Shown here piece by piece: positions 1-64,000 of a stretch of DNA of 64,000 nucleotides. The first letter of the stretch is position 1. Every line of letters starts with the position of its first letter. The DNA comes from Candidatus Manganitrophaceae bacterium. GTDB lineage: Bacteria > Nitrospirota > Nitrospiria > SBBL01 > Manganitrophaceae. The notes beneath the pieces are model-generated. The model saw nothing but the letters and a program-made list of their open reading frames with translations, searched no databases and was not told the origin of the DNA. The stretch lies in NCBI GenBank assembly GCA_016200325.1, contig JACQEZ010000016.1, forward strand, positions 186,001-250,000, read 5' to 3'. The translations under genes and the position numbers were made by a program.

Positions 1-99
1 GGCCAAATCTCCATAAAGCGTCTAAAAGCCCGTCCTGTCACCACACTCTGCATCGATTGCAAAACCAAGCAAGAGGCGGAAGAAAAAATCAGGCAGTAA
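1..99 (+). CDS. DksA/TraR-type zinc-finger protein, C-terminal end (5' cut by window)
   Basis: Only the last 32 codons are inside the window, reading GQISIKRLKARPVTTLCIDC and then a charged tail ending in TAA. The glycine-isoleucine opening, the RLKARP stretch and the CIDC pair match the second half of the four-cysteine zinc finger that ends DksA/TraR-family proteins. These bind the RNA polymerase secondary channel or act as general stress regulators. The first cysteine pair and the coiled coil lie outside, so DksA proper cannot be told apart from shorter TraR/YocK-type paralogues. Confidence 0.7.
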   Translation, partial: GQISIKRLKARPVTTLCIDCKTKQEAEEKIRQ

Positions 100-174
100 A
101 ACGATACCGTTTCTCCTGAAGAGATCTGACCCGACCCATTTATTTTGCACCCCATCCCCCTTCCGGAATCCCTT

Positions 175-402
175 ATGAAGGGAATCGGAGGTTGCCTTCT
201 TGTCTTCCTTGGGCTTTTCGGGCTCTTTTTATCCATCGCGATGAGCTTCACTTACTATCTGCTTCCATTCGCCTTTTTCTTTTTCATCGGGTCGCTTATT
301 TTGATTTCTTACGCGCTGGGGCCGTCCGGTGAAAAGGACAAACCGAGCGACCTCACCTATAATAAAGAAGTACGTCAGAAAAAAAGTGAAGAGGGAAAAT
401 GA
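175..402 (+). CDS. small two-helix membrane protein, function unknown
   Basis: Unrecognised protein of 75 residues from the ATG at 175; a TTG at 145 would add ten residues. Two hydrophobic segments are visible (about residues 5-25 and 30-50), the first glycine/leucine-rich and the second phenylalanine-rich. A charged lysine/glutamate tail follows, presumably cytoplasmic. It overlaps the next gene by ATGA at 399-402, so the two are probably translated together. No strong Shine-Dalgarno site precedes either start. Membrane location is predicted from hydrophobicity only. Confidence 0.5.
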   Translation: MKGIGGCLLVFLGLFGLFLSIAMSFTYYLLPFAFFFFIGSLILISYALGPSGEKDKPSDLTYNKEVRQKKSEEGK

Positions 403-647
403 TTGAGGTCGGCTTGTGGATACAAACGGATCAAGGAGAATCTCTCTTAATCAAAAAAGATCCGAACGGATATCCCGACGTGGTGTCTCTTTCCCCCTCT
501 CTCACGCTGACAGATTCCCAATCGAAGAAAGAGGCGATAAAAGCGCTGTATGAAAAACTAACAGGGAAGAGCTATGCCCACGCACATGCGACCACACGGC
601 AGGTATTATGGGATTTTTTAGAGGTCGCGATTCAACACCTTCCATGA
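399..647 (+). CDS. hypothetical protein (82 aa)
   Basis: I do not recognise this protein. It is soluble and acidic-to-neutral, without signal peptide or cysteines. It begins with an ATG that overlaps the stop of the two-helix membrane gene and ends in a TGA that overlaps the ATG of the TPR lipoprotein at 644 (ATGA at both junctions). The layout points to one translationally coupled three-gene operon. The sequence alternates short beta-like stretches (LWIQT, SLLIKK, VVSLS) with a helical C-terminal half, so a small folded domain is likely. Confidence 0.5.
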   Translation: MIEVGLWIQTDQGESLLIKKDPNGYPDVVSLSPSLTLTDSQSKKEAIKALYEKLTGKSYAHAHATTRQVLWDFLEVAIQHLP

Positions 648-1903
648 CCGACCTTTTCCAGAAGAAGCCTTCCTATAAGGCGCTTTCTTTGCTGAAGTAT
701 CTCGGCACAAAAAGATCTCCTGTCCCCCTCTCCATTCTCATCTTTCTTATGATTCTTCTCAATGGATGCGCTTCAAAACAGACCATCGTCGACAATCGAG
801 CCCACCTATTCAGATCGAAAGAGATCGGCGTCGAGATCACTTTTTCCCCTCAATGGCATCTCTCCAATGCCGCCAATAGCTTGTTTGTCGCTGAATTAAA
901 ACCGACCGGAACACCGATCGTTCGACTCACCGCCACCGACGAGAAAAATATCCCTTCTCTAGAAGACTATCTCAAACTGGAGCCTTCCATCCCCCTCTCT
1001 CAGCGCGTTCAGAAGCTCTCTCAAAACAAAATCTCCTACCTGCAAGCCCTCTCCTCCCGGAAAATTAAAGTAAATGGGGAAACATGGGGAGAATCGGTCT
1101 GGCTCGGTCAGCGGGAGGGGATCACAAAAATTTTCCACACCTATACCGCTTCAGCTCGGCTGAATCTCGTCCAGCTCCATTTTGAATTTCCCTCGACTTT
1201 TTATGAGAATCAGAAAGAGATCATCGCCGCGGTGCTCGACGGGGTCTCTTTTCTACCCCTGCCGGAGCCGTCAGACGAGGAATATGTCCGCGCCTACCGT
1301 TCAATAGGAGAGATCTATAAAGGGCGAGGACAGTGGAGTGATGCGATTGAGGCCTTCCAGAATGCTCTCTCCAAAAACCCGCAAGAGCCGGAGTTGCACA
1401 TTCTTCTGGGAGAGAGCCATTTGAAAAATGATGCGATCGACCCAGCGCTTCAATCTTTTCTGAAAGCAACGCAATTGAGCTCTCAAAATGCCCGAGCCTA
1501 TGAAGGATTGGCGGATGTCTACTTTAAGCAGGGAAGCACCGATCAGGGGATCGCTGCGATTAAACGGGCCGTCGGACTGGCCCCTCAGAATCCGGGGCTT
1601 TATCTCAAGCTGGGGGAAGCTTACCTGAAGCAGGGAAGAACACAGGAGGCGATTAATACCTATCAGAAATTGCTTCGTCGGAAATTTGACACTGCCGATG
1701 CCCATCTCGGCTTGGCAAAGGCCTATCTCAACGTCGATCTATACGAACAGGCAATCCTTGAATTGGAGCAGACGGTCAAGCTTCGCCCGCAACAGGTCGA
1801 ACCGCATTGTCTCCTGGAAAAGGCCTATACTCATCTTGAGTCGACCGCCGACGCCGAGCGCGAAAAACAGCTCTGCAAACAAGGGACCTCAGAGACCCCG
1901 TAG
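644..1903 (+). CDS. TPR-repeat lipoprotein
   Basis: About 419 residues. The ATG at 644 overlaps the stop of the preceding gene; an in-frame ATG at 608 would lie inside that gene. A basic N-terminal region leads into a hydrophobic helix and a lipobox LNGC near residue 42, indicating a lipid-anchored periplasmic or outer-membrane protein. Residues about 50-205 form a mixed alpha/beta domain I cannot name. Residues about 212-400 hold roughly five tetratricopeptide repeats (for example AYEGLADVYFKQG and LGLAKAYLNVDLYEQA), normally a protein-protein scaffold. Partners are unknown. Confidence 0.75.
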   Translation: MTDLFQKKPSYKALSLLKYLGTKRSPVPLSILIFLMILLNGCASKQTIVDNRAHLFRSKEIGVEITFSPQWHLSNAANSLFVAELKPTGTPIVRLTATDEKNIPSLEDYLKLEPSIPLSQRVQKLSQNKISYLQALSSRKIKVNGETWGESVWLGQREGITKIFHTYTASARLNLVQLHFEFPSTFYENQKEIIAAVLDGVSFLPLPEPSDEEYVRAYRSIGEIYKGRGQWSDAIEAFQNALSKNPQEPELHILLGESHLKNDAIDPALQSFLKATQLSSQNARAYEGLADVYFKQGSTDQGIAAIKRAVGLAPQNPGLYLKLGEAYLKQGRTQEAINTYQKLLRRKFDTADAHLGLAKAYLNVDLYEQAILELEQTVKLRPQQVEPHCLLEKAYTHLESTADAEREKQLCKQGTSETP

Positions 1904-1925
1904 AGGCCGCTCCGCCGCCGTCCGA

Positions 1926-2741
1926 TTACCTTTTTCCACCCTGGCCTGTTTGGCTCTGCTGATATTCCCGCTCCGCCTCCGGCAGCCATGCTGTGATCTG
2001 TTGAACCCGCTTCTCATCGGTCGGGTGCGTGGAGAGAAATTCCGGCGCCTTGGCCTTATCGAGTTTGGCCATTCTTTCCCAAAAATGAACCGCCTCTTGC
2101 GGATCATAACCCGCCTTGGACATTAAGATTAAACCGATATGATCCGCCTCTGATTCCTGCTTTCGACTAAATGGGAGGATGACCCCGACTTGTGCCGCCG
2201 CCCCGTAGGCGCTATTGACCGCCTGGATCATTCCCGGATCTTGGTTCTTCACGGCCAGCCCCACATCGAGCGCGGCAAGCCCCAGCTGTGCCAGCAGACC
2301 GGTCGTCATCCGCTCGCCACCGTGACGCGCCAGCGCGTGCGAGACCTCATGCGCCATGACCGTCGCCAGTCCCGCCTCATTCTGAGTCACCGGGAGAATC
2401 CCGGTATAAACAGCAACCTTCCCACCGGGAAGACAGAACGCATTCACCGTCTTATCGTCGTCAATTAAATTAAATTCCCATTTGTAGTCGGGCTTGTTTG
2501 CGACCGCCGCAATCCGCTCCCCGACCCGCCGGACCAACGCCACTTTTTCAGGATCGTTCGAGAGCTTCGCTTTGGAGAGGACTTCTTGATAGGAGGTCAA
2601 TCCCAACTGGATCTCTTGGGATTCGGGGATCAGGATCAACTGCTCCCGGCCGGTCACCGGAGTGCTTCGGCATGCCGCAAAAATCGAGAGAACCATCAGT
2701 ACGAGCGCGATCTGAGTGCGAATCGTCCTTGCACGCTTCAT
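1926..2741 (-). CDS. M48-family zinc metalloprotease lipoprotein
   Basis: 271 residues with a lipoprotein signal peptide (lipobox FAAC near residue 24). The zinc-binding HExxH motif is seen as MAHEVSHALARH near residue 130, and the third ligand as ESEADHIGL near residue 197. This is the layout of M48 peptidases such as LoiP/BepA/YcaL, which degrade misfolded or stalled outer-membrane proteins in the periplasm. The C-terminal TPR domain of BepA is absent, so it is closer to the short LoiP/YcaL type. The start has AGAGG seven bases upstream. It faces the TPR lipoprotein tail-to-tail with a 22 bp gap and no obvious terminator. Confidence 0.85.
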   Translation of the reverse strand: MKRARTIRTQIALVLMVLSIFAACRSTPVTGREQLILIPESQEIQLGLTSYQEVLSKAKLSNDPEKVALVRRVGERIAAVANKPDYKWEFNLIDDDKTVNAFCLPGGKVAVYTGILPVTQNEAGLATVMAHEVSHALARHGGERMTTGLLAQLGLAALDVGLAVKNQDPGMIQAVNSAYGAAAQVGVILPFSRKQESEADHIGLILMSKAGYDPQEAVHFWERMAKLDKAKAPEFLSTHPTDEKRVQQITAWLPEAEREYQQSQTGQGGKR

Positions 2742-2905
2742 AGAATGACCTCTGCTTAAGTGAGGGAGTCTTTGCTGAAAATCACTGTCTATTTATAGTA
2801 GCATAAGCGAAAGAAGCGAATCAAAGCGCGCCTCGAATCGCCTTGCCAAGAGGGAATGGATCGGCTATCTTAAAGTGTGAAATTCTATTCATAAAAGGTC
2901 TATCC

Positions 2906-3427
2906 ATGAATAAGATTAAAAAAAGTATCGTTTCAGCGTTGGTGCTCTTGCTTTCTTTGACCTCTTTCGTCACGGCCGTCGAGATCTATCGCTGGCTGGA
3001 TGAGACCGGCACGCCTCACTTTACCGATGATCCCGCAAAAGTCCCCCCTGCCTTTCGAAAGAATGCAACGGTGGAAGAGTTAAAAGCGATGCCGTCCGTC
3101 AAACCGATCGTCCCGCTCGAATCAACCGATGTTTCACCCCCGACCGATCGAGAGGGACATAATGAGGAGTGGTGGCAAGCGGAAATCGGGAAATGGCGGA
3201 CCAAGAAGGAAGAGGCCGCGCACAAGTTGGCCGAGGCGGAGGCACGGCTGGCGCAGGTTCAATATGGGAATGAGGGGATCTCCTCCAGAATGGCCGAGAC
3301 GGGAGATCTATTGAAAGAGATTGAAATGCAAAAAGAGGCGATCCGTAAGGCGGAGGAGATGATCAGAACTGTCCTTCCGGAAGAGGCGAGAAAAGCGGAC
3401 GCCCCGCCGGGATGGCTCCGGGAGTGA
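2906..3427 (+). CDS. DUF4124-domain periplasmic protein
   Basis: 173 residues from the ATG at 2906; a longer in-frame reading from 2843 would put 21 residues ahead of a clear signal peptide and is rejected. After the signal peptide (residues about 1-23) comes the DUF4124 pattern EIYRWLDETGTPHFTDD, a short beta domain common in exported proteobacterial and nitrospirotal proteins. The rest is a long charged helix rich in Glu, Lys and Ala (about residues 80-150), likely coiled coil. The function of the family is not established. Confidence 0.7.
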   Translation: MNKIKKSIVSALVLLLSLTSFVTAVEIYRWLDETGTPHFTDDPAKVPPAFRKNATVEELKAMPSVKPIVPLESTDVSPPTDREGHNEEWWQAEIGKWRTKKEEAAHKLAEAEARLAQVQYGNEGISSRMAETGDLLKEIEMQKEAIRKAEEMIRTVLPEEARKADAPPGWLRE

Positions 3428-3464
3428 CGGTCCGTAAATGAAGATTAAATTAAGAAAAAGAAAT

Positions 3465-3539
3465 TGGTAGGCGATGCTGGGATTGAACCAGCGGCCTCTT
3501 CCGTGTGAAGGAAGCGCTCTACCACTGAGCTAATCGCCC
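3465..3539 (-). tRNA. tRNA-Val (anticodon CAC)
   Basis: On the minus strand the 75 nt fold as a complete cloverleaf. The 7-bp acceptor stem has a G-U first pair, the D arm contains AGCTCAGTGGTAGAGC, and the anticodon stem CTTCC/GGAAG closes loop TTCACAC (anticodon CAC at 3505-3507). The T arm is GCTGG-TTCAATC-CCAGC, and CCA is encoded at the end. CAC reads the GUG valine codon. Confidence 0.96.
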
Positions 3540-3556
3540 GAATGAGGAATGTTCCT

Positions 3557-3585
3557 TTTTAACAAATAAACCGTCCGGCTGTCAA
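3557..3585 (-). promoter_or_regulatory. putative sigma70 promoter of tRNA-Val
   Basis: On the minus strand TTGACA (3580-3585) is followed 17 bp later by TTAAAA (3557-3562). Transcription would start about ten bases before the mature 5' end of the tRNA. The -35 is perfect and the -10 is poor. Confidence 0.45.
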
Positions 3586-3655
3586 CCTGCGAATCTCCTG
3601 TCATCATCCCGCCACCCTGTCCTACACGCTTCCATCATTCACAATGGCTCAAACC

Positions 3656-4210
3656 TCAGGGCGGATGCGAAGGATGGGCCCGCTTCTTTCGCCCTCCATG
3701 ATCCGAGGGTTTTTTCCAAAGAAAATAGAGGGGAAGCAGGGTCAAGGGGAAATAGCTGATTCCCATCCCGATCCAGGCGCCGATCTGCGCATAGGCCAGG
3801 GAAGCGGAAAGATATCGAACCAACCAAGGCGAGGCGAGATCGAGAAAGGTGCTCCCGAACGCCAGCCCGATCGTCCCGAACTTTAGCGCTTTGGAAAGCG
3901 GGACCCCCGCGAACAGATGGGCTAACACCAAAAGAACGATCCCCTCGATATAGGCATGGAAATGGGTCACTTCGAGCAGCTCGGGAAATTCTTTTGGGAA
4001 CGCCATCTCCCCCTTTCCCTCGGTCGCGGGGCCTTCTCCCCCTTGATAGTGCTGAACGATCTTTGAATAGGTGGGGCCGATCCGGGTAATCGAAATGAGG
4101 ACAAAGCTGAGATGGCCCGTCAGCGCAAAGACGATGAAGAGAGTATAGATCCAACGGATCTCGAGCGACGACTTCGACAGCCAGCTTTCTTGTCTCGTAA
4201 AATTTTTCAC
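3656..4210 (-). CDS. four-helix membrane protein with conserved-looking histidines, possible haem or redox partner
   Basis: 184 residues, GTG start preceded by GGAG five bases upstream. Four hydrophobic segments are visible (about 20-40, 85-105, 110-130 and 145-168). Histidines sit in or at the ends of helices: TGHLS in the first, THFHAY before the second and LAHLF at its end. The gene lies 17 bp downstream of the ApbE/FMN-binding fusion and is almost certainly cotranscribed with it. I do not recognise the family. The histidines and the flavin context make a b-type haem or membrane electron-transfer role a reasonable guess, but nothing in the sequence proves it. Confidence 0.65.
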   Translation of the reverse strand: MKNFTRQESWLSKSSLEIRWIYTLFIVFALTGHLSFVLISITRIGPTYSKIVQHYQGGEGPATEGKGEMAFPKEFPELLEVTHFHAYIEGIVLLVLAHLFAGVPLSKALKFGTIGLAFGSTFLDLASPWLVRYLSASLAYAQIGAWIGMGISYFPLTLLPLYFLWKKPSDHGGRKKRAHPSHPP

Positions 4211-4227
4211 CCGATCTCCATCGCGCG

Positions 4228-5739
4228 TTAGCCTTCTTTTTTCTGTCTCTTGTAAGCCACCTCAAAAATAGCCAAGGCTTTCTTCACGGCATAACTTGCG
4301 GCACGAGAAGAAAGGGTCGCGCCGCTGATCGCTTCGATATCATCCCCCAGTCGAAGGGGATTGGTGACCTTCTTCTTTAGAAACTGAGCCATGAAACGGG
4401 AATGGCGAATTTCCGAGCCGCGCGACTCTCGATAGACAAGGACCTCCACCCCTTTGATCTCACCGGTCGGATCGATGCCGATTAAAAACGTAATCGGCCG
4501 CTCCTTTCCAACCACTTCCAACACCGTGGCGTAGCCGACCGTCTCCGTCCCCTTTCGGCCCACGCGGAAACGGTAATCATCTTCTCGGAAGGCCCGCCCC
4601 GCCCACTGCTGCGCCTGCGCCAGCTGCTCTGCGGAGAGGTCGATATGATCGGTGTCGAAACGCTCCGCTTCCGGCATCATTTTGCGAAGCGCTTCTTCTT
4701 CGGTCAGATAAACGACGGTCGCTTCGCCCAGGCTCGGAAGAAAGAGACCCGCCAGCAGCAGCGACGCCAATGCCAAGAAACGCCGTCGGCTCAACGATGG
4801 GACGGTAGACCGTCGGCCCCATCCCGAGGTTGGATGCCTTGAAATGAGGCCTTCTTCCTCTTCCCGGAGAATCAGCCCCTCCACCCCGGGGCGGCGCGCC
4901 AGCAGGGCGTTTCCTTCCCCCTCTCCCAGCACAAACGCCGCGGTGGAGAGGGCATCGGCCTCCATGGCGCTTGGGGCGATCACACTGACGCTCGCCACTG
5001 CAGCCGCCGGGTATCCGGATCGAGGGTCGATGAGATGACTGAAGCGCTTTCCACCGAAGATAAAATACTTTTCATAGTCGCCCGAGGTTGAGATCGCTTG
5101 GTCGGAAAGGAGGACCGTTTCCATCTTCTCTTCCTCATTCCGGGGGTGGCGGATGTCGATCTCCCATCCCGCCTTGCCGGGAGGCGTTCCGAGCGCATAA
5201 ATCGTGCTCCCGCAGCTGATCATCGCGCGAGAGATTCCCGCTCGGCGGAGGATTTCGGCGGCCCGGTCGATCGCATATCCTTTCCCGATCCCGCCGAGAT
5301 TGATCTCAACCCCCTCTTTCAAGAAGGCAACGCGTCCGGAGGAGAGCTGAATCGACCGGTAGTCGACCCGGTCGAGCAGGGAGAGAACCTCCTCATTCGA
5401 GGGCGGAGAGAGCCGGGCTGGTCCCGGTCCAAACCCCCACAACCGGATGAGCGGCGCAGCGGTCGGATCAAACGCCCCGCCGCTCTGCTCGGCATACTCG
5501 ATCGACCGCGCAAGAACGCTGAAGAGCTCCGGATCGATCGACCGCGCACCTGTTTTACCGAAGGCATTCAAGCAGGTCAAGTCGCTTTGAGGACGGTAGA
5601 CACTCAACAGCCGTTCGATCCGAGCGACTTCCGTGAAGGCCAACGTCACCGCCTCGGCGCACCGCGCCCGCTCCCCATAGGCGGTCACCTCGAAGAAGGA
5701 GCCCATCAGATACCGCAGTCTGCGATAACACACTTCCAT
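4228..5739 (-). CDS. fusion of ApbE-type FMN transferase and Tat-signal FMN-binding domain
   Basis: 503 residues from ATG 5739 (TTG at 5754 possible). Residues about 1-305 are ApbE, the Mg-dependent FAD:protein FMN transferase. Seen are LMGSFF, GGIGKGYAIDRA, STSGDYEKYF, HLIDPRSGYP and the metal-site ADALST. ApbE enzymes normally carry an export signal; here the domain starts at once without one. Around residue 320 an internal twin-arginine signal appears (SRRRFLALA, hydrophobic core, then an alanine cleavage-type site). It is followed by an FMN-binding domain of NqrC/RnfG type with flavinylation motif SGATLSS near the C-terminus. The protein therefore contains both a flavinylating enzyme and a substrate for it. 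Neighbours are the four-helix membrane protein downstream and a porin upstream. Confidence 0.85.
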   Translation of the reverse strand: MEVCYRRLRYLMGSFFEVTAYGERARCAEAVTLAFTEVARIERLLSVYRPQSDLTCLNAFGKTGARSIDPELFSVLARSIEYAEQSGGAFDPTAAPLIRLWGFGPGPARLSPPSNEEVLSLLDRVDYRSIQLSSGRVAFLKEGVEINLGGIGKGYAIDRAAEILRRAGISRAMISCGSTIYALGTPPGKAGWEIDIRHPRNEEEKMETVLLSDQAISTSGDYEKYFIFGGKRFSHLIDPRSGYPAAAVASVSVIAPSAMEADALSTAAFVLGEGEGNALLARRPGVEGLILREEEEGLISRHPTSGWGRRSTVPSLSRRRFLALASLLLAGLFLPSLGEATVVYLTEEEALRKMMPEAERFDTDHIDLSAEQLAQAQQWAGRAFREDDYRFRVGRKGTETVGYATVLEVVGKERPITFLIGIDPTGEIKGVEVLVYRESRGSEIRHSRFMAQFLKKKVTNPLRLGDDIEAISGATLSSRAASYAVKKALAIFEVAYKRQKKEG

Positions 5740-5832
5740 GAAGAAATCATCCAATAACGCAGGAAGGGCGACCGGATGGTCGCCCTTCCGACAAATCTTA
5801 AAGCTGAATCCGGAAAATCAATTGACGGGTCA

Positions 5833-6990
5833 TCAATACATGAAGGCGAGGGCCATATTAAACCGGCTCGCGTCGGCCCCCGTCTCATCCTTCCATATCT
5901 CCCGATCGGCTTTGAGCGCCACATCCGGATGAGGGTAGAAGGCCAGGCCATAGGTCGTTACCTTTCGATTGGTCGCCGGATTTCCCACAAATCCGGAGGG
6001 GACTTTCGCCTGCGTATCGAATGCTTCATACCGGACAAAGGGAACAAGATCCCATTCGGTTTTGATCAGCGTCGCCAAATGATAAGCCCCTTCGACATAC
6101 CAACCGACCTGCGCCGACCCGACCGTCTCTCCGACCAAGGCACTGACCCGGTCGGCCCCCCGGATGCGGCCTTGCGCATAGAGGCCCGTTACGTCGATCC
6201 CTTTCATCCGGTATCGAAGATCGACATCCCACAAGGTCACCTGGACCTTTCCAAGGCCCGGCGTCCCTTGACCCGCCCCTGCGCGGTAAAGCGAGGCCCC
6301 GACCATCAAGCCGGGGAGTCTGGCATATTCGACCCGTCCGACCCCGCCGAAATTGACCGCCCTATTGGTATCCTCGAAGAGGATTTGCCGGCCGCCCATG
6401 ATTCCATTTTCCGAGAAGCCGCTTGCATCCAAACCTTCGACGAAATAGATCCGATAGTTAAAGCCTTGGAACGGCTGACCGAAAAGGCCGAATCCACCCG
6501 AATTCCAACTGGTCGGGATAATATACCGCTGGACGTACGGCCGCTCAACGCTATAGAAAAGGGTCGGCTCGTGGAATTCATTCAACGGTCCCACCGGCAG
6601 CAGAACACCGCCGACCCGGACGTTCACCAGATCATTAATCAGGTAATCAATATAGGCAAACTCCAACTCGAGTTCCTGCGCGGCATGCTCGTAATCGATC
6701 TCCGCGTGGAGGCTCAACCGATCGTTGTAATAGAAAGACCAGCCGAGCACGAGCCGATGGAAATCGAGGGTGGCCGGAAGATCGCCGGCCGGGAACCCGG
6801 TCCCCTCGACGACCGGATGATTGTAGTGAAGCTCTCCATAGCCGTGGAACGACATCCTCGGCTCGGACGCCGCGTCCTGTGTCTCCGGCGGAAGGGCGCC
6901 TAACTCCATTTCAGCCGAGGCCTCCCTTGCCGCGGTAAAACCGAATATCATCGCCGCCATTAAAACTGAAACGATCCAACCCCTTTTCAT
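5833..6990 (-). CDS. outer-membrane porin-like beta-barrel protein
   Basis: 385 residues. The ATG at 6990 has GGAGGA four bases upstream; a TTG at 7002 overlaps that site and is rejected. The signal peptide spans residues 1-26 and ends in EASA. The mature part has alternating short amphipathic strands typical of a phosphate-selective or carbohydrate-type porin (for example MSFHGYGELHYNH and YDNDRLSLHAEIDYEH-like repeats) and ends in aromatic FMY, the usual barrel signature. The substrate cannot be read from sequence. It sits 93 bp upstream of the ApbE fusion on the same strand, so the region may form an extracytoplasmic redox or metal-handling unit. Confidence 0.75.
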   Translation of the reverse strand: MKRGWIVSVLMAAMIFGFTAAREASAEMELGALPPETQDAASEPRMSFHGYGELHYNHPVVEGTGFPAGDLPATLDFHRLVLGWSFYYNDRLSLHAEIDYEHAAQELELEFAYIDYLINDLVNVRVGGVLLPVGPLNEFHEPTLFYSVERPYVQRYIIPTSWNSGGFGLFGQPFQGFNYRIYFVEGLDASGFSENGIMGGRQILFEDTNRAVNFGGVGRVEYARLPGLMVGASLYRAGAGQGTPGLGKVQVTLWDVDLRYRMKGIDVTGLYAQGRIRGADRVSALVGETVGSAQVGWYVEGAYHLATLIKTEWDLVPFVRYEAFDTQAKVPSGFVGNPATNRKVTTYGLAFYPHPDVALKADREIWKDETGADASRFNMALAFMY

Positions 6991-7167
6991 CGACTCCTCC
7001 AAATGTGATCGGTTGACGGCGCGGGGTTCTTTCTTGAATGACCTCTGGCCTTCGCTCTACGTGCCGGATGACGCAGGTCACCGGCGCTGAACATTCCCTC
7101 TAAAAATAATTGGCATTCATTCCATATAGATAGATCAGCGCCCGAACGCCCCAGGAAAAACAGACGC

Positions 7168-7359
7168 TCAGGGCAAGGCCGTGGGATGGTCCAAGGTGAC
7201 ATGAAGACGGTAGATCACGGGATGATCTTCCAGCATAGGCTTTTCGCTTTGAGAAAAGGGAATGAGCGCCACCCGCTTGCAGCGGCGGCACTTCAGCTCA
7301 ATTCCATCCTTTTTTACCTTTGCCACCAAGCTTCCGCAAAGGCACCGTAAATCTTCCAT
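7168..7359 (-). CDS. small zinc-ribbon protein, Com-like
   Basis: 63 residues from ATG 7359, which has GGAG and AAGGGG just upstream (an in-frame start at 7401 is less likely). It opens with LRCLCG and continues to LKCRRCKR, a CxC...CxxC zinc ribbon resembling the phage Mu Com translational regulator family. The C-terminal half has no recognisable motif. It lies 60 bp downstream of fur on the same strand and is likely cotranscribed. A regulatory or RNA-binding role is inference. Confidence 0.55.
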   Translation of the reverse strand: MEDLRCLCGSLVAKVKKDGIELKCRRCKRVALIPFSQSEKPMLEDHPVIYRLHVTLDHPTALP

Positions 7360-7419
7360 CCCCTTCTCCCCGGCATCAATCCCGCTTCGCTCTTTTCTCA
7401 ATATGATTGAAGGCGATGT

Positions 7420-7872
7420 CTATCGCCTGGCCCGCTTGGCGCAGTCCGAGCAAAGTCCATAAAGCTCCAGCTTGTGGCTGTAAATCGTGAAACGGTTTTC
7501 CCTCGCCACCTTCTCCTGGAGCTTTTCAATGTCGAGATTCTCAAACTCGATGATCTTCTTGCATTGGGTACAGACCAGGTGATCATGGTGGTTGACGTTG
7601 TAAATCAGCTCATAACGGGCATGCCCATCCCCGAACTGCCGCTGCTCCGCGAGCCCGCATTCGCAAAACAGATTCAGCGTCCGATAAATCGTCGCAAGAC
7701 CGATCGATGCGTCTTTCTCCTTCATCATTCGGTAGAGCTCTTCGGCCGTGACGTGGCGCTGCGCCTCCATAAAAGCTTGCAGGATGGCGCTGCGCTCTTT
7801 GGTGACTTTCAAGTGGTGCTTCGCGATATGTTCCTGGAGGAGCGTCTCTTCTTTTTTAACCGTCTCTTTCAC
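7420..7872 (-). CDS. fur: Fur-family ferric uptake regulator
   Basis: 150 residues from the GTG at 7872, preceded by AGAGG. The open frame continues upstream to 8028, but the promoter and a perfect Fur operator lie in that extension, so it cannot be coding for this protein. The N-terminal winged helix includes VTKERSAILQAF and the recognition region ASIGLATIYRTLNLF. The metal-binding C-terminus has HHDHLVCTQC and CSDC, the four-cysteine structural zinc site. It represses metal-uptake genes when Fe(II) (or Mn(II)) is bound. Its own promoter and that of fbpA both carry Fur boxes, so autoregulation and control of the adjacent ABC importer are likely. Confidence 0.9.
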   Translation of the reverse strand: MKETVKKEETLLQEHIAKHHLKVTKERSAILQAFMEAQRHVTAEELYRMMKEKDASIGLATIYRTLNLFCECGLAEQRQFGDGHARYELIYNVNHHDHLVCTQCKKIIEFENLDIEKLQEKVARENRFTIYSHKLELYGLCSDCAKRARR

Positions 7873-7883
7873 CGCCGCCTCTT

Positions 7884-7902
7884 TTTGAGAATGATTCTCA
7901 AA
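7884..7902. promoter_or_regulatory. Fur box of fur (perfect 9-1-9 palindrome)
   Basis: TTTGAGAATGATTCTCAAA is a perfect inverted repeat around a central G and matches the core of the Fur consensus (GATAATGATAATCATTATC). It lies just downstream of the -10 at 7913-7918, where bound Fur would block transcription initiation. Confidence 0.88.
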
Positions 7903-7912
7903 CTCATTCTGC

Positions 7913-7941
7913 ATCTTAAAGAACGGCTTCCGGCTTGTCAA
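7913..7941 (-). promoter_or_regulatory. sigma70 promoter of fur
   Basis: Minus-strand TTGACA (7936-7941), 17 bp spacer, TAAGAT (7913-7918). An A-tract directly upstream of the -35 resembles an UP element. The -35 region is shared almost exactly with the fbpA promoter. Confidence 0.85.
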
Positions 7942-7969
7942 GTTTTTTTTGGAAGGTTCCTTCACTATT

Positions 7970-9064
7970 TTAGAGGGCCTTCCCGTCTCCCGACTGGGTT
8001 GTCGAATCTTTTTTGAAGAAGACATCATCCCTCCTGAATAGAACGGTGTGTGTGACTTTCAGTTTTAAATCGACCTTCGTTTGGTCGGGATAAACCGCCA
8101 GAGAATGCTGGCTGCTGTGAAGCGTCTGTCCCGAGGGAAGGGCAACCGTATAAAGATTTTCCGATCCTTTAAATTGTCGGCCCAAAACCGTCGCGATTCC
8201 GTCCACGCTCGAAACCAGATCGACGTCATCCGGCCGGATCATCACCATCACCTCCGCACCGTCCGGGAAAGTAGACGGATTCGGAAAGGTGCCAATCGCA
8301 GTGAAAACCTTCGCCTCTCGAATGATTCCGGGGATAAAATCGGCCTGTCCGACGAAGTCGGCGATAAAAGGGGTGGACGGGATGTGATAGACCATCTCCG
8401 GCGTATCGCACTGCTCCAGATGTCCCATGTTGAGCACCGCCACCTTCTGCGCCATCGCAAAAGCCTCTTCATGATCGTGCGTCACCAGAATCGCGGTGCT
8501 CTCCGTGCGGCGCAAAATGGCGGCCACTTCCATCCGCATCTGCGCCCTCATGTCGGGATCGAGATTGCTAAAGGGCTCGTCCAGCATCAGAACGATCGGA
8601 TTGGGGGCGAGCGCCCGGGCCAGGGCGACCCGCTGCTGCTGCCCGCCGGAGAGCTCATGCGGATACCGATGGCCCAATGCGCCGAGGCCAACCTGCTCGA
8701 CCACCTCCTGAACCCTTTTCTTTCGAAGCTCTCGGCTCAGCTCGCCGAGACCGAACGCCACATTTCCCTCCACTGTAAGATGAGGAAAGAGCGCATAATC
8801 CTGAAAGACCATGCCGACCCCCCGCCGTTCGGGCGGAAGCACCTCGCTCGGGCGGCTCACCTCCCGTCCGCTCAAGAGAATTTTCCCTTGATCGGGAACT
8901 TCAAAACCGGCGATGAGGCGAAGCAGCGTTGTCTTTCCGCTTCCGCTCGGCCCCAACAGCGCCAAGACTTCCCCTTTCGCCACATTGAGGGAGATGTCAT
9001 ACACGGCCGGCATCTTCCCTCCCGGATAGGTCTTGGTCAGCTGGACCAATTCAATCACTGTCAT
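7970..9064 (-). CDS. fbpC: Fe(3+)/metal ABC transporter, ATP-binding protein
   Basis: 364 residues from ATG 9064; an upstream frame extension reads into fbpB and is not used. Walker A GPSGSGKTT, signature LSGGQQQRVALARAL and Walker B LMLDEPFSNLD are all present. The C-terminal third is the beta-rich regulatory domain typical of FbpC/PotA/MalK-type ATPases. It powers the permease encoded just upstream. The Fur-regulated context and the FbpA ligands favour ferric iron as substrate. Other metals remain possible. Confidence 0.88.
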   Translation of the reverse strand: MTVIELVQLTKTYPGGKMPAVYDISLNVAKGEVLALLGPSGSGKTTLLRLIAGFEVPDQGKILLSGREVSRPSEVLPPERRGVGMVFQDYALFPHLTVEGNVAFGLGELSRELRKKRVQEVVEQVGLGALGHRYPHELSGGQQQRVALARALAPNPIVLMLDEPFSNLDPDMRAQMRMEVAAILRRTESTAILVTHDHEEAFAMAQKVAVLNMGHLEQCDTPEMVYHIPSTPFIADFVGQADFIPGIIREAKVFTAIGTFPNPSTFPDGAEVMVMIRPDDVDLVSSVDGIATVLGRQFKGSENLYTVALPSGQTLHSSQHSLAVYPDQTKVDLKLKVTHTVLFRRDDVFFKKDSTTQSGDGKAL

Positions 9065-9120
9065 GGAACCAGGAATCCTTTCCGCCGCATCGCCCTTCGA
9101 GTCAATCAGGAACCCTCCCC

Positions 9121-10797
9121 TTATTTTATTTCTCTGCTGGAATACCGGGTCAGCAACAAAATCGGAATAAAGCCGGTTAAAACCAGCACCATCGCCGGCA
9201 GCGCGGCGCGCTCCCATTCCCCTTCGGAGGTCATCTCGAAAATCCGGACCGACAGGGTGTCCCAGCCGAAAGGACGGGTCATTAAGGTGATCGGCATCTC
9301 CTTCATAACATCGACAAAAACCAATAATGCGGCCGTGATTAATCCGCCGCGAAGGATTGGAAAGTAAACTTTGCGCAGAAGTGAGAAACCGCTCAAGCCC
9401 AAACTCCTCGCCGTCTCATCGAGGCTCGGCGTGATTCGATTCATGGCGCTGTCGATTGCGCCGTGCGCCACCGCCATGAATCGAATCAGATAGGCCAGGA
9501 GCATGGCGAGCAAGCTGCCGCTGAGGACGAAGCCGATGTCGATGCCGAAGAGGACTTTGACCCAGGAGAGGATCTGCTTGTCGATCCAGATCAGAGGAAT
9601 AAAAATACCGACAGCCAATACCGATCCGGGAAGGGCATAGCCGAGGGTTGCGAGGCGCACGGTCATCCGTGTGAAGAGATCATTTCGCAAACGATTTGTA
9701 GAGACCAGGACCAGCGCACAGGCGGTGGTGAGGAGCGCCGCCGCTCCACCCAGAAAAAGGGAGTGGCCGAGGAAGGTAATATACTGAAGATCGACATCCT
9801 CTGCGATCACCCCGGCCGCCCAGACCGTCAGCTGACCGACCGGAACGATGAAAGCGATCAGAAAAACGCCGAACACATAGGCGAACGCAATCCAACCCCC
9901 GATCCCGCGGAATCGGAATCGATCGGCGACATTGCTTCTGCCGGTCTGAGAAAAGCGCTGATGAAACCGCAACTGCTGCTCCACCAGCAAGACGACAAAA
10001 ACGATCATGACGAGTAGCGAGGCGAGTTGGGCCGCGGCCGAGAGGGAAAAGAGCCCAAACCAGGCCTTATAAATCGCGGTGGTGAAGGTGTCGTAATTAA
10101 AAATCGAGACCGTTCCAAAATCGGCCAAGGTCTCCATGAGGACCAATGCCAACCCCCCCGCGATCCAGGGGCGCGCCATCGGCAGCGCCACCCGAAAAAA
10201 ACCGCGGAGGCGGCCCTGTCCCAACGACTGCGCCACCTCGATCCCGCGCCGCCCTTGGGTGAGAAAGGCATTTCGCACCAACATATAAAGATAAGGATAG
10301 AGGGTCAGCGTCATCACGGCGATGACCCCGCCGGTCGATCGGATCCTCGGGAACCAGAGCTTCTCCACCCCGAGCCAAGCTCTCAGCGCGGTCTGAATCG
10401 GACCGGTGAAATCAAACAGCCCAATGCTGACAAAGGCAACCACATAGGGGGGGAGGGCAAGCGGGAGCATCAAAGCCCAATCAAGCCATTTCCTCCCGGG
10501 AAAATCACACGCGGCGGTCAACCAGGCCAAACTGACCCCCAGCAGCGTGGTGCCGACGGCCACGCCGGCTGTCAACCAGAGGGTGTTCGCAATCAACGTG
10601 AAGAGACTGGTCTGAACAAAATGCCGCCAAACGTCATTGGTATGAGAAAAGATTGAAAAGAGCACCACCCCGAGCGGGGTTAAGACCAGTGCGGCGAGAG
10701 AGAGCGAGGCAAGCAGCCAGCGGTCGAGAAAAGAGCGTCGAACAAATGTAACGCCTCGCTCGAACGGCCCTCTTAATACATACGGCTTCATCGCCAC
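9121..10797 (-). CDS. fbpB: Fe(3+)/metal ABC transporter, fused permease
   Basis: 558 residues with about twelve hydrophobic helices arranged as two homologous halves, the FbpB/ThiP-type double permease. Each half carries an EAA-type coupling loop: QSLGQGRLRGFFRVALPMARPW in part near residue 190 and ARSLGLSGFSLLRKVYFPIL in part near residue 465. GTG 10797 has GAGG eight bases upstream; the ATG two codons later is an alternative. It follows fbpA by 19 bp and precedes fbpC by 56 bp. Confidence 0.88.
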   Translation of the reverse strand: MAMKPYVLRGPFERGVTFVRRSFLDRWLLASLSLAALVLTPLGVVLFSIFSHTNDVWRHFVQTSLFTLIANTLWLTAGVAVGTTLLGVSLAWLTAACDFPGRKWLDWALMLPLALPPYVVAFVSIGLFDFTGPIQTALRAWLGVEKLWFPRIRSTGGVIAVMTLTLYPYLYMLVRNAFLTQGRRGIEVAQSLGQGRLRGFFRVALPMARPWIAGGLALVLMETLADFGTVSIFNYDTFTTAIYKAWFGLFSLSAAAQLASLLVMIVFVVLLVEQQLRFHQRFSQTGRSNVADRFRFRGIGGWIAFAYVFGVFLIAFIVPVGQLTVWAAGVIAEDVDLQYITFLGHSLFLGGAAALLTTACALVLVSTNRLRNDLFTRMTVRLATLGYALPGSVLAVGIFIPLIWIDKQILSWVKVLFGIDIGFVLSGSLLAMLLAYLIRFMAVAHGAIDSAMNRITPSLDETARSLGLSGFSLLRKVYFPILRGGLITAALLVFVDVMKEMPITLMTRPFGWDTLSVRIFEMTSEGEWERAALPAMVLVLTGFIPILLLTRYSSREIK

Positions 10798-10816
10798 GGC
10801 AAGTTCCTCATGACCC

Positions 10817-11869
10817 TTATTTGTATCCCGCGCGGTCCATCAGCTTTACCGCCTCCCCTTGCAGCTCCCCCGCTTTGGAGACATTGATGAGGTTTTGCTT
10901 AAAAGATCCCCAGGCGGCCACCCGTGGATCGGGCGCGACCTTCGGATTGGCCGGATACTCCATATTCTGATCGGCGAAAAGGTTCTGCGCCTTTTCGGAG
11001 GAGAGCCACTCCAGCAGCTTGATCGCCGCCGCCGCGTGCTTGGCATATTGAGTGACGCCGGCGCCGGAGACATTCACATGAACCCCGCTGTTGCTCTGAT
11101 TGGGCCAGAAGAGGGCGATCGGGAGCTCGGGTTTTTTCGCCATCAGCCGGCCAAAATAGTAGGTGTTCACAATGCCGACATCGCATTGCCCGGCGGCGAC
11201 CGACAGCATCACCGGTGTGTCATCCGCAAAGACATCGGTGGCAAGGTTGTTCACCCACGATTTGACAATCCCTTCCGTCTTGGCCACGCCATAGTCATAG
11301 ATCATCATGGCAACCAGAGATTGGTTATAGACCTTCTTCGAGGTTCGGAGGCAGAGGCGGCCTTTCCACTTCGGATCTCCGAGCGCTTCGTAGGTGGTTA
11401 GATCGGACGGTTTCACCTTTTTGGTATTGTAGACGATTGTCCGCGCACGGACGGACAGACCAAACCAGCGGTTTTCCGGATCGCGCAGGTGCGCGGGAAT
11501 GTTCCCTTGAAGGACCTTCGAATCGACCGGCTTGAGGAGTCCTTCCTTCGCGGCCCGCCACAGATTGCCGGCATCGACCGTAATGAACATGTCGGCCGGC
11601 GTCTGCTCCCCTTCCGCCTTGAGGCGCTCCATCAGCGGCCCCTCCTTATCGGTCAGGGAGGTCACATGGACGCCGGTCTCCTGGGTATAGGCATCGAAGA
11701 GCGGCTTGATCAGCTGCTCGTTTCGAGCCGAATAGACAACGACCTCCTCTGCACCGGCTGACACGGCAAAACCGGTCCCGAGCATCAGGAGGAAGAGGCC
11801 GAGGAGCCCTCGAGAAAAAAGAGCGTTGATTCGAATCGATTGATTTTTGCTACAAGCTAAGAGGTCCAT
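10817..11869 (-). CDS. fbpA: Fe(3+)/metal ABC transporter, periplasmic binding protein
   Basis: 350 residues with an N-terminal hydrophobic signal (about residues 20-41, cleavage near SAGAEE). The mature protein starts [20 protein letters not shown], typical of the FbpA/ferric-binding cluster. It contains the adjacent tyrosines NTYYFG near residue 245 that bind Fe(III) in FbpA proteins. AAGGAG lies five bases before the ATG. It is the first gene of the fbpABC operon and is transcribed from a Fur-box promoter about 180 bp upstream. Confidence 0.9.
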
Positions 11870-12020
11870 CGAACTCCTTGTCTAAGCCAATAATGCCTGA
11901 TTCAGGCCGGATTGATTGTGGCAGGCTCAATTCATTCAGCACCGAGGGGTGGTCCGGAAGGCATAAATCCCTTAAATGTAGGGGGGAGAAAAACAGAATG
12001 TGAATGAGGCGATCCCTAAA

Positions 12021-12035
12021 TGAGAATGATTATCA
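12021..12035. promoter_or_regulatory. Fur box upstream of fbpA
   Basis: TGAGAATGATTATCA is a 7-1-7 inverted repeat with one mismatch and matches the core of the Fur consensus. It lies at the expected transcription start, 12 bp downstream of the fbpA -10. The same spatial arrangement is found at fur. Confidence 0.88.
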
Positions 12036-12047
12036 AATTCAATCTCC

Positions 12048-12076
12048 ATTCTAAGAGGCCCCACTCGGCTTGTCAA
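12048..12076 (-). promoter_or_regulatory. sigma70 promoter of fbpABC
   Basis: Minus-strand TTGACA (12071-12076), 17 bp spacer, TAGAAT (12048-12053), with an A/T-tract upstream. Transcription starting near 12041 gives a leader of about 170 nt before fbpA; I see no gene in that leader. Confidence 0.85.
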
Positions 12077-12109
12077 GTATTTTTTGAAGGGAAGAAGACG
12101 GAAAAATCT

Positions 12110-13153
12110 CTATTTGCGAAGGAACAAATCGAGGAGGAAGATCCCGAACCAGCCGACCAGAAGGATGAACCACCCTCCGATCAAGATAAATTCGAGCGTC
12201 GTTGAAAAAGAGACCGAGAACTGCTCGGCGGCCATGGTGTAGACATCCTCCAAGACATCGAGCTTCTGGGAGATGCCTCGGCTCCAATTATCAAGGTGAA
12301 ACTTTTTTGAGATCTGGCTGTAGACCCGTGCCGAGTACCAATCGCCGATCAACTTGATATTGTGATCGATCGCGTCCGATTCCAGAATCGATTGGGTTCG
12401 GATCTGGATGATTTCTTTGAGGCTGGCGCGAATCTCCTTCGAGCGGAAGAGGGTCCGCTGCGTCTGCTTCAGCAGGACGATGGTCTGTTTCAGACGGTCA
12501 TCCAACTGATCGTCGAGGATACGCGACTTTAAGAGTTGGACATTGGCAATCTCGAACAGCTCGATGTTGCTCTCGAAATCACCGTTCGGGTCGAACATGA
12601 AGGCGCCGTCCCAATCGACCAGGGTTAAATCATCTTTGGCATACTTGAGCCCCCCTTGCAGCGTGTTCTGAATCTCCGCCTCGTCGAGCTGAATCCGCTC
12701 ATTTTTTAAGATGTGCGCAATCCGCTCGCCGTGGAGCGTCAGGTAGAGCTCGGGATCGCCTTGGTAACTCGAGACGCAATAAATATTGTACTCCTCATCG
12801 AAATGGGGGAGACACTCATATCGCACCAGGTATTTCCGGCACTCCTGCAGGATCTCTTTTTTCAGGGGGGAGAGGTGTTCCGAGAGAAGATTCTCGAGCT
12901 GAACGGTCGCCTCGACGATCACGATGTCGGGAAGATAGGCCTTCACCAGGAAGGTCACGTCGCGTCCGAGGAAGTTCGACTTCTCCAGCTTGATTATTTT
13001 TTGCTTCGGAATGACATCGGGATAAGCGGGGGAATGTTTTAATGTTTTGCTCTCGAAGACCGAGGTGCTCTCCAGGTTGAGATCGGTTTGGCCGACCACA
13101 AAGACCACCAATTTCCCTTGGAGCGACGCATCTTTTTCCATGCCAAATTCCAT
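12110..13153 (-). CDS. RMD1/YagE (DUF155)-like membrane protein
   Basis: 347 residues from ATG 13153; ATG 13141 is the alternative. The C-terminal region has a helical stretch [16 protein letters not shown] followed by one or two hydrophobic segments (about residues 312-345). This is the arrangement of the RMD1/sif2/DUF155 family, known in eukaryotes for mitochondrial membrane proteins and widespread but uncharacterised in bacteria. The N-terminal 200 residues are a mixed alpha/beta domain, probably cytoplasmic. It is divergent from leuS. No Shine-Dalgarno site precedes ATG 13153, and the promoter reading suggests a leaderless message. Family assignment is by pattern only. Confidence 0.55.
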
Positions 13154-13160
13154 AGTAAAA

Positions 13161-13189
13161 AGAATATACCTCAGGGACAATCTAGTCAA
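13161..13189 (-). promoter_or_regulatory. putative promoter of the RMD1-like gene
   Basis: TTGACT (13184-13189 on the minus strand), 17 bp, TATTCT (13161-13166). The ATG at 13153 starts seven bases after the -10, so transcription and translation may begin at the same base. Confidence 0.5.
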
Positions 13190-13255
13190 CGGTGCTTGCT
13201 AAAATTGGAGGCGTATGTTAATTTTGTCGGACATTACAACATCTTGAGCAAGGTG

Positions 13256-15760
13256 ATGGAAAAGGTTTATCAACACAAAGAGTTAGAGGCGCGATGGCAG
13301 ACCTATTGGCGCGAGCGGCAGACCTTTCGGGTTGTCGAAGAGAGCAGCCGTCCGAAATTCTACTGCCTGGAGATGTTCCCGTATCCCTCGGGCCGGATTC
13401 ATATGGGACATGTCCGGGTCTATGCGATCGGCGATGTGATTGCCCGTTTTAAGCGGATGCGCGGTTATAACGTTCTCCATCCGATGGGGTGGGACGCCTT
13501 CGGCCTCCCGGCGGAAAACGCCGCCATTCAGAAAAAGGTCCACCCCGCCGATTGGACCGCCCAGAATATCGCTTACATGCGAAGTCAGCTCCAGAAAATG
13601 GGGCTCTCCTATGATTGGGATCGCGAAGTCACCACCTGTCAGCCTGACTATTACCGCTGGAATCAGTGGTTCTTCATCAAAATGTTCGAGCGCGGATTGG
13701 CCTACCGAAAAATGGCCTCGGTGAATTGGTGTCCTTCTTGCGCCACCGTCCTCGCGAATGAACAGGTCATCGAAGGGCATTGCTGGCGCTGCGATACGGA
13801 GGTGATTCAAAAAAACCTGGAGCAATGGTTCTTCCGGATTACCGCCTATGCCGAAGAGCTTCTCGCCGAGTCCGAGCATCTCACCGGATGGCCGGAACGT
13901 GTTCTGGTGATGCAGAAGAACTGGATCGGAAAGAGTCGCGGCGTCGAGGTCGTTTTTCCTCTCTCAGATCGGCCGGAACGGCTGACCATCTTTACGACCC
14001 GTCCCGACACCCTCTTTGGGGTTACCTTCATGAGCATTGCGCCGGAGCACCCGCTCCTTCCCGCGCTCATCGCCGGCCGGCCGGAAGAGGCTGCGGTCCA
14101 AGCCTTCGTGGAGAGGATAAAAGGACAGGACAAGACCGTCCGGACCGCGCTCACCCAGGAGAAAGAAGGGGTCTTCACCGGCACCTATGCCGTTCACCCG
14201 ATCTCAGGTGATCGGGTTCCGATCTGGGTCGCCAATTTCGTCTTAATGGAATACGGCACCGGTATCATCATGGCGGTCCCGGCGCACGATCAGCGCGATT
14301 TTGAGTTCGCCCAAAAGTATCAGCTGCCGATTCGCATCGTCATTCAAAACCCGTCGGGAAGCTTGTCGCTGCCGCTGACCGCCGCTTATACCGAGGAGGC
14401 CGGCACCCTGGTCGACTCCGGCCCGTTCACCGGCCTCCCCCCCACCGCCGCCCAAGAAGCGATTGCACGGTTTGTCGAGCAGAAAGGGATCGGGAAAGAA
14501 AAGGTCCATTACCGTCTTCGCGACTGGGGGATCTCGCGGCAGCGCTATTGGGGAACGCCGATTCCGATTCTCTACTGCGAGCGCTGCGGCGTGGTCCCAG
14601 TTCCAGAATCCGATCTCCCGGTGATGCTGCCGAAGGATGTTCCGTTTACCGGAAAAGGGGGATCGCCGCTGCTGGAAAGCCCTTCTTTTCTCAATGCAGT
14701 CTGCCCGAAATGCGGCGGAACGGCCCGCCGGGAGACCGACACGATGGACACCTTCGTCGACTCCTCGTGGTACTTTCTCCGCTATACCTCGCCCCATGAG
14801 ACATCGGCCCCGCTTCGCTCGGATCAGGCGGAGCGCTGGATGCCGGTCGATCAATACATCGGCGGGATCGAGCATGCCGTCCTCCATCTCCTCTATTCTC
14901 GCTTCTTCACCAAGATCGTCCGCGACCTCGGCTTGATCAAAATCGGCGAGCCGTTCGCCAATCTTCTCACGCAGGGGATGGTGATCAAAGATGGCGCGAA
15001 GATGTCGAAATCGAAGGGGAACATTGTCGATCCCGATCGCCTGATCGAAACCTATGGGGCCGACACCGCCCGCCTCTTCTCCCTGTTTGCAGCCCCGCCC
15101 GAGAAAGATTTGGAATGGAGCGACGAAGGGGTGCAGGGGGCTTCCCGTTTTCTGCAGCGGGTTTGGCGGTTGGTCCAAGAGTTTGCCGAATCACACCGGT
15201 CGGCGGGGAACGCCCCCGGGACGACCGACTTCTCCCATGCCTCGCCCCGGGTCAAACAGATCCGGCGGATGACCCATCGGACGATCCAGAAGGTCACCGA
15301 CGATATTGAAAAGGGATTCCAATTCAACACCGCCGTCGCGGCGTTGATGGAGTTCTACAACGCCCTCTCGCGTGATTCATCGGCCGGTCCGCCTACGGAC
15401 GAGGAGAAGCGCGCCCATCGGGCGGCCTTCGCAGAAGCGCTCGATCAATTGGTTCTACTCCTCTCCCCCTTTGCGCCGCACAGTGCGGAATCGCTCTGGG
15501 AAGCGCTCGGCCATTCTCCGTCCATTTTAGAGAAGCCGTGGCCCTCGTATGATCCCGCTTGGACGGAGGAGGAAACGACGGAGGTCGTCGTTCAAATCAA
15601 CGGCAAGGTCCGCAACCGCTTTTTTGCGCCGTCCGGCACCGCCGACGAAGCGCTGAAAACACAGGCGCTCTCCGATCCGAAGACGCAAGCCTGGATCCAA
15701 GAACATCCGATCCGAAAAATCATCGTGGTCAAGGGAAAATTGGTGAACATCGTCTTATGA
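13256..15760 (+). CDS. leuS: leucyl-tRNA synthetase
   Basis: 834 residues from ATG 13256 (AAGG just upstream; the in-frame extension to 13088 crosses the divergent gene and is rejected). Class I signatures: HMGH within [12 protein letters not shown] near residue 48, and KMSKS near residue 583. The CP1 editing domain occupies about residues 220-420 (TTRPDTLFG, threonine-rich site), with an anticodon-binding and C-terminal domain after the KMSKS. Charges tRNA-Leu. Its stop overlaps the lptE start (ATGA), placing it first in leuS-lptE-holA. Confidence 0.97.
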
Positions 15761-16293
15761 GAGGGGCGATTCTTCTTCTGATCATCGGCCTCTTTGGATG
15801 CGGATATTCCGCCGCAAACCATCCAACGGTCGACCCGGGCCGCGAGATCTCCATTCCTATTTTTGAAAATGGAACCTTCGAGCCGCTGTTGGAGCAACGG
15901 GTGACGGAGAGCTTTAAAGAGACCTTCCTGAGACGAGGCTGGAAGGTGACCGGGAAGCGGGATCAGCCGGTGATGCGCTTGAGTGGACGGGTTTTTGTCT
16001 TTGAGCGAATCCCGATTTCATTGGCCCTCAACGCCCAGGCGCAGGAATACCGTATTCGAATCGGCTTCGAATATACCCTCCTCCTCCCCAACAGCGATCC
16101 ACCCAAACAGAAAGAAATTGCAGAGGCGACCGCCGAGTACATCGCGCGGCCCGATCCACTGACCGACCGGGCCGCGGAGGATCGCGCGATTCGAGAAGCG
16201 GCAAAACGCTTGGCCGAACGGGTCGCCGATCGGCTCATTGTGAAAGCGCCTCCTCCAATCCCTTCCACCCCAGAAAAACCGGCAGGCGGATGA
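15757..16293 (+). CDS. lptE: LptE-family LPS-assembly lipoprotein
   Basis: 178 residues. The start ATG overlaps the leuS stop. A lipoprotein signal with lipobox LFGC precedes YSAANHP and a domain beginning [21 protein letters not shown], the characteristic opening of LptE/RlpB proteins. LptE plugs the LptD barrel in the outer membrane and helps insert lipopolysaccharide. Its location between leuS and holA is the standard gene order in many Gram-negative bacteria. Consistent with LPS made via lpxC at 20.2 kb. Confidence 0.85.
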
Positions 16294-17327
16294 CCTATCT
16301 CGAGGCGTTAAAACATCTGGAGCAAGGGCGCTTCTCCCCCCTCTACTTTCTCATCGGCGAGGAGCCTTTTTTTACCCAGCAGATCCTGAACCGATTCCGC
16401 GAGAAGGCGCTCGACGAGACCGCCCGGGATTTCAATTACGATCAATTTCAAGGGGAGGAAGTCAATCCGGAAGAGGTCGTCATGGCGGCGAAAACCTTTC
16501 CGGTGATGAGTCCTCGCCGGTTCATCCTGATCCGGAATGCCGATTTGATTAAGGACGATCGGGAGACCCTCCTCGATTATATTGAGCAGCCCTGCGAGAC
16601 GACCCTGTTGCTCTTCGTTGCGGCGAAGCCCGACCTACGAAAAAAACTTTTCGCCACCCTGAAAAAAAAGGCGACCGTTATTCAGTGCACCCCGCTCTCC
16701 GACTCGGCGGTGCCGGGCTGGATCGCGCAAGAGGCAAAAAAGAAGAGGATTCATCTCTCGGAAGAGGCGGTCTGGTACCTGAAAGAGCATTTGGGTAAAG
16801 ACCTTTTTTTGATCGACCGGGAACTCGATAAGCTTGCGCTTCATCTCTCGGACAACCAGGAAGTGTCGCTGGAGGCGGTTCAACAGCTCATCGCAGGAGG
16901 CCGAAGCCATTCGGTCTTCGAACTGCTCCGGGCGCTGGGAGAAAAAGACCAAAAGGGGGCCTTTTCTCTCCTCTCCGCCCTTTTGGGGGAGGGGGAGGCG
17001 CCGCTGATGATCCTGGCGATGTTAACCCGGCAGTGGCGTCTGATGGCGGTGGCGAAAGAGTCGGTCGATGCAGGAGCGTCGGAATCGGCGACGGCGAAGA
17101 AGGTCCCGATGCCGCCGAGCCTCTTTCCCCTCTTCCTAAAACAGGTCCGGCGTTGGAAGCGGAGCGAGATCCGAAGGGCATTCGATCTCTCCCTGGCGGC
17201 AGACACCCAATTAAAGGGTGGGAAACAGTCGGCCTCGCTCGTCCTTGAGATGTTGATTCTAGACCTCTGTCCCCCCACGCCCGCATTGCAACGGAAGGGC
17301 TACACCCTCCCCTTCTTAGATGCGTAA
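16290..17327 (+). CDS. holA: DNA polymerase III subunit delta
   Basis: 345 residues, ATG overlapping the lptE stop. Characteristic features: N-terminal YFLIGEEPFFTQQIL, the region FPVMSPRRFILIRNADLI, and PGWIAQEAKKKRIHLSEEAV. The C-terminal helical collar domain contains the SVFELLRALGEKD region. Delta opens the beta sliding clamp in the clamp loader. It is the last gene of the leuS-lptE-holA run. Confidence 0.93.
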   Translation: MTYLEALKHLEQGRFSPLYFLIGEEPFFTQQILNRFREKALDETARDFNYDQFQGEEVNPEEVVMAAKTFPVMSPRRFILIRNADLIKDDRETLLDYIEQPCETTLLLFVAAKPDLRKKLFATLKKKATVIQCTPLSDSAVPGWIAQEAKKKRIHLSEEAVWYLKEHLGKDLFLIDRELDKLALHLSDNQEVSLEAVQQLIAGGRSHSVFELLRALGEKDQKGAFSLLSALLGEGEAPLMILAMLTRQWRLMAVAKESVDAGASESATAKKVPMPPSLFPLFLKQVRRWKRSEIRRAFDLSLAADTQLKGGKQSASLVLEMLILDLCPPTPALQRKGYTLPFLDA

Positions 17328-17432
17328 TCGGATGCAACGCAGCCACAGATCACGGACGGATCGGTAGGGTGCGAGACCTCGTGATATGGAGGATCGGGTA
17401 AGGTCGTCTTCTACAGCAGATCAGATATAATG

Positions 17433-17717
17433 TTATGCGGAAGGAGCGCCTGCCGACAAAAACTTATTGACCCTTGCCGCAAGGCGAGAAATCTTTCGCG
17501 AGGCGCGCTTTGCAGGGATGACCCCTTTCGATGCGGCACCATCGATAGAGGATGCTGCTTCTTTAAGGGCCGCTTTGACGCGATCCGAATTCTTTTCGGA
17601 AAGGGCCGTCTGAACCTTTTTGATGGCCGTTCGGACGGAGGAGAGAACACCTCGGTTTCGCTGTTTTCTCTTCTGGGCCTGTCGCTCTCTCTTTAGTGCA
17701 GATGGATGGTTTGCCAC
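17433..17717 (-). CDS. rpsT: 30S ribosomal protein S20
   Basis: 94 residues, GTG start with AAGGAG about nine bases upstream. Strongly basic helical protein with the S20 pattern: N-terminal MANHPSALKRERQAQKRK, central RTAIKKVQ and C-terminal KRASRKISRLAARVNKF. Binds 16S rRNA early in small-subunit assembly. It diverges from murJ, with 53 bp between the two starts. Confidence 0.97.
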   Translation of the reverse strand: MANHPSALKRERQAQKRKQRNRGVLSSVRTAIKKVQTALSEKNSDRVKAALKEAASSIDGAASKGVIPAKRASRKISRLAARVNKFLSAGAPSA

Positions 17718-17770
17718 AATCAGATCTCCTTAAAATCATAAAGTAAACTTGGTTTTTAACATAGGCTGTG

Positions 17771-19393
17771 ATGGAAAGTCAAGGAAAAAGCCTGGCCGCT
17801 CAGGTGCAAGTTGAAAAAGGGGTGGCCGGCGCCGCGGGGATCGTGGCGCTCGGAACCTTCATCAGCCGGATCCTGGGATTCATTCGGGACATGGTCCTTG
17901 CGAATCTTTTCGGCGCCACGATTGCGGCCGATGCCTTTTATGTCGCCTTTCGCATTCCGAACATGCTCCGAGAACTCTTCGCGGAGGGTTCAATGTCGGC
18001 GGCCTTCATTCCGGTTTTTACAGAATACCTTTCAAAAAAATCACGAGTCGAAGCGAAAGAGCTGGTCGCCGCCGCCTATTCCACCCTTCTTCTCCTCCTC
18101 TGCACCGTCGTGGCGCTCGGGATTGTCTTCTCTCCGAACATTGTTCAATCGATTGCGCCGGGGTTTGCCCGAGACCCCTCTCAGTTTTATCTAACCATTA
18201 CATTGACACGGATCATGTTCCCTTTCCTCCTCTTTATTTCTTTGGCGGCCCTCGCGATGGGAATTTTGAACAGCACCCGTCACTTCGCCCCGCCGGCGCT
18301 CGCTTCGGGCATTTTTAATGTGGTCAGCATCTTTTTTGTTTTCGGTTTTACACCGCTGCTTCGCGAACCGGTGTATGGCGCGGCGATTGGCGTCGCCCTC
18401 GGCGGCCTCGCGCAATTTTTGATTCAGGCGCCGGCGCTGTATCAAGAAGGGTTCTCACTCTCCCTCCGCAAGCCGACCTGGCCGCTTCACCCGGGCGTGG
18501 CCCAGATGGGTCGGCTCCTTCTGCCGACGACCCTCGGCCTTTCGATCACACAGATCAATGTGTTGGTCAACACGCTGCTTGCCTCCTATTTGGCAGCAGG
18601 AAGCGTCAGTTATCTTTACTATGGCATGCGGCTCATTCACTTCCCCCTCGGCATCTTTGCCGTCGCGCTCTCGACTGCGCTCCTCCCGACCTTATCAGCC
18701 CAGGCCGCTCAGAACGATATGGAAGGGTTGCGCCGGACCTTCTCCTTCGGTCTCCGACTGGTCTTCTTTATTACTTTTCCTGCCATGGTCGGATTGATTC
18801 TCTTCCGGGTCCCGATCGTTCACCTTCTCTTTGAACATGGGGAATTCGGCCGACAGGCGACCCTCGGGACCGCCAGCGCGGTCTTGTTCTATTCAATTGG
18901 ACTCTGGGCATTTGCCGGAATTCGGATTGTCGTCCCCGTCTTCTACTCACTGCAAGATACGAAGACGCCGGTCAAGATCGGGGTTGTTGCAGTCATCGTC
19001 AATGTCGCCCTTAATTTGGCTCTGATGGTTCCGCTTGCGCATGGCGGATTGGCATTGGCGACTTCTTTGGCGGCGATACTGAATTTTACCCTCTTATTAA
19101 TCATCCTCAGAAAACGGATCGGACGCATTGATGGCAGAAGGATTCTTCAATCCCATATGAAGGTCATCCTCGCGTCGCTCTCCGTTCTACCGATTTCTCT
19201 CCTGGTTAATTATCAGTCGATTTGGCTCTCAAAAGGAAACGGGCCCCTTAAGGTGGCGATATTAAGCGCTGCCATTGTTACAAGTGCCTTCTGCTACTTT
19301 GCTATACAAGCAATGCTAAAGAGTGAGGAGTACTACTTCATATATACCTTGCTAAAAACCCGCCTTTCTAAAAGAAATCAAAAAGCCTCTTAA
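17771..19393 (+). CDS. murJ: lipid II flippase MurJ
   Basis: 540 residues from ATG 17771 (AGG five bases upstream; a GTG at 17768 is directly adjacent). About fourteen transmembrane helices. MurJ family hallmarks: TFISRILGFIRDMVLA near the N-terminus, FRIPNMLRELFAEGSMSAAFIPVF, and YYGMRLIHFPLGIFAVALST. Translocates the peptidoglycan precursor lipid II across the inner membrane. Confidence 0.96.
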   Translation: MESQGKSLAAQVQVEKGVAGAAGIVALGTFISRILGFIRDMVLANLFGATIAADAFYVAFRIPNMLRELFAEGSMSAAFIPVFTEYLSKKSRVEAKELVAAAYSTLLLLLCTVVALGIVFSPNIVQSIAPGFARDPSQFYLTITLTRIMFPFLLFISLAALAMGILNSTRHFAPPALASGIFNVVSIFFVFGFTPLLREPVYGAAIGVALGGLAQFLIQAPALYQEGFSLSLRKPTWPLHPGVAQMGRLLLPTTLGLSITQINVLVNTLLASYLAAGSVSYLYYGMRLIHFPLGIFAVALSTALLPTLSAQAAQNDMEGLRRTFSFGLRLVFFITFPAMVGLILFRVPIVHLLFEHGEFGRQATLGTASAVLFYSIGLWAFAGIRIVVPVFYSLQDTKTPVKIGVVAVIVNVALNLALMVPLAHGGLALATSLAAILNFTLLLIILRKRIGRIDGRRILQSHMKVILASLSVLPISLLVNYQSIWLSKGNGPLKVAILSAAIVTSAFCYFAIQAMLKSEEYYFIYTLLKTRLSKRNQKAS

Positions 19394-19499
19394 TCCTTTT
19401 GTACATCTCTGACTAAGTTTGTCCATATATAGTACTAAAGATGTAGCCTTCATGTAGAATTTATTCATTCAAGCATATAGCATGGCTTTAATAATTGTC

Positions 19500-19528
19500 T
19501 TGACACAAATCATGCTAGCTGCTATAAA
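19500..19528 (+). promoter_or_regulatory. strong sigma70 promoter of the HARE-HTH gene
   Basis: TTGACA (19500-19505), 17 bp, TATAAA (19523-19528). The start codon lies 20 bp downstream. The surrounding 150 bp between murJ and this gene are markedly AT-rich and hold no other gene I can see. Confidence 0.85.
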
Positions 19529-19547
19529 TTTTATATAGAGGTGTTTT

Positions 19548-20093
19548 GTGGAAGACTTTAAAGACATTATTGCAGGTCTCGAACAGAGAATTCACGTCTA
19601 CAAGTCAAAGCTCCAGGAGCTTCAGAAAAAACGTGAAAAAATTGAGGATGAAATAAAGACGATTAAAAAGTATCTTGAACTTGCAGAAACCCTCTACCGT
19701 GTTGAGGTGGAAAAAGCAAGATACCTCCCCTCGAATTCCCTGACCACGGATGCCGAAAAAGAAAAAAGCGGCAAGTCCGCTGAGTCGCATGACCACTCAA
19801 AAGAAATTCTCCTAGAAAAAACAAAGTATGCCGGTCTTTCGGTCCCACAGGCCGCTTTTTTACTTTTGAAAGAAACAGGCAAACCGCTGCACGCAAAAGA
19901 AATCTACCAAAGATTAACGGAAGGGGGTGTGCGCATTCGGGGAAAAACACCCGTGACCTCCGTTGCCATCTCTCTTTCAAGGGATAAAAGGTTTAAGAAA
20001 ATCGCACCGAATACTTTTACGCTTGTTGAGGAGACAGGGCCGGAAACCCTGTTAGATAAAAACCCTACCAAAGAGGGTCATGAAAGGGGGTGA
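19548..20093 (+). CDS. coiled-coil protein with HARE-HTH (RpoE-delta/ASXL-type winged helix) domain
   Basis: 181 residues, GTG start with AGAGG six bases upstream. Residues about 5-55 form a heptad-rich coiled coil. After a polar linker, residues about 93-165 match the HARE-HTH/HB1 winged helix (VPQAAFLLLKETGKPLHAKE, then VRIRGKTPVTSVAISLSRDK). This domain occurs in the RNA polymerase delta subunit, restriction-linked proteins and chromatin factors, and is thought to recognise DNA. AT content is higher than in neighbours, which may indicate recent transfer. An overlapping lysine-rich frame at its 3' end may belong to it (see 20080-20154). Confidence 0.7.
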   Translation: MEDFKDIIAGLEQRIHVYKSKLQELQKKREKIEDEIKTIKKYLELAETLYRVEVEKARYLPSNSLTTDAEKEKSGKSAESHDHSKEILLEKTKYAGLSVPQAAFLLLKETGKPLHAKEIYQRLTEGGVRIRGKTPVTSVAISLSRDKRFKKIAPNTFTLVEETGPETLLDKNPTKEGHERG

Positions 20094-20154
20094 GAGAGAA
20101 TTGCCGACAAAAAAGAAGACCGCCACAAAGAAAAAAGCGACCAAAAAGAAATAG
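20080..20154 (+). CDS. lysine-rich short ORF overlapping the end of the HARE-HTH gene
   Basis: 24 codons from ATG 20080 to TAG 20154. The last seventeen residues are PTKKKTATKKKATKKK-like, a tail typical of histone-H1-like or AlgP-like DNA-binding proteins. It overlaps the previous gene out of frame across a run of five G. It could be a separate peptide (TTG at 20101 has GAGAG upstream), or the true C-terminus of the HARE-HTH protein reached by frameshift at the G-run. Confidence 0.4.
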   Translation: MKGGERELPTKKKTATKKKATKKK

Positions 20155-20165
20155 CATTGCAAGAT

Positions 20166-20203
20166 AGAAGTGGGGGGGCCCCCCGGGGCCCCTCTTTTAT
20201 TTT
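20166..20203. terminator. GC-rich hairpin, probable bidirectional terminator
   Basis: A run of seven G followed by six C, GGGG and CCCC then TCTTTTATTTT forms a very stable stem-loop with T-rich flank on the plus strand. It lies between the converging HARE-HTH gene and lpxC, whose stop is at 20215. On the minus strand the flank is less T-rich (CTTCTATCTT). Confidence 0.7.
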
Positions 20204-20214
20204 GCCCGATTGGA

Positions 20215-21144
20215 TTAAATGGCAGGAGAAAGAGGAGAGTAGGCCGGCTGATAAGCAGATCCGGTATAGGATTCGACCGGAGAAATCGCGTCGATCACTT
20301 TCCATGTTTTTTTGTTTTTCAGGATTTCTCTCATCAGCTTTGCATGAAGCAGATGTCCCGAGCAACTCGCTTTGATTCGACCCAGAATCGGCATTCCCAA
20401 CAATGAGAAATCGCCAATTAAATCAAGAATTTTATGCCGGACGAATTCATCCGGAAACCGGAGACCCTGCTCGTTGAGAATTTGATCCTCCCCGATCACG
20501 ATCGCATTCTCCAACGAACCGCCCCGCGCCAACCCTTGAGATTGAAGCATCTGTACATCTTTTAAAAATCCGAATGTTCTCGCAGGAGCGATCAGATTGA
20601 CAAAGGCTTCTTGATCGTGCCGATAAAGATATGCTTGATTCGAGATTAAGGGATGATCGAATTGAATCTCGTAAGAGATCTCAAAAGAGGAAGAAGGATA
20701 AACAGCAATCGTTTTCCCCTTCTCGGAGATACTCACCGGCTCGACCAATTGAATCACTTTTTTTGCCTGACGCTGCTCAACAATTCCGGCTTCAGATAAA
20801 AGTGCGGCAAACGGAGCGGCACTCCCATCTAAAATGGGAACCTCTGCGCCATCTAATTCAATGAACAGATTATCAACTCCGAATGCAGATACCGCCGACA
20901 GGAGGTGCTCAACCGTTTGAACAACCGCCCTTTCCACCCCGAGAGTGGTCGATAAGTGTGTGGAGATCACGTGAGAAGCATCGGCGGGAATCATGATTCC
21001 ACCCAGGTCTGTCCTGAGAAAAACGATGCCGCTTCCCTCGGGGGCGGGGAGGAGCTTCAGATGGATCATCTCTCCGGAATGAAGGCCTATTCCGTAGCAA
21101 GCGACTTCTCTCCGGATGGTCTGTTGCTTTATCACTGATGGCAT
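20215..21144 (-). CDS. lpxC: UDP-3-O-acyl-N-acetylglucosamine deacetylase
   Basis: 309 residues from ATG 21144; GTG 21150, two codons upstream, is also possible, since GGAG lies four bases before it and ten before the ATG. Hallmarks: GIGLHSGEMIHLKLLPA near the N-terminus, the zinc-ligand histidine in TVEHLLSAVSAFG, the second zinc histidine and aspartate in HKILDLIGDFSLLG, and the catalytic histidine in GHLLHAKLM. Commits to lipid A synthesis by zinc-dependent deacetylation. Confirms a lipopolysaccharide-type outer membrane. Confidence 0.96.
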   Translation of the reverse strand: MPSVIKQQTIRREVACYGIGLHSGEMIHLKLLPAPEGSGIVFLRTDLGGIMIPADASHVISTHLSTTLGVERAVVQTVEHLLSAVSAFGVDNLFIELDGAEVPILDGSAAPFAALLSEAGIVEQRQAKKVIQLVEPVSISEKGKTIAVYPSSSFEISYEIQFDHPLISNQAYLYRHDQEAFVNLIAPARTFGFLKDVQMLQSQGLARGGSLENAIVIGEDQILNEQGLRFPDEFVRHKILDLIGDFSLLGMPILGRIKASCSGHLLHAKLMREILKNKKTWKVIDAISPVESYTGSAYQPAYSPLSPAI

Positions 21145-21150
21145 CTTCAC

Positions 21151-21447
21151 GCATCTCCAATGGGACTATACAGCGGCGGCTGAATAACGGCGCTGCAGTT
21201 ATATTTAGCAACTTACATGCCTATTGATGCGAAAATCCAAAAAAAAATTAATTAGCCTTATCAATAATCTATGGTTAAGATGCCTTCTCGCTCGATAGCA
21301 ACCAGACACCGGGTTGTTGTAAAAATGATACGATTCAGCTGAATCTGTTGTCTTTAAGCAACGAGACTTCTACTTTTAAGGGAGTCAATCGTAGCGATAG
21401 AGCGAGTCCCTTCCAGATCGACATCACCGAACAAAAAGGTTAAGATA
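21151..21447. other. intergenic region between lpxC and glgA
   Basis: About 300 bp separate the divergent lpxC and glgA units. The lpxC-side half is AT-rich (poly-A near 21240). It contains a 14-bp perfect palindrome at 21332-21345. I find no convincing sigma70 promoter and no gene of ordinary length here, so both promoters remain unassigned. Confidence 0.5.
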
Positions 21448-21480
21448 ATGAAAATGCGGATTCTCTATGCCCTTCTATGA
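21448..21480 (+). CDS. ten-codon leader peptide overlapping the glgA start
   Basis: ATG 21448 to TGA 21480 encodes MKMRILYALL. AAAAAGG lies about eight bases upstream, a better ribosome site than anything directly before glgA. Its stop overlaps the glgA start as ATGA, so translation of glgA is probably coupled to it. The peptide itself need not be functional. Confidence 0.4.
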   Translation: MKMRILYALL

Positions 21481-22961
21481 TTGATCAGGCTGAAAAAAAC
21501 ATCAATATCGTAATGGCCACGGCAGAGGCATCCCCTTACGCAAAAACAGGGGGATTGGGGGAGGTGGTCTCCGCCGTTTCAAAAGCCTTGGTCGGACAGG
21601 GCGTCTCCGTGTCCGTTTTTCTTCCCCTTTATGGCCACATCGACCGTGACCATTTCGCTTTAAAATCGACCGGTCGATCGATCACGGTTCCCCTGTCCGA
21701 TCGGCGAGAATCGGGAGAAATCTTTTACAGCAACCGGGCAGGTGTTCATTATTATTTCATTCGACATGATCCATTTTTCGACCGATCTAATCTCTATGGA
21801 ACGAATGAGGGAGATTACCCCGACAATGCGGCACGCTTTGTTTTCTTTTCTAAGGCGGTGCTTGAATCGATCCGGATCCTCGGGCTTGAGCCCGACATCC
21901 TCCATACCCATGACTGGCATACCGGCCTCCTCCCCCTCTTTTTAAAAAGAGAGGGAGCAACCGACCCTTCTTTCCGGAACATTGCCAGCCTCTTTACCAT
22001 CCATAACCTCGGCTACCAGGGAATCTTTTGGCATTATGACTGGCATCTCCTCAACCTTCCCTGGGACTATTTCACCTCCGAGGCCTTAGAGTTTTATGGA
22101 AAAATTAATTTTATGAAAGCCGGGCTCGTTTTTGCCGATGCCCTTTCAACTGTTAGTCCGCGATATGCAAAAGAGATCCAGACGGCCGAGTACGGCTGTC
22201 AGTTGGAAGGGATCTTAAGAAAGAGAAGAAAAGATTTATATGGTATCCTCAATGGGATCGATACCGCAGAGTGGGATCCCTCGCGAGATTCTTATATTGC
22301 AGCCACCTACAACAGCAAATCGCTCGAGGGAAAGGAAGTGTGCAAAGCGGCCCTTCAGAAAGAGACCGGTTTGCCGATCAGGAGGGAGATCCCCCTTCTC
22401 GCGATGATCACCCGTCTGAGCGAGCAGAAAGGGATCGATTTGATCGACGCGGCCTTTGAACAGATCATCGGGGCCGGCGTTCAATTGGTCGTCTTAGGAA
22501 GCGGCGACAAAGGATACGAAACACGGCTTCAATCGTTGGCCCAGGAATATCCTCAACAGGCGGTGGTTAAGATCGCCTATGACCACACCCTGGCCCATCG
22601 AATCGAGGCCGGTGCCGATCTCTTTTTAATGCCGTCTAAATACGAGCCGTGTGGCTTGAACCAGATGATGAGCCTCCGCTATGGCACCGTTCCGGTCGTT
22701 CGCGCCACCGGAGGCCTCGATGACACCGTCACCCCATTTAATCCGAAGACATTAAAAGGAAATGGGTTTAAATTTAATTCCTATACACCGACCGCGTTTT
22801 TTAGACAGATTCAGCAGGGGTTAACACTTTTCAGAGAAAAAAAGAGGTGGCAGTCGTTGATTCGAAACGGAATGGAGGGAAATTATTCCTGGGATAACTC
22901 CGCCGAAAAATATATCCGGCTCTATCAATCGCTTCTCAAAAAGAAAAGAGGGGGGAGATGA
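21477..22961 (+). CDS. glgA: glycogen synthase (ADP-glucose type)
   Basis: 494 residues. GT5-family features: KTGGLGEVVSAVSKAL near residue 22 (the ADP-glucose lysine-bearing loop), HTHDWHTGLLPLF near residue 140, NGIDTAEWDPS near residue 260, and the C-terminal PSKYEPCGLNQMMSLRYGT with the catalytic glutamate. Elongates alpha-1,4-glucan. Coupled to pfkA by an ATGA overlap and preceded by a ten-codon leader. Confidence 0.95.
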   Translation: MIDQAEKNINIVMATAEASPYAKTGGLGEVVSAVSKALVGQGVSVSVFLPLYGHIDRDHFALKSTGRSITVPLSDRRESGEIFYSNRAGVHYYFIRHDPFFDRSNLYGTNEGDYPDNAARFVFFSKAVLESIRILGLEPDILHTHDWHTGLLPLFLKREGATDPSFRNIASLFTIHNLGYQGIFWHYDWHLLNLPWDYFTSEALEFYGKINFMKAGLVFADALSTVSPRYAKEIQTAEYGCQLEGILRKRRKDLYGILNGIDTAEWDPSRDSYIAATYNSKSLEGKEVCKAALQKETGLPIRREIPLLAMITRLSEQKGIDLIDAAFEQIIGAGVQLVVLGSGDKGYETRLQSLAQEYPQQAVVKIAYDHTLAHRIEAGADLFLMPSKYEPCGLNQMMSLRYGTVPVVRATGGLDDTVTPFNPKTLKGNGFKFNSYTPTAFFRQIQQGLTLFREKKRWQSLIRNGMEGNYSWDNSAEKYIRLYQSLLKKKRGGR

Positions 22962-24037
22962 AAATCGGTGTTTTAACCGGAGGCGGCGACGCCCCGGGGC
23001 TGAATGCGGTGATTCGCGCGATCGTCAAAACGTCCAAGGTCAAATACAACTGCGACGTCATCGGTATCGAGGAAGGGTTTGAGGGGCTTCTTTCGCCGGT
23101 TAAAGTCAGGCCGATGACCCCCTGGACCATCCGCGGGATTCTTCCGACCGGCGGGACGATTCTAGGGACAACCAGCACCATCAACCCGATGCAGATGACC
23201 AGAACCGTTGACGGAAAACAGGAGCAGTTTGACCTCTCGGGTGAGCTGAAAACAAACATCGAGGCGCTCGAGCTCTCGGGATTGATCGTCATCGGCGGAG
23301 ACGGAACCCTCAAGATCGCCGATCACCTTTACAAGATGGGAATTCCAACAATTGGGATTCCGAAAACGATCGATAACGACATCCCCGACACCGATTTGAC
23401 TTTCGGGTTCCATACCGCCGTCAACACCGCCACGGAAGCGCTCGATAAGCTTCATACCACGGCGGAGAGCCATCATCGAGTCATTGTCGTCGAGGTGATG
23501 GGACGATATGTCGGATGGATCGCGCTGGAAGCCGGCCTGGCCGGAGGAGCCGATGTCATCCTGATCCCTGAAATTCCTTTTCAACTTGATTTAATCTGCA
23601 AGAAAATTCTGTCTCGTTATGAACAAGGAAGCCGCTTCTCGATTGTGGTGGTGGCGGAAGGGGCCAAGCCGGTCGGCGGCGAGATGTCGATCCTCAAACG
23701 TTCTGAGACCGGCTATGCGCTTCGCCTCGGTGGCGTCGGAGACAAGGTTGGGGAAGAGATCAGCCGCTGCACCAAGATGGACGTCCGGGTGACCGTTCTC
23801 GGTCATATCCAGCGGGGCGGATCACCCACCCCCGATGATCGCATTTTAGCGACCCGCTTTGGAGTGGCCGCAATCGACCTGTTCGCCCAGGGCCGATTTG
23901 GAGAAATGGTCTGTTTAAAGGGGACCGAGATCTGCTCCGTTTCCCTGTCGGAGGCCACCCAGGGCCTGAAGTTCGTTCCTGCCGACGGCGAGATGGTCCG
24001 GACTGCAGAATCGCTTGGGATCTCATTCGGCCGATGA
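22958..24037 (+). CDS. pfkA: 6-phosphofructokinase, GGDGT/PKTIDND type
   Basis: 359 residues, ATG overlapping the glgA stop. Family motifs: LTGGGDAPGLNAVIRA at the N-terminus, GGDGTLKIADHL near residue 108, PKTIDNDIPDTD near residue 128, and MGRYVGWIALEAGLAGGAD. The glycine in GGDGT is the ATP-type residue, where pyrophosphate enzymes have aspartate. The lysine in PKTIDND is shared with pyrophosphate-type and actinobacterial-type enzymes rather than E. coli PfkA (PGTIDND). ATP is the likelier donor, but this is inferred from two positions. Its stop overlaps the next gene. Confidence 0.9.
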   Translation: MKIGVLTGGGDAPGLNAVIRAIVKTSKVKYNCDVIGIEEGFEGLLSPVKVRPMTPWTIRGILPTGGTILGTTSTINPMQMTRTVDGKQEQFDLSGELKTNIEALELSGLIVIGGDGTLKIADHLYKMGIPTIGIPKTIDNDIPDTDLTFGFHTAVNTATEALDKLHTTAESHHRVIVVEVMGRYVGWIALEAGLAGGADVILIPEIPFQLDLICKKILSRYEQGSRFSIVVVAEGAKPVGGEMSILKRSETGYALRLGGVGDKVGEEISRCTKMDVRVTVLGHIQRGGSPTPDDRILATRFGVAAIDLFAQGRFGEMVCLKGTEICSVSLSEATQGLKFVPADGEMVRTAESLGISFGR

Positions 24038-24810
24038 ATATCCCTTCCATCCCGTCTCGCTCTCTGCGACACCAACAGGAAGTCTTGATGGTCTCCACCC
24101 TCTCCCAGCAATGGTATTGCGAGAAGAAGGTCGATCTCGCCTTGCAATTTCCAGGGGTAGAACCTCCCTCGCCGGCAATGGAGATCGGGACCGAAGGACA
24201 TGCAGCGCTGGAAAAAGGGGCAACACCGATAACCCGGGAAGAGATCGAGGCGTCCCTCCAACGGGACGAGCGGCTCACCCTTTTTGAATTCCCGATGGAG
24301 GGAAGGTGGGACGAGATTCCGATTTGGGGTCGGCCCGACCTGGTTCAATTCGAAGGACGGTCGGTCCGTCTGTTAATGGAATTTAAATTCTCCCGCCGCT
24401 CGGATCTCTTCCCTTCGCAACAGACGCAAGCCAACCTTTATGGTTGGCTTCTCCAACAGAATCACTTTGCGATCGACGCCCTCCTCTGCGCGGTCGCGAT
24501 CTTTCCCCCGGAACGCGCGATCACGAAGACCTTGCCACCCGATCTCATTGAAAGACTTCTGGAGGGGACGGAGCGGCTCCGGGCAAAGACGTCACGGCTG
24601 GGGATGTCGCTCCTTCGCCAAGAAGGAGAATTCACCCTCCATCTCTTTCCCTTTCGTCCGAAACTTGCCGAACGGAACTTGAAATGGGCCGTCGACTACT
24701 GGCAGGGGAAAAGGGCGCCCGAATCAAACGCCTCCGTCAACAAATGCCGCATCTGCCGATTCAACGCTGAAGCACTTTGCGATCGGGCGTTATCTCCCTT
24801 CACTGCTTAA
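24034..24810 (+). CDS. Cas4/RecB-like PD-(D/E)XK nuclease with probable iron-sulfur cluster
   Basis: 258 residues, ATG overlapping the pfkA stop. Nuclease motifs in order: GTEGHAALE (motif I histidine), WGRPDLV (aspartate), LLMEFKFS (ExK) and QTQANLYGWLL (QxxxY). One cysteine near residue 29 (QQWYCEKK) and three near the C-terminus (NKCRICRFNAEALCDRA) match the 4Fe-4S pattern of Cas4, AddB and Dna2. There is no CRISPR array or cas gene in the window, so this is a solitary Cas4-like enzyme, probably in DNA repair. Cotranscription with glycogen and glycolysis genes is unexplained. Confidence 0.78.
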   Translation: MNIPSIPSRSLRHQQEVLMVSTLSQQWYCEKKVDLALQFPGVEPPSPAMEIGTEGHAALEKGATPITREEIEASLQRDERLTLFEFPMEGRWDEIPIWGRPDLVQFEGRSVRLLMEFKFSRRSDLFPSQQTQANLYGWLLQQNHFAIDALLCAVAIFPPERAITKTLPPDLIERLLEGTERLRAKTSRLGMSLLRQEGEFTLHLFPFRPKLAERNLKWAVDYWQGKRAPESNASVNKCRICRFNAEALCDRALSPFTA

Positions 24811-24848
24811 CGGCTTCGATAAAAACAACCGCCCCTCAGACATAATCC

Positions 24849-25013
24849 TTATGGTTTTATCACAACCTTGATGCAGCCATCTTCTTTATCGTTAAAAATC
24901 CGATAGCCCTCCGGTGCGTCATCCAACGACATCCGGTGTGTAATGATAAAGGTCGTATCGATCTCCCCCTTTTTAATCCGGTCGAACAGTATTCGCCCTT
25001 CAGGGAATTTCTT
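24849..25013 (-). pseudogene. C-terminal remnant of a zinc-dependent alcohol dehydrogenase
   Basis: On the minus strand about 54 codons end in TAA at 24849-24851. They read KKFPEGRILFDRIKKGEIDT, then a segment with FIITHRMSLDDAPEGYRIF, then NDKEDGCIKVVIKP. This is the typical C-terminus of medium-chain zinc alcohol or formaldehyde dehydrogenases. Upstream the similarity stops and the catalytic and Rossmann domains are missing. The only plausible reading is a decayed gene fragment. It occupies most of the 313 bp between the Cas4-like gene and priA. Confidence 0.75.
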
Positions 25014-25122
25014 GTTAAGAAAAACCGAAGTCGGAGTGATGTTGCACGAGCAGGTGAATCGGAGAGACCGAACGCTGAATTTTAAAATCAGATCATTTTA
25101 AAAGAACCTACAAGTGACATGA

Positions 25123-27603
25123 TTAGACAAAGTTCTGAGGGTCGATGTTCACCTCCAACCGGACCCCCTTTCGCTCCATTCCCTTCCAGCGATTCAAGCT
25201 CTCCTTGAGGATGGCCGCGATCTTCCTCTGCTCTTTTCCTTTAAGCAAAATTTGATATCGGTATTCTCCGCGCAGGCGCGCCAGCGGCGCCGGCGCCGGG
25301 CCGAGGAGGGACACTTCTCGTTCCGCATCTCCTTTCTTCGGAGGGGGAAGAACCTGTGAAATGAGATCGCCGAGAGCGGCCGCTCGATCGGCCACGCGCG
25401 CCTCCTCAACATGGCTGAGAAGGAGCAGGGTCAAGCGGTAAAAAGGGGGATAACCCATCTCTTTTCGGAAAGCGATCTCCCGCTCATAAAATCCGGAATA
25501 GTCATGTGCCGCCGCGGCCGCGATGGCATCGTGCTGCGGCTGGAACGTTTGGATCATCACCTCCCCGGGCCGCTCGCCCCGGCCGGCCCGGCCCGACACC
25601 TGGGCCAAGAGTTGAAAGGTCCGTTCCGCCGCGCGAAAGTCGGGAAAGTGGAGCGAGAGGTCGGCGCAGAGGACGCCGACCAGCGTCACCTGTGGAAAAT
25701 CATGTCCCTTCGCAATCATCTGCGTGCCGACCAGAAGGTCGATCTCCCGCTGCGCCATCGCCGCCAGGATTTTGTGATGTGCTTCTTTTTTCTGGGTGGT
25801 GTCGCGGTCCAACCGAGCGATCCGGGCCGCAGGGAAGAGCTTTCGAAGTTCTTCTTCAACCTGCTCGGTTCCGATTCCAAGGTGGATCAAACGAACCCCT
25901 TGGCATTCGGGACACTCCGCCGGCGGAACCATTTGAAATCCGCAGTAGTGGCAGACCAGACGGGTCGTCTTCTTATGATAAGTCAACGAGACGCTGCAGC
26001 GGATACAATAGGGGAGATATCCGCAATCGCCGCAGAGAAGGGCGGGAGAAAAACCGCGCCGATTGATAAAGATCATCGCCTGTTCCCGGTTGTCGAGCCG
26101 CTTCCCGATCTCCGAGATCAGCGGCCGGGTAAGAAATGGCCGGACCCACTCCTCTTTCTTTCTCAGATCGATGATCTTGACCGTCGGCAACGGGCGGGCG
26201 TCGATCCGTCCCGGCAGATGGAGATACCGATACTTTCCGGTCTGACTGTTATGAAACGATTCGAAGGAGGGGGTCGCCGATCCCAACACAACCACCGCAT
26301 TCGACTGCTTCGCCCGAACCAGCGCCATGTCCCGTGCATGGTAGTGAACCCCGTCTTCTTGTTTATAAGAGGCATCGTGCTCTTCATCGACGATAATGAT
26401 TCCGACCTCTTCAAAGGGAGCGAAGATCGCCGACCGAACGCCGATTGCGATCTGTGCTTTTCCCTCCCGGACCCGGCTCCATTCGTCATAGCGCTCCCCC
26501 GGCGAAAGACCGCTGTGGAAGAGGGCAACCGCCTCCCCAAACCGGCTGTGAAATCGGGCGACCAGCTGCGCGGTCAACCCGATTTCCGGAACGAGGAGGA
26601 TGGCGCCGCGCCCCAACGAGACCGCCTTTTCAATCGCGCGAAGGTAGACCTCTGTTTTTCCACTCCCGGTGATGCCGTGCAGGAGGAAGGGAGCAAACTT
26701 TTTTTCCTCCAGCGTCGAGACGATTTGATCGACCGCCCCCTGCTGTGCCGCATTGAGGAGGAGTTCCCCCTTCACCGGAAAGCCGGCGCCTTTGCGTGGA
26801 ATTCGGGAGACAGCCTCTTGAGATTCTCCAATCAGCCCTTTCTCCAAAAGTCGCTTCAAAGGCGCGCGAAGCGACGCTTCAAAGGCAGCGACCGGGAGCG
26901 ATCCTCCCGCCGCCCGAAGGATCTCGATGACCTGGGCCTGCTGCGGTGCTCTGCGCTGAAGAGAGTCCATCACAGAGGCAGTCTCGTCGGCCGCTTCAAG
27001 CAGGGAGACAGACCGCCGAAATTTCTTTCGGACGGCGGGAGGCATCACCTCCCATCGCTCGGTGATCCATCCTTTTTTCTTTAAGAGGGAGAGCGATCGC
27101 GGCAGGGAGGGTGCGGCGAACCGTTTGCGAAGGTCCGGCTCACTTTGGGACCCTGTTTCGTCAAGGAAGGAGAGAATCTCCTCCTGGAGCGAAGCCCGCT
27201 TTTCTCGATCAGCCTGTTTTCCTTCTTCCGTCAAATCAAAATGCCGGCAGACCACGGCATGGATTCCTTGTGGAAAAGCCCCTTTGATGACCGCTCCCAT
27301 CGGGGCCAGATAATAATCGGTAATCCAGAGGAGCAGATCGAAGAGCCGGCGCGGGATCGACGCTTCGCCGTCTAAGACGGCGAGGACCTCTTTGGTCTCT
27401 GCTACATCGGGTTGATCGACCCGTCGGACAAAGAACGCCAGACGTTGGCTGCGGCCGAACGGAACCAAAAGGCGCGCTCCCGGTTCCAGCCGCTGCGGCT
27501 CCATCGTCGCCGGGAGGCGGTAATGAAACATACCGTCTGTCTCGGGAAGTGCGACTTCAATGAAATGAGGAGAGGGCATCGACCACAATGAGCAGGGTGT
27601 CAT
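25123..27603 (-). CDS. priA: primosomal protein N' (replication restart helicase)
   Basis: 826 residues from ATG 27603, supported by GGAAGG six bases upstream (ATG 27579 is an alternative). The N-terminal DNA-binding region is followed by helicase motifs: Walker A GITGSGKTEVYLR near residue 315 and DEEHDASYK. Zinc-binding cysteines lie in CGDCGYLPYC and later CHYCGF and CPECQG. The C-terminal helicase motifs are VGTQMIAKGHDFPQV and QVSGRAGRGERPG. Reloads the replisome at stalled forks. Transcribed convergently with the Cas4-like gene. Confidence 0.96.
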   Translation of the reverse strand: MTPCSLWSMPSPHFIEVALPETDGMFHYRLPATMEPQRLEPGARLLVPFGRSQRLAFFVRRVDQPDVAETKEVLAVLDGEASIPRRLFDLLLWITDYYLAPMGAVIKGAFPQGIHAVVCRHFDLTEEGKQADREKRASLQEEILSFLDETGSQSEPDLRKRFAAPSLPRSLSLLKKKGWITERWEVMPPAVRKKFRRSVSLLEAADETASVMDSLQRRAPQQAQVIEILRAAGGSLPVAAFEASLRAPLKRLLEKGLIGESQEAVSRIPRKGAGFPVKGELLLNAAQQGAVDQIVSTLEEKKFAPFLLHGITGSGKTEVYLRAIEKAVSLGRGAILLVPEIGLTAQLVARFHSRFGEAVALFHSGLSPGERYDEWSRVREGKAQIAIGVRSAIFAPFEEVGIIIVDEEHDASYKQEDGVHYHARDMALVRAKQSNAVVVLGSATPSFESFHNSQTGKYRYLHLPGRIDARPLPTVKIIDLRKKEEWVRPFLTRPLISEIGKRLDNREQAMIFINRRGFSPALLCGDCGYLPYCIRCSVSLTYHKKTTRLVCHYCGFQMVPPAECPECQGVRLIHLGIGTEQVEEELRKLFPAARIARLDRDTTQKKEAHHKILAAMAQREIDLLVGTQMIAKGHDFPQVTLVGVLCADLSLHFPDFRAAERTFQLLAQVSGRAGRGERPGEVMIQTFQPQHDAIAAAAAHDYSGFYEREIAFRKEMGYPPFYRLTLLLLSHVEEARVADRAAALGDLISQVLPPPKKGDAEREVSLLGPAPAPLARLRGEYRYQILLKGKEQRKIAAILKESLNRWKGMERKGVRLEVNIDPQNFV

Positions 27604-27722
27604 ATCCGCCCTTCCTTCGACGATCTTCTATCGAAGAAAGGGCCTTTCTCGGGGAACGTTATTTTAACAACGTCAACCTTGCAAAACAAGAACAAAGCGC
27701 GTGAAAAACGACGCAATTCTCG

Positions 27723-27751
27723 TTGATCTTTTTACGACAACGCGTTACAAT
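27723..27751 (+). promoter_or_regulatory. sigma70 promoter of the parvulin-type foldase gene
   Basis: TTGATC (27723-27728), 17 bp spacer, TACAAT (27746-27751); the start codon at 27783 follows a 25-nt leader with GGAGG. Confidence 0.75.
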
Positions 27752-27782
27752 GGACGGCATATTTTATTATTTGGAGGTTCAG

Positions 27783-28679
27783 ATGATTTTGAAAGGGCTT
27801 GCCACACTCTTCCTTGTGACGCTCTTCGCGTCCCCTTTACCGCTCCTCTCCCTTGCCCGCGCTGCGGACGACGAGATTGCCAACGTCAATGGCGCGTCGA
27901 TCACCACGGAGGAATTTCAGAAACGGATGCAGCGATTGACCAGTGAGGGACAAGGGAATTTCGACTCTCCTGAGGGTAAAGAGGAGTTACTCGACATTTT
28001 GATCTCGCGCGAGGTCTTAAGCCAGGAAGGAAAACGGCTCGGTGTAGATAAAAAGAAAGAGGTAAAGGACCGGATCGACGAGCTGACCAAAGAAGTGATG
28101 ATCAGTGAAGTGGTCAATCAGCTTGCCGCCGAAAAACTGACCGATGCCGAGATGAAGAAGTACTATAACAAGAATAAGGGTGAATTCAAGGAAGTACACG
28201 CAAGCCACATCTTGGTAAAAACGGAAGATGAAGCAAAAGAGGTAAAAAAGAAACTGGATCAGGGGGCCGACTTCGGCGCCTTGGCGAAGGAAAAGTCAAC
28301 CGATCCGGGAAGCGCCCCCCGCGGCGGCGATCTCGGCTTTTTCACCAAAGATAAGATGGTCAAGCCGTTCGCCGATGCCGCCTTTGCCTTAAAGCCTAAT
28401 GAGATAAGCAAGCCGGTTCAAAGCCCTTTCGGCTTTCACGTTATTAAAGTCACCGAGGCCCGGGAGCCGAAGAGTTTCGAAGAGCTCACCCCCGCCCAAG
28501 TCCAGGGACTCCGCGGTACGATGATCAACAATGAAATCGATCAACTCAAAGAAAAAGCAAAAATCAAGGTCAATAAAGATCGGCTTCAGAAAATCTCAAC
28601 ACCGGCCGCTCCTCCCATGGGGGGCCCCGGGGAACATTCCGGGGAGCATTCGATGTCCGCTCCTCCAGCGCAGAAATAA
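27783..28679 (+). CDS. periplasmic peptidyl-prolyl isomerase, parvulin (PpiC/SurA) type
   Basis: 298 residues from ATG 27783 with GGAGG five bases upstream. The signal peptide ends near residue 27 (LARAADDE). A SurA-N-like helical domain (residues about 28-130) is followed by the parvulin rotamase domain: HASHILVKTEDEAKEV near residue 138, then DPGSAPRGGDLGFF and PVQSPFGFHVIKV. The C-terminal tail is rich in Pro, Gly, His and Met (PPMGGPGEHSGEHS), possibly metal-binding or flexible. It assists folding of exported or outer-membrane proteins. Confidence 0.88.
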   Translation: MILKGLATLFLVTLFASPLPLLSLARAADDEIANVNGASITTEEFQKRMQRLTSEGQGNFDSPEGKEELLDILISREVLSQEGKRLGVDKKKEVKDRIDELTKEVMISEVVNQLAAEKLTDAEMKKYYNKNKGEFKEVHASHILVKTEDEAKEVKKKLDQGADFGALAKEKSTDPGSAPRGGDLGFFTKDKMVKPFADAAFALKPNEISKPVQSPFGFHVIKVTEAREPKSFEELTPAQVQGLRGTMINNEIDQLKEKAKIKVNKDRLQKISTPAAPPMGGPGEHSGEHSMSAPPAQK

Positions 28680-28694
28680 CTTAAAAGGGTGAAC

Positions 28695-30053
28695 ATGCGA
28701 AAACTCTTTGGAACCGATGGGGTGCGTGGGATCGCCAATATCGAACCGATGACGGGGGAGATGGCGATGAAGCTCGGCCGGGCCGCCGCCCATATCTTCA
28801 AAAATAAGGCGGGACGCCACCGCATTGTGATCGGCAAAGATACCCGACTCTCCGGGTATATGCTGGAATCTGCCCTCATCTCGGGCATCTGCTCGATGGG
28901 GGTCGATGTGCTTGTGGTCGGGCCGCTCCCCACCCCCGCCGTCGCGTTTCTTGCCCGCAGTCTTCGCGTCGATGCCGGGGTGATGCTCTCCGCTTCGCAT
29001 AACCCTTTTGAAGACAATGGAATTAAATTCTTTTCCCGTGAAGGGCTGAAGCTCCCCGACGAGATGGAACATCAGATCGAGAGCTTAATCTTCTCTGGAG
29101 AAATCGACAATATTCGGCCGACGGCGACCGAAATCGGAAAGGCCTTTCGCATTGAAGACGTCGAGGGACGATATATCGAGTTCGTGAAGAACTCCCTTCC
29201 GAAAGGGCTCGATTTTCAAGGGTTGAAAATCGTGGTCGACTGTGCAAACGGCGCCGCTTATAAGGTCACACCCATGGTCCTCAGAGAACTCGGGGCCGAA
29301 GTGATCGTTCTCAACGATACCCCCAACGGCACCAACATCAACCTCAACTGCGGCGCCCTTTATCCACAAGAGCTCCAGAAGAAGGTGATCGAGACGCGCG
29401 CCGACGTCGGGGTTGCCCACGACGGCGATGCCGATCGCGCTGTGCTGGTCGATGAGCGGGGGAATGTGGTCGACGGGGATGCACTCCTGGTTGCCTTTGC
29501 ATTGGCCCTCCATGAGGAAAAAGGACTGAAGGGCGAGACGCTGGTAACGACCCTGATGAGCAATATGGGGGTGGAACTGGCCCTCAGGGCGAGAGGGATT
29601 CAGGTGGTTCGCACCCCGGTGGGCGACCGGTATGTTTTGGAACGAATGCTCAAGGACGGATACAACTTAGGGGGTGAGCAGTCGGGACATGTCATTTTTC
29701 TCGATTACAATACGACGGGGGACGGCCTCATCTCCGCGTTGCAACTTCTCTCCTTGATGAAACGGACCGGCAAGAAAGTTTCCGAATTAGCCGCTTGTAT
29801 GACCGCACTTCCGCAGATCTTGAAGAACATCAAGGTTCAAAAAAAACCGGAGATCTCCGAAATTCCTGAATTCGAGAAAGCAATCGCCCATTGTGAAGAG
29901 AAGCTGAAAAACAAGGGGAGGATTCTCATTCGATATTCGGGCACGGAACCGTTGATACGGATTATGATTGAAGGGGAAGATCAGGCAACGATCACCGCAA
30001 TGGCCGATCAGTTAGGCGAAATCGTTCAAAGGAAAATCGGTATCTCGAAGTGA
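28695..30053 (+). CDS. glmM: phosphoglucosamine mutase
   Basis: 452 residues from ATG 28695 (AGGG just upstream; GTG 28689 also in frame). Hallmarks: [11 protein letters not shown] at the N-terminus, catalytic serine in [13 protein letters not shown], metal-binding DGDADR and the sugar-binding GEQSGH. Converts glucosamine-6-phosphate to glucosamine-1-phosphate for peptidoglycan and LPS precursors. 13 bp separate it from the cytochrome gene. Confidence 0.96.
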
Positions 30054-30066
30054 GGACGTCACTGAG

Positions 30067-30864
30067 ATGAAGCGATGGGGATTAACGGTCATTCCGCTCC
30101 TCACAGCCCTCTTTGCAGGGCTCTCTATACTCCACGCCTCCCCTTTGGATGACGTCGTTCGATCGCGGCACAACCTGGCCCTTCCCTCTCTTCCTCCTTC
30201 AAAGACATGCGCCATTTGCCACATCGACCCCCTCCCTGGATTCGCCGTCGTTCCGAAAGAAAATCCGGCCGAGTCGTCGCCCGCTCCCGCGGGAAAAACA
30301 CCCCCTCCGCCCTTGTGGAACCGGGGGGCGGCGCTCCCTTACCACCTTGCGGCCAATCTTCCAGCGAAGCATCATCCTTATAACCAGCCGACCGGCTCTT
30401 CCTTGACCTGTCTTGCCTGCCATGATGGGGCCCTGGCAAAAGACATGCATGGTATCAATGTCGATCAGCCTCGCGTCGGGGCCTCGGCCTTCATCTCCAA
30501 CGACGGGGGTCTCTCACGGCGAGAAGTCTCCCCCCTCAGCCGCGTCGATCATCCGATCTCGATCCCATATCCGAGAAAACCGAGCGGCCAATTTGTCCCC
30601 GAAAATCCGACCGTCACCTATGCTCGCTACTGGACGCTTCCGGATCTACGCCCGGAGGGGTATATTCTCCCCGAAACAGGATCTTCTTCGTACCTGGATC
30701 TCCCGAAAGAAAAAGTCTCCTCTCCGGAGCTTTTGTCAACACTCGTCCGGACGACGTCCGGCAAGGTGGAATGCGACAGCTGCCACAACCCTCACAACGA
30801 GAGCATCCGCCCCTTTTTGAGGGCCCCTTCCCCGTCCCTTTGCTTGGTCTGTCACGACCGGTAA
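30067..30864 (+). CDS. periplasmic tetraheme c-type cytochrome (doubled-CXXCH type)
   Basis: 265 residues with a signal peptide (residues about 1-24). Four haem-binding motifs: CAICH near residue 42, CLACH near residue 117, CDSCH near residue 237 and CLVCH near the C-terminus. The last two fit the doubled-CXXCH arrangement. The region between the two pairs is proline/serine-rich and lacks further cysteines. A periplasmic electron carrier is the natural reading. It is only 13 bp downstream of glmM, an unusual partner, so cotranscription is probable but functional linkage is doubtful. Confidence 0.8.
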   Translation: MKRWGLTVIPLLTALFAGLSILHASPLDDVVRSRHNLALPSLPPSKTCAICHIDPLPGFAVVPKENPAESSPAPAGKTPPPPLWNRGAALPYHLAANLPAKHHPYNQPTGSSLTCLACHDGALAKDMHGINVDQPRVGASAFISNDGGLSRREVSPLSRVDHPISIPYPRKPSGQFVPENPTVTYARYWTLPDLRPEGYILPETGSSSYLDLPKEKVSSPELLSTLVRTTSGKVECDSCHNPHNESIRPFLRAPSPSLCLVCHDR

Positions 30865-30973
30865 GACCTCTTTATCGCCATAACTCATAAAACGATACTC
30901 CTCAGAGGAATACCAGGAGAGGCCGCTTTTTGCCCCCTTTTTCTTTCATCTTTTCTATAATCCTTCCCTTTTC

Positions 30974-31001
30974 TTGACAGGTTACCGATTTTTGTTATGG
31001 T
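30974..31001 (+). promoter_or_regulatory. sigma70 promoter of the TPR gene at 31 kb
   Basis: TTGACA (30974-30979), 16 bp, TATGGT (30996-31001), followed by GGAAAGGAGAGGCG directly before the ATG at 31026. Confidence 0.7.
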
Positions 31002-31025
31002 TGTTGTAAGAGGAAAGGAGAGGCG

Positions 31026-31694
31026 ATGAAACGTTTTTTTTATCGTGGAATCCTGTGGGGGTGGGTGCTTTTCTCCTCCATCCAACCTGTTTGGGGAAAT
31101 GAAAGTCCGGAGGTCGAGGCGCTTTTCCAGGAATCACTCCGAAGTGATAATTACGAACGAAATAAAACGAATCTTGAGAAGATTATTAATCTCGCGCCTG
31201 ATTCCGCTTACGGTCATTTTTCCAAAGGGTGGTTCTGGGCACAAGAAGAAAACTATCAGATGGCCGTCGAGGAATATCAAACAGCCCTTCAAGCACGCCC
31301 CTCTTTTGGAGAAGCGAGAAATAATCTTGCATCGGCCTATTTTCATCTTGGGAAATGGATGGAGTCGATTAAAGAATATGAAGAGGTCCTTCGGCAGCAT
31401 CCAGATTGGAGCGAAACCTTCCTCAACTTGGGATCGGCCTATTACATGTCGGGCCGGCCTTTCGCCTCGATCCAGGCGTGGGAAAAGGCGCTTAGACTGA
31501 ATCCCAATTTACCCATCGTCCACTACTATCTGGGACTCATTTTCGATCGGCTGGACAGGAAAACGGAGGCCCGTTTTCACTACCATCAATTCCTGGCGAC
31601 GGCTAAAAATGAAGAGGAGTTTTCAGAATATATCGAACAGGCCTCGCAGCGCCAGTCCGATCTTTGGATCGAGCTGGGCCACGACCACACCTAA
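31026..31694 (+). CDS. secreted TPR-repeat protein
   Basis: 222 residues with signal peptide (residues about 1-24, ending WGNES). About four tetratricopeptide repeats follow (GHFSKGWFWAQEENYQMAVE, ARNNLASAYFHLGKWMES, TFLNLGSAYYMSGRPFASI, HYYLGLIFDRLDRKTEA). A short acidic C-terminus ends GHDHT. Probably a periplasmic scaffold. Its TAA overlaps the stop of the converging PilZ gene (CTAA at 31691-31694), leaving no space for a terminator. Confidence 0.72.
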   Translation: MKRFFYRGILWGWVLFSSIQPVWGNESPEVEALFQESLRSDNYERNKTNLEKIINLAPDSAYGHFSKGWFWAQEENYQMAVEEYQTALQARPSFGEARNNLASAYFHLGKWMESIKEYEEVLRQHPDWSETFLNLGSAYYMSGRPFASIQAWEKALRLNPNLPIVHYYLGLIFDRLDRKTEARFHYHQFLATAKNEEEFSEYIEQASQRQSDLWIELGHDHT

Positions 31695-32029
31695 CCGATT
31701 TGGTCCAGATATTGGAGATATGAGACCAGGCGAGGATAGGAAGCGCGATTGATCTCCGAAAAAGAAACTCCAAACGCATTGAAATTTCCATCCCGGCGCG
31801 TCCAGGTCACTTTCCCAAGTAGCTTCTCGGAAACGGCTTCCCCCGAGCGTTGAGGGAAGGAGATCTCCATGGTAATTGATTTTCCTGCCTCAACCAAATC
31901 CCGAGTATAACCGCCCAACCCTCCCCAGCCGACATTGGCGCGCAGCACTTCAATGCGCTCCCCTCCCTCCTGGGTCAGCACCACCTGGAAATTAAAACCA
32001 TTCCGTCTTGCTTTGCGCTTCTCTTGCAT
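31691..32029 (-). CDS. PilZ-domain protein
   Basis: 112 residues. The N-terminal RKARR fits the RxxxR half of the cyclic-di-GMP binding motif. The second half, normally [DN]xSxxG, reads NVGWGG, with glycine in place of serine. The rest follows the PilZ barrel: MEISFPQ and a tryptophan strand GKVTWTRRDGNFNAFGVSF. Binding of cyclic-di-GMP is therefore uncertain. No Shine-Dalgarno site precedes the ATG; the promoter position suggests a leaderless transcript. Neighbours include PilB-like ATPase and HD-GYP genes, so a role in pilus control is plausible. Confidence 0.65.
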   Translation of the reverse strand: MQEKRKARRNGFNFQVVLTQEGGERIEVLRANVGWGGLGGYTRDLVEAGKSITMEISFPQRSGEAVSEKLLGKVTWTRRDGNFNAFGVSFSEINRASYPRLVSYLQYLDQIG

Positions 32030-32035
32030 TTTGTC

Positions 32036-32064
32036 AGCCTAAACAAACCCACCCGCTTTGTCAA
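32036..32064 (-). promoter_or_regulatory. putative promoter of the PilZ gene
   Basis: Minus-strand TTGACA (32059-32064), 17 bp, TAGGCT (32036-32041). The ATG at 32029 lies six bases after the -10, where transcription is expected to begin. Confidence 0.5.
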
Positions 32065-32152
32065 GGACAAGGATCGATTCTCTCTCGGAAATTTCGCCTC
32101 GACGCGCTTCTATGTATCCCAATTCGGGGCGCAGTGAGCAATATCACATTCA

Positions 32153-32180
32153 TTGACTTTTCATTTTCAACCTGTATAGA
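32153..32180 (+). promoter_or_regulatory. promoter of the PilB-like ATPase gene
   Basis: TTGACT (32153-32158), 16 bp, TATAGA (32175-32180); TAGAAT two bases further is an alternative -10 with an 18 bp spacer. Confidence 0.6.
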
Positions 32181-32432
32181 ATGTTTTCCTATCTTCTCCA
32201 GTTTTTACAGATGATCATTTTTTCTAGGTCTGCATTCAAGCATCCATAGGCTGCCTTTTCGCCTTTTTTCAGCCCTCCGGATTTTATTAACATTAAAAAA
32301 CGTGACTCTCTCTGCAAAAGGGATCGCCTTTTCTTCACCATAGCCAGGTACGTTCATCAGTCGAGCGACCGGAGCGGCCGAATCTCCTCATTTGTTCGGA
32401 GAGATGCCGCCTTCATTCCACGTGAGGGGCCG

Positions 32433-34388
32433 ATGGATCATACAACCAGAACGGAAGGGCAAAAAAGGAGACTCGGCGATTTTCTCATTGAGACCGGCCA
32501 TCTTACTCCAGACCATCTGAAGCAAGCGCTGGACGAGCAGAAAAAGATGAAGAAGCGACTCGGAGAGGTGCTCATCGATCTTCAGATGATCTCCGAAACC
32601 CAAATCGCTCGATCTCTCGCCGTCCAGTTGGGTTTGCGTTATACCGAGTTGGCGATGATACCGATCGACCCCGGCCTTCTCCTGCTCATCCCTAAAGCAC
32701 TCGCCAAGCGACATTTGGCCATTCCCCTCGAGATCCAAAACAAAAAATTAACAGTGGCGATGTCAGACCCGCTTGACTATGAGTCGATTAACGACCTCCG
32801 ATTCCACTCCGGGATGGCAATCGATCCGATCATTGCAACGCGAAGGGCCATCCTGGAGACCATCGAGCAGAACTATCATCTCGATTCCTCCGTGGAAAAG
32901 ATCGTGGAGGCCTCGGCAAAAGAGTTCAACGCTGCCGCGATTCAGATCATTCCTCAGCTCGACGATGGCGCCCTGCTGCAATCCGAAGCACGCTCCCTGG
33001 AAGAGAGAAGCCGCCTCGCTCCGATCATCCAATTGGCCAACCTGATCCTGAATAAAGCAATTAAGCTGCGTGCAAGCGACATCCATATTGAGCCGGAGCA
33101 GAAAGACTTTCGAATCCGCTATCGAATCGACGGCCTGATGAGGGAAGATATGCGTCTCCCGAAGGGGTATCATACCCCTTTGGTTTCTCGAATCAAGATT
33201 TTGGCCAAGCTGAATATCGCCGAGCGGCGTCTGCCTCAAGACGGGGCGGTCCGGGTCATGGCCGAAAACCATGAGATTGACCTACGCGTTTCAACCCTGC
33301 CGACCCACCATGGGGAGAAGGTTGTTCTCCGCATTCTCGATCAATCGAAAATGATGATCCAGCTTGACCAAATCGGCCTTCCCGAAAAAGGGCTCTCTGC
33401 CATCCATCAGATGACCAAGAGAAAAAAAGGAATCATCTTGGTCACCGGTCCCACGGGGAGCGGAAAGACAACCACCCTCTATGCAATGATTAATGAACTG
33501 CGATCGGAAACAACCAACCTGACGACCGTTGAAGATCCGGTGGAATACACCATCGAGGGGGTCAACCAGATTCAGATCAATCCTGAAATTGGTCTTACCT
33601 TTGCGAATTGCCTTCGATCAATCCTTCGGCAAGATCCGAATGTAATTCTGGTCGGGGAGATCCGGGATTTAGAGACGGCAGAGATCGCCTTTCGCGCCGC
33701 CATGACGGGTCACTTGGTTCTCTCCACCGTTCATACGAATGATGCGGTCTCAACCATCACGCGGCTTGTCGATATCGGCATCCCCCGCTATCTTGTCTCG
33801 TCGGCGCTGACCGGGGTCATTGCGCAGCGACTGGTTCGGAAACTCTGTCTGAAATGCCGTGTGGAGACCACTTCCGCCCCCGCGGGCCGGTCCGACCCCT
33901 TAGAAACAAATAAAATGGCCGTCCTTGTACCCGCAGCCGAAGGGTCTTTGTTTCAAGAGCGCGGCTGCAGCCAATGCCACTATGCCGGCTTCTCAGGCCG
34001 GATCGGGCTTTTCGAAGTTCTCGACCTTTCTCCGAAATTGCGAGAGCGGATCTCCGCCGGGGCAACCGATCAGGAGATCCGGTCGACGGCAACCGCACTC
34101 GGGATGACCTCCATGGAAGAGGATGGTCATCAAAAAATCCGGCAGGGGACCACGACGCTCGGAGAGGTCATGCGGGCCGTCGAGATGGAGGAGTCGTTCA
34201 AAAGTCTTTGTCCCGAATGCGGCCGGTCGCTTCACCTCGATTTCTTAATCTGTCCTCATTGCGGCTGCACCTCTCCCTATGTCTGCGGGTCGTGTGGAAA
34301 ACTTCTCCATCCGGAGTGGTCGGTCTGTCCCTACTGCCGAAGTCGCCGGACATCTGTACCTGACGGATTGCTGGGTCAGTCCCTTTGA
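32433..34388 (+). CDS. PilB/GspE-type pilus assembly ATPase with extra C-terminal zinc ribbons
   Basis: 651 residues, ATG with GAGG five bases upstream. The N-terminal GspE-N/MshEN domain (residues about 10-150) opens LGDFLIETGHLTPDHLKQAL. The ATPase core has Walker A GPTGSGKTTTLYAM near residue 340, Walker B region ILVGEIRDLETAEIA, and the CLKC...CSQCHYAGFSGRIG tetracysteine typical of PilB/GspE. Beyond the normal end, residues about 590-640 add CPECG, CPHCG, CGSCG and CPYC, two further zinc ribbons not usual in PilB. Drives pilus extension or type II secretion. No pilC or pilM is adjacent. Confidence 0.85.
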   Translation: MDHTTRTEGQKRRLGDFLIETGHLTPDHLKQALDEQKKMKKRLGEVLIDLQMISETQIARSLAVQLGLRYTELAMIPIDPGLLLLIPKALAKRHLAIPLEIQNKKLTVAMSDPLDYESINDLRFHSGMAIDPIIATRRAILETIEQNYHLDSSVEKIVEASAKEFNAAAIQIIPQLDDGALLQSEARSLEERSRLAPIIQLANLILNKAIKLRASDIHIEPEQKDFRIRYRIDGLMREDMRLPKGYHTPLVSRIKILAKLNIAERRLPQDGAVRVMAENHEIDLRVSTLPTHHGEKVVLRILDQSKMMIQLDQIGLPEKGLSAIHQMTKRKKGIILVTGPTGSGKTTTLYAMINELRSETTNLTTVEDPVEYTIEGVNQIQINPEIGLTFANCLRSILRQDPNVILVGEIRDLETAEIAFRAAMTGHLVLSTVHTNDAVSTITRLVDIGIPRYLVSSALTGVIAQRLVRKLCLKCRVETTSAPAGRSDPLETNKMAVLVPAAEGSLFQERGCSQCHYAGFSGRIGLFEVLDLSPKLRERISAGATDQEIRSTATALGMTSMEEDGHQKIRQGTTTLGEVMRAVEMEESFKSLCPECGRSLHLDFLICPHCGCTSPYVCGSCGKLLHPEWSVCPYCRSRRTSVPDGLLGQSL

Positions 34389-34521
34389 GCAAAACGTTCG
34401 AATTTAATACACCATAGTGGGATAATTAACCTTTAGAGAGAATGCAACGCCATATCCGTTTTAGGCCTAAACACCGCTCTTTGTCTCTACAAACAGGCAT
34501 TAGACTACATGTTCCTCCCCC

Positions 34522-34550
34522 TTGCGAAGAGGGCAATGTCGGGTTAAGAT
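34522..34550 (+). promoter_or_regulatory. sigma70 promoter of the AlgH/YqgE gene
   Basis: TTGCGA (34522-34527), 17 bp, TAAGAT (34545-34550), 36 bp before the ATG at 34587, which has GGAG. Confidence 0.65.
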
Positions 34551-34586
34551 AATTCTATCCAATGACGCAGCAAAGATGGAGATTTT

Positions 34587-35144
34587 ATGGAACGGACAGC
34601 GGAGACATTCAAGGGAAAATTGTTAATCTCGATGCCGATACTGAGCGATCCCAATTTTCGGCAGTCGGTGGTGCTCATTTGCGAGCACAATACGGAAGGG
34701 GCCTTGGGACTGATTCTAAACCGTCCGACGGAGGTCGGGGTCTCCGCCCTCATCGAAGACTTTCCCAAGCTCACCGGCTCCGACTGCGTCTATGCCGGGG
34801 GCCCTGTGGCCAAGAATGGCATGTTAATTCTCTGTCGAAGCGAAGGGCTCTTTGAAGGCCATACCATTCTCAAAGATGTCTTCCTCGCAAAAGATCTGGA
34901 GGAGCTCAAAACACCGGGTGTTTTGGGCCCGAACGGCGAAATACGCTGCTACCTTGGATATGCCGGATGGGCGGCCGGCCAGCTGGAAGGAGAGTTGGAA
35001 ATAGGCGCTTGGCGGCCGCTTCCGGCCGATTCCAATTTGATCTTTGATGCAGAGCCCACTTTGCTTTGGCCTCAGATGATGCGCCGCCTTGGCACAGAGT
35101 GGGCTTTTTATGCCACCCTGCCTCTAGATCCGAGCATGAACTAA
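34587..35144 (+). CDS. YqgE/AlgH family protein (UPF0301)
   Basis: 185 residues, GGAG five bases before the ATG. The family pattern is clear: GKLLISMPILSDPNFRQSVV, ICEHNTEGALGLILNRP, GGPV followed by LILCRSEG, and LGYAGWAAGQLEGE. In Pseudomonas this family (AlgH) affects alginate regulation, but the biochemical role is not established. The PilB-like gene ends about 200 bp upstream and a promoter lies between, so it is an independent unit. Confidence 0.92.
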   Translation: MERTAETFKGKLLISMPILSDPNFRQSVVLICEHNTEGALGLILNRPTEVGVSALIEDFPKLTGSDCVYAGGPVAKNGMLILCRSEGLFEGHTILKDVFLAKDLEELKTPGVLGPNGEIRCYLGYAGWAAGQLEGELEIGAWRPLPADSNLIFDAEPTLLWPQMMRRLGTEWAFYATLPLDPSMN

Positions 35145-35369
35145 CGCTTCTTTATCTCACAACGCTGCACGCTTCCATTCGCCCTCCCCTATGGGACGGC
35201 CTCTGTCCCCGACTCCACACCGATGCAACAAAAATGTGCACAATCTTATTAAATTTTGGAAAAAATCCATGACCGGTCTCGCTTCTTTACTAAAGGAGAG
35301 ACGGTCTGGGATTTGCTCTTCAAAGCGGGAGTGAATTGAACCGCCGAACCATCTCTATTGGAGGGCACG

Positions 35370-36509
35370 ATGAACAAACGTCCCCAGATTTTAATTGTAG
35401 AAGACCAGCTCGGTCCGAGAAAATCGCTCGAAATGATTCTCTCCCCTTTCTTCGATGTCCTCACCGTCGACCTGGGGGAAAAGGCGCTGGCGCTGCTTCA
35501 AGAGAAAGAGATCGACGTGGTGACAGTCGACCTTCGGCTCCCAGATCTACATGGGATCGACGTCCTGCGCCAAATCAAACGACTCCATGGGGATGTAGAG
35601 GTCATCATCATCACCGGGTATGGCGACTTTAAAACCGCGGTCGATGCGCTCCATTTGGGAGCTTCCTCCTATCTGATGAAGCCTTTTAATATGGGGGATG
35701 TCCTCTCGGCGGTCAACCAAGCCACCGGCAGAAAGCGGCAAATCGACCAGCTGAAGACCTTTCTCACGAAGATTGGCGAGGTGGTCGGAATCGATCAGGA
35801 GCTCACCCAAGGAATTAAGATGCTTGAAACGGATGGCTCCCTTCTTGAAAAAGCAAAAAAAATGTTTGAGCAAACCGAACAGGATGTCGAGGAGGAACGC
35901 CGGGTCAATCATTTTGAATTTATCCGGGCCCTCATCGACACCGTCGAGAGAAAAGACCCCTATGCGCATGGGCATTCCAGCCGCGTGAACTACTATTCTT
36001 ACCTGATCGCTCAACGTCTCCGGCTGACCGATTTGGAAAAAGAGGAGCTTCAGATTGGCGCTTACCTGCATGATATCGGAAAGCTTGGGATCGATCTCAA
36101 AATCACAGGGAAAAAAGGAGAATACAATGAGGGAGAAATGGAGGCGATGAAAAAACATCCGGAGATCGGTATCAGTCTGGTCGCCCCGCTGAATCTCTCC
36201 CCGAACATCCTTGCATTGATCCGGCATCACCACGAGTATTACATCGGGAAGGGATACCCCGATGGGATCGGGGGAGAGGATATCCCTCTCCTGGCACGCA
36301 TCATCGCCGTGGCGGATGCATTCGATTCAATGGTGTCCGATTATCCTTATGAATACCGAAAGGTCCTCACCTTAGAAGAAGGGGTCGCGGAACTGAAGCA
36401 CTGCTCCGGAATTCAATTCGATCCAAAAGTGGTGGATGCCCTCATCCAGACGATTGAAGCGGAGCACGATCGCGTTCTCTTAAAATCGGCCCTCCTTGCC
36501 GACCTCTAA
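35370..36509 (+). CDS. response regulator with HD-GYP cyclic-di-GMP phosphodiesterase domain
   Basis: 379 residues from ATG 35370 with GGAGG five bases upstream (the TTG four codons earlier overlaps that site). The receiver domain spans residues 1-120: ILIVEDQLGPRKS, phosphoacceptor region VDLRLPDLHG and LMKPFNMGD. After a helical linker, the HD-GYP domain shows HGHSSRV, LHDIGKLGI, HHEYY and GKGYPDGIGGEDIP, with all catalytic positions visible. RpfG-like: degrades cyclic-di-GMP in response to phosphorylation. No histidine kinase is adjacent. It ends 2 bp before the converging NHL gene. Confidence 0.93.
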   Translation: MNKRPQILIVEDQLGPRKSLEMILSPFFDVLTVDLGEKALALLQEKEIDVVTVDLRLPDLHGIDVLRQIKRLHGDVEVIIITGYGDFKTAVDALHLGASSYLMKPFNMGDVLSAVNQATGRKRQIDQLKTFLTKIGEVVGIDQELTQGIKMLETDGSLLEKAKKMFEQTEQDVEEERRVNHFEFIRALIDTVERKDPYAHGHSSRVNYYSYLIAQRLRLTDLEKEELQIGAYLHDIGKLGIDLKITGKKGEYNEGEMEAMKKHPEIGISLVAPLNLSPNILALIRHHHEYYIGKGYPDGIGGEDIPLLARIIAVADAFDSMVSDYPYEYRKVLTLEEGVAELKHCSGIQFDPKVVDALIQTIEAEHDRVLLKSALLADL

Positions 36510-36511
36510 TC

Positions 36512-37645
36512 TTATGGGAAAGTGCGGCGATCGACGCGAAGCCCACTGGGAAGAACCGCGCGAATACGGTGATTTCCGGAATCGGCGATGGTCAGTCCCC
36601 CCGCAGAATCGATCGCGATTCCCGTTGGAAAATCGAAGCGGGCCAACCCTCCGGCGCCGTCGATAAATCCCGGCTGACCATCTCCTGCCAAAGTCGTCAC
36701 CCTTCCCTGCGGAAGGAGAATTTTCCGGATTCGATGATTCTTGCTGTCTGCAACGATCAGATTCCCTTCCGGATCGACCGCCACAGCGGTCGGCCATGAA
36801 AATTCAGCCTCTTCTCGGAGTCCCTCCTTATAGCCCGGCTGACCCGAGCCGGCAACCGTGGTCACCACCCCCTGCCGGTCGACTCGCCGGATCGTATGAG
36901 AGCCTGAATCGGCCACATAGAGATTCTCGACGTCATCGAACGCCAGCGCCGTCGGGTGGTTGAATTTTGCGAAGTAAGAGAGGCTGTCGTAATGTCCGGC
37001 CTCCCCCGTCCCCGCGACAATCATGACCATTCCCGCCGCCACCCGTTTAAGCCGATGCGCTCCCCGATCGGCCACATAAAGGCTTCCATCCGGCGCCACG
37101 GCGATTCCGGTCGGATAGACGAACTCCGATTCCAACGCCGGTCCTTCTTTGTTCCCCTGTTTTCCACTCCCTGCCACCGTGGAGACAATCCCATTCGGCG
37201 TGATCTTCCGGATTCGGAAATTATCGGCATCGGCGACATAGAGATTGTCGTCGGAGTCGATGGCGATCGCATTCGGTCCATGGAAGCGCGCCTCTTCTCC
37301 TCCCCCATCGGAGAAACCGGCGATCCCCTGGCCGGCAAACGTCGTCACCCAGCCGAAGCGGTCAATTTTCCGAATAGCATGATTGTCATAATCGGCGATG
37401 AAGCGCTCCCCCTTTCGATTGACCGCAACCCCGGTCGGCCAATCGAATCGCGCGACCATCGCCGGCCCGTTTTGAAGACCGCGCTGGCCCGATCCTGCAA
37501 CGATCGACACAATCTTTTCAATAGCGCCTTGAAATACCCTTCGATCCGGTGTCGATGCAGAAAGGATCCGATCCGGAGAAGCGGGCAAGGAACACGCCAT
37601 CAAAAGAAGGGACAAAAGTAGAATCAGAAAATTCAGCCGTCTCAC
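36512..37645 (-). CDS. NHL-repeat lipoprotein
   Basis: 377 residues from GTG 37645, which has AGAGGAG just upstream; a longer frame to 37765 would put 40 residues ahead of the signal peptide. Lipobox LMAC near residue 18. The mature protein is built of about six NHL repeats, each with the pattern PTGIAVAPDGSLYVADRGAHR or FPTGIAIDSAGG and an intervening VTTVAGSGQPG. These form a beta-propeller that binds proteins, sugars or substrates outside the cell. Specific function unknown. Confidence 0.82.
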   Translation of the reverse strand: MRRLNFLILLLSLLLMACSLPASPDRILSASTPDRRVFQGAIEKIVSIVAGSGQRGLQNGPAMVARFDWPTGVAVNRKGERFIADYDNHAIRKIDRFGWVTTFAGQGIAGFSDGGGEEARFHGPNAIAIDSDDNLYVADADNFRIRKITPNGIVSTVAGSGKQGNKEGPALESEFVYPTGIAVAPDGSLYVADRGAHRLKRVAAGMVMIVAGTGEAGHYDSLSYFAKFNHPTALAFDDVENLYVADSGSHTIRRVDRQGVVTTVAGSGQPGYKEGLREEAEFSWPTAVAVDPEGNLIVADSKNHRIRKILLPQGRVTTLAGDGQPGFIDGAGGLARFDFPTGIAIDSAGGLTIADSGNHRIRAVLPSGLRVDRRTFP

Positions 37646-37784
37646 GGTCTCCTCTGCGGTGAAGCAGATCGGTCGGGGAGATGCGCCGACCCCGCCGATC
37701 CGCTGAAAACACATTCTACGGGAAGGAGACGAAGCGGCGCAAGCGAAACCGCGCGCCGCGGACACGAATCGACGACGGACACCT

Positions 37785-39644
37785 CTAGTCGGAAGTGTTC
37801 GGTGTTGATTTCGGATTGGATTGGGGGGAGGAGAGGCTTCCGATCATCTCGGTGAGAAATTGGCTCGGCCGATTTTTCACCGCTCTGCCAAAACGGTTCC
37901 GCTCTTTGGCCCAGAGGAGATAGAGCCGCTCCTTGGCGCGGGTGATCGCCACATACATCAGGCGGCGCTCCTCCTCCAGCTCTTCTTGCGAAGAGAGGGC
38001 CGGGCGAAGGGGAAAAAGTCCTTGTTCCAAGCCGCAGAGAAAAACGGTCGGCCACTCCAGCCCCTTCGCGGCATGAATCGTCAGGAGCTTTACGGAGTCT
38101 TCCTCATCGCGCAGCTCGTCTTGGACCGACCGGGTAAATTGCCACCGTAAGAAAGCCGCCAGAGAGTGATCCTCCGGGTTCTCCTCTTGCCACCGGCCGA
38201 TCTTTTGAAAGAGCTTCTGAAGGGAGGCTTCTTTGAGAGGGAATCCCTCCTTCCGATAACGCTCGGTGAACTCAAACCGACGGTCGAGCTCTTGGGCCAA
38301 TTCGAGGGCGGTTGGATAATCCCCCCGCGACAGCTTCTCTTGCAGATCGAGAAGGTGCTCTTTGAACCAGGAAGAGGGAAGAATCTCAAAGAGCGGGCGC
38401 TCCGTCCGGGCCGCTTCCAGATTCAACTCGGAGAGAACCTCCGGCGCATACTCCGCCGAGGGCAATACTTTCCTCAAATGATAGTCATCTCCGGGATTGT
38501 GGAGAACGATCATTAAACCCAGAAGATGGCGGACCTCCTCTTTCTCCCAGAACGAAGAGGTCACAATCTGATAAGGAATCTTGCGCAGCTGCAGCGCGCG
38601 TGCCAGGGGAACCGCCTGGGCATGGGTCCGATAAAGGATCGCCATGTCGGCCGGCCGAGACCCTCCCTTTTCACAATCGCGACGGATGACCGAGGCAACC
38701 GCTTCGGCCTCCTTTTCCGGCGTGTCGGCTTGAAGCAGCGACACCGACAGGGATCCGGCCCAGTCGGTCCTCAATCGCTTCGACAGCTGATGGCGATTGT
38801 GGGAGATGAGACGGTTCGCCGCCTCGACAATCGGCAGCGTCGAGCGATAATTCTGCTCAAGCCGGATCACCTCCACATTGGGAAAGGTCTTCGGGAAAGA
38901 AAGAATATGGTCGATCTTCGCCCCGCGAAAACGGTAGATGCTCTGGTAGTCATCCCCGGCCAGGAAGAGATGCGCCGGCTGAAGCAGATCGATCATCTCC
39001 CACTGGTCGGGATCGGTGTCTTGAACCTCATCCACCAGGAGATGGGTGAAGCGCGCGCGGTAAGCCTCCCGGACCGCCTCTTTCTCACGGAGGAGGAAGT
39101 TGGCCGATTGAAGAAGTCCCCGATAGTCAAACGCATTCCCCTCCTTGAGTCGGCGGTGGTACTCGCGCAGAATCGGATGGTCGGCCGGGAACCGGCCTTC
39201 CTGGATCTTGCGGATCACATCGGTCGGATCAAAACGCATTCCCTGCTCATCAAGGATCCCCCGGATGAGTTCGACCTGATCCGCCTGATCGTAAATCGTG
39301 AAGTTCCGTCTATATCCGAGCAGCTCTCCCCAACGCTCCAGCAGGGAGGCGGCAAACGCATGGAAGGTGAGGAGATTCAATTTCCGCTGCTCGCCGATCT
39401 CCGACTCGATTCTCCGGCGCATCTCTCCGGCGGCGTGACGGGTAAAGGTGAGGGCAAGGATATTCCAAGGAGAGATCCCTTCCCTCAGCAAACGGACCAA
39501 GCGGAGGCTTAAGACCGCCGTTTTCCCGCTGCCGGCCCCTGCGTTCACGAGAATGACCGGCGCGCGGCTTTCGACCGCCTGGCGCTGCGCTTCGTTCAGA
39601 GTTTCAATTAATCGTGTTTGGCGTATTTCGCCCATATCCTGCAT
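37785..39644 (-). CDS. UvrD/PcrA-family SF1 DNA helicase
   Basis: 619 residues. Helicase motifs in order: Q-motif NEAQRQAV near residue 16, Walker A GAGSGKTAVL, motif Ia LTFTRHAAGEMR, motif Ib LLTFHAFAA, Walker B LLVDEVQDTDP, motif III AGDDYQSIYRFRGA, motif IV VIRLEQNYRS, motif V TIHAAKGLEWPTVF, and motif VI VAITRAKERLYL. It is about 100 residues shorter than UvrD and lacks the usual C-terminal extension. 3'-5' unwinding in repair or replication is the family role. Third gene of the operon with the Rad50-like ATPase, 9 bp downstream of it. Confidence 0.9.
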   Translation of the reverse strand: MQDMGEIRQTRLIETLNEAQRQAVESRAPVILVNAGAGSGKTAVLSLRLVRLLREGISPWNILALTFTRHAAGEMRRRIESEIGEQRKLNLLTFHAFAASLLERWGELLGYRRNFTIYDQADQVELIRGILDEQGMRFDPTDVIRKIQEGRFPADHPILREYHRRLKEGNAFDYRGLLQSANFLLREKEAVREAYRARFTHLLVDEVQDTDPDQWEMIDLLQPAHLFLAGDDYQSIYRFRGAKIDHILSFPKTFPNVEVIRLEQNYRSTLPIVEAANRLISHNRHQLSKRLRTDWAGSLSVSLLQADTPEKEAEAVASVIRRDCEKGGSRPADMAILYRTHAQAVPLARALQLRKIPYQIVTSSFWEKEEVRHLLGLMIVLHNPGDDYHLRKVLPSAEYAPEVLSELNLEAARTERPLFEILPSSWFKEHLLDLQEKLSRGDYPTALELAQELDRRFEFTERYRKEGFPLKEASLQKLFQKIGRWQEENPEDHSLAAFLRWQFTRSVQDELRDEEDSVKLLTIHAAKGLEWPTVFLCGLEQGLFPLRPALSSQEELEEERRLMYVAITRAKERLYLLWAKERNRFGRAVKNRPSQFLTEMIGSLSSPQSNPKSTPNTSD

Positions 39645-39653
39645 GTCCTCTCA

Positions 39654-41714
39654 TTAAGCGGATGTCTTGGCCGAATCGACCATTGAAACAACCTTCACCC
39701 CCAGGCGCGCCGCATCTCCTGGAGGGATCCCCTCAACCCCTGCGGCGATGAAGTGATCGAGGTGTCCTTCATCGACGAAGGTCGAGAGCGCCTCGATAAA
39801 TCGGCGCCGATGGGGAAGATCGACGCTTTCAAGATTATCGACCAGGAGCAGCCGGCAGCGCGGCTCGCGAAGCAGAATCAGCCCCGTCATCAAAGCGGCC
39901 GAGAAAAGAACCCGCTCACCGGTGGAGAGCGCCTCAAAGGGGATGAACCGCTCTTCCTGCTTCCACCCCATCTCGAAGACCTCATTCCCCCGCGCGTCTT
40001 GAAAGCGAAAGACAATCTCCTTTTCGGGATCGATCGTCTGCAACAGATCATTGACGATCTTGGTCATCGGGCGGAGCTGCTCCTTCATCATCTCCCCCTG
40101 GAGCCCCTTGGGGCCGAGCGCCGTAATTAACTGCTTGAGGGCTTCGATGTGAGCGTCGGCCTTTTTCAGATCGACCTGGTTCTGCTGATAAGCAATCCAG
40201 AGGGAGCGCTGCTCTTCCTGTTCGGCCAATTGCCGCTTCAGCCCTTCCAGGTGCCGCTCCAGCCCCTCTTTCTGTAAGAGGAGATCGTCGGGGTCGGCAT
40301 AGCCGCTGTCGCCCGCTTCCTCCACCTCCAGCCGTGCCAGGATCTCCTCCAGCCGTTTCCCCTCGTCCTCTTGACGCAGCAAGCGCTGAAGCATCTCTTC
40401 CCAAGCGCCGATCTCTGCCTGCGCCGCCCGCGCTTCCTCGGCCAGGGTTTGGCATTTCGCTTGGAGCCGCCCGAGCGTCTCCTGAAGCAGCCGGAAGCGC
40501 TCCCACCGCGCCGACTGGGCCGCTTCACCCTCCGCCAGGGAGCTCTCCTGTTCAAAAAGACGGTGGCGGCCCTGTGTAATGACCGGCGCGAAGTCGACCG
40601 GACAGTCGACCCCTTCGACGACCGGGCAGCGTCCCCGGATCGCCTCGGCGCGGGAGAGATCCCGTTCCGCTATCTCAAAAGAGAGCTTCGATTCGCTCAA
40701 TCGTTTCTCTTCCCTTTCGATCTCCGAGAGGAGCGCCTGCGCTTCCCGCTCGGCCTGTCGGATCTCCGATTCAAGCGAGGCGCGATCGAAGGAGCGCTCC
40801 CGCAACTCGGATAACCGCGTTTGCATCTGCTCGGCGGAGACGACACCGGAGCGCCAGTTCTCCAGTTGAGTCCGGTAGGCTTCGATCTCCCGGCCCCGCG
40901 CCTCGGCCGCCTTCCGGCGCTCATGGTCTTTGGCCAGCTCTTCACGAATGTTAACGATTCGCTCCGTTAGCTCCTCGATCTCCCGCTGCGTCGTCCGTGT
41001 CGTATCCGAGGGAATCAGCACCCCTTGATTGCGCGCCTGGAGCATCCGGCGGGCAGCCGAAACTCCCTCTCTTTTTCGGAGAAGCCAGAGAGAGTACTCT
41101 TTTTTTAAATGGATCAATATTCGATCGAAGTTCGTCTGTAAATCGTCTCGGTCCGACCAGAAAGAGAGCGCTTTGTCGATCCAAGCATGAAGGGTCAGAG
41201 AGCTGACCGGCGCGCGGACGATTTGGACCACTTGGCTCTTCAGTCGTGCTTTATCCCATCCCAGCCCTTTTGCCGGAGAGAGCTCAAAGAGGGTCGACCG
41301 CTTCTTGGCATCGGAGAGGGAGAGAAATGTGCTCAAATCGAACGAAACGGTAAAATCGCCGATCTCCTCGACGATTCGCCGATGCGCTTCGGCCATATTG
41401 CGCTCGCCTTTATGGGGCGAGACCCGAACCGACGTTGAGATCCCTTCGGAATTTAGCTTGAAGGTCCGGTGGAGAATAAACTTTCCCTCGGTCTCGATCT
41501 CCACCGACATTTCCTTTCCGGAGGCAAGCTGAACCACCGAAGCCGGAGTTTTCCCCAGCCGCGGCTCATAGCCTAAAATGCCGACGGTGACCGCTTGGAG
41601 CAGCGCGCTCTTGCCGGTGCCGTTCGGCCCGATCAAAAGCATCTTCGGGGCAAGCGCCCACTCGGAGCGCTTGCCCTTGAAGTTATGAAGACGAACCCGT
41701 GCGAGCTTCGGCAT
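39654..41714 (-). CDS. Rad50/SMC-like coiled-coil ATPase
   Basis: 686 residues. N-terminal lobe with LHNFKG and Walker A LIGPNGTGKSALLQAV near residue 32. Residues about 225-520 are heptad-rich and break at CPVVEGVDCPV near residue 355, where Rad50 proteins have the zinc hook; here the cysteines are seven apart rather than CxxC. The C-terminal lobe has the signature ALSTGERVLFSAALMTG and Walker B LLLVDNLESVD, then the D-loop. The coiled coil is short compared with SbcC or Rad50. No nuclease (SbcD/Mre11) is adjacent; instead an unknown protein precedes it (TAATG overlap) and a UvrD-type helicase follows. Confidence 0.8.
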   Translation of the reverse strand: MPKLARVRLHNFKGKRSEWALAPKMLLIGPNGTGKSALLQAVTVGILGYEPRLGKTPASVVQLASGKEMSVEIETEGKFILHRTFKLNSEGISTSVRVSPHKGERNMAEAHRRIVEEIGDFTVSFDLSTFLSLSDAKKRSTLFELSPAKGLGWDKARLKSQVVQIVRAPVSSLTLHAWIDKALSFWSDRDDLQTNFDRILIHLKKEYSLWLLRKREGVSAARRMLQARNQGVLIPSDTTRTTQREIEELTERIVNIREELAKDHERRKAAEARGREIEAYRTQLENWRSGVVSAEQMQTRLSELRERSFDRASLESEIRQAEREAQALLSEIEREEKRLSESKLSFEIAERDLSRAEAIRGRCPVVEGVDCPVDFAPVITQGRHRLFEQESSLAEGEAAQSARWERFRLLQETLGRLQAKCQTLAEEARAAQAEIGAWEEMLQRLLRQEDEGKRLEEILARLEVEEAGDSGYADPDDLLLQKEGLERHLEGLKRQLAEQEEQRSLWIAYQQNQVDLKKADAHIEALKQLITALGPKGLQGEMMKEQLRPMTKIVNDLLQTIDPEKEIVFRFQDARGNEVFEMGWKQEERFIPFEALSTGERVLFSAALMTGLILLREPRCRLLLVDNLESVDLPHRRRFIEALSTFVDEGHLDHFIAAGVEGIPPGDAARLGVKVVSMVDSAKTSA

Positions 41715-42718
41715 TAGTCCTCCTTCGGAGATTTCTTTTGATTTGAAGCGGCAGACGGGTCTACCGAACGGGGAGAGTTGGATTCGTCATCGGCAGGAAT
41801 CGCACCATACTCGTCTCCCTCGAGCGATCCTTCCAGACTCACCTCCTCGAATCGCGCCTCTTCAATGGCCTGCTCGACTTCGACCTCTCTTGGATCAACC
41901 TGGCCCTTTCCGATCTTCTCGCCGATGTCGGCAAACTTCTTGTAATCGAAATCATGCTTGAAGCCGTAGACGGTAATTTTGGCGATTCCGTTATGGACTT
42001 CGACCGTCTTTGCCGCAATGGCCGGATGCTTTAAGAGCGCGTTCCGGGTGCAGATCGATTGAGCATGGCGGTCGCCGAACTTCTGGCGGCTGACATGCTG
42101 GCTGAAGACCTCCTGAATCTCGCCGTGCGAGAGATCGACCCACAACCCGACCGGATCTTCAATTTCGAAGAAAACCAGCGACCGTCCCGGACGCTCCGGA
42201 CTCAGTGCGGTCGGCGGCTTTTCCTTCATCCCATAGCTGCCGCAGACCGGGTAGCGCCGGACTTTCACCTGCAGGTCCTGCAAAAAATAGGTATAGACGT
42301 TGAAGAAGAGGGTATAATCGACCCCGACCATATTCCCGATCGGATTGGGACCGAAGATGATCTTCCGGACGTAAACCGACTGGATCGCCCGGGTCTTCGG
42401 ATGCCGCTCGATATAAGGGTTCGAGACTTCCTTGCCATCCACCACCACCGAAGGGGGGGTCATAATATTCAAACCGGGGAGCTGGTTCAATTTGTCCGAT
42501 CCCGCCGAGGTGATCATCCAGTGCTCGCCGATCCTCTGAATTTCCTTGTTTCGCTCGGAAAGGGAAACGGGCATCTTACACGCCCGCATGATGCCGGAGG
42601 CGTCTCGGCGAATGAAGACCTCGCCATCTCCCAACAGCGCGACGTTTTGATTCCGAAGCGCCTGGTTTTCTTTTTGAAGTGTTTCGACCGATTCTTTTTT
42701 TGCGACGTTCACGTTCAT
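41714..42718 (-). CDS. unrecognised protein paired with the Rad50-like ATPase
   Basis: 334 residues from ATG 42718, with AAGGAG six bases upstream. I do not recognise it. A coiled-coil start (VETLQKENQALRNQN, residues about 11-27) is followed by a folded domain of about 250 residues with features such as LGDGEVFIRRDASGI, MTPPSVVVDGKEVSNPYIER and VRKIIFGPNPIGNMVGVDYT. A central CGSYGMK and a charged, serine-rich C-terminal tail complete it. The stop overlaps the ATPase start. Constant pairing with an SMC-like ATPase would suggest a DNA-binding or adaptor role, but this is inference. Confidence 0.7.
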   Translation of the reverse strand: MNVNVAKKESVETLQKENQALRNQNVALLGDGEVFIRRDASGIMRACKMPVSLSERNKEIQRIGEHWMITSAGSDKLNQLPGLNIMTPPSVVVDGKEVSNPYIERHPKTRAIQSVYVRKIIFGPNPIGNMVGVDYTLFFNVYTYFLQDLQVKVRRYPVCGSYGMKEKPPTALSPERPGRSLVFFEIEDPVGLWVDLSHGEIQEVFSQHVSRQKFGDRHAQSICTRNALLKHPAIAAKTVEVHNGIAKITVYGFKHDFDYKKFADIGEKIGKGQVDPREVEVEQAIEEARFEEVSLEGSLEGDEYGAIPADDESNSPRSVDPSAASNQKKSPKED

Positions 42719-42839
42719 CTTCTCTCCTTCTCTCCCACAACGTTCAAACGCGTTCATCGTGGGATGCCATGACCTTGTTAATCCTCGCTCGGCAGATTTT
42801 AGGGATGGATCGGCCAAGCGCCTCGCCCAAAAGGGCCTA

Positions 42840-42983
42840 TTAAGCGCACGGGTCAGCGCCGGGATGGTGGTGAAGTGTGAAGCAATTCAGGAGTGGTTTA
42901 TTCCGAAAAACCCAGGTATAACAGAGGAAACAGATTGAGCAAAAAACGAAAAAAAGAACATCATTTAACCGTTCTAAAACCAT
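42840..42983 (-). CDS. possible 47-codon membrane peptide in the leader of the Rad50-like operon
   Basis: ATG 42983 with GGAG close upstream opens a frame to TAA 42840. It encodes MVLERLNDVL, then a hydrophobic stretch (VLFFVFCSICFLC) and a polar tail with HHHPG. A single-helix peptide would be possible. The initiation spacing (two bases) is too short for comfort, and similarity cannot be judged at this length. Confidence 0.22.
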   Translation of the reverse strand: MVLERLNDVLFFVFCSICFLCYTWVFRNKPLLNCFTLHHHPGADPCA

Positions 42984-43010
42984 CACTCCATGCTTGTCGG
43001 ACAGCTCTTA

Positions 43011-43039
43011 TTTATAACATATGCCCTACTCATTGTCAA
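43011..43039 (-). promoter_or_regulatory. strong promoter of the Rad50-like operon
   Basis: Minus-strand TTGACA (43034-43039), 17 bp, TATAAA (43011-43016). Transcription would start near 43004. Confidence 0.75.
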
Positions 43040-43096
43040 CAGCTTATCAACAGCTTTATAAACATACCAATTCGTCATTATATGAACACTGTTTCA

Positions 43097-43126
43097 TTGA
43101 CAAGTAGAATCTAAAAAATATATAAT
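43097..43126 (+). promoter_or_regulatory. promoter of pgpA
   Basis: TTGACA (43097-43102), 18 bp, TATAAT (43121-43126); TATATA with 16 bp spacing overlaps it. The leader to pgpA is about 105 nt and AT-rich. Confidence 0.75.
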
Positions 43127-43238
43127 TATTAGATACTTACGAAATATATTTCGATCTGTTTTATTTTGAACCTGGAGCAGCCTTTTCAAAGGAGTTAAGC
43201 CTCATGAGAATGACCATATTATTAGGGTACATATATTA

Positions 43239-43703
43239 ATGAAATTTTACCAGGTTATCGCCACTGGCTTCGGAGTCGGGTATTTTCCCTTTCTGCCGGG
43301 AACGGCGGGAAGCCTTCTCGGCCTCTTTCTCTTTCTCCCGCTTCGCTCACTCTCTCCATTCTTCTTTGGTCTCTTCTTTGTCTTTCTCTTCGGATTGGGG
43401 ACTTATGCGGCCGGTGCTTGCGAGCGCTCTCTTCAAAAAAAAGACGCCGGTGAAATCGTCATCGACGAGATTGCCGCAATGATGATCGTTCTCTTCCTTC
43501 TCCCCGCCTCGCTCGGTTGGTGGATCGCCGGCTTCATCACCTTCCGAATCTTTGATATCGCAAAGCCGCCGCCGATCCCTCTTTTTGAGAAACTGCCGGG
43601 GGGATGGGGAATTATGGCAGACGATGTCGCCGCGGCAGGTTATGCCGTTCTCTCTCTCCGACTGATCGAAATGATATTAAAGAGCCTCGGGGTGGGAGGA
43701 TGA
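43239..43703 (+). CDS. pgpA: phosphatidylglycerophosphatase A
   Basis: 154 residues. PgpA motifs: GVGYFPFLPGTAGSLLGL near the N-terminus, GEIVIDEIAAMM near residue 72 (catalytic aspartate/glutamates), RIFDIAKPPPI, and C-terminal DDVAAAGYAVL. Three to four transmembrane helices. Dephosphorylates phosphatidylglycerol phosphate. No Shine-Dalgarno site is evident before the ATG. The stop overlaps the next gene (ATGA). Confidence 0.94.
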   Translation: MKFYQVIATGFGVGYFPFLPGTAGSLLGLFLFLPLRSLSPFFFGLFFVFLFGLGTYAAGACERSLQKKDAGEIVIDEIAAMMIVLFLLPASLGWWIAGFITFRIFDIAKPPPIPLFEKLPGGWGIMADDVAAAGYAVLSLRLIEMILKSLGVGG

Positions 43704-44896
43704 CCGAGATCAGCGCCACCCTCCTCCGATGGGGCACCCCTCGAATCTTTGACTCAACCGTGGGGGCGCCGTTCGGCGCACTTCAGCGGACACTTTATCG
43801 CTCGGGGGTAGAAAAGATTGAAGAGACCTACGTCGAAGAGGAGGCGGCGTTGGAAGGAGCGCTGCGCACCGCAGCGGCGCGGAGTGCTGTTGTCTGCGTC
43901 GCCGCAACAGATGCGGATGGCGCCGGATGGGCCGCCCGTCTCGATGTGCTGAGGGGACTCATGGCGAAGGTCAGTCGGAAACGGCTGACCCTTTCCGCGA
44001 AAACGGACACCCTCCTTCCCGGCGGGACAGAAACGGTCGTCGATCCCGAAGGAGCCATTCCCCTCTTCCTTCTCCCCTTCTCCTTGCCCCACTCCTCCCG
44101 GCCGACCCTCTTGATTATCACCCCCGGAGGAGAGGCGGTCCTGGAACACCTCCGCCAGGAGATCGAGAAACAGATTCAGAAGGTCTTCGGTCCCCAGGCC
44201 GCGAGTCGATGGGTCGGGATCTGTGGGGTGGCACCGGGCGATGTCCTTCAGTGGGTCGGGGAGAACCTGGCAAAAACGGCGGTCGAGGTAAAATCCTTTC
44301 CGGCCATTGCCGGCGTGGACCTTCTCTTCCGATCACGAGACCCACTCTTGCTCAACACGGCGATGGCCGCATTGGAGGCGCGGTGGGGTCCGTCCTGCTA
44401 TAGCTGGGAAGGGGAGACGCTGGAAGAGGTCGTCGGCAGGCTCCTTTTGGAAAAGCAAAAGTGGCTGGCGATCGCTGAATCGTGCACCGGAGGCCGGATC
44501 GCCGCTCGGATCACCCGCATCCCCGGCAGCTCCCGCTACTTCGATTCGGCCTCCATCACCTATAGCAATCGCTCGAAAGAGACACTGCTCGGCGTACCCT
44601 CTCCCCTTCTTCAAGAAAAAGGGGCGGTCAGCGCCGAAGTCGCGCATGCCATGGCCGAAGGAATCCGGCAACGCCAAGGGGTCGATCTCGGCCTCTCGGT
44701 TACGGGAATCGCCGGCCCGGGCGGAGGTACCGAGCAGAAGCCGGTCGGCTTGGTCTATATTGCCCTGTCGGATGGAAGACAGACCACGGTGGATCGATTC
44801 CTTTTCAGAGGAGACCGAGAGACGATCCAGGCCGAGGCGGCCCAGCGGGCGCTCGACCGGCTGCGGAGACACCTGATCGGCACCGGGGATCATTAA
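43700..44896 (+). CDS. CinA-family protein with degenerate N-terminal domain
   Basis: 398 residues, ATG overlapping the pgpA stop. The C-terminal half (residues about 255-395) is a normal CinA/PncC nicotinamide mononucleotide deamidase: AESCTGGRIAARITRIPGSS, FDSASITYSNRSKE, GAVSAEVAHAMAEG and SVTGIAGPGGG. The N-terminal half should carry the MoaB-like COG1058 pyrophosphatase motif with GGLGPT, but I find no such motif; the region reads VVCVAATDADGAGWAARLDV. The domain has lost or replaced its active site. Likely NAD salvage. The position before thpR and recA is the usual one. Confidence 0.82.
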   Translation: MTEISATLLRWGTPRIFDSTVGAPFGALQRTLYRSGVEKIEETYVEEEAALEGALRTAAARSAVVCVAATDADGAGWAARLDVLRGLMAKVSRKRLTLSAKTDTLLPGGTETVVDPEGAIPLFLLPFSLPHSSRPTLLIITPGGEAVLEHLRQEIEKQIQKVFGPQAASRWVGICGVAPGDVLQWVGENLAKTAVEVKSFPAIAGVDLLFRSRDPLLLNTAMAALEARWGPSCYSWEGETLEEVVGRLLLEKQKWLAIAESCTGGRIAARITRIPGSSRYFDSASITYSNRSKETLLGVPSPLLQEKGAVSAEVAHAMAEGIRQRQGVDLGLSVTGIAGPGGGTEQKPVGLVYIALSDGRQTTVDRFLFRGDRETIQAEAAQRALDRLRRHLIGTGDH

Positions 44897-45056
44897 AATG
44901 CGGATGCCGAGCAGAAAAATGCGAAGAACATCCTGATCATTTACTTCCCCATTTTTGAGTCCTCCGCCAACGCTCCGAATTCTCGATTCAAAATCGGACA
45001 CCTTTCAAAAAAAGTCAAAAAATGGTATAAGAGGAGATCTGATTTTCAGGATCTGA

Positions 45057-45623
45057 ATGATGGGAATTCGTCTTTTTGTCGCCTTACCGATCTCGGAAGA
45101 GATCCGCAAGCAGTGCGTATCGCTTCAAGAGATCGGCCGCCAAAAGGCCTCCTCCATCCGATGGGTCGCCCCGGAGCAGATTCATCTAACCCTCTTTTTC
45201 TTGGGTTGGACCGATCCGGCGATGCAACCGAAAATCGAGACGGAAATTCGTGAGACCGCCGCGCGCTCCGTCTCCTTTTTAGTTCAGATCAGCGGGTTAG
45301 GTCTCTTTCCAAAACCGGCCGCACCGAAGGTCTTTTGGGTCGGCGTCTCAAACGAGTCTCCGCTGTTGTCGCTTCAGCAAGTGTTGTCGGAGCGAATGGC
45401 TTCTCTCGGCTTTCCGGTGGAGACCCGTCCCTATCGACCCCATCTCACCCTCGGTCGGGTAAAAGGATCGGTCCCCGACGGATTTATCCGCTGGGTCGCC
45501 GAAGAGAGTCGGCTTCAGATTGGAGAGTGTGACATGGAAAGCCTTTTGCTGATGGAGAGTCGGATGAGACCGGAAGGGTCCATTTATACCCCGCTGTTCA
45601 CCGCCGGCCTGGGAACGTCATAG
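45057..45623 (+). CDS. thpR: RNA 2',3'-cyclic phosphodiesterase (2'-5' RNA ligase family)
   Basis: 188 residues. Two HxTx motifs, HLTLFFLGW near residue 43 and HLTLGRVKG near residue 130, define the LigT/ThpR 2H-phosphoesterase family. N-terminal MGIRLFVALPI is typical. Two adjacent ATG codons can start it. Encoded 30 bp upstream of recA; the cinA-thpR-recA order is common. Confidence 0.92.
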   Translation: MMGIRLFVALPISEEIRKQCVSLQEIGRQKASSIRWVAPEQIHLTLFFLGWTDPAMQPKIETEIRETAARSVSFLVQISGLGLFPKPAAPKVFWVGVSNESPLLSLQQVLSERMASLGFPVETRPYRPHLTLGRVKGSVPDGFIRWVAEESRLQIGECDMESLLLMESRMRPEGSIYTPLFTAGLGTS

Positions 45624-45653
45624 CACCAGTTATTATTTACTTAAGGAGAAAAC

Positions 45654-46781
45654 ATGGCAGAGCGAGAATTGAAAGAAAGAGAGAACCACCGAGAAAAAGC
45701 CCTTGAACTGGCAATGTCGCAGATCGAAAAGCAGTTCGGCAAGGGAGCGATCATGAAGCTTGGGGCGGACGGGGTCGCCGCAAACGTCGCCATCATCCCC
45801 AGCGGCTCGTTGGGACTCGATATCGCACTCGGCGTCGGCGGAATTCCACGGGGCCGCGTCGTCGAAATCTTCGGCCCGGAGTCGTCCGGAAAAACCACCC
45901 TCTGTCTGCATGCGATTGCAGAAGCGCAGAAGAGTGGCGGGGCGGCCGCATTTATCGACGCCGAACATGCTCTCGACATCCACTACGCCGCAAAGCTGGG
46001 GGTCAAAATCGACGACCTCCTCGTCTCCCAGCCCGACACCGGCGAGCAGGGGCTGGAAATTGCCGAGACCTTGGTCCGCAGCGGTGCATTGGATATCGTC
46101 GTCATTGACTCGGTCGCCGCGCTCGTCCCGCGGGCCGAGATTGAAGGGGAGATGGGCGACTCGCACATGGGGCTCCAGGCCCGGCTGATGTCCCAGGCGC
46201 TTCGGAAGCTGACGGCGGCGATCTCCAAATCTCATACCTGCGTGATGTTCACCAATCAGATCCGGATGAAGATCGGCGTGATGTTCGGAAATCCGGAGAC
46301 GACCACCGGCGGAAATGCGCTGAAGTTCTACGCCTCCGTTCGGCTCGATATCCGCCGGATCGAAGCAATCAAAGAAGGGCAAGATGTCATCGGAAACCGG
46401 GTTCGAGTGAAAGTCGTCAAGAACAAGATCGCACCCCCTTTCCGGCAGGCCGAATTCGACGTCCTCTTTAATCTCGGCATCTCCAGACTCGGAGAGGTCC
46501 TCGATTTGGGGGTGGAGAAGAAGGTCATCGATAAAAGCGGCGCCTGGTACTCCTACAAAGGAGATCGGATCGGCCAGGGACGCGACCAGTCGATTAACTA
46601 TCTCAGGGAGAATCCCGCGACGGCGTCGACTATCGAAGAGGCCATCCGGGAAGCGGGCGGACTGCCGGCGCGGAACGGGAAGAAAGAGATAAAGGACACC
46701 AAGGATATGAAGGATACGAAAGAGACCAAAGAGATCCCCACCCCGGCGGTCGCCGTGGGGGCCGAGCGGGTCAAGCGCTAG
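45654..46781 (+). CDS. recA: recombinase RecA
   Basis: 375 residues, AAGGAG seven bases before the ATG. Walker [11 protein letters not shown] near residue 76, plus [35 protein letters not shown], the L2 loop [21 protein letters not shown], and Walker B region. The C-terminal tail carries a run of lysine/aspartate/threonine repeats ([14 protein letters not shown]) before ending in KR. RecA tails are normally acidic and shorter. Catalyses strand exchange and SOS induction. Confidence 0.98.
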
Positions 46782-46850
46782 CCGGCATCCTCCGCCGACG
46801 CGTTCGAGGGGCTGAGGCCAGCCCCGGAACAGGTCTCATATGGTAAACTT

Positions 46851-46889
46851 TCCAAGCGGGTCGGGTGACTTTTCTCCGGCCCGCTTGGA
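46851..46889. repeat. 10-bp perfect inverted repeat between recA and pilT
   Basis: TCCAAGCGGG (46851-46860) pairs with CCCGCTTGGA (46880-46889), loop 19 nt; inner wobble pairs may extend the stem by about five. A direct repeat CTCATATGG flanks it (46836-46844 and 46894-46902). No T-tract follows, so it is not an ordinary terminator. A shorter stem GGGGCTG/CAGCCCC lies just upstream at 46808-46825. Confidence 0.7.
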
Positions 46890-46930
46890 TAAACTCATAT
46901 GGGATAGCGCACGTTCGGAAGGGGGATGAT

Positions 46931-48070
46931 ATGAAGATCGATGAGTTGTTGAAGGCGGCGATGGAGCGGGGTTCGTCCGACCTCCACCTGAAAGTCGGCG
47001 TACAGCCGATGGCCCGAATTCATGGGTCATTAACACCGCTGGAGAAGTTTCCGAAGCTGACGCAGGAAGAGGCGATCAGCCTGGCCTTCTCGGTGATGAA
47101 CCCGGCTCAAAAGGAGAAGTTCAAAGAGCGGTCGGAAATCGACTTCGGTTACGGCGCCGCCGGGTTGGGGCGCTTCCGGGTCAATGTCTTCCAGCAGCGC
47201 GGGACCATCGGCATGGTCTTTCGCGTCATTCCGATCAAGATTTTATCGATTCAGGATCTGCTTCTCCCGCCGGTCATTGAAAAGCTGGCGGCGGAGCACC
47301 GGGGATTGATTCTGGTCACCGGAACGACCGGGAGCGGGAAATCGACCAGCCTCGCGGCGATGGTCGACCATATCAACCAGAATCGGATGGTGAACATCAT
47401 CACGATCGAGGATCCGATCGAGTTTCTCCATCGCGATAAAAAAGGGATCGTCAGCCAACGGGAGATCGGTCACGATACCGAGTCGTTCAGTATCGCGCTC
47501 CGCTCCGCGCTGCGGCAAGACCCCGATGTGATTCTCGTCGGCGAGATGCGCGACTTCGAGACCATTTCGACGGCGCTGGTGGCGGCTGAAACGGGCCATC
47601 TGGTGATGAGCACGCTGCATACGCTGGATGCGGTCGAGACGATCAACCGGATTATTTCGGTCTTCCCGCCGTATCAGCAAAAGCAGGTCCGGCTGCAGCT
47701 CGCGTCTGTTCTACGGGGGATTGTATCGATGCGGCTGGTTCCCAAGGCCGACGGGCGGGGCCGGGTTCCGGCGGTCGAGGTCTTGATTGCAACCCAGACG
47801 GTTCGGGAAGCGATCATCGACCCCGATAAGACACGGCGGATCCATGACATCATCGCCGCCGGCACCTCCCAATATGGGATGCAGACATTCGATCAGTCGC
47901 TGTATACCCATTACAAACAGCAGCTGATCACCTATGAAGAGGCATTGAAATGGGCGGCCAATCCCGAAGACTTCGCGTTGAAGGTCAAGGGGATTCAATC
48001 GACCAGCGAAAGCTGGGAAGATCAGGAACAGGCCGATGACAGCAGCAAACTACAGATCGACCGCTTCTAA
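46931..48070 (+). CDS. pilT: twitching motility ATPase PilT
   Basis: 379 residues from ATG 46931 (GGGGG six bases upstream; an in-frame extension to 46865 is rejected). N-terminal SDLHLKVGVQPMARIHGSL, Walker A GTTGSGKSTSLAAM near residue 138, Asp box ITIEDPIEFLH, Walker B VGEMRDFETI and His box STLHTLDAVETINR. C-terminal AAGTSQYGMQTFDQSL is the AIRNLIRE-region counterpart. Drives pilus retraction. The stop lies inside recX, which starts 35 bp upstream of it. Confidence 0.95.
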   Translation: MKIDELLKAAMERGSSDLHLKVGVQPMARIHGSLTPLEKFPKLTQEEAISLAFSVMNPAQKEKFKERSEIDFGYGAAGLGRFRVNVFQQRGTIGMVFRVIPIKILSIQDLLLPPVIEKLAAEHRGLILVTGTTGSGKSTSLAAMVDHINQNRMVNIITIEDPIEFLHRDKKGIVSQREIGHDTESFSIALRSALRQDPDVILVGEMRDFETISTALVAAETGHLVMSTLHTLDAVETINRIISVFPPYQQKQVRLQLASVLRGIVSMRLVPKADGRGRVPAVEVLIATQTVREAIIDPDKTRRIHDIIAAGTSQYGMQTFDQSLYTHYKQQLITYEEALKWAANPEDFALKVKGIQSTSESWEDQEQADDSSKLQIDRF

Positions 48071-48617
48071 ACGCCCCCGAGAGACCGGCCGGCGGAATTC
48101 GAAGACGGAGGAAAAAGAGAGCGGAACGGAAACGCAGTCGGAGCTGATCGACCGGGCAAAACAGACAGCCTACCGGATGCTCTCCTACCGAGATCGAAGC
48201 ATCAAAGAGATCGAAACGAAGCTGGCGCAAAAGGGGTATTCCGAAGCGGTCGTTACCCTCGTCATCGCCTCGCTCAAAGAGGCGAACTATTTAGACGACG
48301 ATCGCTTTGCGCATCAGTGGGTCCGCCTCAGAACAGAGCATCGGCACCTCGGCCCGCTTCGCCTCAAAAGAGAGCTTCAAGAAAAAGGGCTCTCCCCGGA
48401 AATCACCGAGGAGGCGATCCAACGGCTCTCAACGGAAGGAGATCCGGTTGCGCCGGCCGAAGCGGCCCTCCGCCGCCGCTTCAAAGATCCTGCCTCACTT
48501 CGCGACATGAAAACCCGGCAGCGCGCTTACGCTTTTCTCCAACGGAAAGGCTTCACCACAGAAACCATTTTTAAGGCATTTAAAAAAATCGGGGCGGCGA
48601 ACCCGGAGATCGATTAA
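48036..48617 (+). CDS. recX: RecX regulatory protein
   Basis: 193 residues. After a basic, low-complexity N-terminus (residues 1-35), three-helix repeats follow the RecX pattern: YRMLSYRDRSIKEIETKLAQKG, YLDDDRFAHQWVRLR, LGPLRLKRELQEKG and YAFLQRKGFTTETI. RecX caps RecA filaments. Its start overlaps the last 35 bp of pilT, so translational coupling with pilT is expected. Confidence 0.92.
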   Translation: MTAANYRSTASKRPRETGRRNSKTEEKESGTETQSELIDRAKQTAYRMLSYRDRSIKEIETKLAQKGYSEAVVTLVIASLKEANYLDDDRFAHQWVRLRTEHRHLGPLRLKRELQEKGLSPEITEEAIQRLSTEGDPVAPAEAALRRRFKDPASLRDMKTRQRAYAFLQRKGFTTETIFKAFKKIGAANPEID

Positions 48618-48748
48618 TCCGGATTTCGCCAAATTTCGGTTGATGATTTTGGAACGAAAGATTAAAATTCTAACGGGTATTCCGCCATCGAACCTCCCCG
48701 ACTTTTCTGATTTTTATAATGCGGGCAAATGAGGGAAAGAGTAGATAA

Positions 48749-51388
48749 ATGACCTCTTCAGAGATCCGATCCAAATTTATCCGTTATTTCGTCGAGCGCG
48801 GCCATGCCGAGGTCCCGAGCTCCCCGCTGATTCCCGAGAGCGACCCGACCCTCCTCTTTACCAACGCCGGGATGGTTCAGTTTAAGTCGGTCTTCTTAGG
48901 AGAAGAGCAGCGTCCGTACAAGCGCGCCGCCTCCTCTCAGAAGTGTATGCGCGCCGGCGGCAAACACAACGACCTCGACAATGTCGGCCAAACCGCCCGG
49001 CATCATACCTTTTTTGAGATGCTCGGCAACTTTTCATTCGGCGACTATTTCAAACAGAATGCCATTGCCTATGCCTGGGAATTGCTGACCCACGTCTTTA
49101 AGCTCTCCCCTGAGCGACTCTGGGTGACTGTCTATCAGGAGGACGATGAGGCGGCCGAGCTCTGGAAGAAACATGTTCCGGCCGACCGGATCGTTCGCCT
49201 CGGCGAGAAAGATAACTTCTGGTCGATGGGAGAGACCGGACCGTGCGGCCCCTGTTCCGAGATCTTGATCGATCAGGGAGAGCGGGTTCATGCCGACTGC
49301 CCCGGCATCGGACGATGCGACTGCGACCGTTATCTGGAAATCTGGAATCTCGTCTTCATGCAGTACAACCGCGATGCGCAAGGAAAGCTCACCCCGCTTC
49401 CGAAGCCGAGCATCGACACCGGGATGGGGCTGGAGCGGATCACGGCGGTCTGCCAAGGGGTCTTGAGCAATTATGAAACCGACCTCTTTCAGCCGATCTT
49501 CAAGACGATCGGCGCGCGGGCCGGAAAATCAGAGGAAGAAGTTCAGGGGATGATGGCAGGCCGGGTAATCGCCGACCATCTCCGCGCGATTACTTTTTTG
49601 ATCAACGACGGCGTTATCCCCTCGAATGAAGGACGCGGTTATGTCCTCCGTCGCATCTTGCGCCGGGCGGCACGGTTTGGAAAACAACTCGGCTTCCACG
49701 ACCCCTTCCTTCACACGATGACCGGGGTCGTCATCGACACGATGCGCGGCCCCTACCCCGATCTGGAGCAGCACCGGAGGCAGATCGAGCAGGCGGTCCT
49801 CCTGGAAGAAGAGCGGTTCATCCATACCCTGAACCAAGGGGTTCAAATTCTGGAAGAGATGATCGCGAAAGTAAAGGGCCGGGGAGAAAAGATCCTCCCG
49901 GGAGAAGCACTCTTTACCCTCTATGACACCTATGGCTTTCCGCTCGATCTGGCCGCCGAGATCGGCCGGGAAGCGGGGCTCGGCATCGATGAAGGCGGCT
50001 TCCGCGCCGCGATGGAGGTCCAACGGGAGCGGGCCCGAAAATCGTGGGTCGGCGCCGGAGAAGCGGACCGGGCGGAGCCGGTCTACCGCGGGCTTCTGGA
50101 AGAGTTCGGAAAGAGCCGGTTCACCGGCTACGAGCATCTCGAGGAAGAGATTACCCTCCAGGCGATTTTAAAAGAGGGCGAGCGGGTTGCCTCGGCCAAG
50201 GGGGGCGACACTGTCGATCTGATCTTCAGTGCGTCGCCGTTCTATGCCGAAGGGGGCGGACAGGTCGGTGACCGCGGAACCCTCTCCTCGGCAACGGCAT
50301 TGGTGGAGATCAGCAACACGGTCAAGCCGCTCCCCGACCTCCACCTCCATCGCGCCAAAGTGATTCAGGGGACGATCACCTCCGGCGAGCGGCTCCATGC
50401 GATCGTCGACGCAGAGGGGCGAAAGAATTCCGCGCGAAACCATACCGGAACACACATCCTCCATGCAGTGTTGCGGGAGGTGCTCGGTGACCATGTGAAG
50501 CAGGCCGGCTCGCTGGTGGCGCCCGATCGCCTTCGCTTCGATTTCTATCACTTCACCCCCCTCACTGAAAAAGAGATCGACCGGATCGAGGCGCGGGTGA
50601 ACGAGCGAATCCGTGAGGATGCGCAGGTCCAAACCAACGTCATGGAGATCAAAGAGGCGATTTCGACCGGGGCGATGGCCCTCTTCGGCGAAAAATATGG
50701 CGAGCAGGTCCGCGTCGTCCAGATGGCCGACTTCAGCCGCGAGCTCTGCGGCGGCACCCACTGCCACGACACCGGCGAGATCGGACTCTTCAAGATCATC
50801 AAGGAGAGCAGCGTCGCCGCCGGTATCCGCCGGATCGAAGCGCTCACCGGCCCGGCCGCTTATCAATATATTAAAGGGCAAGAGCGGCTGTTGCGCGACC
50901 TCTCCTCCGTCCTGCGAAGCCGCCCCGAAGAGGTGGTTCAGAGGGTCGAGCGGCTCAATGCACAGCTCCAGGAGAAAGACCGGGAGATGGAGAAGCTAAA
51001 GAGCCGCGCCGCCTCCCCCGCCGGCGATCCGCTCGGTGCGGTCCGGAAGATCGGATCGCTCTCGCTCAGCGCCCAGAAGATCGCTCCGGCCGACATTAAA
51101 GAGATTCGCGCACAGGCCGATCGTCTGCGCGATCGACTCAAATCAGGGGTGATCATCGTCGGCGCCCCCGATCCGAAGGGAGAGAAGGTGTCGATCGTTG
51201 TGATGGTGACACCCGATTGGACCTCTCATATTTCTGCGGCAGCTGTCGTGAAAGAGCTGGCGGGGCTGATCGACGGAACCGGCGGCGGGAAGCCGGAGAT
51301 GGCCCAGGCTGGCGGCAAACGGATCGACAAACTCGACGCCGCGATCGAGCAGTCGGCTGAAATCATCAAAAAGATGTTGGAAAGTTAA
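48749..51388 (+). CDS. alaS: alanyl-tRNA synthetase
   Basis: 879 residues. Motif 1 region PSSPLIPESDPTLLFTNAGM near residue 20, motif 2 around KCMRAGGKHNDLDNVGQTARH, and motif 3 GMGLERITAV. The editing domain contains HTGTHILHAVLREVLG and CGGTHCHDTGEIG, the zinc-binding HxxxH...CxxxH pattern. Then comes the C-terminal DHHA1 domain, with VVMVTPDW. Follows recX by 130 bp. Confidence 0.98.
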   Translation: MTSSEIRSKFIRYFVERGHAEVPSSPLIPESDPTLLFTNAGMVQFKSVFLGEEQRPYKRAASSQKCMRAGGKHNDLDNVGQTARHHTFFEMLGNFSFGDYFKQNAIAYAWELLTHVFKLSPERLWVTVYQEDDEAAELWKKHVPADRIVRLGEKDNFWSMGETGPCGPCSEILIDQGERVHADCPGIGRCDCDRYLEIWNLVFMQYNRDAQGKLTPLPKPSIDTGMGLERITAVCQGVLSNYETDLFQPIFKTIGARAGKSEEEVQGMMAGRVIADHLRAITFLINDGVIPSNEGRGYVLRRILRRAARFGKQLGFHDPFLHTMTGVVIDTMRGPYPDLEQHRRQIEQAVLLEEERFIHTLNQGVQILEEMIAKVKGRGEKILPGEALFTLYDTYGFPLDLAAEIGREAGLGIDEGGFRAAMEVQRERARKSWVGAGEADRAEPVYRGLLEEFGKSRFTGYEHLEEEITLQAILKEGERVASAKGGDTVDLIFSASPFYAEGGGQVGDRGTLSSATALVEISNTVKPLPDLHLHRAKVIQGTITSGERLHAIVDAEGRKNSARNHTGTHILHAVLREVLGDHVKQAGSLVAPDRLRFDFYHFTPLTEKEIDRIEARVNERIREDAQVQTNVMEIKEAISTGAMALFGEKYGEQVRVVQMADFSRELCGGTHCHDTGEIGLFKIIKESSVAAGIRRIEALTGPAAYQYIKGQERLLRDLSSVLRSRPEEVVQRVERLNAQLQEKDREMEKLKSRAASPAGDPLGAVRKIGSLSLSAQKIAPADIKEIRAQADRLRDRLKSGVIIVGAPDPKGEKVSIVVMVTPDWTSHISAAAVVKELAGLIDGTGGGKPEMAQAGGKRIDKLDAAIEQSAEIIKKMLES

Positions 51389-51435
51389 CCGCTCCATTTT
51401 TCAGATCCACCGAACCTGGATGGAAGGAGGCATCA

Positions 51436-51759
51436 ATGTTTACGACACTCAGAAAAGCAGCCCTGGTCGGTTTGGGATTGACCGAGCGGGCGAAAGAACT
51501 CTGCGAAGAGCTTGCCCGAAAGGGTGAGGCAAACCAGAGCGACGAAGCGCAGCGGTTGAAGTCCTTTTTCGAGTCGGCGGAAAAAGGAGAGCACGAGCTC
51601 AACCAAAAGCTCTCCGATCTCGGCAAACGGATCGCCGGCAACATCCGCTTTCCTTCGCGCGCCGACCTCGACCGGATGGAGAAAGAGCTGGCCGATCTTG
51701 CCGCTCAATTTCGCCGGTGGGAGGCATCGCAGCGCGAGCGAGGGAACTCCACTTTCTAA
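51436..51759 (+). CDS. phasin-like coiled-coil protein
   Basis: 107 residues, GGAGG nine bases upstream. Fully helical and charged; residues about 15-105 are heptad-like with alternating Leu and Glu/Lys. The pattern resembles small phasin or poly(3-hydroxyalkanoate) granule proteins such as PhaI/PhaF N-domains, but no defining motif is present and no PHA synthase is near. Downstream of alaS by 47 bp. Confidence 0.45.
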   Translation: MFTTLRKAALVGLGLTERAKELCEELARKGEANQSDEAQRLKSFFESAEKGEHELNQKLSDLGKRIAGNIRFPSRADLDRMEKELADLAAQFRRWEASQRERGNSTF

Positions 51760-51826
51760 TCTGGCTGATCCCCTCCTTCCCGTTTTGGCGGCCTTTCGCT
51801 ATAATAGCTTTGAGAACTGAACCATT

Positions 51827-51859
51827 GCTGGGAGACCTCACGACAAGAGGTCTCCCAGC
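51827..51859. repeat. 13-bp perfect hairpin upstream of mltG
   Basis: GCTGGGAGACCTC, loop ACGACAA, GAGGTCTCCCAGC, all 13 pairs matching. It lies between a TATAAT at 51800-51805 and the mltG start at 51914, in the likely leader of mltG. The lack of a T-tract argues against a simple terminator. Confidence 0.85.
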
Positions 51860-51913
51860 ATGCATTTCCCTGAGAAGAGCGGCAAGGAAACCTCTCCGAG
51901 CGGAAGACGACAT

Positions 51914-52909
51914 ATGGTCAAGGTTTGGATCACCCTTTTCTCTCTGACCCTGCTGGTTGCAATCGGCGCCGTACGCGGTCTTCAATTCCTCAACACCCCC
52001 CCGTCCTCGGTAGAGATCTACAAAGTCGTCGAGATCCCCGAAGGGGCCCCCTTCAGTGCCGTCTCCGATCTGCTCCGGCATGAGGAGCTGATCACCAGCC
52101 GGATCTTCTTCCGCCTCCTCGGTCTCTGGACAAAGAGCGAAAAAAAGATCAAGCCGGGAGAGTACGCGCTTCATACCGCGATGCGACCGGCGGAGATTCT
52201 CGACCTGCTGGTTCGCGGCAAGATCCTCCAGCATCCGGTGGTTATTCCGGAGGGATCGACGGTCCGACAGATCGCCCAAATTCTCCAAGAAACAAAACTG
52301 GTCGATGCCGATGTGTTCATGAAGGTGATCGAAGATCCCACCCTGATGACCGAATTCGGCATTGAAGGGGAGAACCTGCAGGGTTATCTCTTCCCCGACA
52401 CCTATCAGTTCGCAAAGCGGACCCCGCCGCATGAAATCGTCAAGCGGATGGTGACGCAGTTCCAGGCCGTTTATGACGAGTCGTTCCGCCGGCGCGCCGA
52501 TCAGCTCGGCATGACGCAGCGTGAGATCGTCACCCTCGCCTCGATCATCGAGAAAGAGACCGGCAATCCCTCGGAGCGGGGGCTGATCTCGGCGGTCTTT
52601 CACAATCGGCTGAAGAAGAAGATGCGGCTGCAGAGCGACCCGACCGTGATCTTTGCCCTAACCGATTTCGATGGGAACATCACCAAGAAGGATCTCGGCA
52701 TTCCTTCCCCTTACAATACCTATCGGTTTATTGGTTTACCTCCCGGACCGATCGCCAACCCCGGCAAAGATGCACTCTACGCGGCACTCTTTCCGGCGAC
52801 GGTCGACTATCTCTTCTTTGTCTCCAAAAACGACGGAAGTCACTTCTTCTCCAAAAACCTCCGCGAGCACAACGGCGCGGTCAACCGATACCAACGCAAG
52901 AGGGCGTAG
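51914..52909 (+). CDS. mltG: endolytic transglycosylase MltG (YceG-like)
   Basis: 331 residues from ATG 51914 (GGAAG seven bases upstream). A single N-terminal transmembrane helix (residues about 4-22). A LysM-like domain is followed by the catalytic region [24 protein letters not shown], with the glutamate of EKETG as the active-site residue, then [34 protein letters not shown] and [14 protein letters not shown]. Cleaves nascent glycan strands in the periplasm. Separated by 2 bp from deoB. Confidence 0.95.
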
Positions 52910-52911
52910 CG

Positions 52912-54105
52912 ATGGCACGGACCGCGGATCGAAAACGGGTGCTCCTTGTCGTCCTCGATGGGGTTGGGATCGGCGCCCTTCCCGATGCCGATCAATACGG
53001 CGACGTCGGAAGCGACACGCTGGGACATCTCTCAAAAAAAATAGCGCACTTCCGCCTTCCCCACCTGGAAGCATGGGGATTGGGACGGGTCGGAAATTTA
53101 ACGGGAATCATGCCGGTCGCGCATCCGGCCGGCCACTTCGGGAAAATGGCGGAGCGCTCGGCGGGGAAAGATACCATCATCGGCCATTGGGAGATGATGG
53201 GGGTGATCACACCCACCCCCTTTCCGACCTATCCGAACGGCTTTCCGCCGGAGGTGATTGCCCCTTTTGAAACAGCGATCGGCCGGAAGGTCCTCGGAAA
53301 CAGGGTCGCCTCCGGAACCGAGATCATCAAAGCGCTCGGCGCGGAACATCTGGCGACCGGCGCCCCGATCGTCTACACCTCAGCCGATTCGGTCTTTCAG
53401 GTGGCAGCCCACGAAGCGGTGATCCCGGCGGAAACGCTCTGGGAGATCTGCCGGACCGCCCGCAACCTCTTAAAACCGCCGCACCAGGTCGCGCGGGTGA
53501 TCGCCCGCCCCTTTATCGGCGCACCGGGGCAATTTGTCCGAACCGACCGCCGCCGCGATTTCTCGGTCGCGCCGCCGACCGAAACACTCCTCGACCGCCT
53601 TTGCGCCGCGTCGATTCCGGTGATCGGGATCGGAAAAATCGAGGATATCTTCTCAGGCCGCGGGATCTCTGAAGCGGTCCACACCCACGACAACAACGAC
53701 GGCCTCGATCAAACCCTCCGTTTCCTCGACCAAACCGATGCCGGACTGATCTTTACCAACCTCGTCGACTTCGACATGCTCTATGGCCACCGAAACGACG
53801 CGGTCGGCTATGCCAACGCCCTCGCCACGCTCGACCGGCGGCTCCCGGAAATCGTCGCGAAGATGCGCGAAGACGATCTATTGATTCTCACCGCCGACCA
53901 TGGGAACGACCCCCTCTTCCCCGGCACCGACCATACGCGCGAGTATGTTCCGCTGCTGGTTTTTCAAAAAGGAATTCGAGGACAAGACCTTGGCGTGCGG
54001 AGCACCTTTGCCGACCTCGGCCAGACGCTGGCCGCGCATTTCAATGTCGGGCCGCTTTCGGCTGGCAGCAGTTTTCTTCCACTGATCACTGCAGCGGCGG
54101 CATAA
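52912..54105 (+). CDS. deoB: phosphopentomutase
   Basis: 397 residues. The alkaline-phosphatase-fold metal sites are visible: [20 protein letters not shown] at the N-terminus (first aspartates and catalytic Thr/Ser region SDTLGH), [28 protein letters not shown] and [18 protein letters not shown]. Interconverts ribose-1- and ribose-5-phosphate (and deoxy forms). Likely cotranscribed with mltG. Confidence 0.95.
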
Positions 54106-54129
54106 ACCACACTCATCTGGAGCGCTTCG

Positions 54130-54588
54130 ATGGATTATGAAAAGAAATTGGAATCGCTTGGCTTGAAACTTCCTCCCCCTCCCAAACCGGTGGCAACCTA
54201 TGTTCCGGCGGTTCGGAGCGGAAACCTGCTCTACCTCTCGGGAATGATTCCAATGGTGGATGGGAAAATGGCAACGACGGGAAAACTCGGAAAAGAGCTG
54301 ACGGTGGAGCAGGGTCAAGAGGTCACGCGGATTACTCTGCTCAATGCATTGGCGGTGATCAAGGCTGCAGTCGGCTCACTGGATCGGGTGAAGCGGATCG
54401 TCCGAATCGGCGTCCACGTCGCCTCAGCCGAAGGCTTTACACAACAGCCGGCGGTCGCCAACGGCGCGTCGGATCTGCTCGTTCAAATCTTTGGAGAAGA
54501 GGGACGGCATGCCCGCCTGGCACTCGGGGCCGCCGAACTGCCGCTCGGCGCGCCGGTGGAGTTGGAAATGATTGTAGAGGTGGAATGA
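54130..54588 (+). CDS. RidA-family protein
   Basis: 152 residues. RidA/YjgF pattern: VRSGNLLYLSGMIPMVDGK, then QEVTRITLLNALAVIKAAVGSLDRVKRIVRIGVHV, and a GEEGRHARLALGAAELPLGAPVELEM C-terminus. The catalytic-type arginine region reads RHARLALG, close to the canonical R of RidA. The longer N-terminus (LGLKLPPPPKP) places it in the YjgH/YabJ-like subgroup of long RidA-like proteins. Probable enamine/imine deaminase; exact substrate unknown. Confidence 0.88.
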   Translation: MDYEKKLESLGLKLPPPPKPVATYVPAVRSGNLLYLSGMIPMVDGKMATTGKLGKELTVEQGQEVTRITLLNALAVIKAAVGSLDRVKRIVRIGVHVASAEGFTQQPAVANGASDLLVQIFGEEGRHARLALGAAELPLGAPVELEMIVEVE

Positions 54589-54593
54589 CCTTC

Positions 54594-55232
54594 TTACTGC
54601 AAGTTCACCTGCAGTTCTGCATGTGATCGCAGGCGAGCGAGGTACTCCGTCTCCTTCGTGGTCCGTTTCTCATCGGTCAGCTTTTTTCGAATCATCGGCT
54701 CGACCTCTTCCTGCCGCTTGCCGCTGAACTCTGAAAGATGCTCCTGGTAATAACGGGTTACCTCTTTTTGGGAAACAAAAACAAACGAGTAGATCCGCTC
54801 CTGAAGCAGCCGCTCCGCCCAGAGCTGCTCCCGTGTCTCTTCTTTTAGCTCATCCGGCGACAAACCGGTCCGCTGCAACGCTTCCTCATAGGCAGCCTCC
54901 GTTTTAAACCGATCGCGAATTGCTTTTACCCGTTGCGACACCTCCGCGTCGGTCGGCGCTTGGAAGACAAATCGGTGCGCCTCCGCTTGGAGCAGCCGGT
55001 TATCAATCACCCGGTCGAGCGTCTTTTTCGGATCTCCCGCCGTGTCAGTTGGATTGCTGAAAAAAGCTTGGTATCGATCGAGGTCAGAGAGGAAGATGAT
55101 CCGGCCGTTGACGGTGGCGGCGATCCGTTCCACCGGTTGCGCAGAAAAACCGGTTGAAGGAAGTCCGGGGACAAATAGGACAAACAAGGAAAATAAGAAA
55201 AATAAAAAGCGCAGCGCGAAGAGAGGTTTCAT
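54594..55232 (-). CDS. SurA-N-type periplasmic chaperone without rotamase domain
   Basis: 212 residues with an N-terminal signal peptide (residues about 1-31). The mature part begins VERIAATVNGRIIFLSDLDR, the usual SurA N-domain opening, and is helical throughout, ending without a parvulin domain. Probably a chaperone or folding factor for outer-membrane proteins. It directly abuts the RDD gene (stop and start adjacent) and faces the RidA gene tail-to-tail. Confidence 0.78.
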   Translation of the reverse strand: MKPLFALRFLFFLFSLFVLFVPGLPSTGFSAQPVERIAATVNGRIIFLSDLDRYQAFFSNPTDTAGDPKKTLDRVIDNRLLQAEAHRFVFQAPTDAEVSQRVKAIRDRFKTEAAYEEALQRTGLSPDELKEETREQLWAERLLQERIYSFVFVSQKEVTRYYQEHLSEFSGKRQEEVEPMIRKKLTDEKRTTKETEYLARLRSHAELQVNLQ

Positions 55233-55763
55233 CTAAGCGAGGATCACCTCGGTCTGGGCCAGGAGATCGTGCAGTCCCCGTTTCTTCTTCTCGAAAATCG
55301 CCAGAAGAAAGCCGACTCCGAAAAAGAAGCTCGAGAGAAAATAGCCGAAGGTGCGCAGAAGCGCCCGAAGCGGAGAAGGAGGCGTCCCCTGAGCGGTGAC
55401 GACCTTGATCCGTATGAGCATTTTGGCCGGGGTCTGGCCGCCGTAGGAGTGAAAAAAGGTAAAGTAGCCTATCAGAAGAAGAAACCATGCGGCGGCGAAG
55501 GGGGCGACCAGGGAGACGACCATCTCTTCTTCCGGGATCGCCCCGCCGCTCGCTTGGCGAATGGCGAGGAATCCAACGACCATTAAAAGCAGGTAGAGAA
55601 ATTGGATGATAAAGAGATCGATCCCAAACGCGAGGACGCGGCGAAGAAAACCGGCCGGTTGAAGGATTGGACTCGCGGGGGCCTCCGAGACCGATGAGAG
55701 CGGCAGAGGCTGCGAAAGCGGTTCAGACAGCGGATCCTCCGCCGACGGGTTGATATGCTCCAT
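55233..55763 (-). CDS. RDD-family membrane protein
   Basis: 176 residues from ATG 55763 (GTG 55766 directly precedes it). A proline/serine-rich N-terminus (residues 1-38) is followed by the RDD domain: RRVLAFGIDLFIIQ, YGGQTPAKMLIRIKVV and KKRGLHDLLAQTEV, with three to four transmembrane helices. Family function is unclear; ion transport has been suggested for some members. In operon between rsmE and the SurA-like gene. Confidence 0.85.
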   Translation of the reverse strand: MEHINPSAEDPLSEPLSQPLPLSSVSEAPASPILQPAGFLRRVLAFGIDLFIIQFLYLLLMVVGFLAIRQASGGAIPEEEMVVSLVAPFAAAWFLLLIGYFTFFHSYGGQTPAKMLIRIKVVTAQGTPPSPLRALLRTFGYFLSSFFFGVGFLLAIFEKKKRGLHDLLAQTEVILA

Positions 55764-55766
55764 CAC

Positions 55767-56513
55767 TTATCCCCTGCTTTCGATCTCATATTGAACGATC
55801 GCCAATGCGGCGAGAACCGCCGTCTCAGCGCGCAGCACCCGGCTCCCGAGGGAGAGGAGACGATAGCCGGCCTCGGCCGCCGCATCGACCTCTTTTTTCT
55901 CCCAGCCCCCTTCCGGTCCGATCAACAAAGTCCCCTCTTTTGGAAATGCTTTGAGGGCCGAGGCAATCTCCGCTTGCGGTGATGTTGGAGGGGCCCCTTC
56001 CCAAAAGAAAAATTTTAGACCGTTCCCTCGGCTCTCTGCAAGGAAATCTTTGAACGCCATCGGAGGGTCGAGCTTGGGAACGGTCCACCGGCCCGACTGT
56101 TGCGCCGCCTCGGTGACAATCTTGAGCCAGCGCTCCTGTTGATGGGCGATCCGGTCGGATTTCGGCCGGACGACCGCCCGCTCCGTCATCAGCGGGGTGA
56201 GCCGGGCGACCCCCAATTCGGTCGCCTTCTGAATCACCCACTCCATCTTTTCCCCCTTCAGCAGACCGACCCCGAGGTGAAGGGCCGGAAGCAGCGGCGG
56301 GGGAGGGCTCTCTTCCCGCACAATTTCCAGGACCAGCTGCGATCGGCTTGATTCGATCAGCCGCGCGGCATACCGCTTCGGCTGCTCGTCGACCAGGGAA
56401 AGGATCTCCCCCTCCTCCACGCGGAGGACATCACGAAGGTGATGGGTCAACTGATCCCGAATGATGATGTGACCCTGATCGACCTGTGCTGAACGGATAA
56501 AATAGATGGGCAT
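55767..56513 (-). CDS. rsmE: 16S rRNA (uracil-1498-N3)-methyltransferase
   Basis: 248 residues. SPOUT-class features: HHLRDVLRVEEGEILSLVDE near the N-terminus (PUA-like domain), LGVGLLKGEKMEWVIQKATELGV, RAVVRPK, and the knotted SAM-binding end LIGPEGGWEKKEVDAA and SLGSRVLRAETAVLAAL. Located between dnaJ and the RDD gene, a common neighbourhood for rsmE. Confidence 0.95.
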   Translation of the reverse strand: MPIYFIRSAQVDQGHIIIRDQLTHHLRDVLRVEEGEILSLVDEQPKRYAARLIESSRSQLVLEIVREESPPPPLLPALHLGVGLLKGEKMEWVIQKATELGVARLTPLMTERAVVRPKSDRIAHQQERWLKIVTEAAQQSGRWTVPKLDPPMAFKDFLAESRGNGLKFFFWEGAPPTSPQAEIASALKAFPKEGTLLIGPEGGWEKKEVDAAAEAGYRLLSLGSRVLRAETAVLAALAIVQYEIESRG

Positions 56514-56595
56514 GGAAGAGAAGCCTTCAGCGATCAGCGCTCAATAAAAACAGAAAAGTCACCCCGTTACCGATTGCGGACGGCTGAAAGCGTAA

Positions 56596-57702
56596 TTATT
56601 CGAAAAGATTTTTGACCTTCTCAAAGAGCTTGCCGGAGTCGGGCTCGACCGGCTCCCCGCTGACCCGGGCGAACTCTTCGAGAAGTTCCCGCTGTTTGGC
56701 GGTCAGCTTGGTCGGAACCTCCAATTTCACCCGGACCAGCTCATCTCCGATGCCGTAGCCTCTCACATTGGCAAAACCAAGACCCTTGAGCCGGAAGATC
56801 TTTCCATCCTGGGTGCCGGGGGGTATCTTGACCGGCGTCGGTCCTTTCATCGTCGGGGCTTCGACCTTGCCGCCGAGGATCGCCTTGACGAAACTGACCG
56901 GGACTTCACAGAGGATATGGTCGCCGTCCCGCATAAATTGCGGATGCTCTTGGACGGTGATCACCACATAGAGATCGCCGGTGGGCCCGCCGTTGTTTCC
57001 GACCTCCCCTTCTCCGGTGACCCGCAGCCGCGAGCCGGTCTCCACCCCCGGTGGAATTTTAACGGAGATTGTCTTGTCACGCGTGACGTAGCGCTCGCCG
57101 CGGCACTGCGTGCAGGGTTCGGAGACGATTCGGCCTTCTCCCCGGCACTGGGTGCAGGTGCGGCTCACCGCAAACATCCCCTGCTGGAATCGAAGCTGTC
57201 CTGCGCCGCCGCAGGTCGGACAGACCTGGGTCGCCCCCCCTTTGGCGCCGGTCCCTTTGCAGGCGCCGCAGGCCTCGGGCCGGCGTAGTTTGATCTTCGC
57301 CTCTTTCCCGAAGTAAGCCTCCTCGAAGGTGATCGTCATGTTGTAGCGGAGATCGTTCCCCCGTTGAGCGCGGGTGCGTCCTCTCCCGCCGCCCGACGCG
57401 CCGAAGAACTCCTCAAAGATGTCGCCGAAGATATCGGAGAACCCGCCTTGGTTAAAGTCAAAGCCGCCCGATCCGGGCTGTCCGGCATGTCCGAAGAGAT
57501 CATAGCTTCTCCGCTTTTCGCCGTCTGCCAAAACGCTGTAGGCTTCGTTGACCTCTTTGAATTTATCCTCGGCCGCCTTGTCCCCCGGGTTGCGATCGGG
57601 GTGGTACTTCAGGGCCATCTTCCGATACGCCTTTTTGAGCTCTTCTTCAGAGGCGCTTCGCTCGACACCGAGCACTTCGTAATAATCGATTTTGTTCGCC
57701 AC
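56596..57702 (-). CDS. dnaJ: chaperone protein DnaJ
   Basis: 368 residues from GTG 57702, which has GGGAG four bases upstream and gives the normal [13 protein letters not shown] opening; ATG 57717 has no ribosome site. J domain with HPD in [11 protein letters not shown], Gly/Phe-rich region, and four zinc motifs [24 protein letters not shown] and CTQCRGER; the last has Arg in place of the final Gly. Stimulates DnaK ATPase. Follows dnaK by 146 bp. Confidence 0.96.
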
Positions 57703-57848
57703 AGGACTCCCTGACATGGAAGTAAGCTTTCAGCGATCAGCCACCGGCAAGCTCACCTCATTCCTTGTTTAAGCGGACGGCCAAACCGCCGACAGCTGAT
57801 CGCTTGATTCTATTTGCCTATCTTATTTCTTTCGCTTATTTCTCTTCG

Positions 57849-59777
57849 TTATTTCTTATCGGTCTCTTCAAATTCGGCATCGACGACGTTCTCGTCGCGC
57901 TTCGTCTCTTGCTTTCCGTCGCCCGCACCATCACCGCCGGTCGGTCCGGCTTGGCCGCCACCCGGCGCGGCGCCGGTCTTTTTATACATCTCTTCGGCCA
58001 GCTTGTGGGAGACTTTGGAGAGCTCGGTGATGGCCGACCGGATCTGATCGACCTCATTCGATTCCATTGCCTTTCGGGCTTGGGCGATCTGATCTTGAAT
58101 CTGAGTCTTCTCTTCCGGCGAGACCTTGTCGCCGAAATCGCCCAGTGATTTCTCGGTGGCATAGATGAGGCTGTCGGCCTCATTCTTCACCTCGATCAAC
58201 GCTTTCTTCTTTTTATCTTCCTCTGCATGGGCCTGGGCATCTTTGACAAGCTTGTCGATCTCATCTTTGCTCAGACCGCTGGAGGCGGTGATCCGGATCG
58301 ACTGCTCCTTTTGTGTCGCCATGTCTTTTGCGGAGACATGGACAATGCCGTTTGCATCGATGTCGAAGGTGACCTCTACCTGAGGAATGCCGCGCGGCGC
58401 GGGAGGAATTCCGATCAGATCGAATTGGCCGAGGAGTTTGTTGTCGGCCGCCATCTCGCGCTCTCCCTGGAAGACCCGGATCGTCACCGCCGTCTGATTG
58501 TCCGACGCGGTCGAGAAGACCTGGCTCTTCTTGGTTGGAACGGTCGTGTTGCGATCGATAATCCGGGTGAAGACCCCGCCGAGCGTTTCGATCCCGAGCG
58601 AGAGCGGCGTCACGTCGAGGAGAAGCACATCTTTGACCTCTCCCTTCAGCACCGCCCCCTGGATCGCAGCCCCGATGGCAACCACCTCATCCGGGTTGAC
58701 CCCTTTGTGCGGCTCTTTTCCGAAGAACTGCTTGACCACCTGCTGGACCTTCGGCATCCGGGTCATCCCGCCGACGAGGACCACCTCATCAACCTCTTTT
58801 GCGGAGAGTCCCGCATCGGAGAGCGCTTTTTTGCACGGCTCGATGGTCCGCTGAACGAGCGGATCGACCAGCTGCTCCAGCTTCGCGCGGGTGAGCTTCA
58901 CCACCAAATGCTTCGGACCGGTGGCGTCGGCGGTAATAAAGGGCAGGTTGATCTCGGTCTCCATGGCGTTGGAGAGCTCAATCTTCGCCTTCTCCGCAGC
59001 CTCTTTCAACCGCTGCAGCGCCATCCGATCTTTCTTCAGATCGATCCCGTTTTCCTTCCGGAACTCCTCGATCAGCCAATCCATGATCATAAGGTCGAAG
59101 TCGTCTCCGCCGAGATAGGTATCGCCGTTCGTCGATTTCACCTCAAAGACGCCGTCACCGATCTCGAGGATGGAGACGTCAAACGTTCCCCCTCCAAGAT
59201 CATAGACGGAGATCTTCTCGTCTTTCTTCTTGTCCAATCCATAGGCCAAAGAGGCCGCCGTCGGCTCATTGATGATCCGAAGGACATTCAAGCCGGCGAT
59301 CTGTCCGGCATCTTTGGTCGCCTGCCGCTGGCTGTCATCGAAATAAGCCGGGACGGTGACGACGACCTCGGTGATCTTCTCGCCGAGATAGGCCTCCGCA
59401 TCCTGCTTCAGCTTCTGCAAGATCATCGCGGAGACTTCCTGGGGGCTATACGCCTTCCCCTGAATCTCGACGTGGGCATCGCCGTTCGCCGCCTTGACGA
59501 TTTTATAGGGAAGCCGTTTCATCGCCTCCTTCACCTCCGGCGAATCGTATTTACGCCCCATCAGCCGCTTGATGGAGTAGATCGTGTTCGCCGGGTTGGT
59601 CACCGCTTGTCTTCGGGCAACCTGCCCGACCAGCCGCTCTCCTTTATCCGTGATCGCGACGACCGAAGGGGTGGTCCGGCTACCCTCTGCATTGGGGATT
59701 ACTTCCGGCTGTCCACCCGTCACCACCGCGATGCAGGAGAACGTCGTCCCCAAATCAATTCCAATTACCTTTGCCAT
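57849..59777 (-). CDS. dnaK: chaperone protein DnaK (Hsp70)
   Basis: 642 residues from ATG 59777 with GGAG three bases upstream. Hsp70 signatures [25 protein letters not shown] and [15 protein letters not shown], then the substrate-binding domain with [17 protein letters not shown] and an EEVDAEF-like C-terminal motif (NVVDAEFEE). ATP-dependent folding. Part of hrcA-grpE-dnaK-dnaJ, preceded by 147 bp that hold no CIRCE I can see. Confidence 0.98.
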
Positions 59778-59924
59778 TGTCTCCTCCATTAAAAATTCGG
59801 ATGAATCCGCGAGGCACGCCCCGCTTTCTTGACATCACCTCAGACAACACTTTATGTCTCAAGAAGACGTGTCGACTTCATCACGGCGTGTCATCGGTCA
59901 AGCCGTTCCGGGAGGACCGATCTC

Positions 59925-60530
59925 TCAGTCGCTCCCGGAGGAAGGCGTTTTCCTCTTGGCAATCGTTACCAGAGAAGGACGGAGAACACGCTCATTAATA
60001 AGATAGCCTTTTTGAGTCTCCCCGACCACCTGATTTTCCTTCGCATCGGACCCTTCATCGACCTCTACCTGACCGATCGATTGATGGAGTGCGGGATCGA
60101 ACGATTGATGGAGGCTCTCAATCGGCGTGACGCCGAACTTGCCCAACACGGAGAGGAGCAGTTTTTGCGTCAGTGCCACCCCCTCCATCATCCGATCAAA
60201 ATCGCGCGTCTCTCTGGAATGAGCAATCGCCCGGTCCAAGTTATCAATCGCCGGGAGAAGCTCTCGGATCAACTTTTCATTCCCATACCGGGCCTGATCG
60301 ACCTGCTCTCGCTGGGCGCGCTTACGATAGTTTTCAAAATCCGCAAGGGTCCGCAGATACCGATCTTGCGCTTCACGGGCCGCCTGTTCATTTTTCTCAC
60401 TCTCGGCGCGAAGCGCTTCCACCGTTTTATCCGATGTTGTTGCCGACGAGGCCTCTTGCGAGCCGGCTCCGCCGTCGGACGGCGCTGTTTGTCCTGTAGG
60501 TCTTCCTTCTTCCTGCGGGTTCAAGATCAC
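59925..60530 (-). CDS. grpE: nucleotide exchange factor GrpE
   Basis: 201 residues, GTG start overlapping the hrcA stop as GTGA. A disordered N-terminus (residues 1-45), long dimerising helix with YLRTLADFENYRKRAQRE, then the beta-wing domain FGVTPIESLHQSFDPALHQ and VLRPSLVTIAKR. Exchanges ADP on DnaK. Confidence 0.95.
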   Translation of the reverse strand: MILNPQEEGRPTGQTAPSDGGAGSQEASSATTSDKTVEALRAESEKNEQAAREAQDRYLRTLADFENYRKRAQREQVDQARYGNEKLIRELLPAIDNLDRAIAHSRETRDFDRMMEGVALTQKLLLSVLGKFGVTPIESLHQSFDPALHQSIGQVEVDEGSDAKENQVVGETQKGYLINERVLRPSLVTIAKRKTPSSGSD

Positions 60531-61609
60531 ACCTCTTTGCTTTTTCCCAGGGAGGACTCCTCCTCTTGGGAAGATTCTAATAGCCGACTGATCTTCTTCG
60601 CCGTGGAGTCGACCAGCGGAATAATCTTGGAGTACTCCATCCGTGTCGGACCGAGAATTCCCAAAGTCCCTAAAATCTGATCTCCCCTTTTATAATGGGA
60701 GACCACCAAACTACATCGATGATTTCCCAAAATGGGATTCTCAGAGCCGATATAGACCTGGACCCCCTCCGTTCCAATATACTTGTCGAGAAGTTGAATG
60801 ATCACCTTTTTTTCCTCGAACGCACCGAGAAGCCCTTTCATCACGCGAAAGTCGGAAAAATCGGGCAGATCGATCATATGGGAGGCGCCGTCCATGTAGA
60901 GCTCTGCATCGCCCCCGCCGGTTCCGCCATCCATGAACGTCCGCCGTGTCAGCTCAAAGGTCTCTTGGAGAAGATGATCGTACAGATCTTTCATTTTTTG
61001 CATCTGCTTCAACAGCTTTCTCCGGATCTCCTGAAGGGTCAATCCTGAATAGAGATTGTTGAGGATGTCGGCCACCTTGTTGAGTTCTTTCTGAGACAGG
61101 TCTTCCGACAACTCAAAAAATTTATTCTGTATAAAGCCGTCTTGCGAGATACAGACCGCCATCACCGAACGCTTCCTCAAACGAACAAACTCAACCTGTT
61201 TAATCCGGGTTGATGAGAATTTCGGGGCGGTGACGATCGCCATATATTGGGAGACATCCGAGAGGAGCTTGGAGGTGTCTTGCAAGAGCGCCTGAATGGT
61301 TTCGCGCTGGACCAACTGCTCCGCTTGGCCAAAGAGCTCTTCTCGCTCTTTTGAAAAATCAGGGCCCTGAAAAAGGGTGTCGACATAGAACCGATAACCC
61401 TTTTCAGTCGGAATTCTCCCCGCGGAAGTGTGCGGCTGAGTCAAGAATCCTTGCGCCTCTAGATCAGCCATGATGTTGCGAATGGTGGCCGGACTCACCC
61501 CCATATCGAAACTGCGCGTAATCGTCTGTGACCCTACGGGAATCGCAGTCTTGATATAAGAGCTGACAATCGCTTTTAAAACAAATCTGCTGCGATCATC
61601 AAGAGACAT
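60527..61609 (-). CDS. hrcA: heat-inducible transcription repressor HrcA
   Basis: 360 residues. N-terminal winged helix with IVSSYIKTAIPVGSQTI, GVSPATIRNIMADLEAQGFLTQPHTSAGRIPT, then the HrcA GAF-like domain and C-terminal YIGSENPILGNHRCSLVVSHYKRGDQILGTLGILGPTRMEYSK in part. Represses from CIRCE, which lies just upstream at 61649-61675, so the operon is autoregulated and heat-inducible. Confidence 0.97.
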   Translation of the reverse strand: MSLDDRSRFVLKAIVSSYIKTAIPVGSQTITRSFDMGVSPATIRNIMADLEAQGFLTQPHTSAGRIPTEKGYRFYVDTLFQGPDFSKEREELFGQAEQLVQRETIQALLQDTSKLLSDVSQYMAIVTAPKFSSTRIKQVEFVRLRKRSVMAVCISQDGFIQNKFFELSEDLSQKELNKVADILNNLYSGLTLQEIRRKLLKQMQKMKDLYDHLLQETFELTRRTFMDGGTGGGDAELYMDGASHMIDLPDFSDFRVMKGLLGAFEEKKVIIQLLDKYIGTEGVQVYIGSENPILGNHRCSLVVSHYKRGDQILGTLGILGPTRMEYSKIIPLVDSTAKKISRLLESSQEEESSLGKSKEV

Positions 61610-61648
61610 AGAGACTTCAAACTCCGCGATAAGTATATAATTTCTATC

Positions 61649-61675
61649 TTAGCACTCTGAGCCATAGAGTGCCAG
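61649..61675. promoter_or_regulatory. CIRCE operator of the hrcA operon
   Basis: TTAGCACTC, nine-base spacer, GAGTGCCAG. The left arm is perfect; the right arm differs from GAGTGCTAA in two bases. It sits directly downstream of the -10 element, the standard position for HrcA repression. Confidence 0.92.
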
Positions 61676-61676
61676 T

Positions 61677-61705
61677 ACCCTATCAGATCACCCTTCCACT
61701 GTCAA
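61677..61705 (-). promoter_or_regulatory. sigma70 promoter of hrcA-grpE-dnaK-dnaJ
   Basis: Minus-strand TTGACA (61700-61705), 17 bp, TAGGGT (61677-61682), overlapping the edge of CIRCE. No sigma32-type promoter is evident. Confidence 0.8.
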
Positions 61706-61776
61706 GCAATTTGCCCTCTGTGGGATGCTCCGGGATCTCTACAAACTCCCCATCAACGCCTGCAATCGAGCGAGAT

Positions 61777-62571
61777 TTATGAGTTCATATTGTAAATAAA
61801 CATGAGACCTTCCAAGGTCAAGGTCGGTCTGATTTTTTGGATGGTACTGCATTCGGGCGCAATCAGGGTCGAGAGGCCGCCGGTGGCAACAACGAGCGCG
61901 TCCCTTCCGATTTCCTGATAAATTCGATGGACGATCTCATTGACCAAACCGACATAACCGAAGATCATCCCCGATTGAATGCTGCTGACCGTGTCGCGGC
62001 CGACGACCCCTTTCGGCTTAATCAATTCAACCCGGGGCAGTTTCGAGGCGCGGGCAAAAAGCGCTTCGGCGGAGATGATCAGCCCCGGCGCAATCGCTCC
62101 CCCTAAATAATCCCCCTCTTTCGAAATCACGCAGAAGGTCGTGGCCGTGCCGAAATCGACGATGATCAGCGGACCGCCATAGAGGCGGTAGGCGGCCGAG
62201 GCATTCACGATCCGGTCGGCGCCGACCTCTTTTGGATTGTCATATCGGATGCGAAGGCCGGTTTTGAGATCAGGGGTGACGACCATCGTCTCCAGTAAAA
62301 AATACTTCCGGGTCATCTCCTGAAGGACCGGCGTCAGCGGGGGAACCACGCTTGAAAGGATCGCCCCCTTCACCCGTGCCGCCTTGATTGCTTGTTGTTG
62401 GAGCAGATCCAGCAATAAGATTCCATATTCATCGGCCGTCTTCTGAAAGTGGGTCGCAACACGCCACTCTCCAACGAGGCGCTTCCCCTCAAAGATGCCG
62501 AAGACGACATTGGTGTTTCCGACGTCGATCACCAGGAGCAGTGAGGGTTGTTTTGCTTTCTTCGCGCGCAT
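61777..62571 (-). CDS. coaX: type III pantothenate kinase
   Basis: 264 residues. ASKHA-fold features: VIDVGNTNVVFGIFEG near residue 14, GADRIVNASAAYRLYGGPLIIVDFGTATTFCVI, and the GGAIAPGLIISAEALF segment. Catalyses the first step of CoA synthesis. Downstream of birA with a 9 bp gap. Confidence 0.95.
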   Translation of the reverse strand: MRAKKAKQPSLLLVIDVGNTNVVFGIFEGKRLVGEWRVATHFQKTADEYGILLLDLLQQQAIKAARVKGAILSSVVPPLTPVLQEMTRKYFLLETMVVTPDLKTGLRIRYDNPKEVGADRIVNASAAYRLYGGPLIIVDFGTATTFCVISKEGDYLGGAIAPGLIISAEALFARASKLPRVELIKPKGVVGRDTVSSIQSGMIFGYVGLVNEIVHRIYQEIGRDALVVATGGLSTLIAPECSTIQKIRPTLTLEGLMFIYNMNS

Positions 62572-62580
62572 CCCGTTCCC

Positions 62581-63420
62581 TTATACAGAGGAGCTTTTCC
62601 CGTCGACGAAAGGATCTTCCACTTCCCGAAGATGAGTCACATCTCCCACCAAAATACGCCGGAGGCTCCGGTCGCCCATCCGGATCACCAGCGCACCATC
62701 TTCTTCGACCTGCTCCGCCCATCCTTCGAACTGCTGTCGGGCCGTCTGAACATGGACCCGCTTTCCCAGGGTCTGACAGCGCTCGCGCAGCTGTTGGAAC
62801 AAGCGGGCCTTCTCGCTTTCGATCAAAGGATAGCGTTGAACGAGTTGGTTGAAGATCTCGATTAAAAGATCGGACCGGTCGACCGGCTGGCCGAGGAGAC
62901 TCTTGAGTGAGGTGGCAACCCCCTGGAGCTCCGCCGGAAAATCGGCTGAATCGATATTGACATTCAGCCCCACCCCGACGACCAGAGGAGGAGATTGGTC
63001 CCCGCGGCTCTCCGTCTCCAATAAAATCCCGCCGACCTTTTTATCATCAAGAAGGATGTCATTCGGCCATTTGATCTGAGCGGTGAGTCCGGTGACCTTT
63101 CCAATCGCATCGACCACCGCCACTGCGGTTGCCAGGGAAAAGAGGGGAAACTCGCGGACCGGCTGATAAGGACGGAGCAGCAAGGAGAAGTAGAGGTTGA
63201 CTCCATGAGGTGAAAACCAACTCCGCCCCAAGCGCCCTTTTCCCTTCTCCTGCGCTTCGGCGAGGATAGCGACCCCCCCCGGCAAGCCTTGTGAGGCAAG
63301 CTCCAGCGCAACCCGGTTCGTCGAATCGACCCGATCGAACAGCAACACCTCACGGACCCATTCGCGCACCTCGGTGTGGCTGCGGCAGTGCTTTTCAATT
63401 TTCGCCAGATCGAACGCCAC
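62581..63420 (-). CDS. birA: biotin--[acetyl-CoA-carboxylase] ligase
   Basis: 279 residues, GTG start with AAAGGAG six bases upstream. Catalytic-domain motifs: DSTNRVALELA, GKGRLGRSWFSPHGVNLYFS (the GRGRxG-type loop), KWPNDILLDDKKVGGIL, and a C-terminal SH3-like domain. It has no N-terminal helix-turn-helix, so it is a monofunctional ligase rather than a repressor of biotin genes. Confidence 0.93.
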   Translation of the reverse strand: MAFDLAKIEKHCRSHTEVREWVREVLLFDRVDSTNRVALELASQGLPGGVAILAEAQEKGKGRLGRSWFSPHGVNLYFSLLLRPYQPVREFPLFSLATAVAVVDAIGKVTGLTAQIKWPNDILLDDKKVGGILLETESRGDQSPPLVVGVGLNVNIDSADFPAELQGVATSLKSLLGQPVDRSDLLIEIFNQLVQRYPLIESEKARLFQQLRERCQTLGKRVHVQTARQQFEGWAEQVEEDGALVIRMGDRSLRRILVGDVTHLREVEDPFVDGKSSSV

Positions 63421-63421
63421 A

Positions 63422-64000
63422 CTATCTCCTTTGCGGATGGGAAGAGGGGGTCATCTCAAGACTGAGATCGGCGGCCGGCGCCGAGTGGGTAAGCGCGCCG
63501 ACCGAAATCATATCGACCCCGCAGGCCGCGATCGCGGCGACCGTCTCCAGCCGCACGCCGCCGGAGACCTCTATTTTTGTCGCCGGTGCGGTGCGCCGGA
63601 TCAGCGCCACCGCCTCTTTCATTTGCGGCAGGGTCATGTTGTCGAGGAGGAGGATCTCCACGCCGGCCTCAAGCGCCTCTTGAACCTCGGCCAAAGTCGT
63701 CGTCTCGACCTCAATCTTAAATGGATGTGAGAGGGCGGCGCGTGCCGCCTGGATCGCCGGCGCCACCACTCCGGCCAGCGCGATGTGATTGTCCTTGATT
63801 AGGACGAGATCCCCCAGATGGAAGCGATGGTTCCATCCGCCGCCGAGCCGGACCGCCTCCTTCTCGAGCGACCGGAGACCCGGGGTGGTTTTCCGCGTGT
63901 CGACGATCCGGGCGCCGCTCCCGGCGACCTGATCGACAAAACGACGGGTCAGCGTCGCCACCCCCGAGAGACGCTGCAAGAAATTGAGCGCCGTCCGCTC
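63422..64000 (-). CDS. nadC: nicotinate-nucleotide pyrophosphorylase, C-terminal part (5' cut by window end)
   Basis: About 192 residues read open to the window edge, starting [16 protein letters not shown]. NadC hallmarks: [41 protein letters not shown], and the late [29 protein letters not shown]. Converts quinolinate to nicotinate mononucleotide in NAD synthesis. A single base separates its stop from the birA start, so nadC-birA-coaX is one operon. Confidence 0.95.

Follow-up and report, generated by a model that had tools for sequence, protein, structure and literature searches.

Organization of the locus

The window, a stretch of 64,000 nucleotides, belongs to contig C16 of the 4.2-Mb genome of a manganese-oxidizing Candidatus Manganitrophus (Nitrospirota). 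Three consecutive genes on its minus strand encode a 334-aa protein, here termed X (41714..42718), a 686-aa SMC/Rad50/SbcC-like ATPase (39654..41714) and a 619-aa UvrD/PcrA-type SF1A helicase (37785..39644), for which no additional nuclease domain was found. The X and ATPase genes meet in a TAATG junction, and 9 bp separate the ATPase and UvrD genes. A first-pass annotation had read this arrangement as an operon with a promoter of its own, and our analysis confirmed the coordinates, reading frames and junctions. The promoter, TTGACA-N17-TATAAA (43011..43039, minus strand), is kept in other aligned Manganitrophaceae sequences, while the surrounding intergenic DNA mostly is not; it is, therefore, supported better than by consensus alone. 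Divergent from it, a promoter-like site with a perfect TTGACA-N18-TATAAT (window 43097-43126, plus strand) faces pgpA-cinA-thpR-recA.

The operon neighbors are ordinary, housekeeping-like chromosomal genes. On one flank lie an NHL-repeat protein gene, assigned by profile match, and two genes that, from reading their sequences, we take to encode an HD-GYP response regulator and YqgE. The other flank presumably encodes PgpA, CinA, ThpR, RecA and PilT, names that likewise come from reading the sequences. Next to the Manganitrophus operon, we saw neither phage structural genes nor an integrase.

Sequence families and predicted fold of X

X had been described as belonging to no known family and as starting with a coiled coil. 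The first statement holds for Pfam and NCBIfam, neither of which contained a matching family, but not for PHROGs, where X matches phrog_32428 (4e-55 over 271 residues), a family listed without function. The coiled-coil start is reduced to a low-confidence helix at residues 6-23 (pLDDT about 50-67). X had no match in PADLOC, and a literature search on the X-ATPase-UvrD gene set found nothing relevant.

Position in phage early regions and the look of an A-Q-[ST]-x3-R-N region led us to suspect a single-strand annealing protein (SSAP) ahead of any fold search. Pfam SSAP models matched neither X nor its diverse relatives. Judged by sequence, X is outside the RecT, Erf, Rad52_22 and Sak3 families, and nothing detectable is shared with RecT, Erf, Rad52 or Sak proteins. 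Alignment of X to RecT and Sak with hhalign gave no match, a weak test given that the control comparison of RecT with Sak fails too. The Rad52-like SSAP superfamily is defined by fold, not by a sequence model.

An AlphaFold model of X, based on 52 sequences, predicts a core at approximately residues 35-290, with pLDDT mostly >90, composed of long paired strands, a hairpin and a 32-residue helix and followed by a disordered C-terminal tail. The top three PDB matches obtained with VIA-align were all human RAD52 (8rjw, Z 6.5; 8bjm, 6.2; 5jrb, 6.1), with scores below the level that the tool calls safe. These alignments span 122-124 residues, and the next-best fold reached Z 4.7. Next to human RAD52, with which it has no sequence similarity, X has additional N-terminal strands as well as the disordered tail. 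Human RAD52 was the sole solved SSAP in the match list; missing RecT/Red-beta entries carry no evidential weight. For X from a viral lineage with a split ATPase gene, discussed below, the predicted elements follow in a similar order and RAD52 ranks sixth (Z 5.3 over 124 residues), tied with ribosomal protein uS5-type folds that align over fewer residues. Foldseek returned no significant match for the X model among PDB and viral models, and a profile search of solved structures returned nothing credible. We regard the RAD52 match as a pointer to a Rad52-like fold that is suggestive and not proof. In that fold, a helix packs across a three-stranded antiparallel sheet, and its members anneal complementary single strands and form rings or filaments (PMC9870868, PMC11783212).

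Viral relatives and exchange of partner genes

We searched 50,697 deposited phage records by tblastn with five X queries, from the window and from loci L010, L013, L045 and L056, and with the window ATPase. None matched, while a RecT control matched 929 of the records; laboratory phages, therefore, do not cover X. A scan of viral contigs with the window X as single query also gave no match, alignments being required. Although missing from the deposited phages in this search, the lineage was recovered by profile-guided IMG/VR scans in 59 distinct viral contigs, a count that leaves out the Manganitrophus genomes, one Clostridioides plasmid and L026, a weak relative.

The ATPase gene lies directly or nearly directly downstream of X in 40 of the 59 viral contigs, so that X occurs mostly with this partner. 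Fourteen of these contigs have a one-piece ATPase and 26 belong to the split-ATPase lineage. A UvrD gene is also present in the same order in 37 of the 40, and the other three stop at the contig edge. The same partner picture emerged from the scans queried with X, which do not favor ATPase neighbors. The trio recurs in the same order in phage-like contigs, where it takes the position of a DNA recombination cassette, in line with the stable three-gene DNA-processing module proposed in the first-pass annotation, and a role in DNA processing is very likely. In L010, it sits among genes that we take, again from reading their sequences, to be an integrase, a repressor-like gene and a DnaB-like gene.

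The other 19 contigs lack the ATPase and UvrD genes and instead carry a Cas4-domain exonuclease, and it is these exceptions that reveal the likely function of X. The exonuclease gene is present in all 19, although its assignment in L062 is weak, and adjoins X directly in 18, usually with a 4-base overlap. Its products match phrog_1990 (8/8 tested) and share the invariant residues D, E-x-K and Q-x3-Y together with four invariant Cys. No locus combines the two partner sets: trio loci have no Cas4 gene and Cas4 loci no ATPase. In a tree of X, the one-piece, split and Cas4 types are separated with two changes, the minimum possible. Manganitrophus X branches beside the Cas4 clade (support 89), yet its operon retains the ATPase and helicase. 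In Cas4 loci that we examined, a third gene lies behind the X-Cas4 pair (L056:8210-8926, L065:9935-10627); it matches phrog_10477, which is annotated as exonuclease.

An SSAP gene together with an exonuclease gene is the usual, if not strictly defining, layout of phage annealing systems. Because the sister clade pairs X with a Cas4-type exonuclease in this layout, X is a candidate for an annealing function. Set against the Rad52-like SSAP superfamily (PMC9870868, PMC11783212), exonuclease pairing is found in 18-19 of the 19 contigs of one X clade and not in the window operon. In Firmicutes phages, RecT/SSAP genes adjoin nucleases and sometimes SMC or AAA ATPase genes (PMC8093625). Taking gene context and fold model together, X is probably a strand-annealing recombinase of a new, Rad52-like kind, and we propose this role in place of the DNA recognition or effector function suggested at first.

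Among the alternatives, the one that survives best is that X handles DNA in another way, as an ssDNA-binding protein, end-binding protein or replication mediator that partners a nuclease or an ATPase-helicase pair without annealing strands. A structural Z of only about 6 and the missing sequence tie to known SSAPs speak for it, but RAD52 comes first among the structural matches of the window protein, the pairing with Cas4 exonucleases is typical of SSAP cassettes and the alpha/beta architecture, with long beta strands and the 32-residue helix, is by element order not an OB fold. We consider this alternative unlikely.

The SMC-like ATPase

The ATPase belongs to phrog_32642 (2.6e-73 over 659 residues), which PHROGs also lists without function, and matches the SbcC/Rad50-type family phrog_77 (1.9e-24). 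Like SbcCD and Mre11-Rad50 ATPases, it has a Walker A motif (GPNGTGKS, residues 29-36; 41607..41630, minus strand), an ABC/SMC signature (LSTGE, residues 596-600; 39915..39929, minus strand), a Walker B motif (LLLVDNLE, residues 622-629; 39828..39851, minus strand), a coiled coil and an apex cysteine pair. It differs from them in a shorter coil, in an Asn at the position of the expected catalytic Glu of Walker B and at the apex, where CPVVEGVDC (residues 363-371; 40602..40628, minus strand) replaces the CxxC zinc hook. This altered hook, with cysteines seven apart, had been noted before; C363-x7-C371 proved invariant in 15/15 aligned one-piece ATPases, including those of viral contigs and the Clostridioides plasmid. 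The Walker B motif has DN in 13 of the 15, DE in L010 and DD in L054. The Asn may, as we infer from the motif, cause slow hydrolysis and a long-lived clamp. In the L054 ATPase (L054:9116-11242), the DD Walker B goes together with a signature degraded to LNNAH.

A CxxC hook is confined to the split-ATPase lineage. In these 26 contigs (among them L013:7998-9607, L012, L015, L024, L073 and L077-L094), the Rad50/SbcC-like ATPase is encoded by two genes, cut at the hook. In the cases that we read closely, the N-terminal half carries the CxxC (AGCxxCAAxxVxxxEL+K) just ahead of its stop codon, and the next gene encodes the C-terminal half with the signature and Walker B. Most C-terminal halves read have the Walker B Asp substituted and the following Glu retained. 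On the Clostridioides plasmid pESS17301a (L004:12004-21122), 6 kb separate a distant X from a C-x7-C ATPase, and a 1787-aa helicase-like protein is encoded in this interval. The set lies downstream of ThiF and prokaryotic E2 family D genes, which are reminiscent of PRTRC-type plasmid cassettes.

Given the SbcC/Rad50-type ATPase, the operon could also encode a plain end-processing complex of that type whose nuclease subunit is lost or located elsewhere, X being a substitute nuclease or an adaptor. The operon contains no Mre11/SbcD gene, as had been pointed out earlier. A search of the whole host genome gave no SbcD above the cut-off (best 22 bits versus 77.65), and none turned up among 20 module-bearing viral records, while a control search recovered SbcD in 13 of 14 known genomes. 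Together with the C-x7-C apex, the Walker B Asn and the lack of a match between X and any nuclease family, this makes the end-processing complex very unlikely.

The helicase and similarity to defense systems

The operon helicase is of UvrD/PcrA type, with a TIGR01073 PcrA match of 1e-131. In a tree, three further UvrD-like host proteins cluster with UvrD and Rep of E. coli, apart from the operon helicase. On this phylogenetic evidence, the module helicase is not the housekeeping UvrD of the host. The tree did not place the Manganitrophus helicase firmly with phage helicases.

The best PADLOC matches of the helicase were GajB (4.6e-87) and RTasHel helicases, and the ATPase resembles LmuB (7e-11). 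A defense role had been considered in the first-pass annotation, and such similarities, with the combination of an SMC-like ATPase and a UvrD helicase, would fit an anti-phage or anti-plasmid defense operon of the Gabija, Lamassu or Wadjet kind, with X as sensor or effector. We think this highly improbable: the PADLOC matches reflect only generic SMC and UvrD resemblance, the trio occurs in temperate-phage early regions, the host locus is fixed in one family and not a variable island, similarity of the ATPase to GajA is confined to the P-loop with no match to a GajA-type TOPRIM nuclease domain, and neither the LmuA effector nor JetA, B or D subunits are seen beside the ATPase gene.

A candidate annealing module with exchanged partners

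We consider it likely that the operon is a domesticated temperate-phage recombination module built around an SSAP of a new family, with a clamp ATPase and a helicase taking the place of the exonuclease. X would coat single strands and, independently of RecA, bring complementary ones together. In its sister lineage, the single strands would be supplied by the Cas4-type exonuclease. The Manganitrophus operon has the Rad50/SbcC-like ATPase and UvrD-type helicase in the nuclease's place; the ATPase might clamp or tether DNA ends, which the helicase would unwind to provide the substrate for X.

Known phage SSAP-exonuclease cassettes (lambda Red, RecET, and RecT with a YqaJ or DUF3799 nuclease) are likewise early-region operons, and in them, too, the SSAP, here a candidate, adjoins the enzymes generating single strands. 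Pairing of this kind with an exonuclease is seen in the sister clade of X, whereas the window operon has an SMC-like ATPase and a UvrD helicase instead. If true, this exchange would represent a different route by which single strands reach an annealing protein. It would also give a testable function to two function-less phage families, phrog_32428 and phrog_32642, and suggests that the annealing proteins of phages are not limited to the RecT, Erf, Rad52 and Sak families. X is, in addition, a candidate recombineering tool.

More tentatively, we raise the possibility of a general scheme in which a new SSAP family with an SMC-like clamp ATPase and helicase performs annealing fed by unwinding and tethering, not resection; phages would exchange one mode for the other, and a single bacterial family would have adopted the helicase mode for chromosomal repair beside recA.

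Distribution, selection and origin in the host

X is present in 6/6 Manganitrophaceae genomes, compared to 0/12 others of the order, and in one of 296 genomes of the phylum Nitrospirota, that one being the present genome. CP114561 and SCUR01000261 are named Candidatus Manganitrophus relatives. The host genome yielded no RecT. Estimates of dN/dS, rough values because dS is near or over saturation, were 0.04-0.07 for X (versus intact relatives), 0.05-0.08 for UvrD and 0.14-0.18 for the ATPase. With 0.04-0.09 for intact copies of RecA, X and UvrD are about as constrained as this protein, and the ATPase appears looser. The operon is under purifying selection in the host, where it could serve RecA-independent break repair or recombination with incoming related DNA.

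By profile, X and the ATPase belong to families described from viruses; here they are chromosomal and fixed in one bacterial family, and such a copy would represent a domesticated phage recombination system. A phage origin is supported but not proven. Capture from a temperate phage by an ancestor of the Manganitrophaceae would be the simplest history, its direction from phage to host being suggested by the distribution. Manganitrophus X and UvrD form deep branches in their trees, which do not prove direction. In the Manganitrophus GAC4 assembly (CP114561), a MAG, X, the ATPase, recA and alaS all seem frameshifted, and these frameshifts look more like sequencing error than decay.
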